From NCBI GenBank assembly GCA_030447385.1, contig JAUJOY010000001.1:747629-811628 (forward strand): 64,000 nucleotides of DNA, in the 5' to 3' direction. A program made the translations under genes and the position numbers. This document shows, piece after piece, positions 1 through 64,000 of this stretch. The notes under the pieces were generated by a model. It was not told the origin of the DNA. It saw nothing but the letters and a program-made list of their open reading frames with translations, and searched no databases. Source of the stretch: Mycobacteriales bacterium. GTDB taxonomy: Bacteria; Actinomycetota; Actinomycetes; Mycobacteriales; SCTD01. Numbering within the stretch: the stretch's first letter is position 1; each line of letters begins with the position of its first letter.

Positions 1-1
1 G

Positions 2-568
2 CCGAAGCCCGGCACGGTCGGCAAGGCCATCTGGGGGGTCGAGGTGGAGGTGGCTCAGGCGGAGGTGGAGGAGTCGATCGAGCTGCTCCCGACCGGCGAG
101 CTCGGCGAGATCGTCATCCGCGGCCACAACGTCTTCAAGGGCTACCTCAACAAGCCCGACGCGACGAAGGCGGCGATCGTCGACGGCTGGTTCCGCAGCG
201 GTGACCTCGGCACCAAGGACGAGGACGGCTACGTCTCCATCGTCGACCGCAAGAAGGACATGGTCATCCGCGGCGGCTACAACATCTACCCGCGCGAGGT
301 CGAGGAGGCGGTGCTGCGCCACCCCGCCGTCGCGCAGGTCGCGGTGATCGGACTGCCCGACCCGCAGTACGGCGAGGAGGTCTGCGCCGTGGTCGTCAAG
401 GACCCGGCCGGTGGCGAGCTGACCGAAGCCGAGTTGTCCGCGTGGGCCAAGGAGCGGCTGGCGGCCTACAAGTACCCGCGCCGGGTGATCTTCGCCGACT
501 CGTTCCCGCTCGGCCCGTCCGGCAAGGTGCTCAAGCGCGAGCTGGTCGAGCAGTACAAGGGCGCCTAG
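2..568 (+). CDS. Acyl-CoA synthetase / AMP-dependent ligase, C-terminal part
   Basis: This is the C-terminal part of a class I adenylate-forming enzyme, which activates a carboxylic acid with ATP and transfers the acyl group to CoA. The reading frame is open to the left edge, so the N-terminal adenylation core lies outside. Visible family motifs are FRSGDLG (core end), the hinge region DRKKDMVIRGGYNIYP, which starts the mobile C-terminal subdomain, and PSGKVLKREL near the end, which holds the lysine needed for adenylate formation. The fatty-acid-like hinge suggests a medium- or long-chain acyl substrate, but specificity cannot be read from this half. It ends about 100 bp before the tsaB promoter and is probably a separate transcription unit. 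Confidence 0.9.
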   Translation, partial: PKPGTVGKAIWGVEVEVAQAEVEESIELLPTGELGEIVIRGHNVFKGYLNKPDATKAAIVDGWFRSGDLGTKDEDGYVSIVDRKKDMVIRGGYNIYPREVEEAVLRHPAVAQVAVIGLPDPQYGEEVCAVVVKDPAGGELTEAELSAWAKERLAAYKYPRRVIFADSFPLGPSGKVLKRELVEQYKGA

Positions 569-660
569 CCGGTACGCCCTTCCCGAACCCCCTCTGCGCC
601 AACTCCATGATCGGCGCTGGAAGGACGCGATGGAAGGGCGGGCGCGCCCAGGCGGGCTCG

Positions 661-666
661 TACGCT
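661..666 (+). promoter_or_regulatory. -10 element of a leaderless tsaB promoter
   Basis: TACGCT lies 7 nt before the ATG at 674, and no Shine-Dalgarno is visible. With normal spacing, transcription would start at or next to the A of ATG. The same TANNNT-to-start arrangement recurs throughout the window. Confidence 0.65.
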
Positions 667-673
667 CGGGCGC

Positions 674-1348
674 ATGCTGGTCCTCGGCCTCGACACGTCC
701 TCACCGGCCGTGTCCGCCGCGCTGGTGGACCTTGACAGCGGGCGGAGCGTCGCCGAGTCGGTGGTCGTCGACGGCCGCCGGCACGGTGAGCTGCTCGCGG
801 TCGGGGTCCGGGCCGTGCTGGCCGGGACCGGCCGCGGCGAGCTGCGGGCGGTCGTCGTCGGGCTCGGGCCTGGGCCGTTCACCGGGCTGCGCGTGGGGCT
901 GGTGACGGCGGCGGCGCTGGCGGACGCGCTGGACCTCCCGGTGTACGGCGTCTGCTCCCTCGACGCGATGGTGCCCGAGGAGCTCGCCGACCCGGCTCCC
1001 GGCGTGACGGTGGTCGCCGATGCGCGGCGTCGGGAGGTCTACTGGGCGAGCTACGCGCTGGGCCGCTGCGTGGAGGGACCGGCGGTGGGTCGGTCCGGCG
1101 AGCTCGCCGACCACCTCCGCTCGCTGACTCCGCCGCCGGTGCTGGTCGGAGCCGGCGCGCTCCTCTACCGGGAGGCGTTCGGGGGGCTGTCCGTCCTCGA
1201 CGAGCCGCAGCACCCGAGAGCCAACCGGCTGGTCCGGCTCGCCGCCGAGCGCATCCGCAGCGGCGAGGCGTCCGACCCGCTCACCCCGCTGTACCTGCGC
1301 CGCCCCGACGCCGCGCCGCCAGGCGTTCCCAAGCGGGTGACGGCCTGA
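674..1348 (+). CDS. tsaB: tRNA threonylcarbamoyladenosine biosynthesis protein TsaB
   Basis: TsaB is the non-catalytic ASKHA-fold partner of TsaD in making N6-threonylcarbamoyladenosine at position 37 of ANN-decoding tRNAs. The 224-residue product has the normal length. The N-terminal GLDTSS (5-10) is the first ASKHA strand, and GPGPFTGLR (65-73) is the signature loop shared by the TsaB/TsaD family. The start at 674 is chosen because a TACGCT -10 box sits 7 nt upstream, giving a leaderless message. It is followed after 8 nt by rimI and then by tsaD, the usual actinobacterial order. TsaE, often adjacent, is not in the visible part. Confidence 0.95.
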   Translation: MLVLGLDTSSPAVSAALVDLDSGRSVAESVVVDGRRHGELLAVGVRAVLAGTGRGELRAVVVGLGPGPFTGLRVGLVTAAALADALDLPVYGVCSLDAMVPEELADPAPGVTVVADARRREVYWASYALGRCVEGPAVGRSGELADHLRSLTPPPVLVGAGALLYREAFGGLSVLDEPQHPRANRLVRLAAERIRSGEASDPLTPLYLRRPDAAPPGVPKRVTA

Positions 1349-1356
1349 CCGTCACG

Positions 1357-1788
1357 GTGGGTCGACTGCGCTGGTGGCACCTGCCGCAGGTGCTCCCGGT
1401 CGAGCGGCAGCTGTTCTCCCCCGAGCCGTGGAGCGAGCGCCTGTTCTGGTCGGAGCTCGGCCAGGTGGACACCCGCCACTACCTCGTCGCCCTGCGGGGG
1501 GAGGACGTCGTCGGCTACGCCGGGCTGTGCGACTACCCCGACGAGGCCTTCGTGCAGACCCTGGCCGTGGCCCCCCACGCACAGGGAGAAGGCCTGGGTA
1601 CGCGGCTGCTGGACGCGCTGCTGGTGGAGGCGGCGCGGCGCGGCCAGCGGGTGGTGAGCCTGGAGGTGCGGGCCGACAACGACCCGGCGCTGCGGCTGTA
1701 CACGCGGCACGGGTTCCGCCGAACCCACCTCCGCCGCGGCTACTACCCCGGCGGGGTCGACGCACTGGTCCTGACCCGCCGCAGCTGA
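1357..1788 (+). CDS. rimI: Ribosomal protein-alanine N-acetyltransferase RimI-like
   Basis: This GNAT acetyltransferase of 143 residues resembles RimI, which acetylates the N-terminal alanine of ribosomal protein S18 in enterobacteria. The start RLRWWHLPQVLPVE and FSPEPWS follow the RimI pattern. QGEGLG (76-81) is the acetyl-CoA pyrophosphate-binding loop, and LRLYTRHGF (112-120) carries the usual acid/base tyrosine. It starts with GTG 8 nt after tsaB, so co-translation with tsaB is likely. In actinobacteria RimI is regularly found between tsaB and tsaD. Its protein targets may be broader than S18, and the sequence does not decide this. Confidence 0.92.
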   Translation: MGRLRWWHLPQVLPVERQLFSPEPWSERLFWSELGQVDTRHYLVALRGEDVVGYAGLCDYPDEAFVQTLAVAPHAQGEGLGTRLLDALLVEAARRGQRVVSLEVRADNDPALRLYTRHGFRRTHLRRGYYPGGVDALVLTRRS

Positions 1789-1960
1789 GCCACACGGAGT
1801 GGCTGGCCCCCGCCGTAGCCGGAACCCGGTCTGCGGGCGGAGGCGGTCACTTCTGCACACATCGTGATCGACATCGCCACCTGCGCGAGCGTGCACCACC
1901 CGCGAAGGCCCCGACGATGATCAGGATGTGTGCAGCGCGGTCCGCGACCGGCCCGCTCCG

Positions 1961-1966
1961 TACGCT
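1961..1966 (+). promoter_or_regulatory. -10 element of a leaderless tsaD promoter
   Basis: TACGCT lies 6 nt before the GTG at 1973. It argues for that GTG rather than the in-frame GTG at 1928, which would place the promoter inside the coding sequence. Confidence 0.6.
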
Positions 1967-1972
1967 GACGCG

Positions 1973-3007
1973 GTGCCCGACCCGCCCCTCGTCCTCGGGA
2001 TCGAGACCTCCTGCGACGAGACGGGGATCGGCATCGTGCGCGGGACGACGCTGCTGGCCGATGCTGTCGCGAGCAGCGTCGAGGAGCACGCCCGCTTCGG
2101 CGGCGTGGTGCCCGAGGTGGCCAGCCGGGCCCACCTCGAGGCGATGGTCCCCACCGTCCACCGGGCGCTGGACACCGCGGGCGTCACCCTCGGGGACCTC
2201 GACGCCGTCGCCGTCACGGCAGGGCCCGGGCTGGCGGGCGCGTTGCTCGTCGGGGTGGCGGCGGCCAAGGCGTACTCCCTTGCGCTGGACCTGCCGCTGT
2301 ACGGCGTCAACCACCTCGCCGCCCACGTGGCGGTCGACGTGCTGGAGCACGGGCCGCTGCCCGAGCCGTGCCTCGCGATGCTCGTGTCCGGCGGGCACTC
2401 CAGCCTCCTGCTCGTCGAGGACGTCACCGCCACGATGTCGCCGCTCGGGGCGACGGTGGACGACGCGGCGGGGGAGGCCTTCGACAAGGTGGCCCGCCTG
2501 CTGGGCCTGGGCTTCCCCGGCGGCCCGGCGGTGGACCGGCTCGCGAAGGGCGGCGACCGGCAGGCGATCTCGTTCCCCCGCTCGATGATGCGGGACGACT
2601 CCTACGACGTGTCGTTCAGCGGCCTGAAGACCGCCGTCGCCCGCTGGGTGGAGGCCCGGCAGGCGGCCGGCGAGCACGTACCCGTCGCCGACGTCTGCGC
2701 GAGCTTCCAGGAGGCGGTGGTGGACGTGCTGACCGGCAAGGCGGTACGTGCCTGCCGCGACCAGGGGATCGGCACGCTGCTGCTCGGCGGCGGGGTCGCC
2801 GCGAACAGCCGGCTGCGCTCGCTTGCCGAGCAGCGCTGCGCCGCCGCGGGCATCGCCCTGCGCGTACCGCGTCCTGGCCTGTGCACCGACAACGGCGCGA
2901 TGGTGGCGGCCCTGGGCGCGCGCCTGGTCGCCGCCGGCGCAGCGCCGAGCCCGCTGGACCTGCCGGCCGACAGCGCGATGGACGTACGCGTCGTCGTCTC
3001 GGCCTGA
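1973..3007 (+). CDS. tsaD: tRNA N6-adenosine threonylcarbamoyltransferase TsaD
   Basis: TsaD transfers the threonylcarbamoyl group to A37 of tRNA together with TsaB and TsaE. The product is 344 residues, standard for the family. ETSCDET (11-17) begins the ASKHA fold. The metal ligands are H114 and H118 in NHLAAH and D306 in CTDNGAM. SGGHSSL (139-145), [10 protein letters not shown] (162-171), SFSGLKTA (214-221) and [10 protein letters not shown] (272-281) are all intact, so the enzyme should be active. A longer frame exists from GTG 1928, but GTG 1973 fits both the family length and the -10 box just upstream. It sits directly before the groES promoter. Confidence 0.95.
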
Positions 3008-3020
3008 CGGCAGCGCGAGG

Positions 3021-3050
3021 TTGTATCTCTGGCACTCGACAGGTTAGAGT
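3021..3050 (+). promoter_or_regulatory. groES promoter
   Basis: TTGTAT (3021-3026) and TAGAGT (3045-3050), 18 nt apart, form a plausible housekeeping promoter. The CIRCE operator lies over the spacer and -10 region, which is the normal arrangement for HrcA repression. Confidence 0.6.
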
Positions 3051-3055
3051 GCCAG
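3029..3055 (+). promoter_or_regulatory. CIRCE operator (HrcA-binding site)
   Basis: A perfect 9-bp inverted repeat, CTGGCACTC-N9-GAGTGCCAG, matches the CIRCE consensus core GCACTC-N9-GAGTGC. It lies about 75 bp before groES. CIRCE is bound by the repressor HrcA, whose activity depends on GroEL, so heat-shock control of groES is expected. hrcA itself is not in this window. Confidence 0.9.
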
Positions 3056-3130
3056 CAGCAGCCAGGCACCTGACCCCCGCGACGGCAGGCCGCCCGGTCC
3101 GCTCCACCAGCTGCACTATGAGGAGGATCC

Positions 3131-5156
<2,026 letters not shown>

Positions 5157-5186
5157 CCACGCAGCACCAGATCCCGCACGACGCCG

Positions 5187-5216
5187 ACGGCCCGGCCCCC
5201 GAGGGGGTCGGGCCGT
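5187..5216 (+). terminator. Terminator hairpin after groEL
   Basis: ACGGCCCGGCCCCC and GGGGGTCGGGCCGT form a 14-bp stem (one G-U pair) around a GA turn, with no T-run. It lies between groEL and the convergent M15 peptidase gene and could act on both strands. Confidence 0.65.
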
Positions 5217-5269
5217 TCGGCGTTCCTGCCGCTGCGGGGGGTCTGGGCGGGTACGGTCAGCCCGCCGAC

Positions 5270-6535
5270 CTACCGCCGGGGCTTGGTGAGCAGCGCGGCG
5301 AGCTCGAAGTGCATCGGGTCGGTGTACGCCCAGTCGCCGCCCCAGCGAAAGCCCCACCGCTTGAAGATGTTGACGACCTCCGGGTGCATGTCCCCGGCGA
5401 TCCCCCGGTAGTTCGTCGCGGCATCCATGTCGATGGCGATGCCCCAGGTGTGCAGCGAGATGGAGTTCTCCGGGTTGCGCTCGATGAAGCGCGGGACGTA
5501 GCAGCCGTCGAAGGTCGTCAGCGTGGAGGCCAGCCCGGCGTTGACGACGTCCTGCAGCGCGCCGCGCAGCTGCGGGATCATCAGGCGGTGACAGGAGACC
5601 CGGCCCATGATCGGCAGGTTGACGGTCTGGATGTTGGCCCGCACCCACTTGGCGTCGGGCTCGATGGTGCCGTCGGGGAAGTAGCGGTAGGAGAAGGCGC
5701 CGAACGCCTTGGCGGCCTTCGCCCCCGACAGGAACGCCACCGGATTGGCGGCGGGCGGGGTCAGCAGGTCCACGACAGCCGAGTCGCCGGTGATCGCCCG
5801 GACCTTGTCCGCGAGCATCACGGGGTCCTTGTCGGCCGACAGCAGGAGGCCGGTGGCGACGGGCAGGCCGAGCACCCGGGCCGTCTCGTCGTCGAGCACG
5901 AGGTCGGCGGCAGGGATCCCGGTCGTGGCGAGCGCGCCGAGCCGCCGCGTGGCCGGGCCGCCCGGACCGGCGACCGTGATCTCCTTGCCGAGCACGAGGC
6001 CGAGCGCGGTGGCCGTCTCGTGGGCGGCCACGGCCTCGCCGCGGGCGACCGACTCCCAGACGGCGCTCGCCTCCGCCGTGCCCTCGACCGCGAAGGCCCG
6101 GAACGTGGACGGGTCGATGCCGACGGCGCGTACGTCCTTGTCGCCCACCTTCACGATCCCGGCCCGGAAGGCGAGCCCGGCTCCGGGCGGTGACAGGCTC
6201 GCCAGCTGGGCGACGGCCTCGGGGGCGAGCGGCTGCGCCGCGGTGATGAGGACGTCGGGACGCACCCGCGCGCCCAGCTCCTTGACCGGCAGCACCGCCG
6301 GCGGACGCCCCCGGTCGGGAGCGGGGGCCACGGGGGGAGCCGCGGCGGCTGCGGGAGCGGCAGGAGCCGCCGCATCGGCAACCGGAACGCCCGCCGCGGT
6401 CAGGTCCGTCGCGGCTGGTTGCGGCGTGCGGGCGGCGGGATCACCCGTAGCCACGCCTGCGAGGGCGAACAGGCCGATCGCCGCCGTCCACGCCGCCACA
6501 CGAGAGGGGGCGGGTCGAGCGGGCAGGAGGGGCAC
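5270..6535 (-). CDS. Secreted M15-family peptidase with MacB-core-like middle domain
   Basis: The C-terminal 70 residues are an M15 (VanY/D-Ala-D-Ala carboxypeptidase-like) metallopeptidase. H362 and D369 of SLHTWGIAIDMD and H409 of DPMHFE are the expected zinc ligands. The N-terminus has a basic segment followed by a hydrophobic stretch (about 13-30), a signal peptide or anchor, so it should act on the cell wall. The middle (about 90-270) has the look of the extracytoplasmic core of MacB/FtsX-type permeases (for example GIDPSTFRAF and ALGLVLGKEITV), but has no permease helices. I take GTG 6535 as the start because it precedes the signal peptide. The frame itself is open to 6742, inside whiD. 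No downstream partner gene is evident. Confidence 0.78.
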   Translation of the reverse strand: MPLLPARPAPSRVAAWTAAIGLFALAGVATGDPAARTPQPAATDLTAAGVPVADAAAPAAPAAAAAPPVAPAPDRGRPPAVLPVKELGARVRPDVLITAAQPLAPEAVAQLASLSPPGAGLAFRAGIVKVGDKDVRAVGIDPSTFRAFAVEGTAEASAVWESVARGEAVAAHETATALGLVLGKEITVAGPGGPATRRLGALATTGIPAADLVLDDETARVLGLPVATGLLLSADKDPVMLADKVRAITGDSAVVDLLTPPAANPVAFLSGAKAAKAFGAFSYRYFPDGTIEPDAKWVRANIQTVNLPIMGRVSCHRLMIPQLRGALQDVVNAGLASTLTTFDGCYVPRFIERNPENSISLHTWGIAIDMDAATNYRGIAGDMHPEVVNIFKRWGFRWGGDWAYTDPMHFELAALLTKPRR

Positions 6536-6680
6536 GGCGAGAGGGCTTCCCGGCTGTGTAGCGGCGGACGTCAGGGGCGAGGACCGTCCCGAACAGGCAA
6601 CGACGCTGGAGGGTACGTGGTTACGGACGCTTTCGCTGCTACCCCCCGCCGCTCGCGCCGCCGGCCCGCTCGCCAGAGGG

Positions 6681-6977
6681 TCAGCTGGCGGCAGCCGAAG
6701 CCGTGGTCCGGCCGACGATCGCCTCTCGTTCGTGCTCTGCAAGCCCGCCCCAGACGCCGTACGGCTCGCGCGCCGCGAGCGCGTGCGCGCGGCACTCCCG
6801 GCGCACCGGACAGCCCGCGCAGACTGCCTTGGCGGCTCGCTCGCGATTGCTCCGGTTGAGCCCGCGCTCGCCCTCCGGGTGGAAGAACAGCTCGGTGTCG
6901 CGGCCCCGGCAGCTGCCCCACAGCTGCCACTCCCACAGGTCCAGCCGTGGACCGGGAAGGTGCGAAGTGTCGGTCAT
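6681..6977 (-). CDS. whiD: WhiB-family iron-sulfur regulator (WhiD/WhiB3 type)
   Basis: This 98-residue protein is a WhiB-like [4Fe-4S] regulator that acts with the principal sigma factor. The four cysteine ligands are in SCRG, CAGCP and EC (pattern C-Xn-C-X2-C-X5-C), followed by the diagnostic turn GVWGG. The N-terminus LPGPRLDLWEWQL and FFHPEGERG match WhiB3 of mycobacteria and WhiD of Streptomyces, which is needed for spore maturation. Its place between groEL1 and guaB is also that of whiB3/whiD. ATG 6977 follows a GGGAACG-like ribosome site. The AT-richer stretch 7025-7065 upstream likely holds its promoter. Confidence 0.92.
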   Translation of the reverse strand: MTDTSHLPGPRLDLWEWQLWGSCRGRDTELFFHPEGERGLNRSNRERAAKAVCAGCPVRRECRAHALAAREPYGVWGGLAEHEREAIVGRTTASAAAS

Positions 6978-7149
6978 GGCGTTCCCGTCTCGTCGTACGG
7001 GCCAGGCGTCCGTGGACCCGTGGCCATGCTAATACCGCGTCATAGGTTGTGCAAACAGCCCCAGGGGCATCAACCGCGTTCCAGCCGGGCCGCGTCGAGT
7101 TGTGTCGGCGTGATCCCGCACTCATCCTTCGCAGGTGGAGCCGTCGCGG

Positions 7150-8097
7150 ATGGAGGTCGCGCCACCTTTGTTGCTGACGGTGGCGGCGGTGGCCCGCCGG
7201 CTCGGCATCGCGCCGGCCACGCTGCGCACCTGGGACCGCCGCTACGGCCTCGGCCCCGCTGTGCACGCCCCGGGTGCCCACCGCCGCTACTCCGTCGAGG
7301 ACCTCTCCCGGCTTCAGGCCATGCGCCGGCTCCTGCTGGAGGGGATGCCGCCCGCCGAGGCCGCCCGGGCCGTGCTCGAGCGGGACGGGCACGAGTGCGG
7401 GCCGGCGGCCCCGCTGCCCGACCGCCAGGGGCGCCTCACCCCGGCCCGCGGCGGTCCGGGCGGCCGGATGCTGGCGCTGGCAGGCGCCGGCGAGGCCGTA
7501 CGCGGACTGGGCCGCGCCGCCATGGCGCTGGACACGCCGACGGTCACCGCGATGCTGAGCGAGCAGGTGCGTCGGCACGGGGTGATCCACACCTGGGAGC
7601 ACGTGCTGTGCCCGGTGCTCGTCGCAGTGGGGGAGCGCTGGAGCGCGACCGGCGAGGGCGTCGAGGTGGAGCATCTGCTCTCGGACTGCGCGGTGACGGC
7701 GCTGCGGGCAGCCGAGCTGGACGTGGCGGAGCGCGCCGACGCACGTCCGGTCCTGCTGGCCGCCGCGCCGGACGAGGGCCATGTCCTGCCGCTGCACGCG
7801 CTCGCCGCCGGACTCGCCGAGCGCGGCCTGGCCACCCGGACCCTCGGTGCGGCGCTCCCGGCGGACGCCCTGGAGGCCGCGGTGCGACGTACCGGGCCGG
7901 CGGCGCTCTTCGTGTGGTCACAGCTGCCCGGCACGGCGGACGAGCGCGTCCTGGCGAACCTGCCGGTGATGCGCCCCCCGACCGTGGTGCTCGTCGGCGG
8001 CCCGGGCTGGGCTCCCGAGCGCCTGCCCGAGCGGGTCGGTCTCGCGGTGGACCTGACGCACGCGGTGACGCTGGTCGAGCAGGCGCTGGGAGCCTGA
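7150..8097 (+). CDS. MerR-family regulator with cobalamin-binding-like domain (CarH/LitR type)
   Basis: An N-terminal MerR winged helix (8-45, with TLRTWDRRYGL) is joined to a helical plus Rossmann module like that of the adenosylcobalamin photoreceptors CarH and LitR. W164-X9-E174-H175 reproduces the Trp-X9-Glu-His motif that covers the upper face of the cofactor. The lower-ligand motif is EGHVLP with H211, where the last Gly of ExHxxG is Pro. SQL and a later GG follow at roughly the classical spacing. ATG 7150 is preferred because AGGTGGAG precedes it. GTG 7135 is an in-frame alternative. It is divergent from whiD. Vitamin B12 or light control is inferred, not shown. Confidence 0.8.
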   Translation: MEVAPPLLLTVAAVARRLGIAPATLRTWDRRYGLGPAVHAPGAHRRYSVEDLSRLQAMRRLLLEGMPPAEAARAVLERDGHECGPAAPLPDRQGRLTPARGGPGGRMLALAGAGEAVRGLGRAAMALDTPTVTAMLSEQVRRHGVIHTWEHVLCPVLVAVGERWSATGEGVEVEHLLSDCAVTALRAAELDVAERADARPVLLAAAPDEGHVLPLHALAAGLAERGLATRTLGAALPADALEAAVRRTGPAALFVWSQLPGTADERVLANLPVMRPPTVVLVGGPGWAPERLPERVGLAVDLTHAVTLVEQALGA

Positions 8098-8141
8098 CCG
8101 CCCGGGCGCGGCGTCGGCCGGGCCGGGATCCGGCGGCGGCG

Positions 8142-8147
8142 TAGCCT
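8142..8147 (+). promoter_or_regulatory. -10 element, leaderless promoter of the helical-repeat gene
   Basis: TAGCCT lies 6 nt before GTG 8154 with no Shine-Dalgarno. Confidence 0.6.
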
Positions 8148-8153
8148 GCGCGC

Positions 8154-9104
8154 GTGACGGACCCGGAGGACCTCGCCAGTCTGCTGGCCAGCGGTGAGCA
8201 GGCCGCCTTCCACGGCAAGCCGGCGGCGGCGGTGGGCGTCCTCGAGAAGGCCGTGGTGCTCGCCCAGTCCCAGGGACGCTCCGCCGAGATGGCCGCTGCC
8301 GGGTGGCTGCTGGGCGTCGCGCTCGGCGCGGGAGGGCGGTACGGCGGTGCGCTGACCGTGCTGTCCCCGCTCGTCGAGACCGGCCGTGCCGAGGGCGCGG
8401 CCGCGGAGCACCGGCTGTTCGCGGCGCTGGCGGCGGCGACGGTCGCCAGCGTGCACCGGCAGCTGGGGCGGCACGCCATCGCCCGCGCCTCCGACCTCGA
8501 GGCGCTCGAGCTGACCGACGGGACGGGGGAGGCCGCCTTCGACGCCCAGCTCGGGCTGGCCTCGGACGCGGTCGGCCTGGAGGAGCCCGACGAGGCGTCG
8601 TCGCGGCTCGCTGCGGCCCGGGTTCTCGTCCCGGCGCGGGCCGACGAGTGGTGGCGCCAGCGGGTGCGCCTCGGCTGGGTGTCCGCCGAGGTGCAGATGC
8701 TCGAGGGGCAGGTGGACGAGGCCGTGGCCTCGGCGCTGGCTGCGGTGGAGCGGGCCGAGCATGCCCGGGCTCCCCGGCACGTCGCGAAGGGCCTGCTCAT
8801 CCTCGGCATCGCCCAGGTCTCGGGCGGCCAGCTGCCGGAGGGCTCGGACAGCTCGCTGTCCGGGGACGCCGCGGCCACCCTTCGCCGCGCCGCCACCCTC
8901 GCCGAGTCGCTCGGCACGGTCCCCCTCGTGTGGCCGGCCCGCGCGCTGCTCGGCGCGCTGGTCGCGGAGGACGACCCGGCGGAGAGCGCACGCAGCCTCG
9001 CGGCTGCGCGTACTGCCGTGCTGGCACTGGCGGCAGACCTGCCCCCGGGCGTACGCGCGGAGTGGTTGGCCCGCCCGGGGGTGGCCGCGCTGCTCGAGAG
9101 CTGA
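8154..9104 (+). CDS. TPR-like helical-repeat protein of unknown function
   Basis: I do not recognise a defined family. The 316 residues are almost entirely alpha-helical and alanine-rich, with repeated pairs of amphipathic helices (for example AAVGVLEKAVVLAQ, RYGGALTVLSPLVE, DEAVASALAAVERAEH), typical of a TPR-like scaffold. No signal peptide, membrane segment or catalytic motif is visible, so it is probably a cytoplasmic protein-interaction module. A helical-repeat conserved hypothetical protein occupies the comparable place near whiB3 in mycobacteria (from memory, not verified). It has its own leaderless promoter and stands before the pseudo-kinase/bldM pair, so a role in that regulatory group is possible but unproven. 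Confidence 0.75.
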   Translation: MTDPEDLASLLASGEQAAFHGKPAAAVGVLEKAVVLAQSQGRSAEMAAAGWLLGVALGAGGRYGGALTVLSPLVETGRAEGAAAEHRLFAALAAATVASVHRQLGRHAIARASDLEALELTDGTGEAAFDAQLGLASDAVGLEEPDEASSRLAAARVLVPARADEWWRQRVRLGWVSAEVQMLEGQVDEAVASALAAVERAEHARAPRHVAKGLLILGIAQVSGGQLPEGSDSSLSGDAAATLRRAATLAESLGTVPLVWPARALLGALVAEDDPAESARSLAAARTAVLALAADLPPGVRAEWLARPGVAALLES

Positions 9105-9215
9105 CCCTGCGCAGCACCGGCACCCGCACAACGCTCAGTCCGAGCCCTCCGGCTGCCGATGCTCTGCCCCGAGGCGGTTGCGCCGTGCACTGCTGCGTTC
9201 GGGAGGAGGTCGGAC

Positions 9216-9929
9216 ATGCACAGCCTGAGAGGCGACAGCCTGCACAGCCCTGCGCCGCCCGCTCCACGCTTTCCCGCCGGCGCGGCCGACGACCTGGCGA
9301 CGGCGTTGCTCCGCCTCGCCGACGCCGACGCCGACGCCCACGCCGACCGCCTGCACGACGGCGTCCTCCAGGCGCTCGTGGTGGCCCGCTACGCCACCGA
9401 CGCCGTAGCGCGCGGTGGCGATCCGGCGATGGCCCGCGAGGCCGTCCAGGACGCCCTGGTGGCGCTGCGCCGCACCGTGTGGCTGCTGCGCCCCCGGGTC
9501 ACCTGCGGCCTGACGGTGGCCCTCGTGGAGCTCTCGGCCCAGCGGGTGGCTGCCGGTCTGCCCGCGCCTGTCCTCGAGCTCGACCCGGACGTGGTCGCGC
9601 TGCTGACCCGGGACGCGGCCGCAGTGGCCTACCGCTTCGTCCAGGCAGTACTGGAGGAGTCCGGCTCCGACCCGGTGCAGGGGAGCCTGGAGCGCGTCGG
9701 CCGGCTCGGCGCGCTCGAGGTCGACTGCCTCGTGCGCAACCCCGCCGCCTGGTCCCTGCGGGCCGCCGCGCTGGGTGGCGGACTCGTCGTCGGCACCGAC
9801 CGGCTGCGGCTGCTGCTCCCGCTGTCCGAGGGCGCGCCTCACGACGACGACCCGTCCCGGGCGCGCTGCCCGGGGATCCCCTGTCCGACGACCGGAAGGC
9901 TGCTCCGTGACCACGGTGCTCATCTGTGA
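9216..9929 (+). CDS. Degenerate histidine kinase-like protein overlapping bldM
   Basis: The 237-residue protein has a HisKA_3-type dimerisation helix with the phosphoacceptor motif LHDGVLQAL (H47), then ALRRTVWLLRP, as in NarL-type kinases. The following domain keeps the outline of a HATPase fold: AYRFVQAVLEES stands where the N-box belongs and LRAAALGGGLVV resembles the last glycine box. The N-box asparagine and the DNGxG ATP-lid motif are missing, so it should not bind ATP normally. No membrane segment is seen. ATG 9216 follows an excellent GGGAGGAGG. Its last 23 bp overlap bldM, implying coupled translation. It may be a pseudokinase partner or phosphotransfer protein for BldM. Confidence 0.78.
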   Translation: MHSLRGDSLHSPAPPAPRFPAGAADDLATALLRLADADADAHADRLHDGVLQALVVARYATDAVARGGDPAMAREAVQDALVALRRTVWLLRPRVTCGLTVALVELSAQRVAAGLPAPVLELDPDVVALLTRDAAAVAYRFVQAVLEESGSDPVQGSLERVGRLGALEVDCLVRNPAAWSLRAAALGGGLVVGTDRLRLLLPLSEGAPHDDDPSRARCPGIPCPTTGRLLRDHGAHL

Positions 9930-10536
9930 CGACCACCGCATCGTGCGGGAGGGCCTGCGCACGTTCGTGTCGGGCGTTCCGGGTGTCGACCGGGTGGAGA
10001 CAGCGGCGAGCGGCGAGGAGGTGCTCGCGCGCTACCCGCACGAGCAGCCCGACCTCGTCCTGATGGACGTGCGCATGCCCGGGCTCGGCGGTCTCGAGGC
10101 CACCCGCCGCCTCGTCGCGGCGCACCCGGGGGCGAAGGTGCTGATGCTCACCGCTGCGGACGACCGCGACCAGGTCGCCGCCGCCGTCTCGCACGGCGCC
10201 CGCGGCTACCTGCTCAAGGACGTCAGCCACGAGGAGCTGTGCGCCGCCGTGGCCCACGCGCTGGAGGGTGACGACCTGGTCGAGCCGTCCCTGCGCCGGG
10301 CGCTCGCCGTGCGCGAGGCTGCCCGCGTCGCCCCGCCCGGCGGCCAGCTCACCGAGCGGGAGCTCCAGGTGCTCACCGGGATGAGCCAGGGTAAGAGCAA
10401 CGGCCAGATCGGCCGGGACCTCTACCTGTCCGAGGACACCATCAAGACCCATGCCCGACGGCTGTTCCGCAAGCTCGGCGTCAACGACCGCGCGCAGGCC
10501 GTGGCCCTCGGCTTCCGCCGCGGCCTGGTCAGCTAG
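9907..10536 (+). CDS. bldM: BldM-type response regulator
   Basis: This 209-residue NarL/FixJ-type regulator has a receiver domain (1-120) and a LuxR-type HTH (about 147-209). The acidic pocket is complete: D8/D9, D54 in LVLMDVRMPG, T82 and K104. The HTH segment GMSQGKSNGQIGRDLYLSED and THARRLFRKLG is close to Streptomyces BldM, which controls aerial-hypha and sporulation genes alone or as a heterodimer with WhiI. In Streptomyces BldM is regarded as an orphan without a cognate kinase. Here it starts with GTG inside a pseudo-histidine-kinase gene. The neighbours whiD and guaB support orthology. Confidence 0.93.
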   Translation: MTTVLICDDHRIVREGLRTFVSGVPGVDRVETAASGEEVLARYPHEQPDLVLMDVRMPGLGGLEATRRLVAAHPGAKVLMLTAADDRDQVAAAVSHGARGYLLKDVSHEELCAAVAHALEGDDLVEPSLRRALAVREAARVAPPGGQLTERELQVLTGMSQGKSNGQIGRDLYLSEDTIKTHARRLFRKLGVNDRAQAVALGFRRGLVS

Positions 10537-10576
10537 GCGACGCGCCGGGCTGACCTGGTCGGTGTGCGGCCGCCGG

Positions 10577-10990
10577 CTACCCGGGCTCCTCCGCTCCGCG
10601 GGACTTCAAGCTCTCGAAGGTCGCGTCCGCGTACCCCCGGGCGTAGTCCCAGCTGACGTAGTCCGTCGGGTCGGGGTCGTAGGCCGGCTCGTGCACCCGG
10701 ATCTGTCCGCCGCCCAGCAGGTGCACCATGTTGCCCCGGAGCAGGTCCCAGGCGAAGTAGTGCACCGCGTCGCAGTCCGCGCAGAGCACGGCCAGCCCGC
10801 GTAGGCCCCTCGGCGCCAGCAGCGTCTGGAACAGCATGAGGTCCTCGAGGTCACCGAGCACCCCGGCGTGCTCGTCCACCGGGAGCGGCGCAGGCGCCGG
10901 GGTGCCGGCGTCGAAGGCAGCCAGCTCCTGGGCCGGGTCGTCGGGATCACCGGCGAAGGGGTCCACGGGGTCCGGCGGAGGCGTCGTCAC
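10577..10990 (-). CDS. DUF5319 family protein
   Basis: A 137-residue conserved actinobacterial protein of unknown function. The N-terminus is acidic and proline-rich (about 1-40). The conserved part begins at HAGVLGDLEDLMLFQTLL and contains LCADCDAVHYFAWDLLRGNM. CADC recalls a small zinc or redox site, but only one such pair is present. It is regularly found divergent from guaB in actinobacteria, as here. The GTG start at 10990 is supported by TATCGT 6 nt upstream on the minus strand (leaderless). Nothing in the sequence reveals a biochemical role. Confidence 0.88.
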   Translation of the reverse strand: MTTPPPDPVDPFAGDPDDPAQELAAFDAGTPAPAPLPVDEHAGVLGDLEDLMLFQTLLAPRGLRGLAVLCADCDAVHYFAWDLLRGNMVHLLGGGQIRVHEPAYDPDPTDYVSWDYARGYADATFESLKSRGAEEPG

Positions 10991-10996
10991 CCCTGC

Positions 10997-11002
10997 ACGA
11001 TA
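10997..11002 (-). promoter_or_regulatory. -10 element, leaderless promoter of the DUF5319 gene
   Basis: TATCGT on the minus strand ends 6 nt before the GTG start at 10990. Confidence 0.6.
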
Positions 11003-11003
11003 G

Positions 11004-12607
<1,604 letters not shown>

Positions 12608-12608
<1 letters not shown>

Positions 12609-13777
12609 TGGCCGAGGTCGAGATCGGCATCGGCAAGACCGGCCGGCGGGCGTACGGCTTCGACGACATCGCGATCGTCCCCTCCCGGCGCACGCGCGAC
12701 CCCGAGGACGTGTCCATCGCCTGGGAGATCGACGCCTACCGCTTCGAGCTGCCGCTGGTCGCCAGCGCGATGGACGGCGTCGTGTCGCCGACCACCGCGA
12801 TCGAGATCGGCCGGCTCGGCGGCCTGGGGGTGCTCAACCTCGAGGGGCTCTGGACGCGCTACGACGACCCCGAGCCGCTGCTGGACGAGATCGCCTCGCT
12901 GCCTGAGGACACCGCGACCGCGCGCATGCAGGAGATCTACGCCAAGCCGATCGAGCCCGACCTGATCACCGCGCGGGTGAAGCAGATCCGGGACGCGGGG
13001 GTGACCGTGGCCGCGTCGCTGACGCCGCAGCGGACCGTCCAGCTCGCGCAGACCGTGCTCGACTCCGGGGTCGACCTGTTCGTCATCCAGGGGACCGTCG
13101 TGTCCGCCGAGCACGTGTCGTCCCGGTCCGAGCCGCTCAACCTCAAGCGCTTCATCGCCGACCTCGACGTGCCGGTGCTGGTCGGCGGCTGCGCGACCTA
13201 CCAGTCGGCGCTGCACCTGATGCGTACGGGCGCCGCCGGCATCCTCGTGGGCGTCGGTCCCGGCCAGGCCAACACCACCCGCGGGGTGCTGGGCATCGGC
13301 GTCCCGATGGCGACGTCCATCGCGGATGCGGCCGGAGCCCGCAGGGACTACCTCGACGAGTCCGGCGGCCGTTACGTGCACGTCATCGCCGACGGCGGCA
13401 TGCGTACGGGCGGCGACGTGGCCAAGGCGATCGCCTGCGGCGCCGACGCCGTCATGGTGGGCAGCCCGCTGGCCCGCGCCACCGAGGCTCCCGGACGCGG
13501 CTGGCACTGGGGGCACGGCAGCTACCACCCCGAACTGCCCCGCGGCACCCGCGTGCGGGTCGAGCCGGCCGGCCCGCTGGCGCAGGTGCTGCTCGGACCG
13601 GCGCGCAGCGACGACGGCACCACCAACCTGTTCGGCGGCCTGCGCCGGGCCATGGCGATGACCGGCTACTCCACCATCAAGGAGTTCCAGAAGGTCGAGG
13701 TGATGGTCTCGCCAGCCCTGCTCGCCGAGGGCCGGGGCCAGCAGCGGGCGCAAGCGGTGGGCACGGCCGGTCGGTAG
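12608..13777 (+). CDS. guaB3: GuaB3 family IMP dehydrogenase-related protein
   Basis: This 389-residue IMPDH/GMP-reductase-family barrel starts FDDIAIVPSRRTRDPEDVS and lacks the CBS insertion, as expected for GuaB3. In the active-site loop the sequence is GPGQANTTR where GuaB has GAGAICTTR, so the catalytic cysteine position is Asn222. The flap region also differs (HGSYHPELPRGTR). GuaB3 proteins accompany guaB throughout actinobacteria. An enzymatic role has been proposed for some relatives, but in this copy the cysteine chemistry cannot be standard. Its ATG overlaps the guaB stop (TGATG). A strong hairpin ends the operon. Confidence 0.92.
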
Positions 13778-13789
13778 CTGGGGGCCGAC

Positions 13790-13821
13790 GAGCGGGGAGG
13801 GCGTTCCCGCCCTCCCCGCTC
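13790..13821. terminator. Bidirectional terminator between guaB3 and the convergent gene
   Basis: A perfect 14-bp inverted repeat, GAGCGGGGAGGGCG-TTCC-CGCCCTCCCCGCTC, sits between two convergent genes with no T-run on either side. It probably stops transcription from both directions. Confidence 0.75.
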
Positions 13822-13849
13822 CCCCCTCCGGTCCCCCCGAACCGTGGCT

Positions 13850-15370
13850 TCAGCAGTCCGAGCGCGCCTTCTCCAGCAGGACGAGGGTCTCCCGGCAGTG
13901 CGCGAGACCGCGCTGCTCGACCTCGAGCACGGCGTCCATGCCGCGCGCGACGCCGCGGGCGATGAGCCCCGCGACCAGCTCCTCCTCGGGTGCCTCGGCG
14001 GGCGGGTCGAACGGGTCGAACTGCTCGCGCAGGCTCTCCAGCGCAGCGCCGACGACGAGCTCGCGGATGCTCTCGAGGCCGCCGGACAGCGGCAGCGGGT
14101 CCGGCTCGGGCAGCGGCCGCCGGTAGAGCTCGGTCCGCAGCAGCACCGGCAGCTGGGCGAGGATCCAGTCGTTGACGATGCACTGCGAGGACCGCCGGCC
14201 GATCGCGTCCACCGCCGAGAAGCCCAGCGGCAGCAGCGGCACGCCGCGGCCGATCTGCAGCTCGTTGAACGGCTGGAGCCAGACCAGCCCGTACATCGCC
14301 GCGCAGAACATGGCGTCCTGCTTGGCGGGCGGAGCCAGCCACAGGGCGACGTTCTGGAAGTAGTTGCGGATCTTGTCGTAGGGCGTCGAGCTCGTGTCGA
14401 ACCCGATCAGGTTGATGTTGAACCAGTGGTGCCACGTCGCGTCGGTGACGATCCGGCCGACGCCACCGAGGTGACCGTCGTACGCGCTGAGCACCCCGAA
14501 CGTCCTGCCGCCCACGAAGCCGTGGCCGTCGGTGTTGGTGTGCTCCTCGACGCGCGCCCCGGCGATGACCTCGGGGCCGTAGCCGCCGGGCCAGATCCCG
14601 GGATCGGCGGCCACCTGCACCGCGCTGGGCGCGACGCACTCGCCCTCGTGCATGTGGTCGGGCAGCAGGTCGAGCACGCCGCCCCGGCCGCACAGCAGCG
14701 GATGCGGGCGCCACCGCCGGATGAGCGCCGAGAAGCGGTAGGGGTCGTAGTAGCGGGTCGGGGAGATCCGCTGCGGCGTGTCGTCGGACTGGTCGTCGAA
14801 CTGGTAGCCGGCAGTGGCCCCCTGGCGGCTGGTGTCGTGACGGGTCGGCCCGCTCTGCGGCGGGGGTGTCCCCGCGGGGCCCCCGGCGCGCCACCGGCGC
14901 ATCGCGTTGACCCGCGGGAGGTCACCGGACAGGGCGGCCCCCAGGTCCTCGTGGTCCCCGGTCGCGAAGACCCCGCCACCGGCGTCCATGAAGGCCCGGA
15001 TCGCGGCGACCTCGCCGGCCGGCAGGGCGGGCGTACGCGCCACGCCGAACAGCCACACCTGGTCGAAGCCGGCCAGCGGGACAGGAGGAGCGTCGAAGCG
15101 GAAGTGGGTGTGGTCGGCGCTCGAACCGGACCCGCGGTGGGCCGTGACCACCTCGAAGCGGACCCACCACCACGGGTCGTTGCGCAGCTCGTCCAGAGCC
15201 CGGCCCAGACCGAAGTCGGCGGTGGAGTCGAAGCTGCCCGACGCGTCGGTGACGACGAGGATGCGGACCCGGGCGCGCAGCCAGTACGGGCGCAGGCGCG
15301 CCACATCGAGCTCGTGCCGGAACAGCGCCTGCTCGCTGCGCCGAAGGCTGAGCGTGCGGTCGTCGATCAT
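13850..15370 (-). CDS. Conserved hypothetical protein with amidotransferase-like N-terminal fold
   Basis: I do not recognise this 506-residue protein. The first 150 residues alternate strands and helices as in class I amidotransferase/ThuA-like folds: RVRILVVTDASGSFD, GFDQVWLFGV, then AIRAFMDAGGGVFATGDHEDLG. The centre is rich in His, Trp and Tyr (HTNTDGHGF, DATWHHWFN), suggesting a binding or metal site. The C-terminal 90 residues are acidic and helical. No signal peptide is present. ATG 15370 has a GGGGGGAT ribosome site. An in-frame extension upstream exists but would overlap the DUF427 region. The function is unknown. Confidence 0.8.
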   Translation of the reverse strand: MIDDRTLSLRRSEQALFRHELDVARLRPYWLRARVRILVVTDASGSFDSTADFGLGRALDELRNDPWWWVRFEVVTAHRGSGSSADHTHFRFDAPPVPLAGFDQVWLFGVARTPALPAGEVAAIRAFMDAGGGVFATGDHEDLGAALSGDLPRVNAMRRWRAGGPAGTPPPQSGPTRHDTSRQGATAGYQFDDQSDDTPQRISPTRYYDPYRFSALIRRWRPHPLLCGRGGVLDLLPDHMHEGECVAPSAVQVAADPGIWPGGYGPEVIAGARVEEHTNTDGHGFVGGRTFGVLSAYDGHLGGVGRIVTDATWHHWFNINLIGFDTSSTPYDKIRNYFQNVALWLAPPAKQDAMFCAAMYGLVWLQPFNELQIGRGVPLLPLGFSAVDAIGRRSSQCIVNDWILAQLPVLLRTELYRRPLPEPDPLPLSGGLESIRELVVGAALESLREQFDPFDPPAEAPEEELVAGLIARGVARGMDAVLEVEQRGLAHCRETLVLLEKARSDC

Positions 15371-15505
15371 GGATCCCCCCTGGGAAGCGCCCCCGCGGGC
15401 GCACTCACGACTCAGAGCGGCGGCCTCCGGCGCTGATACACGGCGCGAGCAGAGATCTCCTACGCGCGGCGCCCCCTCCCGGGTGTTCGGGCATGCCCTG
15501 CCCCG

Positions 15506-15522
15506 CCGGCGCGTTGCGCCGG
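15506..15522. repeat. Inverted repeat next to the DUF427 start codon
   Basis: CCGGCGC-GTT-GCGCCGG, a perfect 7-bp palindromic arm pair, ends 2 nt before ATG 15525. No Shine-Dalgarno is visible there, so it may be an operator or an mRNA hairpin at the ribosome site. Confidence 0.5.
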
Positions 15523-15524
15523 TC

Positions 15525-15809
15525 ATGACGACTGCATCCTGGAACGGCGCCGTGATCGCCCGCTCGGACGACACGGTCGTGGTGGAGGGCAACGACTACT
15601 TCCCGCTGTCGGCGGTGAAGGAGGGCGTGCTCGTCGACTCGGACAAGACGAGCGTGTGCCCGTGGAAGGGGACGGCGAGCTACTACTCGGTGGTCGTGGA
15701 CGGCCAGGTCAATCAGGACGCTGCCTGGTACTACCCCGAGCCCAAGAAGGCGGCCGAGCAGATCCGGGGCCGGGTGGCGTTCTGGAAGGGCGTGCAGGTC
15801 ACCTCGTAG
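15525..15809 (+). CDS. DUF427 domain protein
   Basis: A 94-residue single-domain protein of the DUF427 family, a small beta-rich fold. Characteristic stretches are WNGAVIARSDDTVVVEGNDYF near the start, then VCPWKGTASYYSV and AAWYYPEPKKAAEQIRGRVAFWKG. The family is widespread in actinobacteria and proteobacteria and has no established enzymatic role. The conserved C-PWKG and Trp/Tyr cluster suggest a ligand pocket. It is monocistronic and divergent from the 506-residue unknown. No Shine-Dalgarno is seen; a palindrome abuts the start. Confidence 0.9.
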   Translation: MTTASWNGAVIARSDDTVVVEGNDYFPLSAVKEGVLVDSDKTSVCPWKGTASYYSVVVDGQVNQDAAWYYPEPKKAAEQIRGRVAFWKGVQVTS

Positions 15810-15926
15810 CGGGGCGCTTGTCCATTCGGGCCCGGGGACTGCCCGCGAGTGGGACGGTTGCGCCGGCGGATCCGCCGATCCGCTCGTCGCGCCGCGACAC
15901 CGCACCCGCCAGCCGAGGGACGCCAG

Positions 15927-16832
15927 ATGCGTGCGTCGATGCCGATCGCCGGAGCGCTCGCCGCCCTGCTGCTCACCGGGTGCGCCGCGCCCGCTGCGGA
16001 CCCACGCGGCGACGGCGCGCCGGTGGCCGCGTCGCCGGGCGCGGAAGGCGAAGGGCCGGGCACGTCCGAGCCGCGCGGCGCCGGGGTCGCTGACCTGCCG
16101 GCACCCCTCCCGCCTCCGCCCCCGGGTGCGGCACCCCCGGCAGGCGCACCGCCTCCTGCGGCACCGCCTGCTGCCGCTCCTCCGGCTGCGCAACCGCCGC
16201 CGGCCACGCCGCTCCTTCGGGCCGCCGGCGGCGGCGACGGCGACTCGTGGAGGGACACCACCGGCCGGGAGTACCGCCTCGGGATGGTCAACGCGCCCGA
16301 GGCCGACGAGTGCTTCGGTCCGGAGGCGACCGCGAAGCGCACGGCGTTGACCGCCGACGGGTTCCGCGCCGACTCCTACACCGTGGACACCTACGGCCGC
16401 AGCGTGTCGGTGGTGACCACCGCCAGCGGGCTGAACCTCAACGTCCACCTCGCGCGTACCGGCTTCGTCGACGACCGCTACCTGGCGCAGTTCCGCAGCG
16501 AGAACCCTTCCCTGGCCGCCGAGCTGGATCGGGCGTTCGCCGCGGCCAGGGCCGAGCGGGCCGGGCTGTGGGGGAGGTGCGCGGGCACGGCTGCGCCCAG
16601 TCGCTCCACCGCCTCTGCGCAGGTCCAGCCGGTGGCCCCGGCGGCGAGCAGCGACTGCCATCCCGCGTACGTCACGTGCATCCCGGTGAAGGGCACGGGT
16701 TCGGGAAGCGGTGCGGCCAACGACCTGGACTGCGAACAGGTCGGCAAGAAGGTACGGGTCCGCGAGCCCGGGATGGACCCGTACCGCCTCGACTCGGACG
16801 GGGACGGCTTCGGCTGCGAGTCCTACGGCTGA
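15927..16832 (+). CDS. Lipoprotein with thermonuclease (SNase-like) and Excalibur domains
   Basis: ATG 15927 (with GAGGGACG upstream) begins a lipoprotein signal peptide with lipobox LLTGC (C19). A proline/alanine-rich wall-spanning linker follows (about 50-105). The SNase-like domain (about 110-220) has YRLGMVNAPE, matching the Arg and Glu of the nuclease active site, but with Asn where the calcium-binding Asp of staphylococcal nuclease (DTPE) stands. DTYGRSVSVV gives the second arginine. The C-terminus, DLDCEQVGKKV to DSDGDGFGCE, is an Excalibur calcium-binding motif. It is likely a surface nuclease acting outside the membrane. 301 residues. Confidence 0.88.
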   Translation: MRASMPIAGALAALLLTGCAAPAADPRGDGAPVAASPGAEGEGPGTSEPRGAGVADLPAPLPPPPPGAAPPAGAPPPAAPPAAAPPAAQPPPATPLLRAAGGGDGDSWRDTTGREYRLGMVNAPEADECFGPEATAKRTALTADGFRADSYTVDTYGRSVSVVTTASGLNLNVHLARTGFVDDRYLAQFRSENPSLAAELDRAFAAARAERAGLWGRCAGTAAPSRSTASAQVQPVAPAASSDCHPAYVTCIPVKGTGSGSGAANDLDCEQVGKKVRVREPGMDPYRLDSDGDGFGCESYG

Positions 16833-16843
16833 CCTGCCCTCGG

Positions 16844-16849
16844 TAGCCT
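16844..16849 (+). promoter_or_regulatory. -10 element, leaderless guaA promoter
   Basis: TAGCCT lies 7 nt before GTG 16857, with no Shine-Dalgarno. Confidence 0.65.
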
Positions 16850-16856
16850 GTCGAGG

Positions 16857-18452
<1,596 letters not shown>

Positions 18453-18538
18453 GACACCTGCCTCGGGTCCTGTTCGTGCCTGACTGTCGAGGCTGGCGCC
18501 GTTGAGCGTCGTCTCGGTGCCGGGCTGCAGCACGCCGC

Positions 18539-18586
18539 GGGCGCTGGTGGCACCGGGAACGCCAACAGGTGCCAGGGCCAGCGCCC
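18539..18586. terminator. Long imperfect hairpin between guaA and the convergent methyltransferase gene
   Basis: GGGCGCTGGTGGCACC pairs with GGTGCCA(GGG)CCAGCGCCC: 16 bp with a 3-nt bulge and a 13-nt loop. It ends 17 bp before the convergent gene and probably terminates both units. Confidence 0.65.
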
Positions 18587-18603
18587 GGTGGGCAGCCGGC
18601 GGC

Positions 18604-19407
18604 TCAGCAGTTCGGGCGGGCCCGCATGCAGACGTGCAGGGCGCCGCGCCGGAGCATCAGCCGCCGGGGGAGGGTGCGCAGCCCCGCCAGCGTGCGGGGC
18701 ATGGCGTCGGGGAGGCGGCCCGCACCGGAGGGCTGGACGTGCAGGGGTCCGCGCTGCTCGACGTCGAAGCCGGCGGACGCGATCTGGCGGCGCAGGCCCG
18801 CCACGTTGGGGACCGCCCAGAAGGGCTCGTTCGGGAAGTCGAGGAGCGAGGTCACCGGGGATCTCGGCAGGAGCAGTGACGTGCCCAGCGAGACGACCCC
18901 GCTGACGAGGACCTGCCCCCGGCAGACCTTCCGGATGGCCATCAGCGCCCCTACCGGGTCGCGCAGGTGGTGGAGCAGCGTGCCGACGAAGACGACGTCG
19001 AACTGGCCCACCTGCGTGGCGTCGAGGTCGTACACCGAGACGTACCGGTGCTCGACGCGCGAGCCCAGCGCCTGCTTCGCCAGGTGGAACGCCGCTTTGC
19101 GCCCGGCGATGAAGTCGTAGACCTCGGGCGAGAGCGCTGGGCGCGGCTCGGGCCAGTCGATGAGGTCGGGGCTGGCGACATCGATGGCCAGCACCTCTGC
19201 CGCGCCCCGCCGCTCCATCTCGAACGCCCAGAAGCCGTCGTGGGTGCCGACGTCCAGGCAGCGCATCCCCGCGAGGGACCCGGGCCAGGGCACCTTGTCG
19301 ACGACAGGGCGGTGGTCGTACTCCCCCGCGCTGGGACCGGACGGCAGATCGATCGTGTGGTACCAGGTCAGGTTCCGCTCGGACCGCGTCTCGCCCACCG
19401 GCCACAT
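18604..19407 (-). CDS. SAM-dependent methyltransferase, CmoB-like group
   Basis: A 267-residue class I methyltransferase. WYHTIDL (15-21) near the start and the SAM-binding motif CLDVGTHDGFWAFEMERRGA resemble the CmoB/DUF1698 group (tRNA-modifying and related small-molecule enzymes). DVVFVGTLLHHLRDP is the conserved post-II region. Two close paralogues lie in the polysaccharide locus (29936-30676 and 34416-35240) and share the same two motifs, so sugar or natural-product methylation is more likely than tRNA modification. ATG 19407 aligns with the paralogues' start. A longer frame exists upstream but has no family support. No obvious promoter is seen. Confidence 0.85.
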   Translation of the reverse strand: MWPVGETRSERNLTWYHTIDLPSGPSAGEYDHRPVVDKVPWPGSLAGMRCLDVGTHDGFWAFEMERRGAAEVLAIDVASPDLIDWPEPRPALSPEVYDFIAGRKAAFHLAKQALGSRVEHRYVSVYDLDATQVGQFDVVFVGTLLHHLRDPVGALMAIRKVCRGQVLVSGVVSLGTSLLLPRSPVTSLLDFPNEPFWAVPNVAGLRRQIASAGFDVEQRGPLHVQPSGAGRLPDAMPRTLAGLRTLPRRLMLRRGALHVCMRARPNC

Positions 19408-19525
19408 GGTGGCACAGCCGGCCCCCGAGTCCGGGGCCCCGGAACGCCCGCAGCTCCCACCGGGGCATGTGACAGTCCTGCAACAAGGCGGCTGAAGCAC
19501 CTGCTCATGGGGTAGATCAACGACC

Positions 19526-19726
19526 ATGAGAATCGGATCGCTCCTGCTGGTCGTGTGGTTGCTCATCGGCGCGGTAGCCGCGATCCAGCGCGGCTACGTC
19601 AAAGGCGACGCGGCCTCCTGCGCCAACGCCGGCACGATCCTCGTAACCGTCATCGCCGGTCCGCTCAACTACCTCGGCGTGAACCCGAAGATCGAGAACT
19701 GCAACGTCCCCCAGCCCAGCGCCTGA
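19526..19726 (+). CDS. Small membrane protein, 66 residues
   Basis: One hydrophobic N-terminal helix (about 4-21, SLLLVVWLLIGAVAAIQRGY) is followed by GDAASCANAG, then a second hydrophobic stretch (TILVTVIAGPLNYLGV) and a short hydrophilic end with a second cysteine. This looks like a short two-helix membrane protein common as a hypothetical in actinobacteria. A near-consensus TAGATC box 7 nt before ATG 19526 suggests leaderless expression. No function can be assigned. Confidence 0.7.
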   Translation: MRIGSLLLVVWLLIGAVAAIQRGYVKGDAASCANAGTILVTVIAGPLNYLGVNPKIENCNVPQPSA

Positions 19727-19808
19727 CCGACCTCGGGACGCCTGCGGGCGGCCGGTAGCGGGCACACTGGGGGCAGGGCCCGCGGTGGGCTCCGACAGGG
19801 AGTGCGCG

Positions 19809-20558
19809 GTGTCGGACACGGACGCGACGGTGCTGGAGCCGAAGTGGTGGGGCAGCCACGTGCGCGAGATGCGCTGGCAGGCCGAGCTGGCCCGTCTGCT
19901 GGCCGACCCCGTCTGGCGGGGGGTGGGCCTGCCGCGAGGCAACGGGGAGCCGGTCCTGCTCATCCCCGGGTTCCTCGCCGGCGATCAGTCGCTGTCGGTC
20001 ATGGCGACCTGGCTGCGCCGGCTGGGCCATGCCCCGCGACGGGCCGGCATCTCCTTCAACGTGCAGTGCGCCGACACCGCCGTCCACCGGCTGGAGCGGG
20101 TCCTGCACCACATCCACCTGAGCACAGGGCGCAAGGTCGCCATCGTCGGGCACAGCCGCGGCGGCCACTTCGCGAAGGCGCTCGCCTCGCGCTGCCCGCA
20201 ACAGGTCTCGCAGGTGATCTCCATGGGAGCGGGGCTGGACGAGCCCTTCGACATCTCCGAGCCCACGCGCCTCGCGGTCGAGGGCGCCCGCCGCATGGTC
20301 CACCGGCGAGACCCGGAACGGGCCGCGAAGGGGTGCTTCACCCACACCTGCCTCTGCCGCTACCAGCAGGACTACCGCGCGCCCTTCCCCGAGTCGATCC
20401 CGTTGACCTCGCTCTACAGCAAGGGCGACGGCGTCGTGCGCTGGCGGGCGTGCGTGGTGCCGTACGCCCGCTGCGTGGAGGTGCCCGGCAGCCACGTCGG
20501 ACTTGCCTTCAACCGGCACGCCTACCGGGAGATCGCGAGCACCCTGGCGCCAGCCTGA
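19809..20558 (+). CDS. Alpha/beta hydrolase (lipase-like)
   Basis: A 249-residue alpha/beta hydrolase. PVLLIPGFLAGD (48-59) is the oxyanion strand, VGHSRGGHF places nucleophile Ser116 in a G-x-S-x-G elbow, LYSKGDGVV offers the acid, and PGSHVGL the catalytic histidine. The layout resembles triacylglycerol lipase/esterase-like proteins of actinobacteria. No signal peptide is seen, so it is intracellular. GTG 19809 is chosen because ACAGGGA lies 7 nt upstream. GTG 19785 is an in-frame alternative. It is convergent with the hydrolase-phaC operon, and a role in polyester turnover is possible but only suggested by place. Confidence 0.82.
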   Translation: MSDTDATVLEPKWWGSHVREMRWQAELARLLADPVWRGVGLPRGNGEPVLLIPGFLAGDQSLSVMATWLRRLGHAPRRAGISFNVQCADTAVHRLERVLHHIHLSTGRKVAIVGHSRGGHFAKALASRCPQQVSQVISMGAGLDEPFDISEPTRLAVEGARRMVHRRDPERAAKGCFTHTCLCRYQQDYRAPFPESIPLTSLYSKGDGVVRWRACVVPYARCVEVPGSHVGLAFNRHAYREIASTLAPA

Positions 20559-20574
20559 GTGACGATCCCGGACG

Positions 20575-21510
20575 TCAGGGCCGGGACGGCCCAGAGGTCA
20601 GGCTCCGTGCCGTACGCAGCATCCCGACCTGAAGGCCGAGGTGGCGGGTGAGCGGCTCGCTCCGGGCAGCCAGCCCGGACAGCGGTGGCCCTGGCGCAAC
20701 AGGGGAACGCGCGCCAAGCCAGGAGGAGAAGACGCGGCAGGCCTTCGCCGGCTGCTCCAGCAGGTAGGCGTGCCCGGTGCCCGGCAGCACCGCCAGGGTG
20801 GCGTCAGGAACGGCAGCGGCGAGCAGCCGGGCGTTGACCACCGGCGTCAGCGTGTCCTGCTCGCCGTGCAGCACGAGGGTGGGCGAGACGATCCGGCCGA
20901 GCCGCGAGCGCGTGTCGTGACAGGCCGAGGCGGTCAGGTGACTGACCAGCCCCCGTCCGGACACGCGGTCGCGAGCGAGCAGTTCGAGGTAGTGCCGTAC
21001 GAGCTCCGGTTCCCGCCGGCGGAAGTCGTCGGAGAACAGCGCCCGCCCGACCAGCTCGGCGCGTACCGCGGCCGGCGCGGCCCCGCGGGTGAGCGCGGCC
21101 GCGATCCGGGGGGACGGGAGCACCGCGCGGGGGCCGCCGTGGGTCGTACCGCCGAGGATCAGCGCGCGCACCCGGTCGGGGAAGCGCAGCGCCACCTCCT
21201 GGGCGACCATCCCACCCATCGACAGCCCGTAGGCGTGGGCGCTGTCGAGGCCCAGCGCGTCGAGCAGGCGTACGGCGTCGCCGGCGAGCTCCGGGATCGA
21301 GGTGAGCCGCCACGGGGCGGGTGAGCGGCCGGCACCGCGGTTGTCGTAGCGGATGCAGTCGAACTGCCCGGCGTAGAGGGGGATCACCGGCGAGAAGATC
21401 TCGCTGCTGATCGCGAAGCCGGTGATCCACAGCAGCGGCTCGCCGGCTCCGTCCCGCTCGACGTGCAGCCGGGTGGCGGTGATCCCGCGGCCGACCTGGA
21501 CCAGGCTCAC
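20575..21510 (-). CDS. Alpha/beta hydrolase coupled to phaC (possible PHA depolymerase or thioesterase-like)
   Basis: A 311-residue alpha/beta hydrolase with the full triad: Ser97 in YGLSMGGMV, Asp in LHGEQDTLTP, and His in GTGHAYLLEQP. DNRGAGRS is the conserved loop before the cap domain. Its GTG start overlaps the stop of the PHA synthase gene (GTGA), so both are translated together. Genes of this kind next to phaC often encode intracellular depolymerases or thioesterases that release or supply hydroxyacyl units. The sequence alone does not separate these from a general esterase. The C-terminal 45 residues are basic and may contact the granule. Confidence 0.83.
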   Translation of the reverse strand: MSLVQVGRGITATRLHVERDGAGEPLLWITGFAISSEIFSPVIPLYAGQFDCIRYDNRGAGRSPAPWRLTSIPELAGDAVRLLDALGLDSAHAYGLSMGGMVAQEVALRFPDRVRALILGGTTHGGPRAVLPSPRIAAALTRGAAPAAVRAELVGRALFSDDFRRREPELVRHYLELLARDRVSGRGLVSHLTASACHDTRSRLGRIVSPTLVLHGEQDTLTPVVNARLLAAAVPDATLAVLPGTGHAYLLEQPAKACRVFSSWLGARSPVAPGPPLSGLAARSEPLTRHLGLQVGMLRTARSLTSGPSRP

Positions 21511-23210
21511 TTCTCCAGGACGTAGCTGCCCGGGGCCTTCCCGTCGGCCCGGTGCCGCTCGCTGCCGAGCGAGGTCGGCGCGTCCCGGAGCTCGCCGGAG
21601 CGCTCGGCCAGCCAGGCGACGTGGTCGGTCCACCAGCTGCCGGGGTGCGTGACGGCGCCGGCCTGCCACGCTTCGGCGGACTCCGGCAGCGCGTCGTTGA
21701 CCCGGAAGTTGGACTTGGGGTTGGTCGGCGGGTTCACCAGCGCCGCGATGTGCCCGGCCGTCGAGAGCACGAAGCGGGTGTTCCCGCCGAGCAGGTGCGC
21801 GCTGCGGTAGCAGCTGTCCCACGGGCAGATGTGGTCGGTGCTGCCAGCCACGACGTAGGAGTCCACGTCGATCTTGGACAGGTCGACCGGCGTTCCGAGG
21901 ACCGTCGCCCTGCCGGGCGCGGTCAGGGAGTTGTCCAGCGCGAGGCGGATGAAGTCGCGGTGCAGCGCGGCCGGCATGCGCGTCGTGTCGGAGTTCCAGT
22001 AGAGGACGTCGAAGGCGGGCGGCTTCTTGCCCAGCAGGTAGTTGTTGACCCAGTAGTTCCAGATCAGGTCGTTGGGGCGCAGCCAGGCGAACACGCCGGC
22101 CAGCGCCTTGCCGTCGAGGTAGCCCCGGCGCTGGGACTGCGCGACGGCGAACTGCGCGGTGCCCTCGTCCACCATCGCGCCGACCGTGCCGGAGCGCTCC
22201 TGGTCGAGCAGCGTCACGCCGAGCGTCAGGCCGGCGATCCGGTGCTGCTGGCCGCTGGCGGCCAGGTGTGCGAGCGCCGTGCTCGTGACGATGCCGCCGG
22301 CGCACAGCCCGAGCACGGAGCTGCGGCTGCTTCCCGACACCTCCTCGGCCGTGTCGAGCGCTTCGAGCACCGAGCGGGCGTACGCGTCCAGGTCCCACTC
22401 GCGGTGCTCGGCCTGCGGGTTGCGCCAGGAGATCGCGAAGACCTGCTGCCCGGCGTCCAGCCAGTGCTCAATCATGCTCCGGCCGGGGGCGAGGTCGGCG
22501 ATGTAGAACTTGTTGATCATCGGCGGGACGACCAGCAGGGGCACCTCGCGTACCTGCTCGGTGCGGGGGGCGTACTGCACCAGCTCGAAGATCGGCGTGC
22601 GCAGGACGACGGCACCCTCGGTGACCGCCAGGTTGTTGCCGACCGAGAAGCCGCTGCCGTCGACCATCGCCGGGATCCGCGGCCGGGACGCCATGTCCTG
22701 CACGAACTGCCGGGCCCCCTGCAGGTAGCTGCGGCCGCCGGTGTCCACCGCCCGCTTGAGCGCCGCGGGGTTCAGGAACGGATTGTTGGACGGGGCGAGC
22801 GCGTCGACGATCATCTGCACCACGAAGCGCAGCTGCTGCTCGCTGCGCCAGTCGAGGTCGGCGTCGTCGACGACCTGCTCGAGGGTCCGGCTGCCGACGA
22901 GGTAGCTCTGGCACAGCCGGTGCAGGACCGGGTTGCCCTCCCAGGCAGGGTCTGTGAAGCGCCGGTCGCGCTTGTCCGGGGCCACGGACGAGGTCCCGCG
23001 GGCGACCTTGCCGAGCTCGCCGGCGGCGCGCAGCCCGAGCCGGGTGGTGTCCACCGGTCGCGCCGCAAGCCGGGCCCAGAGCTTGGCCGCGGCCTTGCCC
23101 GGCAGCATGCGCCGGACAGGGCCGAGCGCCGCGTCGGTCAGCATCACGTCGAGCGGGGAGCTGTCGGCGCCCGCGCGGCTCGGTGCCGGCGCTTCCTGGG
23201 TTGCTGTCAT
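21507..23210 (-). CDS. phaC: Poly(3-hydroxyalkanoate) synthase, class I-like PhaC
   Basis: This 567-residue synthase polymerises hydroxyacyl-CoA on polyester granules. The lipase-like box is GLCAGG with catalytic Cys303, the Asp lies in GSTDHICPW, and the His in LSTAGHIAALV. N-terminal features DPAWEGNPVLHRL and LNPAALKRAVDTGGRS are typical of the longer, single-subunit synthases. ATG 23210 follows AGGAGGC. It is divergent from a second, class III-like synthase unit, and a TACGGT hexamer in the shared intergenic region may be its -10. The overlapping downstream hydrolase completes the operon. Confidence 0.93.
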   Translation of the reverse strand: MTATQEAPAPSRAGADSSPLDVMLTDAALGPVRRMLPGKAAAKLWARLAARPVDTTRLGLRAAGELGKVARGTSSVAPDKRDRRFTDPAWEGNPVLHRLCQSYLVGSRTLEQVVDDADLDWRSEQQLRFVVQMIVDALAPSNNPFLNPAALKRAVDTGGRSYLQGARQFVQDMASRPRIPAMVDGSGFSVGNNLAVTEGAVVLRTPIFELVQYAPRTEQVREVPLLVVPPMINKFYIADLAPGRSMIEHWLDAGQQVFAISWRNPQAEHREWDLDAYARSVLEALDTAEEVSGSSRSSVLGLCAGGIVTSTALAHLAASGQQHRIAGLTLGVTLLDQERSGTVGAMVDEGTAQFAVAQSQRRGYLDGKALAGVFAWLRPNDLIWNYWVNNYLLGKKPPAFDVLYWNSDTTRMPAALHRDFIRLALDNSLTAPGRATVLGTPVDLSKIDVDSYVVAGSTDHICPWDSCYRSAHLLGGNTRFVLSTAGHIAALVNPPTNPKSNFRVNDALPESAEAWQAGAVTHPGSWWTDHVAWLAERSGELRDAPTSLGSERHRADGKAPGSYVLEK

Positions 23211-23333
23211 GCCGCCTCCTGGTTGCTCGGCTGGTTCTGCCACCGCAAGAGCCGGATCACACCGTACGTCGCCCAGAAGTGCGGGATCCCGGGCGGGCGG
23301 GTAGGGCGCTGGCCGGTACGGGAGGTGGTGGCC

Positions 23334-23792
23334 GTGGCGGGCAAGCCGCTCTGGCGTCAGGCGTTCGACGCGATCGAGCGCCCCGTCGGCAGCCGCCTGG
23401 AAGGCGCTGTCCAGACCGACCGGTTCGCCGATGTGGCGGGCCTGCTGGTGCGCACCCGCGCCGGCCTGGCCCGACGGGTCGAGCGCACGACCAGGCACGC
23501 GCTGCACCGGGTCAACCTGCCGGCGGCCAGCGACGTCGCGCGGCTGCGCGAGCAGGTCAGCTCGCTGGAGCGCGCGGTCCACCGCCTGGACGAGGCGGTG
23601 CGCGCCAACGCGCCGAGCAGCACGAGAGGAGACGCCGATGGCGCTGCCGACCGATCCGGCGGACCTGGTGGGCAGACTGCGCAGAGACGTCGGGCGCAAC
23701 CTGCACCGGGCCCGCAACGGCGTGAAGTACGTGGCCGGGATAGACCGGCCGCAGGTCGGGACGACGCCGAAGGACACCGTGTGGCGCCGTGA
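23334..23792 (+). CDS. Phasin- or PhaE-like small protein overlapping phaC2
   Basis: About 100 residues read as a normal protein: an amphipathic N-terminus (PLWRQAFDAIERPVGSRLEG) and a coiled-coil-like helix DVARLREQVSSLERAVHRLDEAV (split by DV/RL heptads), as in granule-bound phasins and the PhaE subunit of class III synthases. From 23638 on it overlaps phaC2 for 155 bp, and this tail (Gly/Arg/Gln-rich) looks like an out-of-frame reading of phaC2. A lost stop codon or frameshift near 23630 is possible. GTG 23334 has ACGGGAGG upstream. GTG 23325 is an alternative. It probably supports or activates the PhaC2 synthase. Confidence 0.65.
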   Translation: MAGKPLWRQAFDAIERPVGSRLEGAVQTDRFADVAGLLVRTRAGLARRVERTTRHALHRVNLPAASDVARLREQVSSLERAVHRLDEAVRANAPSSTRGDADGAADRSGGPGGQTAQRRRAQPAPGPQRREVRGRDRPAAGRDDAEGHRVAP

Positions 23793-24732
23793 CAAGGCCG
23801 AGCTCTGGCACTACCGCAACGACGCGGTGACCGCCCGTACCCCGGTGCTAATCGTCATGAGCCTCATCAGCCGCAGCTACATCCTCGACCTCTACCCAGG
23901 GATGAGCTTCGTGCAGGCGCTGCGCGACGAAGGCTTCGACGTCTACCTGCTCGACTGGGGGATCCCCGACGAGGCGGACGCCGGCAACGGGCTGTCCGAC
24001 TACGTCGACCACCTCCTCCCCGCCGCCGTCGAGGCGGTGCTGGAGGCCTCCGGGTCCGACGAGCTCTCCCTGATCGGCTACTGCTACGGGGGGCTGCTGT
24101 CGCTGCTGCTCGGGGCGTCGCACCCGGAGCTGCCGGTGGCCTCACTCGTCACGATGGCGACACCGGTCGACTTCTGCGAGATGGGGATGTTCGGCCGGAT
24201 GTTCCGGGACGGCCGGCTCGACCCGCAGGACCTGATCGACTCCACCGGCAACGTCCCACCCGAGGTGATCCGCAACGCCTTCCGGGTGCTGAAGCCGACC
24301 AGCGACCTCACGCAGTACGCCGTGCTCTGGGAGAAGCTCTGGGACGACCGGCAGATGGAGGGCTTCCAGGTCATGGGTCAGTGGACCCGCGACCACATCC
24401 CGTTCCCCGGCAAGGCGTTCCGGGAGACCGTCGAGCTCATGCGGGACGGCTCGGTGATGGCCGACCGCGTGCGCATCGACGGCCGCCCGCGGTCGCTGAG
24501 GAACCTGTCCTGGCCGATCCTCAACGTCGTCGCGGCCAAGGACCACATCGTCCCAGCACCGGCCGCGCGTCCGGTGTGCGACCTGGTCGGCTCGGCGGAG
24601 GCGGAGACCCTCGAGCTGCCGGCCGGTCACGTCGGGCTGGTGATGGGCAAGGCGGCCGCGACGACGACCCTGCCGCGCATCTTCGCGTGGCTGCGGGCGC
24701 ACAGCACGACCTCGGAGAAGGAGCCCGCCTGA
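23638..24732 (+). CDS. phaC2: Poly(3-hydroxyalkanoate) synthase, class III-like PhaC
   Basis: A 364-residue synthase, the size of the PhaC subunit of class III enzymes. The nucleophile box is GYCYGG with Cys149, the same position as in the well-studied class III enzyme. Asp lies in AAKDHIVPA and His in LPAGHVGLVMG. DTVWRRDKAELWHYR and LLDWGIPDEAD are family stretches. Class III PhaC needs PhaE, and the overlapping upstream coiled-coil protein is the candidate. ATG 23638 has AGAGGAG. It overlaps the following acetyltransferase gene (TGATG), forming a three-gene operon. Confidence 0.93.
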   Translation: MALPTDPADLVGRLRRDVGRNLHRARNGVKYVAGIDRPQVGTTPKDTVWRRDKAELWHYRNDAVTARTPVLIVMSLISRSYILDLYPGMSFVQALRDEGFDVYLLDWGIPDEADAGNGLSDYVDHLLPAAVEAVLEASGSDELSLIGYCYGGLLSLLLGASHPELPVASLVTMATPVDFCEMGMFGRMFRDGRLDPQDLIDSTGNVPPEVIRNAFRVLKPTSDLTQYAVLWEKLWDDRQMEGFQVMGQWTRDHIPFPGKAFRETVELMRDGSVMADRVRIDGRPRSLRNLSWPILNVVAAKDHIVPAPAARPVCDLVGSAEAETLELPAGHVGLVMGKAAATTTLPRIFAWLRAHSTTSEKEPA

Positions 24733-25274
24733 TGGAGATCACGCCGCTGAGCCCGCAGGTGGCCGGGCCGCTGGAGGAGTTCTTCCGCCGCGTCCCCGAG
24801 TCCGACCACAACAGCTTTGCGGAGGACGTCCTCGTTCCCGGGCTGGTGCAGATCTGGCTGCAGGACACCCGCGGCTCCCGGGCGGTGGCAGTGGAGGACG
24901 CGCAGGTCCTCGGCTACGTCGCGGTGCTGCCGCTGGTCGGCTGGTCCTCGCACGTCGGAAGCCTGCGGGTCGTCGTCGACCCGGCCAGCCGGGGCAGGGG
25001 GGTCGGGCGGGCGCTGGCGAGGCACGGACTGCTGGCCTCGCTGGAGCTCGGCCTGACCAAGACGGTGGTCGAGGTCGTCGTGGACGCCGTGCCCGCCATC
25101 GGGATGTTCGAGGGGCTGGGCTTCGAGCCGGAGGCCCTGCTGCGCGACCACGTCCGCGACAAGACCGGGGCGCTGCGCGACCTCGTGGTGCTGGCCCACC
25201 TCGTCGAGGGCACATGGTCGGGCATGGCCACCGCCGGGCTCGAGGACGCCCTGGTCGGGGAGGCTCCCGACTAG
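24732..25274 (+). CDS. GNAT-family N-acetyltransferase
   Basis: A 180-residue acetyltransferase. LRVVVDPASRGRGVGRALA carries the acetyl-CoA loop R-x-x-G-x-G/A, and AIGMFEGLGFEPEAL is the conserved C-terminal strand-helix region. The N-terminus FFRRVPESDHNSF appears in a subgroup of actinobacterial GNATs. Its start overlaps the phaC2 stop by 1 nt, so it belongs to the PHA operon. Whether it modifies a granule protein or is only co-transcribed cannot be told. Confidence 0.85.
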   Translation: MEITPLSPQVAGPLEEFFRRVPESDHNSFAEDVLVPGLVQIWLQDTRGSRAVAVEDAQVLGYVAVLPLVGWSSHVGSLRVVVDPASRGRGVGRALARHGLLASLELGLTKTVVEVVVDAVPAIGMFEGLGFEPEALLRDHVRDKTGALRDLVVLAHLVEGTWSGMATAGLEDALVGEAPD

Positions 25275-25313
25275 GACGCTCCCCGAGCCGGCGGAGGGGT
25301 CAGGCGCCCGGCC

Positions 25314-25874
25314 TCACCAGCGGTGGGCGACGTCCACCACCAGCCGCGAGCCCGAACCCGGTCCGTTCAGCACGAACACCCGGAACGGCAGCCGCGCTCG
25401 CACACCGAGCCCCACGGTCGTCTGGCCCTCGAAGCTGCCGGCCCACTTCACGTCCCGGAAGGTGCGGTAGCCGCTGACGTCGACGAAGCGGCCCGAGTCG
25501 TCGAACAGCGCGTCCGTCGCGATGATCGGTGCCCTCGTGATCACCTCGAGGAAGGCGCCTCCGCGCAGGGCGACGGGGTCCCCGGAGCCGTCGAAGGTGA
25601 CGGCGGGGACGTAGCGGACCGAGTAGGCACCGGCGACGCTCCCGGCGACGTCGATGACGAGTCGGTCGAAGCAGGTGTGCCGGCCGGCCCGCACGTTGGT
25701 GATCTCCGCCGTCGTCATCGACGGCCCGGCCTTTGGCAGCGACCCCCACCGCACGGAGCAGGTCGAGCTCGGTGTCGTGTGAGCGTTGGCCTGCGACGGC
25801 GTCCACACCCCCATCGCGGCGGTGAGCACGGCGGCGGCTGTGGTGACCAGCAGCGCTCTTGCAGTCCTTCTCAT
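25314..25874 (-). CDS. Secreted AMIN-like domain protein (left flank copy)
   Basis: A 186-residue secreted protein: signal peptide 1-30 ending SQANA, then an AMIN-like beta domain. Conserved stretches are CSVRWGSLPK, CFDRLVIDVAG, VDVSGYRTFRDV, GLGVRARLPFRVFVL and the end VVDVAHRW. Two cysteines probably form a disulfide. AMIN-like domains target envelope proteins. A clear paralogue with the same C-terminus lies at 57224-57781, so the pair brackets the polysaccharide locus in direct orientation. ATG 25874 follows AGGGAGGAACC. It ends 40 bp from the convergent acetyltransferase gene. Confidence 0.85.
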   Translation of the reverse strand: MRRTARALLVTTAAAVLTAAMGVWTPSQANAHTTPSSTCSVRWGSLPKAGPSMTTAEITNVRAGRHTCFDRLVIDVAGSVAGAYSVRYVPAVTFDGSGDPVALRGGAFLEVITRAPIIATDALFDDSGRFVDVSGYRTFRDVKWAGSFEGQTTVGLGVRARLPFRVFVLNGPGSGSRLVVDVAHRW

Positions 25875-25939
25875 GGTTCCTCCCTGGTGCCCCCGGCCGG
25901 AGCGGTCGGGTTCTACGAGGAGGACGCGTGCTGCACCGC

Positions 25940-27046
25940 TCAGGTTGCATCGCTGGGAGGCGCGGTGTCGAGCAGGTCGAGCCACAGGCCCTCCAGCTCC
26001 GCGACCCGCTCGCGCAGGTCGAAGTGCCGCTCGACGTGCGCCCGTCCGGCGCGCCCGCGCGCCGGCCAGCTCTCCGGCGACCGGACGAGCCGTACGAGGG
26101 CTGCGGCCAGCGCCGCGGTGTCGCCTTCCGGGACGAGCACGGCTGCCTCGGCGCACACCGTCTCCGGCACCCCGCCGGTGACCGTGGTGACCAGGGGCAC
26201 CCCGCAGGCGTGCGCCTCGAGGTTCACCAGTCCGAGCGTCTCGGCATCCCCGTCCGGTGCCTGCCGGCTCGGCGTGACCAGCAGGTCCGTCTCGGCGAGC
26301 GCCGTGCGCACCGCACCGGGCTGGCTGCCGTCCACCAGGTCGGCCGGCAGGCGCAGCCGGTCGAGCAGCGCGGACAGGTCGGCCGACTGGGGGCCGTGCC
26401 CGACGAAGCGGAAGGCCAGCCCGGGCACCTCCTCGCGGGCCGCGGCGAAGGCTGCGGCGGCGTCGAGCACTCCCTTCTTGGCGACGTAGCGGCCGGCGAA
26501 CGTGACCACGCAGCGGCCGTCCGCACGGGCGCTGCGCTCCCGGAAGGGCAGCGCCGCCACGTCCAGGCCGGACGGCACCACGCGCAGCCGCGACGGCTCG
26601 ACGCCGAGCCGGAGGACCGCTTCACCGAGGAAGCGCGACGGGACGACGACCAGGTCGGCGCTGGGCAGCACCCCGTGCGGGTCGCCCTCGACGAGCACGT
26701 CGTGACCGTGCACCGCCACCGTCCACGGGCGCCCGGTCCGCCGCGCGACGGGGGCGACGAGATGCGCCCAGTAGCCGAAGTGGCTGTGCAGCAGGGACGG
26801 CCGCCGCCGGCCTGCGGTGAGCCGCAGAGCAGCCCGCAGGGACCGGTCGCCGCCCGGAAGCGGGAGCCGGCGGGCCAGCGCTGCGATGTCGGTCGCCGGC
26901 ACGGGTGGGGTGCTCCCCGGCCAGGCCCGGCCGTACGCGACCGCGGGACTCGTGCGGGAGGCCGCCCGGACGACGTCGGCGACGAAGCCCTCCGACGGGC
27001 GCACCCAGTCGCGGGTGACGTGCAGCACCCGGGGCGGGCCGCTCAC
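25940..27046 (-). CDS. Glycosyltransferase family 4
   Basis: A 368-residue GT-B glycosyltransferase of the GT4 kind. The N-terminal domain starts RVLHVTRDW with HSHFGYWAHLVAPV and VHGHDVLV. The C-terminal nucleotide-sugar domain has VTFAGRYVAKKG, FVGHGPQ and the E-x7-E region EAHACGVPLVTTVTGG. It follows the acyltransferase gene directly (TAG then GTG), so they are co-transcribed. It is the last gene of this minus-strand unit. The donor and acceptor sugars cannot be predicted. Confidence 0.92.
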   Translation of the reverse strand: MSGPPRVLHVTRDWVRPSEGFVADVVRAASRTSPAVAYGRAWPGSTPPVPATDIAALARRLPLPGGDRSLRAALRLTAGRRRPSLLHSHFGYWAHLVAPVARRTGRPWTVAVHGHDVLVEGDPHGVLPSADLVVVPSRFLGEAVLRLGVEPSRLRVVPSGLDVAALPFRERSARADGRCVVTFAGRYVAKKGVLDAAAAFAAAREEVPGLAFRFVGHGPQSADLSALLDRLRLPADLVDGSQPGAVRTALAETDLLVTPSRQAPDGDAETLGLVNLEAHACGVPLVTTVTGGVPETVCAEAAVLVPEGDTAALAAALVRLVRSPESWPARGRAGRAHVERHFDLRERVAELEGLWLDLLDTAPPSDAT

Positions 27047-27730
27047 CTACTCGCTCGACCAGGGAAGCCGCAGCGGTCGCGGCTCGGCGGGGACACCGCT
27101 CGCGAGCGAGCCGTCGGGCACCCGGCCGACGACCAGGGAGTTGCCCGCGACGATGCAGTGGGCACCGACCTGCGCGCCCCGGGCGACGGTGGCCTTGGCC
27201 CCCAGCCAGGTGCCGGTACCGACCTCGATCGGCGCGGATCGCACGTTGTGCCAGGCGGTCTCGTCCGGTGCGGTGAAGTAGTGGCTGGAGTCGGCGAACG
27301 TGGAGTACTCGCCGATGAGGACCCGCGGGCCGATCCGGATGCCCTCGCTGCAGTGCAGCACGCAGCCCCAGCTGACGATCGTGTCGTCGCCGATCTCCAG
27401 GCGGCCGGCGACGTTCATCAGCGTCATGCGGCGCACCTGCACCCGTTCCCCGAGATGCACGGCCCCGCCCTTGAGCTGCACCCGTACGGCGTCCTCGATC
27501 AGGCAGCCCTGCCCGACGAGGAGCTCGTTGGTCGTCCCCGGGGCGAACACGAAGCGTACCCCCCTGCCGACGAGGACGTCGTCCGCGACCTGCACGTGCA
27601 CGGTGGCGTCGGCCGCCGCCGCAGCCGCCGAGACACGGGTGAGGAAGGCCGTGCGGCGCAGCCGGGAGGCGACGACGTGCACCCGCGGCGCGGCCGTGAC
27701 CACGGCCCGGCGGGCGACCTGTCGAAGCAC
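27047..27730 (-). CDS. Hexapeptide-repeat acyltransferase (LbH fold)
   Basis: A 227-residue left-handed beta-helix protein. Hexapeptide repeats run through most of its length (VGRGVRF, LVGQGCLIEDA, LGERVQV, IGDDTIVSWGCV, IGPRVLIGEYS, VGTGTWLGAKATVARGAQVGAHCIVAGNSLV). SSHYF carries the usual catalytic histidine and GVPAEPRPLR is the end cap. It resembles sugar O-acetyltransferases of polysaccharide clusters. The GTG start has GAGGGAGG. It heads a two-gene operon with the GT4 downstream, so acylation of the same glycan is likely. Confidence 0.88.
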   Translation of the reverse strand: MLRQVARRAVVTAAPRVHVVASRLRRTAFLTRVSAAAAAADATVHVQVADDVLVGRGVRFVFAPGTTNELLVGQGCLIEDAVRVQLKGGAVHLGERVQVRRMTLMNVAGRLEIGDDTIVSWGCVLHCSEGIRIGPRVLIGEYSTFADSSHYFTAPDETAWHNVRSAPIEVGTGTWLGAKATVARGAQVGAHCIVAGNSLVVGRVPDGSLASGVPAEPRPLRLPWSSE

Positions 27731-27760
27731 TGTGCCTCCCTCGGGGATGAGCCGCGGCGG

Positions 27761-28951
27761 ATGCTACGTGTCCTGGACGCGCGCACCGCGCCGCCGCGGC
27801 CGCGCCTGGGCGATGCTGTCGCAGTGCTTCCCCCTCCCGGCCGCGTCGTGCGGATCGCGGCCCCCCCGCTGCTCCTGGCCGCGGCCGGCTCGCGCGGCAG
27901 CTCTCCCGCGGTGCGCGGCGCGGCGCTGTCCGCGCTCGCAGCGGTCTGGGCGTTCACCTACTCGCGCTACCGCAAGCGGGGGCTGCAGCAGACGGCGCGG
28001 GAGTGGGAGCTGATGCGCACCGGCACGCTCGAGGCCTTCTCCCGGCACTACAACGAGTGCGTCCCGACTCTCGAGGAGGAGCTCGATCTGTGGGGGGAGT
28101 ACCACGGGCACCGGCACGAGATGCGCTACCGGCTGGTCAGCAACCGGGTCCGCAGAGCCGTGGAGGATGCCCAGGGACCCGTCGACGTGCTGGACGTGGG
28201 CTGCGGTGCGGCTCTGGTCGCCGACCAGCTGCGGGACGCGTGGCTGCGCTACGTCGGGCTGGACTTCGGCGGCCACCACATCACCTTCGCCGCTGACAAG
28301 CACCGGAACGGCTCGCCCGGGCGCCTGCAGGCGTCGTTCGTCGCGGGAGACGCCGAGCGGCTGCCCTTTCGCGACGCGAGCTTCGACGTCGTCGTGTGGA
28401 GCGAGGTCATCGAGCACCTCATGCGACCTGAGCTGGCGGTCTGGGAGGTCGCCCGCGTCCTGCGCCCCGGCGGGACGCTGGTGCTGACGACCAACAACGC
28501 CTCCGAGATGCCTCTGCGCCTGCCGCTCAGCGACCCGCTGGCCTTCCTGGAGAAGGCCCTCGGCTTCCGGCACGACTGGTTGATCTCCGAGCGCCCGTGG
28601 GTGTGGCCCTGGCCGGTGGACCGCTCGATCCTGCCTGCCGGGTCCCGGGACGTCTGGATGCCGCACACCTGGCACAAGCAGGCCGAGACCTCGCGCCTGT
28701 TCGCCGCAGCCGGCCTGACCACCCGGCACGCCTCCACCTTCGAGTTCCCGCCCCCGCAGAGCCGGACCGCCCGCTGGCTGGACCGGCGCGGCGCCGCCGG
28801 CCGCCGGCTGGTCGACGCGCTCGAGGCGGTGTGCATCCGCGTGCCGCTCGTGAAGCGGCTGGGCTGTCACGTCCTGATGGTGGCCGAGCGGACCGGCGAC
28901 CCAGTCGCGCCCCCGCCGCCGGGCATCTGGCCGGGCCCCTTCTCGAGCTGA
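27761..28951 (+). CDS. Class I SAM-dependent methyltransferase with N-terminal hydrophobic region
   Basis: A 396-residue protein. Residues about 28-63 are hydrophobic (RIAAPPLLLAAAGS, then AALSALAAVWAF) and may anchor it. The catalytic domain follows with VLDVGCGAALVADQL (SAM motif I), GDAERLPFRDASFDVVVWSEVIEHL (motif II) and LRPGGTLVLTTNNASEMP. The C-terminal part (HDWLISERPWVWPWP, HTWHKQAETSRLF) is probably the substrate region. ATG 27761 lies 30 bp from the divergent acyltransferase. Its end meets the convergent GT2 gene with 5 bp between. Membrane attachment would place it near lipid-linked sugar substrates. Confidence 0.85.
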   Translation: MLRVLDARTAPPRPRLGDAVAVLPPPGRVVRIAAPPLLLAAAGSRGSSPAVRGAALSALAAVWAFTYSRYRKRGLQQTAREWELMRTGTLEAFSRHYNECVPTLEEELDLWGEYHGHRHEMRYRLVSNRVRRAVEDAQGPVDVLDVGCGAALVADQLRDAWLRYVGLDFGGHHITFAADKHRNGSPGRLQASFVAGDAERLPFRDASFDVVVWSEVIEHLMRPELAVWEVARVLRPGGTLVLTTNNASEMPLRLPLSDPLAFLEKALGFRHDWLISERPWVWPWPVDRSILPAGSRDVWMPHTWHKQAETSRLFAAAGLTTRHASTFEFPPPQSRTARWLDRRGAAGRRLVDALEAVCIRVPLVKRLGCHVLMVAERTGDPVAPPPPGIWPGPFSS

Positions 28952-28956
28952 GCCGG

Positions 28957-29931
28957 CTAGAGCAGCAGACGGCGCCAGCGCACCGACGCCGCGGCGCACA
29001 CCGCCACCTCGGCCGCGTCGATCAGGAGCGCGGCCGGGAGCAGCACGACGCGCCGCCGGGGACCGGTTGCCGGGAGCGGCTCACGCGTCAGCCGTAACCG
29101 GGCGTACGGCGCGAGCATCCCCGCAACCAGGGCCAGCCGGCCCCGGCGCCGGCTCAGCGCGAGGACCCCCAGACCGCCCATCGCGGCCAGCGCGGGCGGA
29201 TGCGACGAGCGCCAGAACCATCTGCTGTGCAGGCGCCCTCGCATCGCCGGGTGCTTGCGCACCACCAGGACGACGCTGCCCCACCTGGGGATGTCGCGCA
29301 GCGCCGCCAGGACGCTCGAGGGCCGCACGTCGTGCAGCACGACCGCCCCGGGCACGAAGGCGGTACGCGCCCCGCCCTCCACGGCCCGCCACGCCAGCTC
29401 GGTGTCCTCCCCGGCCGGGTGCCGGAAGCTCTCGTCGAAGCCGCCCTGGTGCTCGAGCACGCAGCGCCGGTAGGCGATGTTGCAGGTCTGGTAGAGGCCG
29501 TCCTCCTGCTCGATGCGCAGCGTCCGGCTGAACGGGCCGCAGGAAGCCTCCTGCTGCGGGTCGGGCAGCGTCCGTCCCTGCGCGACGTCCGCGGTCCGCA
29601 GCGCAGCGGCCAGCCGCCCCAGCCACGTCGGGCAGGGGACGCAGTCGTCGTCGGTGAACGCCACGAGCGGCGCCCGCGTCGCCCGCCACCCCAGGTTGCG
29701 GGCAGTCGCCGGCCCGCGGTTGTGCGGAAGGCGCAGCACGCGTACCGGGACGTCGAGTGAGCCGGCCAGGCGCTGCAGCACGGCTGTGGTGTCGTCGCGG
29801 GAGGCGTCGTCCACGACGACCACCTCGTACGGCGGGGCGTCCACCTGGGCCCCGAGCGCGGCGAGCAGCCGGGGCAGCAGGTCGGCCCGGCCGTACGTCG
29901 CCACCACGACGGCGACCTGCGCGACCTCCAC
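28957..29931 (-). CDS. Glycosyltransferase family 2, membrane-associated
   Basis: A 324-residue GT-A glycosyltransferase. VAVVVATYGRADLLPR starts the fold, VVDDAS and FTDDDCVPCPTW give the nucleotide-binding and DxD motifs, and GEDTELAWRA is the acceptor-side acidic motif. The last 80 residues contain hydrophobic stretches (ALAAMGGLGVLALS, VVLLPAALLIDAAEVAVC), so the protein is membrane-bound. The unusual motif GLYQTCNI and the end WRRLLL recur in the GT2 half of the fusion at 41347-43548. GTG 29931 is 4 bp after the upstream methyltransferase gene (co-operonic). Confidence 0.9.
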   Translation of the reverse strand: MEVAQVAVVVATYGRADLLPRLLAALGAQVDAPPYEVVVVDDASRDDTTAVLQRLAGSLDVPVRVLRLPHNRGPATARNLGWRATRAPLVAFTDDDCVPCPTWLGRLAAALRTADVAQGRTLPDPQQEASCGPFSRTLRIEQEDGLYQTCNIAYRRCVLEHQGGFDESFRHPAGEDTELAWRAVEGGARTAFVPGAVVLHDVRPSSVLAALRDIPRWGSVVLVVRKHPAMRGRLHSRWFWRSSHPPALAAMGGLGVLALSRRRGRLALVAGMLAPYARLRLTREPLPATGPRRRVVLLPAALLIDAAEVAVCAAASVRWRRLLL

Positions 29932-29935
29932 CGGA

Positions 29936-30676
29936 TCAGGCCCGGGCGTGCAACGCCAGCAGGCGCTGCTTGTTGCCGGTGGCGTCGACGGCCTCGCAGG
30001 TCCCGTGTTCGCGCAGCTCGCCGAAGCCGGCCGTCGTGACCCAGTCGCGCAGGCAGGCGGGATTGGGGTACCACCAGGTCCACACCGTGCCCCCCTGCAG
30101 GAACCTGGCCATCGGCTCCTTCTTCCTCGACAGCTCCCGGTCGACCGGCTCGAACAGCACGAGCCGGCCTCCGGGCCGCAGCACCTCCCGGACACGCTCC
30201 AGGGCCCCGACCGGGTCGCGCAGGTGCAGCAGCATCGCGCCCACGAAGACGAGGTCGACCGGCCCGCCGATCGCCTGTGGCGTCAGGTCGTAGACGCTGA
30301 CCGAGCGCCGCTCGACCGAGGAGCCGTACCACCGCTTCAGCAGCTCAAACCCGGTGCCGGGGACCGACCCGTCGAGCTCGGCCTGCACCGCCGCCCAGCG
30401 CGACCTCGGGGTGTCCGGCGGGGGAATCTGGTCGACGTCGATGGCCACGACCTGCGCTCCGCGCCGCTCCATCTCGAAGGCCCAGAAGCCGTCGAAGGTC
30501 CCGACGTCCAGGGCGCGCTGCCCATGCAGCGCCGGCGGCAGGCCGCTCGCCTCGACGTGCCGGCGCAGGTCGATGAAGCCCGGGGTCGTGACTCCCGGAG
30601 CCAGCTCCATCACGTGGTACCAGCGGTGGGGCGCCCCGAGGACCTCGGCGAGGGCGGGACGGTCGGCGTGCGGCAC
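29936..30676 (-). CDS. SAM-dependent methyltransferase, CmoB-like group
   Basis: A 246-residue class I methyltransferase, a paralogue of those at 18604-19407 and 34416-35240. Shared motifs are WYHVMELAPG near the start and ALDVGTFDGFWAFEMERRGA at SAM motif I. AMLLHLRDPVGALERVREV follows motif II. GTG 30676 is preferred over ATG 30766: a CCAGGGAG ribosome site lies 5 nt upstream, and TAGGCT (30703-30708) would lie inside the gene if the longer form were real. It is co-transcribed with the GT2 downstream. The substrate is probably a sugar of the glycan. Confidence 0.86.
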   Translation of the reverse strand: MPHADRPALAEVLGAPHRWYHVMELAPGVTTPGFIDLRRHVEASGLPPALHGQRALDVGTFDGFWAFEMERRGAQVVAIDVDQIPPPDTPRSRWAAVQAELDGSVPGTGFELLKRWYGSSVERRSVSVYDLTPQAIGGPVDLVFVGAMLLHLRDPVGALERVREVLRPGGRLVLFEPVDRELSRKKEPMARFLQGGTVWTWWYPNPACLRDWVTTAGFGELREHGTCEAVDATGNKQRLLALHARA

Positions 30677-30702
30677 GTACGCTCCCTGGAGTGGTGGCCG
30701 GA

Positions 30703-30708
30703 AGCCTA
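30703..30708 (-). promoter_or_regulatory. -10 element upstream of the methyltransferase-GT2 unit
   Basis: TAGGCT on the minus strand, followed by a short leader with CCAGGGAG before GTG 30676. Confidence 0.5.
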
Positions 30709-30799
30709 CGGCGGACGTGCTGGGCGGCTCTCCTGCGCGGGCACGCCGCGCCCGTCGTGCGATCATGACCAGCCGGGGGGCTGAGCAGGAGGAGACGGC

Positions 30800-30877
30800 A
30801 TGGTGGCCCGTTCGTGGCCAGCGCCGTCCTGCGCGGCACCCTCAGGCGGTGCGGCTCCGGTGAGCGACCCGTCATGA
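30800..30877 (+). CDS. Possible 25-residue leader peptide before the TylF-like gene
   Basis: ATG 30800 has the best Shine-Dalgarno of the area, AGGAGGAGA, 3-4 nt upstream. The frame encodes 25 residues (Pro/Ala/Ser-rich) and stops at TGA overlapping the ATG of the methyltransferase gene as ATGA. The methyltransferase start itself has no good ribosome site. It could be a translational-coupling leader. It could also mean that the annotated downstream start is not the real one. No similarity can be claimed for so short a peptide. Confidence 0.4.
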   Translation: MVARSWPAPSCAAPSGGAAPVSDPS

Positions 30878-31641
30878 GCACCACGTGGGGACGGGTCCGC
30901 GGCCGGCTGCGGCGGGTCGAGACCGCTCCGGCGGCGGCGGAGCAGGGACCGCTGCTGCCGGAGGGGATCGACGCTGAGACCGCCGCGACCGTCCGGGCGG
31001 TAGCGCCGTACACCCTGACCGGCCCGGAGCGCGTGGCGGCGCTCGTGGAGGCGGTGCGCTACGTCGTGCGGGCCGACGTGCCGGGTGCGCTGGTGGAGTG
31101 CGGGGTGTGGCGCGGGGGCAGCGCGCTGGCGGTCCTGCGGACGCTCGTCGAGCTCCGGGCGACCGACCGCGACGTCTGGCTCTACGACACGTTCACCGAG
31201 ATGCCGAGCCCCACCGAGCGCGACGTCGACCTGTTCGGCGTCCCTGCCGCGGACTACCACCGCCCGCTGGCCACCGACCCGTCGGCGCTCGACCCGGCCT
31301 ACAGCTACCTGCCGCTGCCGCAGGTACGCGAGCTCCTGCTGTCCACCGGTCATCCCGAGGAGCGGGTGCACCTCGTGCAGGGCCTGGTCGAGGACACCCT
31401 TCCCGGTCAGGCGCCGCAGCAGCTCGCGCTGCTGCGCCTGGACACCGACTACTACACCTCGACCCGCCACGAGCTGGCGCACCTGGCTCCCCGGCTGTCC
31501 CCGCGGGGGGTGCTCCTCGTCGACGACTACGGCCACTGGAGGGGCAGTCGCGACGCGGTGGACGAGTGGATGGCCACGCTGGCGCACCCGCTGCTCCTGC
31601 AGCGGATCGACTACACGGCGCGTCTCGCGGTCATGCCGTGA
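30874..31641 (+). CDS. TylF/MycF-family sugar O-methyltransferase
   Basis: A 255-residue protein of the macrocin O-methyltransferase (TylF/MycF) family, metal-dependent enzymes that methylate deoxysugar hydroxyls. Family stretches: GALVECGVWRGGSALAVL (SAM-binding), VWLYDTFTEMPSP, LLRLDTDYYTSTRHEL (metal-binding Asp residues) and RGVLLVDDYGHWRGSRDAVD. ATG 30874 overlaps the stop of a 25-codon upstream frame with a strong ribosome site. Its own end overlaps the Wzm gene (GTGA), so the methyltransferase, permease and ATPase form one operon. Confidence 0.9.
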   Translation: MSTTWGRVRGRLRRVETAPAAAEQGPLLPEGIDAETAATVRAVAPYTLTGPERVAALVEAVRYVVRADVPGALVECGVWRGGSALAVLRTLVELRATDRDVWLYDTFTEMPSPTERDVDLFGVPAADYHRPLATDPSALDPAYSYLPLPQVRELLLSTGHPEERVHLVQGLVEDTLPGQAPQQLALLRLDTDYYTSTRHELAHLAPRLSPRGVLLVDDYGHWRGSRDAVDEWMATLAHPLLLQRIDYTARLAVMP

Positions 31642-32486
31642 CTGCGCCGGCACCCGGCTTCTGCCTGACCGGGCCGAGCACGCCCGTGGCGGGCCTGCTG
31701 CGCGAGGTCTGGGCCAGCCGCCGGCTGGTGGGGGTCCTCGCACGCAAGGACTTCCTGGTGCGCTACCGCAGGACGCGCCTCGGGCTGATCTGGGCTGTCG
31801 CTGTGCCGCTCGTCCAGGCAGCGGTGCTCGCCGTCGTCTTCTCCTCCGTCCTGCCACAGGTTACTACCTCGAGCGGCAGCGGGCGGCTCGGCAGCTACGC
31901 CGTGTTCGTGCTCTCCGGGATGGTGCCCTGGGCCTTCGTGTCGGGAGCCCTGCCCGCCGCGTCCACCTCCATCGCTGACTCGGCCAACCTCGCGCAGCGG
32001 ATCTACTTCCCGCGCCTCGTGCTCCCGCTGGTGGCCGTGGTGACCGCCTGCTACCCGCTCCTTGCCACTCTCGCGGTCTTCCTGCCGGTGGCCCTCGTGC
32101 TCGGTCCCGGGGTGCAGCCGGAGCTGCTGTGGGTGCTTCCCGGCTCGGCCCTCGCCGTCCTGCTGGTGCTGGGCCTGTCGCTGCTGCTGTCCGCGGCCCA
32201 GGTCTACCTGCGCGACCTGCGCTTCGTGGTGTCCGCCGGGCTGACGGTGCTGTTCTACCTGACGCCGGTCATTTACCCGCTGCAGCGGGCACCGCAGGTC
32301 GTCCACGACCTGATCCGGGTCCTGCCGGTCTCCGGCCCAGTCGAGCTGTTCCACCGGTCGGTCGGCGCCGCCGACCCGCTGATGTGGCGCAGCGTGCTGG
32401 CATCGGTGGTCTGGATCACCGTCTTCGGCGCGGCCGGGCTCGTCCTGCACTCCCGTCGCGACCGCGTCCTCGCGGACCTGCTGTGA
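31638..32486 (+). CDS. wzm: ABC-2 type polysaccharide export permease (Wzm-like)
   Basis: A 282-residue integral membrane protein of the Wzm/TagG family that exports finished polysaccharide across the membrane. KDFLVRYRRTRLGLIWAVAVP (split in the family's amphipathic helix) precedes six expected helices: about 48-70, 88-112, 130-155, 162-190, 195-215 and 245-270. QVYLRDLRFVV and YLTPVIYP are conserved between helices 4 and 5. The GTG start overlaps tylF, and the end overlaps the ATPase gene. Together with the next gene it forms a Wzm2Wzt2 exporter for a lipid-linked glycan. Confidence 0.93.
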   Translation: MTAPAPGFCLTGPSTPVAGLLREVWASRRLVGVLARKDFLVRYRRTRLGLIWAVAVPLVQAAVLAVVFSSVLPQVTTSSGSGRLGSYAVFVLSGMVPWAFVSGALPAASTSIADSANLAQRIYFPRLVLPLVAVVTACYPLLATLAVFLPVALVLGPGVQPELLWVLPGSALAVLLVLGLSLLLSAAQVYLRDLRFVVSAGLTVLFYLTPVIYPLQRAPQVVHDLIRVLPVSGPVELFHRSVGAADPLMWRSVLASVVWITVFGAAGLVLHSRRDRVLADLL

Positions 32487-33661
32487 CCGCCGCCATCGAG
32501 CTGCGCGGCGTGACCAAGGTCTACCGGAAGTACTCCGACACCACCGGCAGCGGGATCCTGGGCCGCCTGCGCACCCGTACGAGGACGAGCGAGCTCGTCG
32601 CGCTGGACGCCGTGGACCTCAGAGTCGAGCCGGGGGAGAGCCTCGGCGTGATCGGGCGCAACGGCGCCGGCAAGTCCACCCTGCTGCAGCTGCTCGGCGG
32701 GGTGACGGCCCCGACCTCCGGCAGCGTCGAGGTGCGGGGCAGGGTGGCTCCGCTGATCTCCGTCGGGGTGGGCTTCCACCCGGAGATGACGGGCCGCGAG
32801 AACGTCCACGTCAACGGCACGATCCTCGGGATGACCAAGGCAGAGGTCGACGGGAAGCTGGACCGGATCGTCGCCTTCGCCGAGCTCGAGCAGTTCATCG
32901 ACACCCCGGTGAAGTTCTACTCGTCCGGGATGTTCGTCCGGCTGGGCTTCGCGGTCGCCGTCGAGGCGCGGCCCGACGTCCTGCTCGTCGACGAGGTGCT
33001 CGCCGTGGGCGACTTCTCCTTCGCCCTGCGGTGCTTCGAGCGGATGAACGAGATCCGCCGGGCCGGCACGACGATCGTCGTGGTGAGCCACAACATGGGA
33101 GCGATCCGCGGCTTCTGCGACCGCTCGCTGGTGCTCGACCACGGCCGGGTCGTCCACGACGGCTCCACCTTCGACGCCATCGCGGCCTACGTCGACCTCG
33201 CCAGCCGTGACGCCGCCGATCCGGCGGAGAAGGGGGACGGCGTAGTGGTGGAGTCCTTCGACATCCACGACGAGCACGGCCGCCACGCGAGCCACGTGCG
33301 CTACGGCGACGAGGTGTCCTTCCGGCTCCGCGTCCGGGCGCTGCGCGACGTCGCCACCCCCTTCCAGTGGCTCGGCATCGAGACCGGCGCCGGCGCCGTC
33401 GTCTACAGCGACGCCCGCTTCGACATCCCCCAGCCGGCGCTGCAGGCGGGCCAGCGGGTCACCTTCGAGGCCCGGCTCGTGGTGCGCCTGCCGACGGGCG
33501 ACTACTCGGCCGCCGCGGCCCTGCATGACCTGCTGGACATGCCCCGCTCGCGCCTGCTGGCCACCGCGCCGCGCCTGTCCTTCTACGTCACCGGCAGGGA
33601 CACCGTGCACGGCGCCGCGGACCTGGACGCCTCCTTCGGGGTGCGCGACCGGGTCGTCTGA
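32483..33661 (+). CDS. wzt: ABC transporter ATPase with C-terminal cargo-binding domain (Wzt-like)
   Basis: A 392-residue ATPase. The nucleotide-binding domain has Walker A GRNGAGKST (58-66), the family signature YSSGMFVRLGFA in place of LSGGQ, and Walker B VLLVDEV (166-172). After about residue 245 comes a separate beta-rich domain (VVVESFDIHDEHG to LSFYVTGRDTVHG), the Wzt C-terminal carbohydrate-binding domain. In E. coli O8/O9a this domain recognises the methylated end of the O-antigen before export. The operon partner is a methyltransferase, and several more flank it, which fits such a terminal-cap mechanism. GTG 32483 overlaps wzm. Confidence 0.93.
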   Translation: MTAAIELRGVTKVYRKYSDTTGSGILGRLRTRTRTSELVALDAVDLRVEPGESLGVIGRNGAGKSTLLQLLGGVTAPTSGSVEVRGRVAPLISVGVGFHPEMTGRENVHVNGTILGMTKAEVDGKLDRIVAFAELEQFIDTPVKFYSSGMFVRLGFAVAVEARPDVLLVDEVLAVGDFSFALRCFERMNEIRRAGTTIVVVSHNMGAIRGFCDRSLVLDHGRVVHDGSTFDAIAAYVDLASRDAADPAEKGDGVVVESFDIHDEHGRHASHVRYGDEVSFRLRVRALRDVATPFQWLGIETGAGAVVYSDARFDIPQPALQAGQRVTFEARLVVRLPTGDYSAAAALHDLLDMPRSRLLATAPRLSFYVTGRDTVHGAADLDASFGVRDRVV

Positions 33662-33663
33662 GC

Positions 33664-34419
33664 TCAGCCGTCGCGGCGGAAGACGTACGCGCAGTCCGCG
33701 AAGTCGGGCAGGCCCCGCCAGCGGCCGAGCTGTTCGGCGTGCACGGCCGAGAAGCCGAGGCCGGTCATAGTGGCCCTCAGGTCGGCGTCGGTGATGCCCC
33801 ACTGCCACACGTCGTGGACGTCGCGCCAGCGCCGCCCCCGCTGCGGGTTCAGCTCGTCCAGCCGGGAGAAGAGCCCGTCGAGGTTGTCCTGGGGCGGGAC
33901 GGCGCGCCGGTAGTGCTCCTCGCCCAGGTCGAGCAGGCGGACGGTCTGCGGCGCGACGTCGTACATGGGGTTGACGATGGCGAGGGCCTGCGCCTGCGGC
34001 GCGTAGCGGCGAAGGATCTCGTCCCAGTCCGGGTCGACTTGGTGCAGCAGGACGTCGAACAGGAGCACCACGCCGACCGGCCCGACGTCGCCGGGGGTGC
34101 GCGGCAGGCCGAAGTTCTGCTCCAGGAGCTGCAGGTGGGGGAAGGCGGCGGCGCGCCGGCGCACCACCGGGGTGATGTCGTCGTCGACGAGCACCGCGCG
34201 GTCGGGCGCGTGGCGCTCCAGCGCGTAGAAGCTGTAGCCCGCGTCGACCGCCCACACCCCGCCGAGGTCCGCGACCGAGGAGACCTCCGGCAGCGCGAAG
34301 GCGGCGTCGACGGTGCGGAGCTTGAGCGGTACGAGCGGCGGGTGGGCCGTTGCCCGGGGAGATGCCGGCGCCGCCGCGCCCAGGCGGTCCTTGAGCGTCC
34401 GCACGACCTTCGCGATCAC
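33664..34419 (-). CDS. Class I methyltransferase-like protein
   Basis: A 251-residue protein of methyltransferase fold. VWAVDAGYSFYALERHAPDRAVLVDDD fits SAM motif I and the acidic end of strand 2, though the glycine-rich loop is poor (DAGYSF). VGVVLLFDVLLHQVDPDWDEIL is the motif II-IV region. I choose GTG 34419 because it overlaps the TGA of the upstream methyltransferase (GTGA). GTG 34449 would overlap by 34 bp. It ends 2 bp from the convergent wzt gene. The reaction is unknown; neighbours suggest glycan methylation. Confidence 0.72.
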   Translation of the reverse strand: MIAKVVRTLKDRLGAAAPASPRATAHPPLVPLKLRTVDAAFALPEVSSVADLGGVWAVDAGYSFYALERHAPDRAVLVDDDITPVVRRRAAAFPHLQLLEQNFGLPRTPGDVGPVGVVLLFDVLLHQVDPDWDEILRRYAPQAQALAIVNPMYDVAPQTVRLLDLGEEHYRRAVPPQDNLDGLFSRLDELNPQRGRRWRDVHDVWQWGITDADLRATMTGLGFSAVHAEQLGRWRGLPDFADCAYVFRRDG

Positions 34420-35240
34420 GCGGCGGGGACCGGTCGTGAGTGCAGCCACGCCTGCGGGTCGCCCTTGCGGGTCGCCCCCAGCAGGCGGCGGCCCTCACGG
34501 GTCGTCAGCACCGCGCGGGAGGGCTTCACCACCGGCTGGCCCGCACCCGGGGGCAGGCGGATGGGGGTGGCCGGCGCCAGCGGGGCCAGTCCCGCCGAGC
34601 GCACCATCCGCTCGTACGCCGCAACGTTGGGAAGCCACCACCAGGGGCGCCCGTCACCGTCGAAGCTCGCGAGCGCGCGGCGGGGGAACAGCCGGGTGAG
34701 GGTCGGGTCGACGGCGTCCATGGTGGCCACGGTCCCGGCCGGATGGCAGACCGCGCGCAGCCGCTCCAGTGCCCGGACCGGGTCGCGCAGGTGCAGCAGC
34801 AGGCTGCCCATGAACACGAAGTCGAAGCGCCCGTGCCGGTCTGGGTCGAGGTCGTAGACAGAGCTCTCGAGGTAGCGAACCGCCGACCCCAGCACCTCGG
34901 CGGCGATGTCGAACCCCGCGCCGCCCTGCTTGCGGTCCTCGAGGATCTGCACGAGGGTGCTGCCGGAGGTGACCGGCCAGTCCCAGGCGAGCGGGTCGAC
35001 GATGTCCACGGCGACGACCTCGGCCGCGCCCCTGCGCTCCATCTCGAAGGCCCAGAAGCCGTCGAACGTGCCGACGTCCAGGCAGCGCTGGCCGGTCAAC
35101 GAGGCCGGGAGAACGGCCGGTGCGACGCTGCGCAGGTCGAACCAGCCGGGGGTGACGACGCCCGGAGCGAGCTCCAGGGTGTGGTACCAGGACTGACGCG
35201 AGGACACGCGCTCCCGGACCGTCTCGGGTGCCGGCGCCAT
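34416..35240 (-). CDS. SAM-dependent methyltransferase, CmoB-like group
   Basis: A 274-residue class I methyltransferase, the third member of the CmoB-like paralogue set here. WYHTLELAPGVVTPGWFDLR (18-37) and CLDVGTFDGFWAFEMERRGA are nearly the same as in the copy at 29936-30676. MGSLLLHLRDPVRALERLR follows. A leaderless promoter (TAGGGT, 7 nt upstream) fixes the start at ATG 35240 rather than GTG 35249. It is translationally coupled to the next methyltransferase gene by a GTGA overlap. It probably methylates a sugar of the exported glycan. Confidence 0.87.
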   Translation of the reverse strand: MAPAPETVRERVSSRQSWYHTLELAPGVVTPGWFDLRSVAPAVLPASLTGQRCLDVGTFDGFWAFEMERRGAAEVVAVDIVDPLAWDWPVTSGSTLVQILEDRKQGGAGFDIAAEVLGSAVRYLESSVYDLDPDRHGRFDFVFMGSLLLHLRDPVRALERLRAVCHPAGTVATMDAVDPTLTRLFPRRALASFDGDGRPWWWLPNVAAYERMVRSAGLAPLAPATPIRLPPGAGQPVVKPSRAVLTTREGRRLLGATRKGDPQAWLHSRPVPAA

Positions 35241-35247
35241 GGCGGAC

Positions 35248-35253
35248 ACCCTA
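35248..35253 (-). promoter_or_regulatory. -10 element, leaderless methyltransferase promoter
   Basis: TAGGGT on the minus strand lies 7 nt before ATG 35240. Confidence 0.6.
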
Positions 35254-35318
35254 TGTCGCAGCCGCTGTCGGAGAGGGGCGCCGGATGTGCGAGAGGCCGT
35301 TCGGCTGCTGCCGCCGCA

Positions 35319-36206
35319 CTACTGTCGGCTCATGACCGCGGTGACCGCTCCTGTCGCGCCGCGGGGGACCGGGGACGAGTCGGGGCGGCGCGCGTACACC
35401 CACATGTCGGCCACCGCGAGCGGCCTGGTCAGTCGATGCTGAGCCAGGCGCTCGTAGAGCCGCCGGGCCGAGAGCGACGGGAGGAACGCGGTGTAGACCA
35501 TCTGGCCGAGATGCACGTCCGCACCAGGGAAGCCCGCTCGGGTGACGCTGCGGCGCAGTCCCCGGACGGTCTGCTCGTTGACGTGCATGAGGCGTTCCTC
35601 GTCCACCCGCGGGTCGACCGGCCAGCTGCGCCGCCACCGTGGCAGCGCCAGTCGAAGGCACCGGTAGGTGAGGTCGTAGATCGTGCGCGTCGGGAAGGTG
35701 TGGCCGACGAGCATGCCGCCGGGGCGGAGCACCCGGGACACCTCGCGCAGCGCGAGGTCCAGCTCGGCCGGCGTGAGGTGCTCGATGACGTCGAGCATCG
35801 TGACCATGTCGACGCTCGCGTCGGGCAGGGGCAGGCGACGCGCGTCGGAGAGCAGCACGTGCGCGCGCCCGTCCACACCCCGGGCGCGCAGCGTCTCCTG
35901 CGTCAGAGCCACGGCCGCAGCGGCGTACTCGATGCCGAGCGCCAGCCGGGCACCGAGGTCCGCGGCGACGGCGAGCATCTCGCCGCGGCCCGTGCCGACG
36001 TCGAGCAGCACCTGGCCGGCACGGAAGCCGGCGCGGTCCAGCACGACCGCGTAGATGGCTGCGCCCTGCCTGCCCTCGGAGCTGGTCCACTCCTCGAACC
36101 CGCCGCACGTCGCCCGGTAGTAGTGCTCGTCGTAGGCCTCTGCCGGCACACGGGCCGGCGGCAGGGGGCTCGGGTGCGCGTCGGTCACCCCCGCATGGTG
36201 CCCCAC
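35319..36206 (-). CDS. Class I SAM-dependent methyltransferase
   Basis: A methyltransferase of about 295 residues (GTG 36206) or 289 (GTG 36188). YDEHYYRATCGGFEEWTSSEG near the start and LLDVGTGRGEMLAVAADLG (SAM motif I) are clear. DASVDMVTMLDVIEHLTPAELD is motif II and SRVLRPGGMLVGHTFP motif III. The pattern is that of ubiquinone/biotin-type (Methyltransf_11) enzymes in glycan loci. It is monocistronic, divergent from the GT2-methyltransferase fusion, and has no clear ribosome site. Confidence 0.87.
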   Translation of the reverse strand: MGHHAGVTDAHPSPLPPARVPAEAYDEHYYRATCGGFEEWTSSEGRQGAAIYAVVLDRAGFRAGQVLLDVGTGRGEMLAVAADLGARLALGIEYAAAAVALTQETLRARGVDGRAHVLLSDARRLPLPDASVDMVTMLDVIEHLTPAELDLALREVSRVLRPGGMLVGHTFPTRTIYDLTYRCLRLALPRWRRSWPVDPRVDEERLMHVNEQTVRGLRRSVTRAGFPGADVHLGQMVYTAFLPSLSARRLYERLAQHRLTRPLAVADMWVYARRPDSSPVPRGATGAVTAVMSRQ

Positions 36207-36217
36207 CAGGAGACCTC

Positions 36218-37804
36218 ATGAGGCCGGCGGATCTCACCGTCGTCCTCCCGACGCGGGACCGGTGGCCGATCCTGCAGCGCACCCTCCGGGCCCTCGCCGG
36301 GCAGACCGTCGGTGGGTTCGAGGTGGTCGTCGTCGTGGACGGCGCGGACCAGTCGGTGCCCGACCTGCCCGGCGTCCGGGTGCTGCAGGTCGAGCACGGC
36401 GGACCGGGGGCCGCCCGCAACGCCGGCGCCCGGGTCGGCACGACCCCGCTCGTGCTGTTCCTCGGCGACGACATGATTCCGCGGCCCGACCTCGTCGAGC
36501 GGCACCTCGCCCGCCACGATGCAGGCCGCGCTCCCGAGCTGGCGGTGCTCGGTGCGGTGCAGTGGCACAAGGAGGTGCCGCGCACGCCGCTGCGGGCGTG
36601 GATCGACGCCACCGGGATGCAGTTCGACTACGCCGGCATCGTGGGGGAGGACGCCGGGTGGGGCCGCTTCTACTCGTGCAACGTCTCGCTGGACCGCGAG
36701 TTCTTCCTTACAGCAGGTGGTTTCGACCCCGAGTTCGTCTACTACTACGAGGACCTCGACGCCGGGCTCCGACTTGGGCAGGCCGGCATGCGCCTGGTCC
36801 ACGAGCCGGCCGCGGTGGCCGAGCACCTCCACAGCTACGACGAGCAGCAGTACGCCCGCCGACTCGTGGGCATCGCCGCGGGCGAGCGGCTCATGGCCGC
36901 CAAGCACCCGCAGCTCCGGCCCTTCTTCGCGCAGCGCTTCGCCGCGACGGAGGGGGTACGCCTGCCCTCGCGCCGGTGGCGCCGGGTCACCGGGTGGCCG
37001 CTTCCCGCGCCGCTGCGCACCCGCGCCCACGACGCCTGGCTGGCGCACTTCGCCCCGGCATTCCTCGACGCCTTCGAGGCACCCGAGGAGCTGGCCGAGC
37101 TTCAGGACTACCTGGGCGAGGACTACGACGAGCGGCTGCTGCAGGGCCACCAGCAGGCCGTCGACGCCGAGGAGCACGCCGCTGCGGACGAGCTCACCTT
37201 CTACCGGACCAGCCGGGCCTACCTGTACGACCTGACGGTCTTCGCGATGTCGGGCACCAAGCGCCCCTACCGCTCCATGGTCCGCCGGCTCACCCCGCCC
37301 GGCGCCCGGCTGCTCGACTACGGGTGCGGCATCGGCAGCGACGGGTTGCGCCTGCGGGCCGCAGGCTACGACGTGTCGTTCGCCGACTTCGCCAACCCGA
37401 GCACGGACTACCTGCGGTGGCGGCTGGCCCGCCGCGGACTCGACGCGCCGGTGCACGACGTCGAGCGGGACGTCCCCGGCGGGCACGACCTCGTCTACTG
37501 CTTCGACGTCCTCGAGCACGTCGACGACCCGTTCGGGTTGCTGGCGCGGCTGGAGTCGCTCGCCGACCTCGTCGTGGTCAACCTGCTCGAGCCGACTGCC
37601 GACGACGTCCACGTCCACAAGCCCCTGCCGGTACGGGCACTGCTCGACCACATCCTCGCCCGTGGCCTGGTGTCCTACCGGCTGCACCACGGCCGGTCGC
37701 ACCTGGTCGCCTACCGGGGGCGGCCGGCCACCGCCCGGGAGCGGGTGGGCGGCCGGATGCGCATCGCCCGGGACCGGCTCCGTCAGCCGCGGGCGCGCCC
37801 GTAG
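36218..37804 (+). CDS. Fusion of GT2 glycosyltransferase and methyltransferase
   Basis: A 528-residue two-domain protein. Residues 1-250 are a GT-A glycosyltransferase: LTVVLPTRDRWPILQRTL, DxD-like FLGDDMIPRPDL, CNVSLDREFFLTAGGFD and the YYYEDLDAGLRLG acidic motif. A helical linker (about 255-350) follows. Residues 360-500 are a class I methyltransferase: LLDYGCGIGSDGLRLRAAGY, then LVYCFDVLEHVDDPFGL. Such a protein could add a sugar and methylate it, or cap a chain. ATG 36218 has AGGAG upstream. The 3' end overlaps the convergent GT4 gene by 22 bp. Confidence 0.9.
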   Translation: MRPADLTVVLPTRDRWPILQRTLRALAGQTVGGFEVVVVVDGADQSVPDLPGVRVLQVEHGGPGAARNAGARVGTTPLVLFLGDDMIPRPDLVERHLARHDAGRAPELAVLGAVQWHKEVPRTPLRAWIDATGMQFDYAGIVGEDAGWGRFYSCNVSLDREFFLTAGGFDPEFVYYYEDLDAGLRLGQAGMRLVHEPAAVAEHLHSYDEQQYARRLVGIAAGERLMAAKHPQLRPFFAQRFAATEGVRLPSRRWRRVTGWPLPAPLRTRAHDAWLAHFAPAFLDAFEAPEELAELQDYLGEDYDERLLQGHQQAVDAEEHAAADELTFYRTSRAYLYDLTVFAMSGTKRPYRSMVRRLTPPGARLLDYGCGIGSDGLRLRAAGYDVSFADFANPSTDYLRWRLARRGLDAPVHDVERDVPGGHDLVYCFDVLEHVDDPFGLLARLESLADLVVVNLLEPTADDVHVHKPLPVRALLDHILARGLVSYRLHHGRSHLVAYRGRPATARERVGGRMRIARDRLRQPRARP

Positions 37805-38868
37805 GCCAGCAGGTGCAGCGGGCCGACGACGTCCCAGTCCCACTGCGCCGCGTGCGCGGCGCACCGCGCAGGGGCTCCGGGCTCCACCGCCAGTGCGACG
37901 GCCGCCACGATCGCCGCGGCGAGCCCCGCCGGGTCGTCCGGCGGCGCGATCCGCCCGACGCACCGGTCGACGATCTCGGGCATCCCGCCGGAGCGGCTGC
38001 ACACCACGGGGGTGCCGCTCGCGAGGGACTCCACGAGGACGAGCCCGAACGCCTCGTGGACGCTCGGCAGCACGCTGACGGTGGCGTCGCGGAAGCGGCC
38101 CGGCACGTCCGCCAGCTCTCCCTGGCCGAGGTCGTCGACGTGCGGCGCGACCACCCGGTGGATGCCCGGGTCCAGAGCATCGAAGGCGGCAGTCGGGTCG
38201 CCGCCGCCGGACAGGGTCAGCCGGGCGTCGGGCAGGAATTCCAGCACCGCCGGCATCGCGGCGAGCAGGACCGACAGCCGCTTGCGCGGGTCGGCGGCGT
38301 ACGCGGCGAACAGCAGCCGTGGCGGCCCGCTCCTCGGCTCGAGCCGGGGGACGAAGTCGGCGGTGCGCACGCCGGGCGGCAGGACCACCGGGCGCCGCCC
38401 GGTCAGCGCCTGCAGCCCGTCCGCTGCGGAGCGGCTCAGCGCAGCGGGAACGCGTACGGCCCGTGCCGCGCGACGGACGAGCGCCCGGCTCCAGGCACGC
38501 GGTGGCGGGTTGACGGGCGAGGGGTGGCCGAGTGCGGTCCACACCGACGGCTGCAGGGCGATCGCCGCGGCGACGCCCCCCGACGGCACGAGGGCGTGCA
38601 CCACGTCGTACCGCTCGCGCAGCAGGTGGGGGAGCACTGTCATGCCGAACGTGTCCAACGCCGTGACACCCCGCCCGGCCAGCCGGACGGGTGCCTTTAG
38701 CGGAAGGCGAACGACGTGCAGCCCGTCGAGATCGTGCGCACCCTCGCCCGTGAGGAGCGTGACCGCGTGCCCGGCGTCGGCCAGCCAGCGGCCGAGGTCG
38801 TGCACGTAGCGCTCCCCACCGCGGCGCACGACGGGCCAGCTGTACGGGTGGACCAGGGCGATGCGCAT
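37783..38868 (-). CDS. Glycosyltransferase family 4
   Basis: A 361-residue GT-B enzyme. RIALVHPYSWPVVRRGGERYVHDL at the start is the typical GT4 acceptor-domain loop with GG-E. LLFAAYAADPRKRLSVLL begins the donor domain, SVHEAFGLVLVESLASGTPVVCSRSGGMPE (two segments) holds the E-x7-E motif. No membrane helix. It follows the SDR gene by 24 bp and is likely the last gene of the rfbF-SDR-GT4 unit. Donor sugar unknown; the linked nucleotide-sugar genes may supply it. Confidence 0.92.
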   Translation of the reverse strand: MRIALVHPYSWPVVRRGGERYVHDLGRWLADAGHAVTLLTGEGAHDLDGLHVVRLPLKAPVRLAGRGVTALDTFGMTVLPHLLRERYDVVHALVPSGGVAAAIALQPSVWTALGHPSPVNPPPRAWSRALVRRAARAVRVPAALSRSAADGLQALTGRRPVVLPPGVRTADFVPRLEPRSGPPRLLFAAYAADPRKRLSVLLAAMPAVLEFLPDARLTLSGGGDPTAAFDALDPGIHRVVAPHVDDLGQGELADVPGRFRDATVSVLPSVHEAFGLVLVESLASGTPVVCSRSGGMPEIVDRCVGRIAPPDDPAGLAAAIVAAVALAVEPGAPARCAAHAAQWDWDVVGPLHLLAYGRARG

Positions 38869-38892
38869 GTCGGGGACCGGCTCAGCCGGGCG

Positions 38893-39891
38893 TCAGGGAG
38901 CGAACGGCGAGCCGCCGCCGGCGAGCTCGCGGCGGAACCAGTCGATGGTGCGGGTCAGGCCCTCCTCGAGGGAGGTCGACGGCTGCCAGCCGAGCACCCG
39001 GCGGGCCTTGGCCGAGTCGGCGTACATCCGGGGGATCTCGGTGGGGCGTTCGGGCAGCACGCCGAAGTCGGCCTCCACCGGGTTGCCCAGCAGGTCCAGG
39101 ATCGTCGTGGCCAGCTCGCGCATCGACACCTCCTGACCGCAGCCCAGGTTGAACAGCTCGCCGTCGATCCCGGGCGTCGTGAGCAGCCGCACGAAGCCGT
39201 CGGCGAGATCCTCGACGTAGTTGAACTCACGCGTCTGCCGGCCCTGGGTCATGGGGATCGGCCGGCCCTGCAGAGCGCGCGCGATGATCTCCGGGATGAT
39301 CCGGTCCGGCGACTGCGCCGGCCCGTAGGCGTTGAACGGCCGCACCCGCACGATCGGCCAGGAGCGTGCCTCGGAGAACAGCTGGCAGTACTGCTCGGCG
39401 GCCTGCTTGGACACCGAGTAGGGGGAGATCGGGTGCACCGGGCCGTCCTCGCGGAACGGCACGTCGACGTCGCCGTAGATCTCGCTCGTGCCGGTGTTGA
39501 CGAAGCGGACGTAGCCGTGCGGCTCGAGCGCCATCAGCAGGTTGACCGTGCCCTGCACGTTGGCCTGGATGCACTCGTCGACACGCTGCCACGACTTGCC
39601 GACGTGCGTGTACGCGCCGAGGTGCAGCACGTACTCCGGCCGGACCGACATGGCCACCTGCTCGAGTGCCCCCCGGTCGGTCAGGCTCGCCTCGTGCAGG
39701 GAGATCTCGTTCCGGAGGTGGAGCAGTCTGCCCGGGTAGACCGACGAGACGTTGCTCGTCAGCGCGTGGACGTGCGCACCCTCGGCGACCAGCCGCCGGG
39801 TCAGGTGTGAGCCGATGAAGCCCGAGGCGCCGGTGACGAGGACCCGCCGCCCGGCAAGGGCCCCAGCGAAGATGTCCTGCGGTGCAGCCAC
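38893..39891 (-). CDS. Extended SDR nucleotide-sugar epimerase/dehydratase
   Basis: A 332-residue NAD(P)-dependent extended SDR. TGASGFIG (20-27) binds NAD, TGTSEIYG and the Y158-x3-K162 pair in PYSVSKQAAE are catalytic, and VRPFNAYGP is the substrate loop. The look is that of GDP-mannose 4,6-dehydratase/UDP-glucose epimerase-type enzymes. The first strand lacks the longer insert of CDP-glucose 4,6-dehydratase. GTG 39891 with GAGGGAG lies inside the end of rfbF (91-bp overlap). It probably acts on the sugar nucleotide made by RfbF; exact chemistry is not determined. Confidence 0.9.
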   Translation of the reverse strand: MAAPQDIFAGALAGRRVLVTGASGFIGSHLTRRLVAEGAHVHALTSNVSSVYPGRLLHLRNEISLHEASLTDRGALEQVAMSVRPEYVLHLGAYTHVGKSWQRVDECIQANVQGTVNLLMALEPHGYVRFVNTGTSEIYGDVDVPFREDGPVHPISPYSVSKQAAEQYCQLFSEARSWPIVRVRPFNAYGPAQSPDRIIPEIIARALQGRPIPMTQGRQTREFNYVEDLADGFVRLLTTPGIDGELFNLGCGQEVSMRELATTILDLLGNPVEADFGVLPERPTEIPRMYADSAKARRVLGWQPSTSLEEGLTRTIDWFRRELAGGGSPFAP

Positions 39892-40583
39892 GGTGCTCCC
39901 TCGTCGGTGGCGAGCCGGTCCAGCTCGAGAACGTCCTTGTGCGTGTCCATCGACCGCCAGAAGCCCTCGTGACGGTAGGCGTAGAGCCGGCCGAGGCTGC
40001 CGAGGGCCGGCAGCAGGTCGCGCTCGAGGCTGGGACCGGACCCGGCGACGGCAGCCACCGCGGCGCGCTGGAAGGCGAAGAAGCCCGCGTTCACAGGATG
40101 GTCTGCAAGGCGGGGCTTCTCGGTGAACTCCGTGACCCGGCCTTCGTCGTCGAGCACCAGCGTCCCGTACGGCGAGGGCAGCGGCACGACGGTCACGGTC
40201 GCCCCGGCGCCGGAGGTCCGGTGCTGGTCGAGCAGCGCGGAGAGGTCCACGTCGCCGACACCGTCGCCGTAGGTCAGGAAGAAGGTGTCGTCCACGTGCG
40301 GCAGGCACCGCACGGTGCGCTCGCCCGTGTCCGCCTCCAGGCCGGTGTCGAGGACCCGGACGTTCCAGCTGTCGGGCAGCGTCGTGGCCCAGTCGGCGAT
40401 CACGCCGCCCTTGAAGCCGGTGGCGAGGACGAAGGAGGTCACGCCCTGACCGGCGTAGATGTCCAGCACGTGCCGCAGGACCGGCTGGCCCGCGACCCGC
40501 AGCATCGGCTTGGGCACCTCGGAGGTGGCGGGCCAGGCGCGCGTGCCGCGTCCCCCGCAGAGCACGATCGTCGTCAGCGGCAC
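39801..40583 (-). CDS. rfbF: Glucose-1-phosphate cytidylyltransferase-like nucleotidyltransferase
   Basis: A 260-residue sugar-phosphate nucleotidyltransferase. CGGRGTRAWP and PKPMLRV (with K25) form the NTP-binding site. The stretch TFFLTYGDGVGDVDLSALL and the end YRHEGFWRSMDTHKDVLELD follow RfbF (CTP:glucose-1-phosphate cytidylyltransferase) closely. CDP-glucose would feed dideoxysugar or related routes. No recognisable CDP-glucose dehydratase accompanies it. The last 30 residues are read out of frame across the SDR start, so a lost stop codon is likely. GTG 40583 is set by TACTGT 7 nt upstream (leaderless). Confidence 0.88.
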   Translation of the reverse strand: MPLTTIVLCGGRGTRAWPATSEVPKPMLRVAGQPVLRHVLDIYAGQGVTSFVLATGFKGGVIADWATTLPDSWNVRVLDTGLEADTGERTVRCLPHVDDTFFLTYGDGVGDVDLSALLDQHRTSGAGATVTVVPLPSPYGTLVLDDEGRVTEFTEKPRLADHPVNAGFFAFQRAAVAAVAGSGPSLERDLLPALGSLGRLYAYRHEGFWRSMDTHKDVLELDRLATDEGAPWLHRRTSSLGPLPGGGSSSPAPRASSAHT

Positions 40584-40590
40584 GCCGTGC

Positions 40591-40596
40591 ACAGTA
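40591..40596 (-). promoter_or_regulatory. -10 element, leaderless rfbF promoter
   Basis: TACTGT on the minus strand lies 7 nt before GTG 40583. It selects this start over GTG 40592. Confidence 0.65.
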
Positions 40597-40618
40597 GTGG
40601 CGCCGCGTGCGGCCGCCC

Positions 40619-40624
40619 TACAGT
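40619..40624 (+). promoter_or_regulatory. -10 element, leaderless methyltransferase promoter
   Basis: TACAGT lies 6 nt before GTG 40631. With the minus-strand TACTGT at 40591-40596 it makes a compact divergent promoter pair within 48 bp. Confidence 0.65.
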
Positions 40625-40630
40625 CGGGGC

Positions 40631-41350
40631 GTGAGCCGGCAGACCGCTTCCATGCGTTCCTACTGGGACGAGCGCGCTCGTCTCAACGCCGCCTTCTTCG
40701 TCGACACCAGCCTCGACTACGACGCGCCGGACATGGAGCGCTTCCTCGCCACCGGCCGCGAGATCGTCCGGCTGGCGGTCGACGAGGCGCCGGTGCGGCC
40801 GGCCGTGACCGGTACTGCGGTCGAGATCGGCTGCGGGCTCGGCCGGGTGTGCCTGGCGCTGCACGAGCGCTTCGACCACGTCATCGGCTACGACATCGCG
40901 CCGGAGATGCTCACCCGCGCTCGGCAGCTCGTGCCCGGCGGTGTCGACCTGCGGGTCACCGACGGGGAGTCCCTGCCCGGCCTGGCCGACGACTCGGTGG
41001 ACCTCGTCGTGACGTTCACCGTCTTCCAGCACATCCCGGACGTCGACGTGATCCGCCGCTACGTCCTGGAGGCCGGGCGGGTTCTGCGCCCTGGCGGCGT
41101 GTTCGCCTACCAGTGGAACAACACGCCGGGCGAGCGCTACTGGCGGGCGCGCCGAGCAGCGATGGCTCTCGTGCAGCGTCTGGGCCGTGGTGACGCGCAC
41201 GGACGGGACCGGCCGCAGTTCCTGGGCTCGCGCGTGCCCCTGTGGCAGATGGACGAGGCGCTGGCGCAGGCGGGGCTGCAGCGCGTGGGCCTGCGCGAAC
41301 CGGGACAGCTGTTCACCTGGGGCTGGGCGCAGCCCGTCGGCGGTCGTTAA
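40631..41350 (+). CDS. Class I SAM-dependent methyltransferase
   Basis: A 239-residue methyltransferase. MRSYWDERARLNAAFFVDT near the start is typical of Methyltransf_11/25 enzymes in glycan clusters. VEIGCGLGRVCLAL is SAM motif I, YDIAPEMLTRAR motif post-I, DDSVDLVVTFTVFQHIPD motif II and AGRVLRPGGVFAYQWNN motif III. GTG 40631 is placed by a TACAGT box 6 nt upstream. The final 4 bp overlap the convergent GT fusion. Divergent from rfbF, it may share regulation with the nucleotide-sugar genes. Confidence 0.9.
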   Translation: MSRQTASMRSYWDERARLNAAFFVDTSLDYDAPDMERFLATGREIVRLAVDEAPVRPAVTGTAVEIGCGLGRVCLALHERFDHVIGYDIAPEMLTRARQLVPGGVDLRVTDGESLPGLADDSVDLVVTFTVFQHIPDVDVIRRYVLEAGRVLRPGGVFAYQWNNTPGERYWRARRAAMALVQRLGRGDAHGRDRPQFLGSRVPLWQMDEALAQAGLQRVGLREPGQLFTWGWAQPVGGR

Positions 41351-43548
41351 AGCAGCAGCCGGCGCGCCCGCAGCGACCCCTCGACGAGGCTGACGGCGCC
41401 GACGAGGTCGGCCAGGGCGAGCTGCGCCAGCCGTACGGCGAGCGGTCGTCCCGGTCGCCGGCGGGCGTCCGGCAGGGCGGTCCGCAGCCAGGGCGCCGCC
41501 GCAGCCAGGGGCAGCACCCGGCGCAGGCCGACGGCCAGCAGGAGGCCGGCCAGGGCGGCGTCCGCCGCTGCGGTCCGCCGGGACAGGGCGCATCCCTGCC
41601 AGAGGTGCGTCCTCAGCTCGGGGACCTCCTTCGCCAGGTGGGGGAACCCCGTGAGCCGACGCCGCGAACGCAGGTGGCCGCGGTAGTCGTCGGGCAGCCA
41701 GCGGTGCTGCACGACGGCGCGCGGAGCCCACGCCGCTCCGCCGGCGCGGGCGGCTGCGGCGCCGAGCAGGACGTCCTCACCGAAGCCGCGGTCCGCGAGG
41801 CCCGCGTCCGGGAAGCCCCCCAGCTCGGTGAACAGCGCCGCGCCGATGCCGAGGTTGCAGGTCTCGTAGAGCCCGGTCGGTGCGCGAACGGTGATGGTCC
41901 GGTCCCAGGGGCCCGACGCCCCCTCGGCGTGCGGGACCGTGCGGCCCTGCACGATTCCGACGCCCGAGGCGAGGGCGTCCACCAGTGCAGCGGCCCAGCG
42001 TGGCTCCGGCAGGCAGTCGTCGTCGGTGAGCGCCAGCGCCGGGCCGCGGCTTCGGGACGCCGCTGTGTTGCGGGGGATCGAGGGCCCGCCGGTGGCCGGC
42101 AGGCGCAGTGCCAGGACGGGCAACGGGCTGACCTGCACCCTGGAGCGCAGGTGCTTCCACGTGCCGTCGGTCGAGCCGTCGTCAGCGAGGACCACCTCGA
42201 GCCCTCCGGGCGGCGAGATCTGCCGCTCCAGCGCCGTGAGCAGGTCGTCGAGGAAGGGCTGCCGGTCGTGCGTCGCGACGACGACGGACAGAGCGGGGGA
42301 GGCGGTCGCCCACGACCGACTCGCGACGTCCTCCAGGACCGGCGCCGTACGCGGGGCCGCGGCCTCGCGGTGCAGCTGCTCCAGGACGTCGGCCAGTCGG
42401 TCGGCGCCGTACCGGGCGGCGGTGCGCGCGCCACCGTCGGCGAGAGCGGTCCGCAGCTCGGCGGAGCCGGCCAGCCGCTGCACCTGCGCGGCCACGGCCG
42501 CCGCGTCGTCCGTCGGGACCTCCAGGCAGTTCCGCCCGTCGACCAGGAACTCCGCCGAGCCGCCGCGCCGGGTCGCCACGACCGGCGTCCGCTGCGTCAT
42601 CGCCTCGAGGGGCACGAGCCCGAACGGCTCCTCCCAGCGCGGGGTGAACAACAGGGCGTCGGCCTGCCGGTAGGCGTGCCGCAGCTCGGCGCGGGGCAGC
42701 GCCTCGACGCGCAGGCGGTGCCCGACGTCCTGCTCGTCGGCGAGGCGCAGCAGGTCGCGCAGATGCGCCGGGTCGGGCACGCCGACGAGACGCAGGCGCG
42801 CCGCCGGCAGCAGCGCGAGCGCCCGCAGGGCCGTGTCGAACCCCTTCCGCGGCTCGATGCGGCCGACGGCGAGCAGCTCTCCCCGCCAGGGCCGCTCCTC
42901 GGCCGCGCCGACCAGCGGGAAGTCGTCGGCGTCGACGCCGCTGCCGACGACGGTGCTGTTCGGGAACGCCCACCGGCTGCGGTCCCGGACGCGCTCGAGG
43001 GTGAAGGCGCTGACATAGGACGCGCGGCAGCGGTCGAGGTCCGGCAGGTCGGTCGGCACCCCGCTCAGCAGCTCGCCGAGCCGGCGCGCGGGGGCGTGAC
43101 TGTGCGACCAGGCGTCGAGCCACGCGTCGACGCGCGGGCCGTACACCGGCCACTCGTCGCAGACGTTGAGGACCACCGGCACGCCCGTGCGCTGGACGAC
43201 CGTCAGCAGCGACAGCGACATGCCGCCCATGTGCCAGACCGACACCACGTCCGGCCGGGCGTCGTCGAGCGCACGGCGCAGGGCGCGATGGTTGCGTCGC
43301 TCGAGCGCCCACCGCTGGAGCACCCGCGGGCGCAGGAACGCGTGCTCGGACCAGTACCAGTCGAGCTCGCGCCGCACGTGCGGCTGCGCCTGGGGCGGCT
43401 CGACGACGCCGGCCAGGGTCGTGGCGGTCGTCAGGACCGTGACGTCGTGGTCGCGTGCCCGCCAGCGGTCGACGACGTCGCGGCAGGACATCTCGTAGCC
43501 GCCCATGGCATTCGGGGGGTAGAGGTTGGACAGGACGAGGACGCGCAC
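41347..43548 (-). CDS. GT4-GT2 fusion glycosyltransferase
   Basis: A 733-residue protein with two glycosyltransferase domains. Residues 1-410 are GT4 (GT-B): VLSNLYPPNAMGGYEMSCRD, AVGRIEPRKGFDTAL, then FTPRWEEPFGLVPLEAM with E-x7-E. Residues about 425-650 are GT2 (GT-A): LSVVVATHDRQPFLDDLL, LADDGSTDGTW, LTDDDCLPEPRW (DxD), GFGEDVLLGAAAARAG. The last 60 residues are hydrophobic and end RARRLLL, like the GT2 at 28957-29931. It could add two sugars in sequence. GTG 43548 follows the upstream GT2 gene by 1 nt (coupled). Confidence 0.92.
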   Translation of the reverse strand: MRVLVLSNLYPPNAMGGYEMSCRDVVDRWRARDHDVTVLTTATTLAGVVEPPQAQPHVRRELDWYWSEHAFLRPRVLQRWALERRNHRALRRALDDARPDVVSVWHMGGMSLSLLTVVQRTGVPVVLNVCDEWPVYGPRVDAWLDAWSHSHAPARRLGELLSGVPTDLPDLDRCRASYVSAFTLERVRDRSRWAFPNSTVVGSGVDADDFPLVGAAEERPWRGELLAVGRIEPRKGFDTALRALALLPAARLRLVGVPDPAHLRDLLRLADEQDVGHRLRVEALPRAELRHAYRQADALLFTPRWEEPFGLVPLEAMTQRTPVVATRRGGSAEFLVDGRNCLEVPTDDAAAVAAQVQRLAGSAELRTALADGGARTAARYGADRLADVLEQLHREAAAPRTAPVLEDVASRSWATASPALSVVVATHDRQPFLDDLLTALERQISPPGGLEVVLADDGSTDGTWKHLRSRVQVSPLPVLALRLPATGGPSIPRNTAASRSRGPALALTDDDCLPEPRWAAALVDALASGVGIVQGRTVPHAEGASGPWDRTITVRAPTGLYETCNLGIGAALFTELGGFPDAGLADRGFGEDVLLGAAAARAGGAAWAPRAVVQHRWLPDDYRGHLRSRRRLTGFPHLAKEVPELRTHLWQGCALSRRTAAADAALAGLLLAVGLRRVLPLAAAAPWLRTALPDARRRPGRPLAVRLAQLALADLVGAVSLVEGSLRARRLLL

Positions 43549-43549
43549 G

Positions 43550-44437
43550 TCAGGGCGCTCCCGTCCTCGTCCCCGGCCGCAGGCCCAGGTGAGCCGGCAC
43601 CTGCCGCCACCAGAACCGGCGCAGGTCGCCGTTGCCCGCGAGGGCTGCGGCGCGTACGGCCCCGCCGGCGTTCGCTGCCTGCCACAGCGCGCCGCGTCCC
43701 GGGCCGAGGTAGCGGCGGGTCACGATGTTGGCGTTCGCGATCGCCACCCGCTGGCGCGCGAGCCCCCAGCGCTGGTCGCCGGAGGCGTTGCCGACGTGGC
43801 GGACGACGGCGTCCGGCGCGAGCCACACCTGCCAGCCGGCCCGGCGCGCGCGCCAGCACCACTCGAGGTCCTCGGCGTACATGAACAGCGACGGGTCGAG
43901 CGGACCGAGCGCGTCGACGGCGTCGCGGCGCAGCAGCACGGCGGCGCCGACGACCCAGCCGACCTCGTGCGGCCCGGTCGGGATGCGCCGCTCGACGGGG
44001 CGCAGGCCCGAGCGGAGCGCACCGCGTACGGTCGGCAGGTCGTGGCCCGAGGGCTCGACCTCCCCATCCGGCCGGAGCAGCGTGGGCGCCACGGCCGCGG
44101 CCTGCGGGTGCTGCTCGGCGACCGTCACGAGCCGGCGCAGCGCCCCGGCCTCCGGCCAGGCGTCGGAGTTGAGCGTGACGAACCAGGGTGCGTCGCTGCG
44201 CCCGAGCAGGGTGTTGACCCCGCTCGCGAAGCCGACGTTGTTCCCGACCTCGAGCTCGATCTCCGGGAAGCGGGAGGCGATCGCCGCCGCTGTGCCGTCG
44301 CCGGAGCCGTTGTCGCGGACCAGCACCCTCAGGTCGACGTCGACGCTTGCCGCCAGCAGCCGCTCGATCGCGGCGAGGGTCAGCTCGCGGGTGTTCCACG
44401 TGACGATGCCGACGTCGACGCGCGGCCGGGTCACCAT
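43550..44437 (-). CDS. Glycosyltransferase family 2 (rhamnosyltransferase-like)
   Basis: A 295-residue GT-A enzyme. VDVGIVTWNTRELT, NNVGFASGVN, LNSDAWPEAGAL and the strong MYAEDLEWCWRARRAGW motif are those of the WbbL/rhamnosyltransferase-like subgroup that acts on lipid-linked sugars. VGAAVLLRRDAVDALG precedes it. ATG 44437 is supported by TAGCCT 7 nt upstream (leaderless). It is followed at 1 nt by the GT4-GT2 fusion gene, so three sugar transfers may be encoded in one message. Rhamnose as donor is only a family-based guess. Confidence 0.9.
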   Translation of the reverse strand: MVTRPRVDVGIVTWNTRELTLAAIERLLAASVDVDLRVLVRDNGSGDGTAAAIASRFPEIELEVGNNVGFASGVNTLLGRSDAPWFVTLNSDAWPEAGALRRLVTVAEQHPQAAAVAPTLLRPDGEVEPSGHDLPTVRGALRSGLRPVERRIPTGPHEVGWVVGAAVLLRRDAVDALGPLDPSLFMYAEDLEWCWRARRAGWQVWLAPDAVVRHVGNASGDQRWGLARQRVAIANANIVTRRYLGPGRGALWQAANAGGAVRAAALAGNGDLRRFWWRQVPAHLGLRPGTRTGAP

Positions 44438-44444
44438 CGACCGG

Positions 44445-44450
44445 AGGCTA
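44445..44450 (-). promoter_or_regulatory. -10 element, leaderless GT2 promoter
   Basis: TAGCCT on the minus strand, 7 nt before ATG 44437. Confidence 0.65.
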
Positions 44451-44474
44451 CCGACCTCATGCCCTCCCCGCTGA

Positions 44475-45320
44475 TCATGGAGCCCTCCGCAGGGGGGAGC
44501 GGGGGGCGAGCCGGCCAGCCAGGCGGCCCGCCACGGCCACGGCGTGCACCGGAGCGAGCTGGCGGCGGCGCAGCGGTGGCCCGTCCGCGGCGACCGCGTC
44601 GACGACCATCCCGAGCGGCAGCACCAGCGCCCGGTCCCGCCACGGCGGCGGCCAGGCGTCCCGCGCGGCCAGCGCCGCCCAGCCGGCCCCCAGTCGCCGG
44701 TGCAGCCGCCAGGTCGAGGCCAGCGTCGTGCGGGGGGCGTGGGCAACGACGACGTCCGGCGCGTAGCCGATCGCGAGACCCGCTGCCGCCGCCCGGCGGC
44801 CCCACTCGAGGTCCCCGCTGGAGCGGAGCTCCGGGTCGAAGCGGCCGACCGCGTCGAGCACCTCGCGGTCCATCCACAGGTTGGCCGTCGCGGCGAAGCC
44901 CTGAGCCACCAGGCAGTCCTGCCGCAGGTAGACGGCCCGGTCGTAGCGCTCCCACACCGTCGGGTCGGGGGACCGGGTGGGCGTGACCGACCCACCGAAG
45001 AGCACAGCGGGAACGGCCATGCCGGTGCGCAGCCACGTCGGGGACGGCAGGCAGTCCGCGTCGGTGAACGCCAGCCGGTCGCCGGTGCACGCCTCGATCC
45101 CAGCGTTGCGGGCGGCGTAGGAGCCGCGGCGCGGCTCGACGACGACGACCGGCTGCACCCGGTGGGCGCGCGCGACCGCCACACTGTCGTCGGCGGAGCC
45201 GTTGTCGACCACGACGACCTCGACGTCCGGGTCGCCTTCCTGCGCGGCCAGGGCGTCCAGGCAGGCCGCGAGCCCCACCGCGTCGTCCCGCACCGGGACG
45301 ATGACCGAGACGGCGGGCAC
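44475..45320 (-). CDS. Glycosyltransferase family 2
   Basis: A 281-residue GT-A enzyme. VSVIVPVRDDAVGLAACL starts the fold, VVVDNGSADDS and FTDADCLPSPTWL give the nucleotide-sugar and DxD motifs, ANLWMDREVLDAVGRFD and SSGDLEWGRRAAAAG the acceptor side. The C-terminal 70 residues are Arg/Ala/Pro-rich with a weak hydrophobic segment. GTG 45320 has TAGCCT 6 nt upstream (leaderless). It is a single-gene unit divergent from the GT2-Wzz-Wzy operon. Confidence 0.9.
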   Translation of the reverse strand: MPAVSVIVPVRDDAVGLAACLDALAAQEGDPDVEVVVVDNGSADDSVAVARAHRVQPVVVVEPRRGSYAARNAGIEACTGDRLAFTDADCLPSPTWLRTGMAVPAVLFGGSVTPTRSPDPTVWERYDRAVYLRQDCLVAQGFAATANLWMDREVLDAVGRFDPELRSSGDLEWGRRAAAAGLAIGYAPDVVVAHAPRTTLASTWRLHRRLGAGWAALAARDAWPPPWRDRALVLPLGMVVDAVAADGPPLRRRQLAPVHAVAVAGRLAGRLAPRSPLRRAP

Positions 45321-45326
45321 GAGCGG

Positions 45327-45332
45327 AGGCTA
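45327..45332 (-). promoter_or_regulatory. -10 element, leaderless GT2 promoter
   Basis: TAGCCT on the minus strand, 6 nt before GTG 45320. The divergent gene starts only 5 bp beyond the hexamer. Confidence 0.6.
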
Positions 45333-45336
45333 GGCG

Positions 45337-46248
45337 GTGACGAGCGGGTCCGGCAGCGCCACCGCCGTGACGGTCGTCGTTCCGACCTACCGCCGCCCTG
45401 GCAGCCTCGCGCGGGCCCTCGCCGGCCTGGCGGCGCAGACGACGGCGTACGAGGTGGTCGTCGTCGACAACGACGCGGCACCGCACGAGCCGATCCGGCT
45501 GCCTGCCGGGATGTCCGGCCGGGTCGTGTGCGAGCCGACGCCGGGAGCAGCCGCCGCGCGCAACCGGGGCCTTTCCGAGACCCGGACCCCGCTGATGGCG
45601 ATGCTCGACGACGACGTCGTGCCCGATCGTGGTTGGCTCGCGTCGCTGGCCGGTCCGGTGCTCGCCGGCGAGGCCGACCTGACCGGCGGGCGGGTCGTCC
45701 TGGACCCTGACGTGCCCCGCCCCCGCTGGCTCGCGCCCGCCCTGGAGGGTTACCTCACCGCGCTCGACCTCGGACCGGTTCCCCGCCCCCTCGACCCCCG
45801 GGAGTTCCTGCTGACCGCCTCACTGCTCACCCGGACCGACCTGCTTCGGCGTACGGGCGGGTTCGCGCTCGACCTGGGGCCGCGGCCGGGTCGTCAGCTC
45901 GTCGCCGACGACGTCCAGGTGGTGCGCGACCTGCGGGCTGCCGGCGCGCGGGCCCACTGGGTGCCGGCCGCGGTCGTCGTGCACGAGCTGCCCGCGTCCC
46001 GGCTGCGCCCGTCGTGGCTGCTCCGGCGGGCCTGGCTGCAGGGCCGCAGTGACTGGCGCGTGGACCGTGCCGAGCTCGCGGCGAGGCGCCTCGGCGGAGC
46101 CCGGGTGGCCCTGCACTGGCTGGCCCGCGAGCTGCGGCTGCGCGGCCAGGAGGGACCGGATGCGCGGACCGCCTTCCACGCCGCGTGCGACCTGGCCCGC
46201 ACGGCTGGTGCGCTGGCCGAGGCGGCCTCCTGGCGGCGGGCCGCATGA
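45337..46248 (+). CDS. Glycosyltransferase family 2
   Basis: A 303-residue GT-A enzyme. VTVVVPTYRRPGSLARAL, VVVDNDAAP and MLDDDVVPDRGWLA (DxD) are clear. FLLTASLLTRTDLLRRTGGF and VADDVQVVRDLRAAG correspond to the acceptor motif. There is no membrane helix; the C-terminal 70 residues are basic and helical (RRAWLQGRSDWRVDR). GTG 45337 lies only 16 bp from the divergent GT2 start, so promoters must overlap. Its stop overlaps the Wzz-like gene (ATGA), making it the first gene of a GT2-Wzz-Wzy operon. Confidence 0.9.
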   Translation: MTSGSGSATAVTVVVPTYRRPGSLARALAGLAAQTTAYEVVVVDNDAAPHEPIRLPAGMSGRVVCEPTPGAAAARNRGLSETRTPLMAMLDDDVVPDRGWLASLAGPVLAGEADLTGGRVVLDPDVPRPRWLAPALEGYLTALDLGPVPRPLDPREFLLTASLLTRTDLLRRTGGFALDLGPRPGRQLVADDVQVVRDLRAAGARAHWVPAAVVVHELPASRLRPSWLLRRAWLQGRSDWRVDRAELAARRLGGARVALHWLARELRLRGQEGPDARTAFHAACDLARTAGALAEAASWRRAA

Positions 46249-46835
46249 GGCGCTTCCGGCCCGTCGTCCTCCTGCTCGCCGCGCTGGCCTTCGTCCTCGG
46301 CGCAGCGGTCGCGGGCGCCGTGACCGCGAGCGCCGCACCCACCTGGCAGAGCACCGCGGTGCTCGACGTCGACCAGCCCCTGGTGGTCGCGGCCGCCGAC
46401 GACTCCGCCGTGCTCGACAAGCTCAGCCGCCTGCGCTTCAAGTACGCCGGGCTCGTCGGCACCGAGCGCCTCGCCCTGCCCGTCGCCGAGGAGCTCGGTG
46501 AGGACGTCGAGGACGTACGCGACCGGCTCGGCTCGTCGGCGGAGCCGGCCGACCTGCTGCTGCGCGTGACCGGGACCGCGGAGGACCCGGACACCGCCCG
46601 TCGCACCGCGGATGCCGCGGCGAGGGTGCTTGCCGACTTCGTGGAGAAGGAGCAGGTCGACGACCAGGTGCCCGCCCCGCAGCGGGTGGTCCTCGCGATT
46701 GTCGACGTGGCCGCGCCCGCCGAGCGGGTCGGCCCCGCCCGGGGGCAGATCCTCGTCAGCGCCGTGCTCGCTGGAGCCCTGCTCGCGGGCGCGGTCCTGC
46801 TCGTTGCGGCACTGAGCGGGCTGCGGGACCGGTAG
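46245..46835 (+). CDS. Wzz/Wzc-like polysaccharide co-polymerase membrane protein
   Basis: A 196-residue protein with one helix near each end (about 5-27 and 170-190) and an extracytoplasmic middle domain of about 140 residues. APTWQSTAVLDVDQPLVV and APAERVGPARGQILVSAVLAG match the topology of chain-length regulators (Wzz family): a strand-rich start, helical middle, and Pro-rich segment before the second helix. There is no kinase domain. It overlaps the GT2 gene upstream and shares 1 nt with the Wzy-like gene downstream, so a role in setting chain length of the Wzy product is likely. Family assignment is by topology and context. Confidence 0.75.
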   Translation: MRRFRPVVLLLAALAFVLGAAVAGAVTASAAPTWQSTAVLDVDQPLVVAAADDSAVLDKLSRLRFKYAGLVGTERLALPVAEELGEDVEDVRDRLGSSAEPADLLLRVTGTAEDPDTARRTADAAARVLADFVEKEQVDDQVPAPQRVVLAIVDVAAPAERVGPARGQILVSAVLAGALLAGAVLLVAALSGLRDR

Positions 46836-48742
46836 TGCTGCTGCAGCTCGGCCTGCTGCTGGTCGTCGTCGCGATCCTGCTCGCCGGCGTGAGCCGGCCC
46901 TGGACCGCCGGGTTCGCGCCGCTGGCCGCGTCGATCGTCCTGCTGCCGGCCGACCTGGTCCTGCCCAACGGCGTCACGCCGCTGCCGACCCTGACCCGGG
47001 TCGTGGTGCTCGCCGTCGCGGCCGGGCTCCTCCTGCGCCACCGTCGGGTCTTCGGCCTCACCCCCGTGCACCTCGCCGGCGCGGCATTCGCCCTCACGAC
47101 GCTGATCACCGGCGTGGTCCTCGCGCCTCCCGGCGTGCGCGCCAGGGACGCCGCTCTGGACTGGGTCTCCCTCGTCGAGCCGCTGGCGGTCTTCGTCGTC
47201 GCCCTCGCGGCGCTGCGGGCGGCCGACGACGGCGACGTGGCGCTGCGGGTGCTGCGCCGGGTCACCGTGGCAGCGGTGGTGATCGCCCTCCTGGAGCGGG
47301 CGAGCGGGGTCTCCTGGGGGCAGCTCCTCGGGAGCGACATCGGCCGGCTCGAGATCCGGGCCGGTGAGCCCCGCGTCCGGGTCGGCTCGGAGTTCGCCCT
47401 CGCCTTCGCCTGGACGCTGGGCGCCCTCCTGCCGGCGGCCCTGGCCGCGACGCCCCGCCGGCGCCTGACGCAGGTGGCGGTGTTCACCGGCTGCCTGCTC
47501 GCGGCGGTGTGGTCCTACAGCCGTACCGCCCCGATCGCGTTCGCCGCCGGGCTCGGCCTGCTGGTCCTCGGCAACCGGGACCGGCGCGTCGCCGTCGGTG
47601 CCGCCACCGCGGCCGCCGGCCTCGGGGCGGTCTTCCTCAGCGCGCCGGCGGTCTCGGTGCGCTTCGCTCGCGACATCGACGTCGGCGCGATCGCGGTACG
47701 CACCGAGCGGCTGCCCGTCGTCCTCGAGGCAGCGGCCGAGCGGCCGCTGCAGGGCATCGGGCTGTCGGGCACGAACGGGCTCGGCATCCCGACGACGGAC
47801 AACTCCTTCGTGCTCGCCTACGTCGAGACCGGCGTGCTCGGTGCGGTGCTGCTGCTGCTGGCCGTCGGGTGCGGGCTCGTCTGCGCCGGGCGCGGCCTGC
47901 TCGCGCCGGCGGGGCCGCACCGGGCCAGCAGCGCCGCGGCGGTCGCGGGAGCCGCGGTGCTCGTGCTCGGCGGCGTGGTCTTCGACGCGCTGCAGGTACG
48001 CGGCACCGCCGACCTGCTCTGGCTGCTGCTCGCGGTCGGGGTGGCCGCCTCCGAGCGCTCTGCCGGCCGGCAGGCGCTCCTGCGGCCATGGCGGGACGTG
48101 CCCGCCGTACGCGGCGCGCTGGTAGCCGCAGCCCTCGTCACCGGGCTGGTCGTGGCGTACGCCTGGCCCGCCCACACGGCGATCACCGTGCGCTTCGAGA
48201 CGCTCCCTTCCAGCCGGCTCGCCTCGGAGACCGACGACCCGGTGGACGAGGGCCGCCGGCTGGTCGCGACGACCTGTGCGGTCGCCGAGCAGTACTCCGG
48301 GCGGGACGACGGGGTGCGCCTGGACTGCCGTGACCTCAACGGAGCGGCCGGCCAGGGCGAGCTGCGGGTGCAGGCGGGCGGGCTGGAGCCGGCGGCCGGC
48401 GCCCTGGTCGAGATCGAGCAGATCGTGAGCGACCAGACGCGGGTGACCGACCTGCGGTTCCGGCTGGCGTCCGCGCCGGCGAGGGGGACACCCAGCCTGA
48501 TCCGCACCGCGCCGGTGTGGCTGCCGCTGTCGGTCCTGCTGCTCGTCCTGCTGGTCCCCTCAGGGCCCCTGCGCCGCCTCGAGCACCGCCTTGCGGGCAC
48601 GGGCGGCGGGCCGCGGGGCGTGGACGGCGAGGACGTCCGCCCGGGCCCGGGCGGCGAGGCCGGCCCGACGGGCCGGTTCCAGCAGGACGTCGACGAGCGC
48701 GCCGGCGAAGGCCTCCGGGGCCGCGACCACGAGCGCGTCTGA
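46835..48742 (+). CDS. Wzy/WaaL-like O-antigen polymerase or ligase
   Basis: A 635-residue multi-span membrane protein with about 11 hydrophobic helices between residues 1 and 440. A large periplasmic-type loop (GIGLSGTNGLGIPTTDNSFVLAYVETG, two segments) has the G-x-x-N-x-x-L pattern of the O-antigen ligase/polymerase (Wzy_C) family. After a later helix (RGALVAAALVTGLVVAYAW) a 120-residue outside domain and a final helix (VWLPLSVLLLVLLVP) follow. The last 60 residues are read opposite a convergent GT4 gene over 183 bp and are low in hydrophobicity, so the functional end may be near 48560. It starts with GTG inside TAGTG after the Wzz-like gene. Confidence 0.85.
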   Translation: MLLQLGLLLVVVAILLAGVSRPWTAGFAPLAASIVLLPADLVLPNGVTPLPTLTRVVVLAVAAGLLLRHRRVFGLTPVHLAGAAFALTTLITGVVLAPPGVRARDAALDWVSLVEPLAVFVVALAALRAADDGDVALRVLRRVTVAAVVIALLERASGVSWGQLLGSDIGRLEIRAGEPRVRVGSEFALAFAWTLGALLPAALAATPRRRLTQVAVFTGCLLAAVWSYSRTAPIAFAAGLGLLVLGNRDRRVAVGAATAAAGLGAVFLSAPAVSVRFARDIDVGAIAVRTERLPVVLEAAAERPLQGIGLSGTNGLGIPTTDNSFVLAYVETGVLGAVLLLLAVGCGLVCAGRGLLAPAGPHRASSAAAVAGAAVLVLGGVVFDALQVRGTADLLWLLLAVGVAASERSAGRQALLRPWRDVPAVRGALVAAALVTGLVVAYAWPAHTAITVRFETLPSSRLASETDDPVDEGRRLVATTCAVAEQYSGRDDGVRLDCRDLNGAAGQGELRVQAGGLEPAAGALVEIEQIVSDQTRVTDLRFRLASAPARGTPSLIRTAPVWLPLSVLLLVLLVPSGPLRRLEHRLAGTGGGPRGVDGEDVRPGPGGEAGPTGRFQQDVDERAGEGLRGRDHERV

Positions 48743-49609
48743 GCTCACCCCCTCGGCGCCTGCGGCCGTCGTCACCACGCACAGGCCCAGTGCTGCAGCC
48801 TCCAGCACCTTGATCTTGGGCCCGCTCGTGTCCGGGCACGGGAAGGCAAGGACGGCGGCCCGGCTGAGCACGTCGTCCGACCGCGAGACCGGGCCGAGGA
48901 CCTCGACACCGCTGTCGAGGTGGGAGGCCACCCCCGGATCACCCCGGCCGGCCAGCAGGAGGCTCGCCCCCGCCACCGCCGCCCGCACGCGCGGCCAGTC
49001 GCGGAGCAGGCGGAGCAGCGCCACCCGGTTCGGCGGCCAGCGCCAGTCGGCCACCAGCGCCGCCACGGGTGCGTCCACGAGGGGGACCGGTTCGGGCGGC
49101 ACCGGGAACGCCACCGGCACCGCCGTTCCCCCGGACCAGGCGGCTGTCCGGGCGGAGTAGGTGAGCACCCGTCCCAGGAACCGCGTGCGCAGCGCCCGCT
49201 CCGCCCGCAGGTCCTGCAGGTCGCGGGGCCGCGGACGGCCCGCCTCGGGCCGCAGCGCGGCGAGGTCCAGCGCGGTGACGTAGTGGAGGGTGGCCCACCC
49301 GCCCGCCGGCAGGGCAGGCGCCGACAGCGGGTCGTCGGCCACCGCCACCCCCTCGGGCTGCCAGCCCAGGCGGCGCACGTCGGTGCGGGGCCGCAGCACC
49401 GCCCGGCCCCGCGTCCGCCAGCCCGCCTCGGGCGGCAGCGGGAACCAGGTGCACCACGCCGGCAGGTCCGCCGGCTCCTCCGGCGCCCAGGAGGTGACGG
49501 CCACCTCGACGCCCTCGGCCCGCAGGCCCTCGCAGGTCGCGAGCAGCACCCGCCCGGCCGCGCTGCCCTGCTCTGATGGCAGGTGCCGGCTCAGGACGTC
49601 GACGCGCAC
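48560..49609 (-). CDS. Glycosyltransferase family 4
   Basis: A 349-residue GT-B enzyme. VDVLSRHLPSEQGSAAGRVLL and TLHYVTALDLAAL lie in the acceptor half. VLGPVSRSDDVLSRAAVLAFPC, TSGPKIKVLEAAALGLCVVTTAAGAEG (two segments) is the conserved donor-site region of a GT4 subgroup that lacks the first Glu of E-x7-E but keeps LEAA. It is co-transcribed with the GT4 upstream, whose stop lies 19 bp inside it. The 3' 183 bp overlap the convergent Wzy-like gene. Confidence 0.88.
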   Translation of the reverse strand: MRVDVLSRHLPSEQGSAAGRVLLATCEGLRAEGVEVAVTSWAPEEPADLPAWCTWFPLPPEAGWRTRGRAVLRPRTDVRRLGWQPEGVAVADDPLSAPALPAGGWATLHYVTALDLAALRPEAGRPRPRDLQDLRAERALRTRFLGRVLTYSARTAAWSGGTAVPVAFPVPPEPVPLVDAPVAALVADWRWPPNRVALLRLLRDWPRVRAAVAGASLLLAGRGDPGVASHLDSGVEVLGPVSRSDDVLSRAAVLAFPCPDTSGPKIKVLEAAALGLCVVTTAAGAEGVSSDALVVAAPEAFAGALVDVLLEPARRAGLAARARADVLAVHAPRPAARARKAVLEAAQGP

Positions 49610-50736
49610 GACTGCCACACCTGCTCGAGGAGCGCCGCGCTGCGGCCCCAGCTGTGCTCTGCGGCCACCCGGTCCCGGTTGGCCCGGCCCAGCCGGTGCC
49701 GGCGCTCCGGGTCGTCGAGCAGCTGCACGACGAGATCGGCCAGCTCCTGCGCCCCCCTCCCGACGAGGACCCCCTCGCCGCTCCCGATGCCCTGCGCGGC
49801 AAGCGGACTCCCGACCACCGGGAGCCCGGCCGCCATCGCCTCGAGCACCTTGTTCTTGACCCCCAGGCCGGACGACATCGGGGCGACGAAGACGGCTGCG
49901 CGCCGCAGGGCAGGCGTGACGTCCGGCACCGAGCCGGTCACCTCCGCGTCGAGCGCGCACACCTTGGCGGTCGGGTTGCGCCCGATCAGGAGCACGGACG
50001 CGGCAGGGACGCGGGCGCGCACGAGCGGGAGCACGTGGCGGACGAGGAGCTGAGCCGCCTGCACGTTGCTGGTCGCGTCGTAGGCACCGAGGAAGGCGAG
50101 CACTGGCGCGTCGGCGGGGGCTCCAGCGGCCGGCAGGTCGACGCCGTTCGGCACGACCCGGACCACCGCCCCCGGCACCTGCGCCCGCAGCAGGTCCGCG
50201 TCCTCGGCCGTGCGCACCACCACCGCCGCGAGCTGCGGGTAGTGCCGGGCCTCGTGCACCCGCACCCGCCGGGCCTGTCCGGTGTCCAGCAGCCGGGCGG
50301 CGCGGGAGCGGGCGCGGTTGGCGAGGTTGGCCGCCCACGGGTCGACCGCGTCGTGCACGGCCGGCACCCCCGAGAGGTGGCGGTGCAGCCCGGCCGTCCC
50401 CCACCCGAACAGGTGCACCACGTCCGGTCGCGCATGAGCGATCTCCGAGCGCAGGGCGGCGACCAGGTCGGGCCGGGCCACGTAGCCCACGTGCGCCGGC
50501 TCGGGACCGCTGCGCAGCCGGCGCCCCACGACGTCGACCGGCGCGGGAACCGACCGGCCGTACCAGCGCGCGGGCACCGGTAGCGTCGGCGGCCGGCCCC
50601 GGCGGGTGGGCGCACCGGCGCTGAGCAGCACCAGCTCGTGCCGGTCGGCGAGCTCCCGGAGGTGCGCGTGCAGGACGAGGCAGGCGCCGTCCCCGGCCCG
50701 CCACGGCTCCCAGGCCGAGACCACGACGACGCGCAC
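49591..50736 (-). CDS. Glycosyltransferase family 4
   Basis: A 381-residue GT-B enzyme. VVVVSAWEPWRAGDGACLVLHAHL begins the fold, DVVHLFGWGTAGLHRHL is the acceptor region, and GLGVKNKVLEAMAAGLPVV (with SPLAAQG) the donor region. It shares the K-x-K-V-L-E-A signature with the next gene, indicating a duplicated pair. GTG 50736 has TACGGT 7 nt upstream, a leaderless start. Divergent from the GT2-GT4 operon at 50761. Substrate unknown. Confidence 0.9.
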   Translation of the reverse strand: MRVVVVSAWEPWRAGDGACLVLHAHLRELADRHELVLLSAGAPTRRGRPPTLPVPARWYGRSVPAPVDVVGRRLRSGPEPAHVGYVARPDLVAALRSEIAHARPDVVHLFGWGTAGLHRHLSGVPAVHDAVDPWAANLANRARSRAARLLDTGQARRVRVHEARHYPQLAAVVVRTAEDADLLRAQVPGAVVRVVPNGVDLPAAGAPADAPVLAFLGAYDATSNVQAAQLLVRHVLPLVRARVPAASVLLIGRNPTAKVCALDAEVTGSVPDVTPALRRAAVFVAPMSSGLGVKNKVLEAMAAGLPVVGSPLAAQGIGSGEGVLVGRGAQELADLVVQLLDDPERRHRLGRANRDRVAAEHSWGRSAALLEQVWQSCASTS

Positions 50737-50743
50737 GCGGGCG

Positions 50744-50749
50744 ACCGTA
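50744..50749 (-). promoter_or_regulatory. -10 element, leaderless GT4 promoter
   Basis: TACGGT on the minus strand, 7 nt before GTG 50736. Confidence 0.65.
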
Positions 50750-50760
50750 GCCGCCCGCCC

Positions 50761-51591
50761 GTGTCCCTCTGCGTCGTCGTCGCCACGCGCAACCGTCCGG
50801 AGATGCTTGCCGGTCTGCTCGACGCCCTTCCGGCTGCCCTGCGTCCCCAGGACGCGGTCCTGGTGGTCGACTCGGCCAGCACCGACGAGGCGACGATGCG
50901 GCTGTGCGCCTCCCGCGGGGTACGCGCGCTGCGCCTCGACCGGCCGGGGACGTCGCGAGCCCGCAACGCCGGCTGGCGCGCCACGGGGGCTCCGCTCGTG
51001 GCGTTCACCGACGACGACTGCACGCCGCAGGCCGGGTGGGCGCAGGCCCTTGCCGACGCGCTGCAAGAGTGCGACGTCGTGACCGGCCGGGTCGTGCCCG
51101 ACCGCGTCGTGGCCGCACCGGTCAGCCTGCTCGACGACCCGGTCGGCCGCGAGCTGTCGGCCCGGACCCCGATCGGCCACGGTGCCAACTGCGCGTTCCG
51201 GCGCGAGATCCTCGACGGGACGGGCGGCTTCGACGAGCGGCTCGGACCGGGCACCGCGGCCCGTGCGGGGGAGGACGCCGACCTGCTGCTGCGAGCCCTG
51301 CGGGCGGGAGCGCGCGGCCGGTACGAACCGGCGGCGGTCGTGGTGCACCGGCAGTGGCGCAGCCGCGGCCAGGCGCTGCGGCAGTCCTACTCCTACGGAG
51401 TCGGGCAGGGCGCGGCGCTGGTGCGCACCGGAGCCGGTACTCGGGAGGCGCTGCAGCAGGCGGCGTGGGAGGACGGGCTTCGGGCCGGGCTGTCGGACCT
51501 GCGGTCCGGCTACGTGACCGGGGCGATGGCCGGCCTGCTGCGCGGGACCGGAGCAGCGGTGGGCGCGACGTCGTCGCGGAACCGGTCATGA
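50761..51591 (+). CDS. Glycosyltransferase family 2
   Basis: A 276-residue GT-A enzyme. SLCVVVATRNRPEMLAGLL, VVDSAST, FTDDDCTPQAGWAQAL (DxD), NCAFRREILDGTGGFDERLG and GEDADLLLRALRAGA are in order. It closely resembles the GT2 at 53716-54552 (RPQDxxLVVDSAS, RARNAGWR, GGFDERLGPGT, YGxGxGA), a likely duplication. GTG 50761 is placed at the start of the fold, 24 bp from the divergent GT4 start. No Shine-Dalgarno. Its stop overlaps the next GT4 (ATGA). Confidence 0.9.
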   Translation: MSLCVVVATRNRPEMLAGLLDALPAALRPQDAVLVVDSASTDEATMRLCASRGVRALRLDRPGTSRARNAGWRATGAPLVAFTDDDCTPQAGWAQALADALQECDVVTGRVVPDRVVAAPVSLLDDPVGRELSARTPIGHGANCAFRREILDGTGGFDERLGPGTAARAGEDADLLLRALRAGARGRYEPAAVVVHRQWRSRGQALRQSYSYGVGQGAALVRTGAGTREALQQAAWEDGLRAGLSDLRSGYVTGAMAGLLRGTGAAVGATSSRNRS

Positions 51592-52601
51592 GCACGGGCG
51601 GAGCCGTGGTGGTCAACGGCCGCTTCCTGGCCCAGCAACCCGGTGGGCTGCAGCGGACGGCGCGCTCGCTGCTGCACGCCCTGCGCGGCTGCCTCGACCT
51701 CGAGGTGGTCGCTCCGTCGCCGGACCCGCTCGCTGACGTGGTGCTCCCCGTGCCGCAGGGCCGAGCCGGAGGCCAGCTGTGGGAGCAGCTCCTCCTGCCG
51801 CGGCACGCCCGCGGCCGGCGGGTCCTGTCGCTGGCCAACACGGCCCCCCTTCGGGGTCGCAACGCCGTCCTCGTGCACGACCTCGCCCCCCTCGTGGGGC
51901 CGGACTGGTTCACGCCGTCGATGCGCGCGTACGGCCGGCTGGTCCTCGCCGCAGCCCGCCGGGCCGACCTCCCGCTGACCGTGTCCCACGCCGTCGCCGG
52001 TGAGCTGCAGCACCGGGGGGTGTCCGTCGCCGGCGTCGTGCACCCGGCGGTCGACCCCTGCTTCCGCCCCGCGGCCCCGGGTGCGGTGGGCGAGGTCCGG
52101 CGGCGCTGCGGGCTGCACCGGGCGTACGCCGTGCTGCTCGGGTGGGCCGATCCGCGCAAGGACGCGCTGCTGGCCGTGCACGCCCACCTCCGGGCCTACG
52201 CGCAGGTCCCGCACGACCTGGTCCTGCTCGGCGGGACCCGCGGGGTCTTCGCACCCGTCCTGCTGCCGGAGGTCCCCTCGGTGCACCGCCTGGGGCACGT
52301 GAGCGACGCCGACGTGTGCGCCCTGCTGACCGGCGCGGCGGTGCTGCTCTTCCCGAGCCGGTACGAGGGGTTCGGGCTGCCACCGCTGGAGGCGCGCGCG
52401 GTGGGCACCCCCGCGCTGGTCGCCGACCTGCCGGTGCTGCGGGAGAGCAGCCGCGGCCAGGCGGCCTACCTGCCCGTCGGGGACGAGAGCGCCTGGGGGG
52501 CAGCACTCGTGGACGTGCTGCGCGCACCCAGGCCAGCGCCGGCGGCCGCCGACCGGACCTGGCAGCAGGCGGCTCAGGAAGTGGCCGCCCTGCTGCGCTG
52601 A
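51588..52601 (+). CDS. Glycosyltransferase family 4 (mannosyltransferase-like)
   Basis: A 337-residue GT-B enzyme. VVVNGRFLAQQPGGLQRTARSL and VLVHDLAPLVGPDWF lie in the acceptor half; LLGWADPRKDALLAVHAHLR, LGHVSDADVCALLTGA and LFPSRYEGFGLPPLEARAVG with E-x7-E in the donor half. The pattern HDLAPL and YEGFGLPPLEA is that of GT4 mannosyltransferase-like proteins. ATG 51588 overlaps the GT2 stop. The 3' end overlaps the convergent GT4 by 28 bp. Confidence 0.9.
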   Translation: MSTGGAVVVNGRFLAQQPGGLQRTARSLLHALRGCLDLEVVAPSPDPLADVVLPVPQGRAGGQLWEQLLLPRHARGRRVLSLANTAPLRGRNAVLVHDLAPLVGPDWFTPSMRAYGRLVLAAARRADLPLTVSHAVAGELQHRGVSVAGVVHPAVDPCFRPAAPGAVGEVRRRCGLHRAYAVLLGWADPRKDALLAVHAHLRAYAQVPHDLVLLGGTRGVFAPVLLPEVPSVHRLGHVSDADVCALLTGAAVLLFPSRYEGFGLPPLEARAVGTPALVADLPVLRESSRGQAAYLPVGDESAWGAALVDVLRAPRPAPAAADRTWQQAAQEVAALLR

Positions 52602-53719
52602 ACCAGCTCGTCCATCACCGCGTCGAGCCGGTGCACGTGCGGGTCCCACGACCGGGCTGCGGCGGCGGCCACGGCCGCGGGTCGCATCGCCTCGAGGTCC
52701 GGTCCTCCGCGCAGGACGCGGGCCATCTGCGCGGCCCAGGCACCGGGCTCGGGGGGCAGCAGCCAGCCGGTCCGGTCGTGCCCCACCGTCGTGCGCGGCC
52801 CGCCCGCGTCCACGGCGAGCACCGGTGTGCCGGCGGCCATCGCCTCGAGCACCACCATGCCGAAGTCCTCGTTGCGGGCCGGGAAGAGCAGCGCGGTCGC
52901 CGCGGCGTAGAGCTCGCGCAGCCGGGCGTCCGGCGGCGCGAGCTCGAAGGTCACCGGCAGCCCGGCGGCCCGCTCCCGCAACGCCGCCAGGTAGGGCCGG
53001 CTCTTCTCGTCGACCATCCCGGCGACGACGAGCCGGGCCGGTTGCGCCACCTCCCGCAGCGCCTCGATCGCCAGCTCGAGGTTCTTCTGCCACATGATCC
53101 GGCCGGCGCAGAGGAACAGCGGCTCCCGGTCCGCGCGCGACCCGGTGAACCAGGACGCGTCCACCCCCGGCTCCAGCACCTCCAGCGGCCCGTCCGGCCG
53201 CAGCCCGGCGGCCCGCACCCGCGCAAGGGTCTCGGTGCTGTTGACGAGCACGTGCCCGTACACCCGCCAGGCCCGCCGGTCGACCGCGTCGAAGGCCGGG
53301 CCGACGGTGGCGAGCGCCGCCCTCCTGGCCGATGAGTGCCGCCGCACGACGGCGTGCGCCGCTGGGTCGTGCAGGATCTTCAGTGGCGTGTGGCAGTAGG
53401 CCGCGACCGGACCGCGGGTCCGCAGGGCCACCAGGTCGCCGAGCCCCTCGGAGGAGACGAGCACGGCGTCGGCGGGCGGCAGCCGCGCGGTGGCGATCGT
53501 CGTGGCGGCCCGCACCAGCGGCCCGAGGGACCGGCGCACCGGCACCCGCGGCGACAGCTCGACCACCCGCAGCCCGGCCACCTCCGGATAGGTGCCGGCG
53601 GGATCGTGGTGGTGGGTGTAGACCGTCCAGTCGTGCCGGCTGCGGGTGACGACCTCCACGATCCACCGCTCCACGCCTGACCGCAGGTAGACCCACGGGT
53701 GGTAGAGCGCCAGCCTCAC
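52574..53719 (-). CDS. Glycosyltransferase family 4
   Basis: A 381-residue GT-B enzyme. LALYHPWVYLRSGVERWIVEV starts the fold, AAYCHTPLKILHDP is a characteristic loop of mannosyltransferase-type GT4s (HTPLK), LCAGRIMWQKNLELAIEALR starts the donor domain, and ARNEDFGMVVLEAMAAGTPV holds E-x7-E. Its GTG start overlaps the stop of the GT2 upstream (GTGA), so GT4 (54549), GT2 (53716) and this gene are one operon. It is the last gene of that unit. Confidence 0.92.
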   Translation of the reverse strand: MRLALYHPWVYLRSGVERWIVEVVTRSRHDWTVYTHHHDPAGTYPEVAGLRVVELSPRVPVRRSLGPLVRAATTIATARLPPADAVLVSSEGLGDLVALRTRGPVAAYCHTPLKILHDPAAHAVVRRHSSARRAALATVGPAFDAVDRRAWRVYGHVLVNSTETLARVRAAGLRPDGPLEVLEPGVDASWFTGSRADREPLFLCAGRIMWQKNLELAIEALREVAQPARLVVAGMVDEKSRPYLAALRERAAGLPVTFELAPPDARLRELYAAATALLFPARNEDFGMVVLEAMAAGTPVLAVDAGGPRTTVGHDRTGWLLPPEPGAWAAQMARVLRGGPDLEAMRPAAVAAAAARSWDPHVHRLDAVMDELVQRSRAATS

Positions 53720-54552
53720 CGGCGCCGCCGGGCGCCCGCGACGACCAGCCCCGCCACCGTCCCCGCCGTACGCGTCAGCGACGTCGCCACCCCGAACCCG
53801 TAGCCGCGCCGCACGTCACCCGGCACCGGCGCCAGCCCCTGATCCCACAGCGCGGCGCGGGCCAGCCGGCGCCCGCGCGGCCCGCCGTTCCACACCGCCC
53901 GTGCACCGGCCCCCTTGCCGTAGCCCCAGTCCAGCCGCAGCAGCTCCCGGCGCTCCCGCCACTGCTCGTGGTGGGCGAGCAGCCCGGGGGCGTAGCGCCC
54001 GACGTGGCCGGCGACCAGCAGCCGGTCCAGCAGCTCGACGTCCTCGGCCGCGCAGAACCACGTCCCCGGGCCGAGCCGCTCGTCGAACCCGCCGACCCCG
54101 GCGAGCACGTCCTTGCGCACGACCAGGTTGGCGCTGACGCCGAGGACCTGCGGCGAGCGCCGGTCGAGCAGCGTCTCGGGCACGTCGGGGGTGACGGCCA
54201 CCGGGCGCTCCACGCCGAGCTGCGCCGCCGGGACGGCCACCCGCCCGCAGGCGAACGCCACCCCCGCGACGGCCGGGTCCACGGCGTCCCGCCAGCCGGG
54301 GGCCACCCGGACGTCGTCGTCCACGAAGGCGACGAGCGCGCGCGAGGCGGCGCGCCAGCCGGCGTTCCTCGCCCGGCTGGCGCCCGGCAGCTCCAGCCGC
54401 AGCACCTGGGCCCCGCAGGTGACCGGGGTCCGGGAGGCGCTGTCGACGACCAGCAGCTCGTCCTGCGGCCGCAGCTGCGGCGCGAGGGCAGCCAGGCAGC
54501 CGCGAAGCTGCGCGGGCCGGTCCCGGGTGGGGACGACGACCGTCAGGCTCAT
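53716..54552 (-). CDS. Glycosyltransferase family 2
   Basis: A 278-residue GT-A enzyme. SLTVVVPTRDRPAQLRGCL, LLVVDSAS, FVDDDVRVAPGW (DxD), NLVVRKDVLAGVGGFDERLG and AAEDVELLDRLLVAG are visible. The C-terminus has a weak hydrophobic helix (TRTAGTVAGLVVAGA). It is a paralogue of the GT2 at 50761-51591. ATG 54552 overlaps the upstream GT4 gene's stop (ATGA), and its own stop overlaps the next GT4 start, showing tight translational coupling across three genes. Confidence 0.9.
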   Translation of the reverse strand: MSLTVVVPTRDRPAQLRGCLAALAPQLRPQDELLVVDSASRTPVTCGAQVLRLELPGASRARNAGWRAASRALVAFVDDDVRVAPGWRDAVDPAVAGVAFACGRVAVPAAQLGVERPVAVTPDVPETLLDRRSPQVLGVSANLVVRKDVLAGVGGFDERLGPGTWFCAAEDVELLDRLLVAGHVGRYAPGLLAHHEQWRERRELLRLDWGYGKGAGARAVWNGGPRGRRLARAALWDQGLAPVPGDVRRGYGFGVATSLTRTAGTVAGLVVAGARRRR

Positions 54553-55622
54553 GGGACGCGGGCGAGGACGCGGGCGTACGCGTCCTGCACGCGCCGCAGG
54601 CCGGCCGGCTCGCCGTGCTCCGGCGCCGCTGCGCTCGCCCCTGCCGCCAGCCGGCGCACCAGCGCGTCATCGGACAGGACCGCGCTCAGCGCAGCGGCGA
54701 GCGCCGCCACGTCCCCCGCGGGGGTGACCAGCCCGCAGGACCGGTCATGGGTGAGCTCGACCGCCCCCGCGTCGTCGCTGACCACGAGGGGTCTGCCGTG
54801 CACCAGCGCCTCGGCCAGGACCAGCGGGGAGCCCTCCGGCCGGCGCCGGGGCAGCGAGGGCAGCACCAGCGCCCGAGCCCTGGCGAGCAGCCGCGACACC
54901 TCGTCCCGGGCGAGCGTCCCCAGCAGGACGGCCCGCCCCTCGCGTACGGCCGGGGAGTCCGACAGCGCCGCCGCCGCGCCGCCGGAGCCCGCGAGGAGCA
55001 GCCGGGCACGGGGATGCCCAAGCCCGGAGAAGGCCTCCAGGAGCACGTGCACGCCCTTGTCGCGGTCCAGCCGGCCGACGAAGACGAGGTCGGCGCAGTC
55101 GGCTGCGGGGACGAGCGGCGCGACCGGCTCCGCGGCCCAGGGGCCGGCGTGCGCCACCTGCGGAAACCCTGCGGCCCGCAGCCTGGCAGCCAGTGCGCGG
55201 GAGACGGCGAGCACCTGGTCGACCTGCCTGCGGACAGCGGCCGCGTCGAGGGGCGCCCGCAGCCGCTGGTAGGCGCGCAGCGGACCGCCCCGGCCGTCCG
55301 CGTCACCGAGCAGCCGCCCGTCGTGGGCCGTCAGGACCCGCGGTACGCCCGGCGCGGCGCCCAGCACGGACACCGACAGCTCGCGGACCACGTTGTGGAA
55401 GTGCAGGACGTCCGGGCGCATCCGGCGCGCCGCCCTCGTCAGGGCGCTCCTCGCCACCGGGTCCCACGCGTCCAGCAGCCGGGCGCCGCCCGAGCGCGGG
55501 GGACGGGAGAAGACCTCGACGTCGTTGCCCGCCCGCCGCAGTGCCCCGACGAGCAGGTCCAGGTGCACCTCGGCCCCCGAGGAGCCCCCGGGCGGGCGGT
55601 CGTTCACGCACAGCACCTTCAC
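54549..55622 (-). CDS. Glycosyltransferase family 4
   Basis: A 357-residue GT-B enzyme. KVLCVNDRPPGGSSGAEVHL at the start, VLHFHNVVRELSV and VLTAHDGRLLGD in the acceptor half, LVFVGRLDRDKGVHVLLEAF in the donor half and SPLVLAEALVHGRPLVVSDD around E-x7-E. GTG 55622 lies in a 17-bp tandem duplication: an upstream copy of GTGAAGGTGCTG begins a frame that stops in TGA overlapping the real GTG. First gene of the GT4-GT2-GT4 operon, 45 bp after the sugar transferase gene. Confidence 0.9.
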   Translation of the reverse strand: MKVLCVNDRPPGGSSGAEVHLDLLVGALRRAGNDVEVFSRPPRSGGARLLDAWDPVARSALTRAARRMRPDVLHFHNVVRELSVSVLGAAPGVPRVLTAHDGRLLGDADGRGGPLRAYQRLRAPLDAAAVRRQVDQVLAVSRALAARLRAAGFPQVAHAGPWAAEPVAPLVPAADCADLVFVGRLDRDKGVHVLLEAFSGLGHPRARLLLAGSGGAAAALSDSPAVREGRAVLLGTLARDEVSRLLARARALVLPSLPRRRPEGSPLVLAEALVHGRPLVVSDDAGAVELTHDRSCGLVTPAGDVAALAAALSAVLSDDALVRRLAAGASAAAPEHGEPAGLRRVQDAYARVLARVP

Positions 55623-55658
55623 GAGCCCAGCACCTTCACGAGCCCAGCAACCTTCACC
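55611..55658 (-). repeat. 17-bp tandem duplication at the GT4 start codon
   Basis: CAGCACCTTCACGAGCC (plus strand) occurs twice in tandem (55611-55627, 55628-55644), followed by a diverged partial copy CAGCAACCTTCACC (55645-55658). On the minus strand each copy provides a GTG-AAG-GT start-like sequence. 17 is not a multiple of 3, so the upstream copies are out of frame with the gene. Confidence 0.85.
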
Positions 55659-55667
55659 GGCGCGGGA

Positions 55668-57152
55668 TCACCGCGCGCGGCCGGCTGCCCCGAAGGTGGA
55701 GCGCAGCAGCACGCTGATGGTCGCGCCGAGGATGTGCAGGTCCAGTCCCGGCGTCCAGCCGTGCACGTACGCCAGGTCGAGATCGACCATCTCGCGGTAG
55801 CGCAGGGTGGCCCCTCCCGAGACCTGCCACAGGCCGGTCATGCCCGGGCGTACGAGGTGCCGCTCGCCCTCGCGGCAGCCGAACGCCTCGGCTTCGACCG
55901 GCAGCGGCCGGGGCCCGACGAGGCTCATCTCCCCGCGGAGCACGTTGACCAGCTGCGGCAGCTCGTCGATGCCGGTGCGCCGCAGGACCCGCCCGACCCT
56001 GGTCACCCTGGGGTCGTCGGCCATCTTGAACAGCAGCCCGTCGGAGGTGTTGTAGGCGGTCAGCAAGGGCTGCTCGTGCTCGGCACCGACCCGCATCGTG
56101 CGCAGCTTGAGGATGTCGAACGACTGGCCGCCCCGGCCGGTGCGGCGCTGCCGGTACAGCGCGGGGGACCCGTCGTCCAGCCGGATCGCCAGCAGCCCCA
56201 GCAGCAGCAGCGGAGCGGTGACCAGCAGCAGGAACCCGGACAGCAGGACGTCCATCGCCCGCTTCGCGGGCATGGCGGCCGGGCCGCGCAGGGGTCGCCC
56301 CAGCGGCAGGACGGCCATGCCGCCCACGCGCCGGCCGGTGCGCCCGTCGAGGAAGGCCTCGGACCTGGAGGGCACCACCGACACGTGGGCGGGAACGCCA
56401 AAGGACCGGCGCAGCCCACCGGAGGGCTTGCCGTCGCCGGGCAGCAGGAAGACGTGCTCACAGCCGCGGTCGCGGACGAGCTGAGCCAGCTCCTCCGGCT
56501 CACGGACTGCGCGCGCCCCGACGCTCAGGACCACCTGGAGGCCGAACTCGGGGTGGCCGGCGAGGGTGCGGGTGAGGGTGGCCGCGGGCTCGTCCTGGCC
56601 CACGACCAGCGCCCGCGCCAGGTCCTTGCCTGCTCGACGGCGCCGGACGACGACGAGCCAGGCGAGGACGCGCACGGCCAGGAGCGCCAGCAGGGAGGCG
56701 GCCGCCATGCGCACCGCGTCAGCCGGCGCGGTGAGCAGCGCCCCGACCAGGCCGGCCACCGCGAGGGGGCCGACGAGCAGCCGCGGCCACCAGCCCGTTC
56801 CGCGGGCCACCACCCGGTCCCTGTCGCGGTAGACCCGCCCCGAGCACAGCAGGGCAGCCGCGGTCAGCCCGACGAGCAGGGCCCGTTGCGGCGCCGGCAG
56901 CACGACGAGCGCGACCCCGGCGAGCACCAGGAGGTCCACCGCCGGAGCGACGAGGGCGGGATCCCCGGCGTGCACCGCACCGGCGAGCCGCACGGGCCAT
57001 GGCCGGCGGGGCTCCGCCGGAGAGGGGGCGGGGCGCAGCAGCAGCCGCCGGTCGAGCGGCAGGACGGCCCGGCCGCCGCTGTCGAGAACCGGCTCGGCCG
57101 CAGCGGCGGAGGCGCTGCGCTGCAGGCTGCGCTGGTCGGCAAGCCGGGACAT
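55668..57152 (-). CDS. Polyprenyl-phosphate sugar-1-phosphate transferase (WbaP/WcaJ-like)
   Basis: A 494-residue initiating transferase that puts the first sugar phosphate on undecaprenyl phosphate. Four to five hydrophobic segments (about 55-170) form the N-terminal membrane region; a Rossmann-like middle follows (ALVVGQDEPAATLTRTLAG, CEHVFLLPGDG). From about residue 297 comes the catalytic domain: PAKRAMDVLLSG, YRQRRTGRGGQSFDILKLRTM, GIDELPQLVNVLRGEMSLVG with PRPL, and RPGMTGLWQVSG. All catalytic Lys/Arg/Asp-Glu positions look intact. ATG 57152 has TAGGCT 6 nt upstream (leaderless). Likely the first step of the locus. Confidence 0.94.
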   Translation of the reverse strand: MSRLADQRSLQRSASAAAAEPVLDSGGRAVLPLDRRLLLRPAPSPAEPRRPWPVRLAGAVHAGDPALVAPAVDLLVLAGVALVVLPAPQRALLVGLTAAALLCSGRVYRDRDRVVARGTGWWPRLLVGPLAVAGLVGALLTAPADAVRMAAASLLALLAVRVLAWLVVVRRRRAGKDLARALVVGQDEPAATLTRTLAGHPEFGLQVVLSVGARAVREPEELAQLVRDRGCEHVFLLPGDGKPSGGLRRSFGVPAHVSVVPSRSEAFLDGRTGRRVGGMAVLPLGRPLRGPAAMPAKRAMDVLLSGFLLLVTAPLLLLGLLAIRLDDGSPALYRQRRTGRGGQSFDILKLRTMRVGAEHEQPLLTAYNTSDGLLFKMADDPRVTRVGRVLRRTGIDELPQLVNVLRGEMSLVGPRPLPVEAEAFGCREGERHLVRPGMTGLWQVSGGATLRYREMVDLDLAYVHGWTPGLDLHILGATISVLLRSTFGAAGRAR

Positions 57153-57158
57153 TTCGGG

Positions 57159-57164
57159 AGCCTA
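57159..57164 (-). promoter_or_regulatory. -10 element, leaderless WbaP-like gene promoter
   Basis: TAGGCT on the minus strand, 6 nt before ATG 57152. Confidence 0.65.
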
Positions 57165-57223
57165 TCGTTCCCCCGGCCTTGGCAGGGGAGCGCAGGCTGC
57201 TGCCGGATCGGGCGCCTCGGCAG

Positions 57224-57781
57224 CTACCAGCGGTGGGCGACGTGCACGACCAGCCGCTGGTTGCCGGCACCGGGTCCGGGCAGCACGAAGACCCGGAACG
57301 GCAGGCGGGCGCGCACGCCCAACCCGAACCTGGTTCCGCCCTCGGAGGTGCTGCTCAGCGCGACCTGGCGGAAGGTCCGCCAGCCGGAGACGTCGACCAG
57401 CTCCCGCCGGTCCGCAGGGCGGTACGCGGCGAGGGTGTCGTCCGGGCTCTCGACGTCGGTGCGCACGAGGACCTGCAGGACCGCACCGCCGCGCGGACGT
57501 CCGGGCTCCGCTGCCGCGACCTCGTCGACGTAGCGCACGTCGTAGCCGCCGGTGAGCGCCCCCCCGACGTCGATCACGAGCCGGTCGAAGCAGGCGTGCT
57601 CCCCGCCGCGGACGTCGGCGATCGGGGCCGACGACGCGCCGTAACCGCCCTTCGGCAGGGACCCCCAGTGCACCTCGCACGCGTTCTCGGCCCGCGCCCC
57701 GGCCGGGGAGACCAAGCCCAGCGCGGCGCTCATGACCAGGATGGCGAGCCCCGCCATCCCGGTCCGCACGAGGGTCCTCAT
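57224..57781 (-). CDS. Secreted AMIN-like domain protein (right flank copy)
   Basis: A 185-residue secreted protein: signal peptide 1-31 ending GARAE, then the AMIN-like domain. CEVHWGSLPKGG, CFDRLVIDVGG, VDVSGWRTFRQV, GLGVRARLPFRVFVL and VVHVAHRW match the copy at 25314-25874, including both cysteines. The middle (residues 75-115) differs most. ATG 57781 follows GGGGAGGA. It lies 60 bp before the WbaP-like gene promoter on the same strand and could be read through into the locus. The function is unknown; envelope binding is suggested by the domain. Confidence 0.86.
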   Translation of the reverse strand: MRTLVRTGMAGLAILVMSAALGLVSPAGARAENACEVHWGSLPKGGYGASSAPIADVRGGEHACFDRLVIDVGGALTGGYDVRYVDEVAAAEPGRPRGGAVLQVLVRTDVESPDDTLAAYRPADRRELVDVSGWRTFRQVALSSTSEGGTRFGLGVRARLPFRVFVLPGPGAGNQRLVVHVAHRW

Positions 57782-57948
57782 CGCGTCCTCCCCAACCTCT
57801 CCGGCGGTATCCGGCCGTCTTCGGTTCACGGTGGCGCCTGCGGCGCCTGCGCACCACCCACCCCAGGTGGGAGATGCCGCTCACCCTGCAAACCTCTTGA
57901 CGCCGCGGGCCTGCGCGGCTCACCCTGAGATCGAGCCCTGGAGGGGTC

Positions 57949-58596
57949 GTGGAGGACAGCGCGGGCGGCGCCGTGGCGTACGCGCGCGCGCCCGCGCCCC
58001 CCTACCTGTCCTGCCGGGAGAACCAGGCGTCGCCGCGCCGCTGGCCGCTGCAGGGGCCGTTGGTCACGGTGGGGCGGGCACCCGACGTGGACGTCGTGCT
58101 CGGCGAGGACCTGCTGGTCTCCCGGTTGCACACCACGCTCGAGCTCGTCGGCGGCGTGTGGACGATCGTCGACAACGGCCTGTCCCGCAACGGGACCTAC
58201 GTCAACGGCCGCCGCCTCAGCGGCCGCCTCCCGCTGCACGACCGCGACGAGATCCGGCTGGGCGCGACCACCCTGACCTTCTGCGCCCCCGCGGAGGAGA
58301 CCGGGGCGCACACCCTGGTGGGCCAGCCGCTGCCCGTACCCACCCACCTCACCCCGGCGCAGCGCAGCGTGGTGCTCGCCCTGTGCCGGCCCTACAAGAA
58401 CGGCGACGCGTACGCGCTGCCGGCCACCAACCAGCAGATCGCCGACGAGCTGTTCCTCAGCGTCGACGCCGTGAAGACCCACCTTCGCGTGCTGTTCCAC
58501 CGGCTGGACATCGACCACCTCCCACAGAACGCCAAGCGGGTGCGCCTCGCGGAGATGGCCCTGCTGTACGGGCTCATCTCCAAGCACGAGCTCTAG
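57949..58596 (+). CDS. FHA domain protein with C-terminal HTH
   Basis: A 215-residue protein. The FHA domain (about 33-108) has the phosphothreonine-binding residues in VTVGRAP (R43), VSRLH (58-61) and NGTYVNG (81-87). The C-terminal 90 residues, LTPAQRSVVLALCRPY, TNQQIADELFLSVDAVKTHL, HRLDI, are helix-turn-helix of a GerE/winged-helix kind. So it is probably a DNA-binding regulator tuned by Ser/Thr kinase signalling. GTG 57949 has GGAGGGG. It is divergent from the right AMIN-like gene, suitably placed to control the polysaccharide locus, though that is inference. Confidence 0.87.
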   Translation: MEDSAGGAVAYARAPAPPYLSCRENQASPRRWPLQGPLVTVGRAPDVDVVLGEDLLVSRLHTTLELVGGVWTIVDNGLSRNGTYVNGRRLSGRLPLHDRDEIRLGATTLTFCAPAEETGAHTLVGQPLPVPTHLTPAQRSVVLALCRPYKNGDAYALPATNQQIADELFLSVDAVKTHLRVLFHRLDIDHLPQNAKRVRLAEMALLYGLISKHEL

Positions 58597-58670
58597 CCCG
58601 GACCGCCGCGGGCGCAGAAAGGTCGGTGCCGCGCGCGTGCGGCCTCCCGGCCCGGGGAAGCGACCCGGGC

Positions 58671-59060
58671 ATGGAGCACTTCCCGATCGCGACCGTGGCC
58701 GAGCAGAGCGCCGACTTCCGCCGGGTCCTGTGGACCGGTGAGCACACCCAGCTGGTCATCATGACCATCCCGGTGGGCGGGGAGATCGGCGTCGAGAAGC
58801 ACGACGAGAACGACCAGATCCTCAGCTTCGTCAGCGGGACGGGGGAGGCGACGGTGTCCGGGGAGAGCAGGCAGGTCGTTGCCGGCGACCTCGTCGTGGT
58901 GCCGGCCGGCACCACCCACAACTTCGTCAACAGCGGGCCGATCCCCCTGGTGCTCTACACCATGTACGGGCCGCCGGACCACGCTGACGCAGCTGTGCAC
59001 GCCACCAAGGAGGAGGCAGAGCGTCTCGAGGCGGACGGGAAGGACGAGCCGCCGGCCTGA
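58671..59060 (+). CDS. Small cupin protein
   Basis: A 129-residue single-domain cupin. Motif 1 is IGVEKHDENDQILSFVSGTG (His and Glu ligands expected at K-H-x3-D/Q-I), motif 2 is VVAGDLVVVPAGTTHNFVN with the second histidine. One usual motif-1 histidine is replaced by Glu/Asp, so metal binding may differ. The acidic C-terminus (HATKEEAERLEADGKDEPPA) is common in this group. ATG 58671 has GGGGAAG 10 nt upstream. Monocistronic. The ligand is unknown; no link to neighbours is evident. Confidence 0.85.
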   Translation: MEHFPIATVAEQSADFRRVLWTGEHTQLVIMTIPVGGEIGVEKHDENDQILSFVSGTGEATVSGESRQVVAGDLVVVPAGTTHNFVNSGPIPLVLYTMYGPPDHADAAVHATKEEAERLEADGKDEPPA

Positions 59061-59193
59061 CGGCCCGCCCGCTGCGGATGACCGCCCGCTGCGGCTGGCG
59101 GCCCGCCCGCGCTGTGGTCGACCGCGCCTCTGGCTCCGCTGCGCCGCCCCTGCTGTCCGCTGCCCCCGCCCCCCGCCCCCCCGCTGCCCCCGC

Positions 59194-59287
59194 CCCGCTG
59201 CCCGCTCCCGCTCGACCGCGCCTCTGCTGCCCGCTGCGCCCGGCCCGCTCCGCGCCCGCTGCCCGCTCCCGCTCGACCGCGCCTCTG
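59194..59287. repeat. Exact 33-bp direct repeat, 61-bp period
   Basis: The 33-bp sequence starting CCCGCTGCCCGCTCCCGCTC occurs at 59194-59226 and exactly again at 59255-59287. A partial copy (TCGACCGCGCCTCTG) lies near 59117. The strand asymmetry (almost no G on the plus strand) could favour G-rich structures on the other strand. Confidence 0.85.
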
Positions 59288-59386
59288 CGCCTGCTCCGCC
59301 CGCTGTGCCCGCCCCGCTCCCGCTGCCCCCGCCCCGCGGACAAGATCTTCGGAACATCCTCAGCACCCCAGTGCTGGGGATTCTGC

Positions 59387-59590
59387 GATGATCCGCCAGG
59401 GTCGGGCCAGCCAGCCCGATGATCGGTCCAGGGTCGGGCCAGCCAGCCCGATGATCCGCCAGGGTCGGGCCAGCCAGCCCGATGATCGGGCCAGGGCCGG
59501 CCCAGCCAGCTCCGATGATCCGCTAGGGTCGGGCCAGCCAGCCCGATGATCGGGCCATGGGCGGGCCACCCGGCAGGATGATCCGACAGG
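59387..59590. repeat. 31-33 bp minisatellite, six full units plus one partial, with hairpins
   Basis: Units start GATGATC and continue as [C/G]-G-variable-CAGGGTCGGGCCAGCCAGCCC. Full units are 59387-59417, 59418-59449, 59450-59480, 59481-59513, 59514-59544 and 59545-59576, with a partial unit at 59577-59590. Short (31 bp, CCGCC type) and long (32-33 bp, CGGKCC type) units alternate, so the higher-order unit is about 63 bp. Most contain the self-complementary arms CGGGC-CAGCCA-GCCCG. Confidence 0.9.
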
Positions 59591-59617
59591 CCCCACCCCC
59601 CACCCGCAACCGGCCGG

Positions 59618-60247
59618 CTACGGGTCGACGACGCGGATCCAGACCGCCCGCATCTGCTCGTACGACGCCTGCAGCACCGCCAGCCGCGGGTCCGGGCCGT
59701 CCAGGAGCCGGCCGGTCACGAGCGGGCGGAGTGGGGCGAGCCGGCTGTCCCCGAGCACCGTCTCGACCGCTGTCCGCTCCCCACCAGTGACGACGGCGTC
59801 CAGCGTCGCCGCCTCGGGGAGCAGAACGCGCACGGCGGTGTCGGCGAAGGCGTCCAGCGCGACGCGTACCTGTCCCTCCCGCCGCCGCGCGAAGCGCTGC
59901 TGCGACTGCCCGCCGGCCGCCGAGCGGCGGTGCACCTGCCGGGTGGTCACCTTCGAGGCGACCAGCCGGGGGCCGTCGAAGACCCCGCAGGCGCAGCCGC
60001 CGAGCCTGGCCAGCAGCACCCCCACCCGCCGGTCGCGCAGGACGTGCTCCACCAGCGCGCCGGTCAGCGGCGGGAACGGCACCTCGACCTCCGCGAGCGC
60101 GCCGTCCTCCGCGCCCAGCCGGACGGTCCGCTCGTCGAACTCTCGCACCACCGCACCGTGCCGGGCGGCAAACCCGTCGAGCCAGCGCTGCAGGCGCTCC
60201 GGCGACGTCGTGACCCACCGCCCGCCACCCGCCGCCGGGCGGCTCAT
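59618..60247 (-). CDS. acVLRF1-family peptidyl-tRNA hydrolase / release-factor-like protein
   Basis: A 209-residue protein of the actinobacterial VLRF1 (Vms1-like/eRF1-fold) group. The hallmark is AAGGQSQQRFARRREGQ (111-127) with the GGQ at 112-114, the motif that reaches the peptidyl-transferase centre in release factors. Family members release nascent chains from stalled or split ribosomes. N- and C-terminal halves (ERLQRWLDGFAARHG; TLDAVVTGGERTAVETVL) fit the fold. ATG 60247 overlaps the ABC transporter stop (ATGA). The coupling to an exporter is odd for a ribosome-rescue factor. Confidence 0.88.
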   Translation of the reverse strand: MSRPAAGGGRWVTTSPERLQRWLDGFAARHGAVVREFDERTVRLGAEDGALAEVEVPFPPLTGALVEHVLRDRRVGVLLARLGGCACGVFDGPRLVASKVTTRQVHRRSAAGGQSQQRFARRREGQVRVALDAFADTAVRVLLPEAATLDAVVTGGERTAVETVLGDSRLAPLRPLVTGRLLDGPDPRLAVLQASYEQMRAVWIRVVDP

Positions 60248-62016
60248 CGAGCCGGAGCCTCCCGCCGCGACCCCACGCCGTCGGACTGCCAGCTCGCCCA
60301 CAGGGCGGCGTAGCTGCCGCCCAGTGCGAGCAGCTCGTCGTGGCTGCCGAGCTCGCGGACCTGGCCGTCCTCGACCACCGCGACCCGGTCGGCGTCCGAC
60401 GCGGTGTGCAGGCGGTGGGCGATGGCGACGACGGTACGACCGGCGACCACCGCCGACAGCGAGCGCTCCAGGTGGCGCGCCGCCCGCGGGTCCAGCAGCG
60501 ACGTGGCCTCGTCGAGCACCAGGGTGTGCGGGTCGGCCAGCACGAGACGGGCCAGGGCGACCTGCTGCGCCTGCGCAGGGGTCAGCGTCCGCCCGCCCGA
60601 GCCGACCGCCGTCTCCAGCCGGCCGGGCAGCGAGTGCAGCCAGCCGCCGGCGTCGACCGCGGCGAGCGCGTCGTGCAGCTGCTCGTCGCTCGCCCCCGGC
60701 CGGGCAAGCCGCAGGTTGTCGGCCAGCGTGCCCACGAAGACGTGGTGCTCCTGCGTCACCAGTGAGACCTCGGTGCGCAGCCGCTCCAGGGGCAGGTCGA
60801 GCAGCGGCACGCCGCCGAGGGTGACGGTGCCGGTACGCGGACCGTGCACCCCCGCCAGGAGCCGCCCCAGCGTCGACTTGCCGGCCCCGCTCGGCCCCAC
60901 CACGGCCAGCCGCTCACCGGGGCGGACCGCGAGGTCCAGCCCGTGCAGGACGTCGCGCCCCTCCCGGTAGGCGAAGCGCACGTCGTCGGCGACCAGCTGC
61001 TCGCCGGCCGGCTCGCTGCCGCTAGGGGTGCGGTCGTCCGGCACGTTGGCGACCCCGACGAGCCGGGCCAGTGACGACGCTCCGACCTGCAGCTCGTCGA
61101 GCCAGCCCAGCAGCCGGTCGAGCGGGTCGAGCAGCAGCTGGACGTAGAGGGCCACCGCCGTGACCTCCGACAGCGAGGCGAGGCCGCGGCTGTGGAGGTA
61201 GCCCCCGAGCAGCACCACGGCGACCAGCGGCAGGACGAACGACAGGTCCACCAGCGGGAACCACACCGTCCGCAGCCGCAGGGTGTAGCGCTCGGCTGCG
61301 TAGACCGTCGCGAGGTCGTCGTCGGTGCGCCGGCGGCGCTGCTCCTGGCGCTGCAACGCCTCCAGAGTCCTTGCTCCGTCGGCATTCTCAGCGAGCCCCG
61401 CGGTCAGCTGCGCGTACGTCGCCCGCTCGCGCAGGTAGCCGGCCGGCGCCCGGCGCAGGTACCACCGGGTCGAGAGCCACAGCACTGGCCCGGCCACGAG
61501 CATCGCGCTGGCCACCCGAGGCGAGACCACGAACGCCGCCGCGACGGTCAGCGCCGAGGTCACCGCCGCGATGAGGACCTCGGGCACGGCTGAGCGCACC
61601 GTACGCGCAAGGCTGTCGACGTCGGCGGTCGTGCGGCTCAGCAGGTCGCCGGCGCCGGCGCGCTCCACCGTCGAGAGCGGGAGGGAGACCACCGAGGTCA
61701 GGAAGTCCTCGCGCAGGTCGGCGAACACCTCTTCGGCGAGCACCAGCGACATCCGGCGTGACTGCCAGGTCAGTGCCGTGGCGCTCAGGACGCTGGCGGC
61801 GAGCAGGAGCGCGATGACGTCGACGTGGCCGCGCGTCGTCCCTTCCGAGACGGACTCGACCAGCTCGCCCAGCAGGGGCGGCGCCGCCAGCGTGGCGAGG
61901 GCCGCAGCCGCGTAGAGCAGCAGCGACCCGCCGAGGGCCCGCGGGTGCTTGCGCATCAGCCGGAGGGCGTACGCGCGGACGGCGCGGCTCGACGCGATCG
62001 GCAGGGTCGTGCTCAT
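60244..62016 (-). CDS. ABC exporter half (membrane + ATPase), partner with intact Walker A
   Basis: A 590-residue fused membrane-ATPase half transporter. Six helices lie in residues 25-310 (for example LYAAAALATLAAPPLLGELV, LVDLSFVLPLVAVVLLGG). The ATPase has Walker A GPSGAGKST (374-382), a degenerate signature LTPAQAQQ (478-485; canonical LSGGQ) and Walker B HTLVLDEAT. Its partner has the reverse pattern, so they should form a heterodimer with one working ATP site. ATG 62016 overlaps the partner's stop; its own stop overlaps the VLRF1-like gene. The substrate is unknown (drug, peptide or lipid possible). Confidence 0.93.
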   Translation of the reverse strand: MSTTLPIASSRAVRAYALRLMRKHPRALGGSLLLYAAAALATLAAPPLLGELVESVSEGTTRGHVDVIALLLAASVLSATALTWQSRRMSLVLAEEVFADLREDFLTSVVSLPLSTVERAGAGDLLSRTTADVDSLARTVRSAVPEVLIAAVTSALTVAAAFVVSPRVASAMLVAGPVLWLSTRWYLRRAPAGYLRERATYAQLTAGLAENADGARTLEALQRQEQRRRRTDDDLATVYAAERYTLRLRTVWFPLVDLSFVLPLVAVVLLGGYLHSRGLASLSEVTAVALYVQLLLDPLDRLLGWLDELQVGASSLARLVGVANVPDDRTPSGSEPAGEQLVADDVRFAYREGRDVLHGLDLAVRPGERLAVVGPSGAGKSTLGRLLAGVHGPRTGTVTLGGVPLLDLPLERLRTEVSLVTQEHHVFVGTLADNLRLARPGASDEQLHDALAAVDAGGWLHSLPGRLETAVGSGGRTLTPAQAQQVALARLVLADPHTLVLDEATSLLDPRAARHLERSLSAVVAGRTVVAIAHRLHTASDADRVAVVEDGQVRELGSHDELLALGGSYAALWASWQSDGVGSRREAPAR

Positions 62017-63722
62017 GCCGCCTCCTGCCCGCGCAGCACGACGGCCCGGTAGGCCGGGTCGTCCATCAGCTCCCGGTGCGTGCCGGTGGCGACGACCACG
62101 CCACGGACGAGCAGCGCCACCTCGTCCGCCCGGTCCAGCAGCAGCGGGCTGGTGCTGAGCAGCACGGTCGTCCGCCCCGCGCGCAGCCGGTGCAGCCGCT
62201 CGGCGATGCGGGCCTCGGTGTGGGCGTCCACCGCGCTGGTCGGCTCGTCGAGCACCAGCACCTCGGGGTCCGCCACCAGGGCGCGCACGAGAACCAGGCG
62301 CTGCCGCTGCCCGCCGGACAGCTGGCGCCCGCGCTCCTCCAGCACCGAGTCCAGGCCGTCCGGCAGCGCGTCGAGGACGTCGCTCGCGCAGGCCGCGTGC
62401 AGGGCGTTCTCGAGGGAGCCGGCGGTGGTGGGTCGCCCGTCGAGCTCGGCGCGCAGCACCCCGCTGAACATCAGCGACTCCGAGTCCACGACGAGCACCC
62501 GGCGCCGGACGGTCGCGAGCGGCAGCGCAGCCAGCCGGGTGCCGCCCAGCAGCACGTCGCCGTCGTCGACGTAGCGGCCGAGGCGGGCCGCGAGCGCCGC
62601 CGCTGCGCCCGCGTCCGGGCTCACCACGGCGGTCAGCCGGCCCGGCCGGACCGTCAGCCCGGAGCGCACGTCGCGAAGGACGGCGTCCGCAGGCGGCTCC
62701 TGCGCCGCCGCGAGCTCCGGGTCGGCGAGTGCCGGCGCGTACGACAGCAGCCGGAGAATCCTTCGGGCGGCGACCATGGCCCGGGTCAGCTTGTCGGCCG
62801 CCTCCGTAACGGTGCGCAACGGCGTCACGAGGAAGGCGGCGTAGCCGTAGAAGGCGACGAGGTCGCCGACCGAGATGCGGCCCTCGACGGCCAGGTGGGC
62901 GCCGAGCCAGGTCACGACGACGACGAAGGTCCCGGGGACCAGCACCTGGGCTGCGTCCAGCAGGGCCTGGCTCCTGGCGACCTGCGCGCCGGCGGCACGC
63001 ACCTCCTGCGAAGCCGCGCGGTAGCGGGTCAGGAACGCCGCCTCCCCGCCGATCCCGCGCAGGACCCGCAGCCCGGACACCGTGTCCGACCCCAGATCGG
63101 TCAGCCGCCCGAGGACCTCGCGCTGGCGGGCCTGCCGGGCGTGCAGGGGACGCAGCGCCGGTCCGATGGCGAGCGTGAAGGCGGGCACGCCGAGGACCAC
63201 GACCAGGCCGAGGGCGAGCGAGGACTGCAGCAGCAGCACCGAGACCAGCACGAAGGCGACCACGGCTCCGGTGCCGCGGGCGGTGATGTCGAGCGCGCGG
63301 GCGATGGCGACGGTGTCCGTGGCTCCGACGCTGACCACCTCACCGGTGGAGGTGTGCTCGCGCAGTGCGGAGCCGAGGCGGACGGTCTGCGCGTTGACCC
63401 ACTGAGTCGTGCGGAACGCCGCCTGCAGCCAGTTGGCGACGGCGAACCGGTGCCGGGTGATGCCGGCGACCGCCTGCACGGCACCGATCACGACGAGGAG
63501 CAGCACCCAGTGCTCGAGCGCCTGACGGTTGCTGCCCGCGACGCCCTCGTCGATCGCCCGGCCGAGGACGTACGGGACGAGCGCCTGCCCGCCCATCCAC
63601 AGCACCCCGAACACCGCTCCGCCGAGCACCGTCCACTTCTGCAACGCCGCCACGCGGAGCACGAAGCGGGCAGGGGAGCGCAGATCCGGGACACCCGGGT
63701 CGGCGAACGGCAGGGAGCGCAC
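62013..63722 (-). CDS. ABC exporter half (membrane + ATPase), partner with degenerate Walker A
   Basis: A 569-residue half transporter. Six helices lie in residues 30-300 (WTVLGGAVFGVLWMGGQALV, LLLVVIGAVQAVAGI and others). The Walker A position reads SPDAGAAAA (368-376), without the GKS/T needed to hold phosphate, while LSGGQRQR (468-475) and Walker B VLVLDEPTSAVD are intact. It therefore supplies the signature for the partner's site. GTG 63722 has TAGCGT 8 nt upstream (leaderless). First gene of a three-gene operon with the second half and the VLRF1-like gene. Confidence 0.93.
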   Translation of the reverse strand: MRSLPFADPGVPDLRSPARFVLRVAALQKWTVLGGAVFGVLWMGGQALVPYVLGRAIDEGVAGSNRQALEHWVLLLVVIGAVQAVAGITRHRFAVANWLQAAFRTTQWVNAQTVRLGSALREHTSTGEVVSVGATDTVAIARALDITARGTGAVVAFVLVSVLLLQSSLALGLVVVLGVPAFTLAIGPALRPLHARQARQREVLGRLTDLGSDTVSGLRVLRGIGGEAAFLTRYRAASQEVRAAGAQVARSQALLDAAQVLVPGTFVVVVTWLGAHLAVEGRISVGDLVAFYGYAAFLVTPLRTVTEAADKLTRAMVAARRILRLLSYAPALADPELAAAQEPPADAVLRDVRSGLTVRPGRLTAVVSPDAGAAAALAARLGRYVDDGDVLLGGTRLAALPLATVRRRVLVVDSESLMFSGVLRAELDGRPTTAGSLENALHAACASDVLDALPDGLDSVLEERGRQLSGGQRQRLVLVRALVADPEVLVLDEPTSAVDAHTEARIAERLHRLRAGRTTVLLSTSPLLLDRADEVALLVRGVVVATGTHRELMDDPAYRAVVLRGQEAA

Positions 63723-63730
63723 GCGGGCTC

Positions 63731-63736
63731 ACGCTA
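63731..63736 (-). promoter_or_regulatory. -10 element, leaderless ABC operon promoter
   Basis: TAGCGT on the minus strand, 8 nt before GTG 63722. Confidence 0.6.
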
Positions 63737-63744
63737 CGACCCGC

Positions 63745-63781
63745 GAGCCCCGACGGCGAAGGAGTTTCGCGGTCGGGGCTC
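63745..63781 (-). terminator. Terminator hairpin between small membrane protein and ABC operon
   Basis: GAGCCCCGAC and GTCGGGGCTC form a perfect 10-bp stem around a 17-nt loop that holds its own CGAA/TTCG pairing. It lies 19 bp after the upstream minus-strand gene, so it probably ends that gene's transcript. Confidence 0.65.
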
Positions 63782-63799
63782 ACGGGGGGCAGGTCGTGC

Positions 63800-64000
63800 T
63801 CACTCGTGCCGGTCGGGATCTCCGGGAGAGGGCGGGCGCGGTCGCAGCGTCGCGACCAGCCCGGCGGCGCCCACCGCGAGCAGCAGGACGGGTCCGGCCC
63901 AGCGGCCCTCGAGCGACAGGCCGGTCAGGTCGGTCAGGAGGAACAGCCCGGCGACCAGTCCGATCAGCAGGCCGCCCATCAGCGACACGGCGTCCAGGTC
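63800..64000 (-). CDS. Small membrane protein or C-terminal part of a larger one
   Basis: Two hydrophobic helices (LIGLVAGLFLLTDLTGL and AGPVLLLAVGAAGLVATL) are joined by the short SLEGRW turn and followed by a Pro/Asp-rich tail ending DPDRHE. From GTG 63988 it would be a complete 62-residue protein. However, the frame is open to the window edge (four further codons), so it may be the C-terminus of a longer membrane protein such as a two-helix domain of an envelope-stress type sensor. No function can be assigned. Confidence 0.6.
   Translation of the reverse strand, partial: DLDAVSLMGGLLIGLVAGLFLLTDLTGLSLEGRWAGPVLLLAVGAAGLVATLRPRPPSPGDPDRHE

Follow-up and report, generated by a model that had tools for sequence, protein, structure and literature searches.

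A degenerate HisKA_3-type histidine kinase encoded directly upstream of bldM is a candidate phosphotransfer partner of the BldM regulator

The window, by which we mean the entire stretch of 64,000 nucleotides of DNA that was analysed, belongs to an actinobacterial genome of 3.4 Mb and contains a gene for a kinase-derived protein of 237 amino acids positioned directly in front of bldM. The gene order is whiD / MerR-B12 / TPR / pseudo-kinase / bldM / guaB, and the relevant features are the following:

6681..6977, minus strand: WhiB-family protein, probable WhiD orthologue, marking the whiD-bldM-guaB synteny
7135..8097, plus strand: MerR-type regulator carrying B12-binding domains (CarH-like), one of the genes of the conserved neighbourhood
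8154..9104, plus strand: TPR-like protein, conserved upstream gene (about 67-83% identity within the family)
9203-9209: Shine-Dalgarno-like GAGGAGG upstream of the pseudo-kinase reading frame
9216..9929, plus strand: pseudo-histidine kinase (HisKA_3 DHp plus degenerate CA domain), 237 amino acids, ATG start
9342..9377, plus strand: H-box ADRLHDGVLQAL with H47 (9354-9356), D48 and Q52; HDxxxQ, NarX-type DxxxQ motif
9423..9500, plus strand: second DHp helix with a conserved R-x-x-x-W-x-L-R-P-R motif
9501..9830, plus strand: remnant of a CA-like (Bergerat-type) domain that lacks the N-box, DxGxG, lid and GxGT and keeps the helix W179-x-x-x-x-x-A185-x-G-G
9894-9899: Shine-Dalgarno-like GGAAGG for bldM, within the pseudo-kinase gene
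9907..10536, plus strand: bldM, a NarL/FixJ response regulator gene with a GTG start; intact receiver pocket, Ala at position T+1
9907..9929, plus strand: overlap of 23 bp, the pseudo-kinase stop codon lying inside bldM
11082..12608, plus strand: guaB-like gene for a product that, from its sequence, we take to be an IMP dehydrogenase; synteny marker conserved downstream of bldM

The CarH-like MerR/B12 regulator and the TPR protein (7135-9104) are found between whiD and bldM in many of the families that we read, and a light- or cobalamin-linked input into the whiD-bldM region is possible. On the minus strand, an exported-looking peptidase-like protein (5270-6742), presumably VanY-like as judged by eye, adjoins whiD both here and in some relatives, and an uncharacterised protein (10577-10990) conserved in several families is encoded between bldM and guaB.

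The coordinates and length of the pseudo-kinase gene, the GTG start of bldM at position 9907 and the 23-bp overlap between the two genes are as the first-pass annotation had given them; the overlap is nevertheless not a family trait, since it is peculiar to this genome among the loci of its own family (f1). At the other f1 loci the two genes overlap by 4 bp (ATGA or GTGA), or, in the few cases where the start of BldM could not be fixed, the stop codon abuts the aligned BldM start. The ancestral GTGA overlap can still be read in another frame of the window (TGA at 9908-9910), and so can the C-terminal tail of the relatives, which ends here on GDPLSDDRKAAP (also given as LSDDRKAAP) followed by the stop codon. 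Because this tail is legible in a different frame, the 23-bp overlap would have come about by a net frameshift close to the 3' end; judged from these frames, it is a late event on an ancestral 4-bp state, with a sequencing error as a possible alternative cause. The arrangement supports stop-start coupling of the predicted pseudo-kinase to bldM. A chance open reading frame is ruled out by the conservation of position, frame and H-box across families.

HisKA_3 was the sole Pfam family reported for the 237-residue protein; it matched residues 46-94 with an E-value of 3.7e-4 and a score of 21.4 bits, which falls below the curated cut-off of 24 bits for this family, and no HATPase family matched at E<=10. 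Since HisKA_3 was matched in all 15 members of the protein family that were searched (best E-value 3.7e-6), the kinase ancestry is not a chance result. A search of the PDB by sequence returned chance matches only. In the own-family alignments, the proposed phosphoacceptor H47 is invariant, together with D48, Q52, R85, W89 and the RPR motif (92-94) of the second helix, which reads RRTVWLLRPR in the window protein. Mean pairwise identity reaches 0.76 and 0.68 in the two DHp helices, 0.43 in the CA domain and 0.31 in the region where DxGxG and the lid are expected. The H, D and Q residues are intact in each of the 22 H-boxes that can be read in families f1, f24, f25 and f32; the f37 copy is cut by the end of a contig.

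The ATP-competent HisKA_3 kinases encoded in the same genome carry the motifs QEALHNVVKHA...DDGCG...GQGTT. Beside them, the window protein and its homologues within the family are devoid of the N-box Glu/Asn/His residues, of DxGxG, of the lid and of GxGT (the second Gly box), and with these elements lost no autokinase activity is expected. Across families, the CA remnant has kept its W..RA..LGG helix, and the f25 homologues retain traces of the ancestral pocket (DDG and GGGTT, without an N-box), so that by their motifs they represent an intermediate in its decay. An AF2 model of the window protein (pLDDT 84.6, pTM 0.74; 15 sequences) consists of a DHp hairpin (H21-65, H70-91) followed by an alpha/beta CA-like domain. 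Its best Foldseek matches are DesK structures (E about 1e-5), the first of them being the DesK-DesR complex in the phosphatase state, a rank that does not discriminate between the states of DesK. With VIA-align, the CA domains of DesK and VraS match the model, and ChpT matches both of its domains (164 residues, 3.2 A, Z 11.5); for the modelled protein, the ChpT match indicates a common fold and is no proof of descent or function. Motif loss and a shortened lid rule out a complete ATP pocket, which we looked for and found missing in both the sequence and the model, and ATP-dependent autophosphorylation is very unlikely. Hence, the HisKA_3 helix with H47, the loss of the N-box Asn and of the DNGxG ATP lid, and the pseudo-kinase assignment built on them in the first-pass annotation were all borne out.

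The pseudo-kinase gene was found in 19 of the 41 genomes examined in a search among relatives, all 19 belonging to family f1, which includes Frankiales/Frankineae metagenome-assembled genomes. It is located directly upstream of bldM in each of the 19 f1 bldM loci recovered, two of which are contig ends where only the 3' part of the pseudo-kinase gene is visible. Within f1, the BldM proteins are 86-95% identical and the pseudo-kinases about 42-60%. A class-wide search with BldM and an extended profile revealed homologues in the same slot in families f24, f25, f32 and f37 and in part of f28. Presence beside bldM in relatives, on which the first-pass annotation had let its reading depend, is thus seen at every own-family locus and in five further families. 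At the loci read from other families, no partner gene was seen in front of bldM (79 loci read in all, including duplicates and some with short upstream DNA), and there the TPR gene, where found, adjoins bldM directly. In a phylogenetic tree, the pseudo-kinase homologues are placed on one side and the canonical kinases of the same genome on the other (support 93/92). Longer homologues carry an additional N-terminal domain that the window protein, like the rest of its genus, does not have; residues of about 5-134 in the AF2 model of one of them (L062) match GAF structures (Z 11-12), and by sequence GAF_2 was detected weakly in 1 of 15 family members.

The window BldM is orthologous to the well-studied regulator by its NarL/FixJ type and by the whiD-bldM-guaB synteny; its receiver and GerE domains are canonical, and D8, D9, D54, T82 and K104 are all present, as the first-pass annotation had stated. 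In Streptomyces, BldM works without phosphorylation (PMC4125116; PMC12632262): the D54A variant is functional, attempts to phosphorylate the protein failed and no kinase gene is adjacent (PMC4125116), and no partner kinase is known (PMC12632262). It has been proposed in a review that Val at position T+1 hinders phosphorylation of the Streptomyces protein (PMC12632262). Ala occupies T+1 of BldM in every lineage with an intact partner, and the T+1 residue of the Streptomyces type is mostly Met, Val, Leu or Gln. Helix alpha1, one of the main elements on which the kinase DHp docks in DesK-DesR (PMC5231405), is almost invariant (DDHRIVREGLRQFV) in the BldM proteins of the five partner families f1, f24, f25, f32 and f37, and it differs in orphan BldM proteins (DDSPLAREALRRAV in the Streptomyces-like locus L123).

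Wherever an intact H-box can be read (22 loci), the BldM pocket is intact as well (DD/D54/T or S82/K104, with T82S occurring once). Families f14, f7 and f9, in which we found no partner gene, possess dead BldM receivers (D54G, T82G, K104W), and T82 is lost in f6, where likewise no partner gene was found. As these partnerless lineages group with f1, f24, f25, f32 and f37 in the BldM tree (85/95), the predicted partner and the intact pocket tend to go together within this clade, in a comparison whose rows are not phylogenetically independent. The coupling has exceptions: many BldM orthologues without a partner gene have an intact pocket, those of the Streptomyces type included, and so does the partnerless f32 locus L078. 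A strict rule by which presence of the partner equals an intact pocket is thereby ruled out. Discriminating BldM columns fall into docking elements in 7 of 9 cases (p=1.3e-4 by a broad definition of these elements, 0.06 by a strict one); since a control contrast is also enriched (p=0.017), this enrichment is suggestive only. BldM pseudo-receivers in which D54 is changed to Gly and T82 and K104 are replaced were seen in f14, f7, f9 and f36 (L040-L049, L105); by its gene content, f14 is Pseudonocardiaceae-like.

We consider it about an even bet (a probability of roughly 0.5) that the window protein is a soluble, probably dimeric, ChpT/Spo0B-like phosphotransferase/phosphatase derived from a kinase and dedicated to BldM. 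Its ancestor would have been a HisKA_3-HATPase sensor kinase, probably equipped with a GAF input domain, whose gene stood immediately in front of bldM. ATP binding by the CA domain would have been lost, and the DHp helices, which bear the phosphoryl group and contact the receiver, would have stayed. The DHp domain may dock against the receiver of BldM and pass the phosphoryl group back and forth between H47 and D54, and D48 and Q52 might, in addition, hydrolyse BldM-phosphate. The gene pair has the conserved adjacency and full receiver pocket of a canonical two-component system and, judged by its sequence, lacks an autophosphorylating kinase. As the protein is not expected to phosphorylate itself, it would depend on phosphate from elsewhere. 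The donor could be another protein (the receiver of a hybrid kinase, a free receiver or a HisKA_3 kinase as partner), or the phosphate could reach it from BldM that small molecules have phosphorylated; this last route would have deactivation as its net result. Three proteins of the genome are conceivable donors: a hybrid kinase of the HAMP-GAF-HisKA-HATPase-REC type, a CheA-like Hpt protein and a weak Hpt next to a receiver; the search of the genome for a dedicated phospho-donor linked none of them to BldM. At L130:1385-6355 (contig C13 of genome G000), a frame with about ten HAMP domains followed by GAF, HisKA, HATPase and receiver domains adjoins a gene for a separate receiver protein; we presume this pair to be OsaA/OsaB-like.

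The kept HDxxxQ motif supports phosphate chemistry on BldM, although its DxxxQ part means that a pure phosphatase has to be weighed. Here, BldM-phosphate formed from acetyl phosphate or by cross-talking kinases would be dephosphorylated by the NarX/DesK DxxxQ mechanism and H47 would be a relic. D48 and Q52 are invariant, DxxxQ is the phosphatase motif of HisKA_3 proteins (PMC3510030), the isolated DHp domains of NtrB and EnvZ act as phosphatases (PMC3510030), the first Foldseek match is the phosphatase-state complex, and no donor kinase would be necessary. However, the His residue is dispensable for the phosphatase activity of HisKA_3 proteins (PMC5231405; PMC12632262) and yet invariant in 22 of 22 H-boxes, which favours phosphotransfer; moreover, f28 lost its His and Gln residues together, and the Foldseek rank cannot separate the states. 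We therefore regard an exclusive phosphatase role as rather unlikely.

Much the same standing applies to a partner that acts without phosphate, its DHp/CA scaffold binding BldM, alone or with another protein, and thereby controlling dimerisation or stability, with the GAF domain, where present, sensing a signal. The f28 family speaks for it: in five homologues (L084, L086, L087, L088, L090) both His and Gln are gone, the H-boxes reading ELCDNVGEAL, TLLDGMGEAL and ALRETVGGAL or, in two cases, having the His position deleted, but the gene has stayed beside bldM. The BldM pocket is altered at three of these five loci (two with T82A, one with D54G and T82S) and intact in two. His is consequently not needed everywhere, and a phosphate-independent role is indicated at least in f28, where the protein can outlive phosphate chemistry; a binding role may therefore exist beside such chemistry. 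The W..RA..LGG helix kept across families fits such a scaffold, as does the fact that Streptomyces BldM functions without phosphate (PMC4125116). Against it as a general explanation, few residues are as constrained as H, D and Q in f1, f24, f25 and f32, and the BldM pocket is kept there. Least probable, and improbable in itself, is that the protein is the phospho-acceptor half of a heterodimeric kinase whose ATP-competent HisKA_3 subunit pairs via the DHp domain and phosphorylates H47 in trans to form the normal BldM sensor; the genome does encode several such kinases, and the scheme would explain a kept DHp and a dispensable CA domain, but these kinases have their own response regulator genes nearby and no specific partner kinase was found.

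The phosphotransferase/phosphatase reading agrees with the first-pass annotation in its pseudo-kinase, its coupling to bldM and its phosphorylation-competent receiver, and the sequence data support the likely phospho-acceptor or BldM-binding role that it had suggested. The new input into BldM that it had suggested may exist in the lineages described here; since BldM differs in them (Ala at T+1, canonical alpha1), it need not be a hidden input into Streptomyces BldM. We found no partner gene for BldM described in the open-licence literature that we searched. BldM is the textbook orphan and phosphorylation-independent regulator of Streptomyces, and the relic of a kinase whose phosphotransfer box is intact, its gene overlapping bldM in several actinobacterial families, is a concrete candidate partner for BldM; a regulator thought to work alone and without phosphate may thus have a phosphate-handling partner in several actinobacterial groups. 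Side by side, the loci show four states: a partner that has its His, a partner that has lost it, an intact pocket where there is no partner and a dead pocket where there is none. This natural series lets one see how a two-component regulator turns into an orphan. More tentatively, BldM may have been, or in these lineages may remain, the regulator of a true phosphorelay; the sensor kinase of its operon would have turned by decay into a phosphotransferase like ChpT and would supply BldM with phosphate. If so, the orphan BldM of Streptomyces and the Pseudonocardiaceae-like pseudo-receiver would be alternative results of a receiver set free from its partner, and a ChpT/Spo0B-like device would have been reached independently from the HisKA_3 class.

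Among known systems, Streptomyces BldM is an orthologous regulator in the same whiD...bldM...guaB neighbourhood, but it has no adjacent partner gene, has Val or another bulky residue at T+1 and possesses an altered alpha1. DesK, NarX, VraS and DosS share with the window protein the DHp family, the HDxxxQ box and a NarL-type partner regulator; unlike them, it lacks the N-box, DxGxG, lid, GxGT and a membrane sensor. Pseudo-histidine kinases of the DivL/RetS type are also kinase-derived and wired into the control of a regulator. DivL is without His, in contrast to the window protein, and RetS acts on another kinase. Spo0B of the Bacillus sporulation relay resembles the role proposed here as a kinase-like dimeric DHp phosphotransferase in a developmental pathway; it is of a different DHp class and its donor, Spo0F, is known, and Spo0B families gave no sequence match to the 237-residue protein (HisKA_3 only at E<=10). 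Its absence from the VIA-align matches listed does not speak against a resemblance. ChpT of Caulobacter and Brucella (PDB 4FPP/4FMT/4QPK) is likewise a soluble protein with a DHp and a CA-like domain, no usable ATP pocket and a kept reactive His; it does not bind ATP, its lid being replaced (PMC3433190). It acts on a DNA-binding developmental regulator, as BldM also is, and the model aligns with it over 164-167 residues, yet it represents another DHp class, its Pfam family does not match the window protein at E<=10 and its donor, CckA, is known. For chpT, no coupling to the gene of its regulator is known. The best reading of the window protein is that of a HisKA_3-derived counterpart of ChpT and Spo0B paired with an established developmental regulator.
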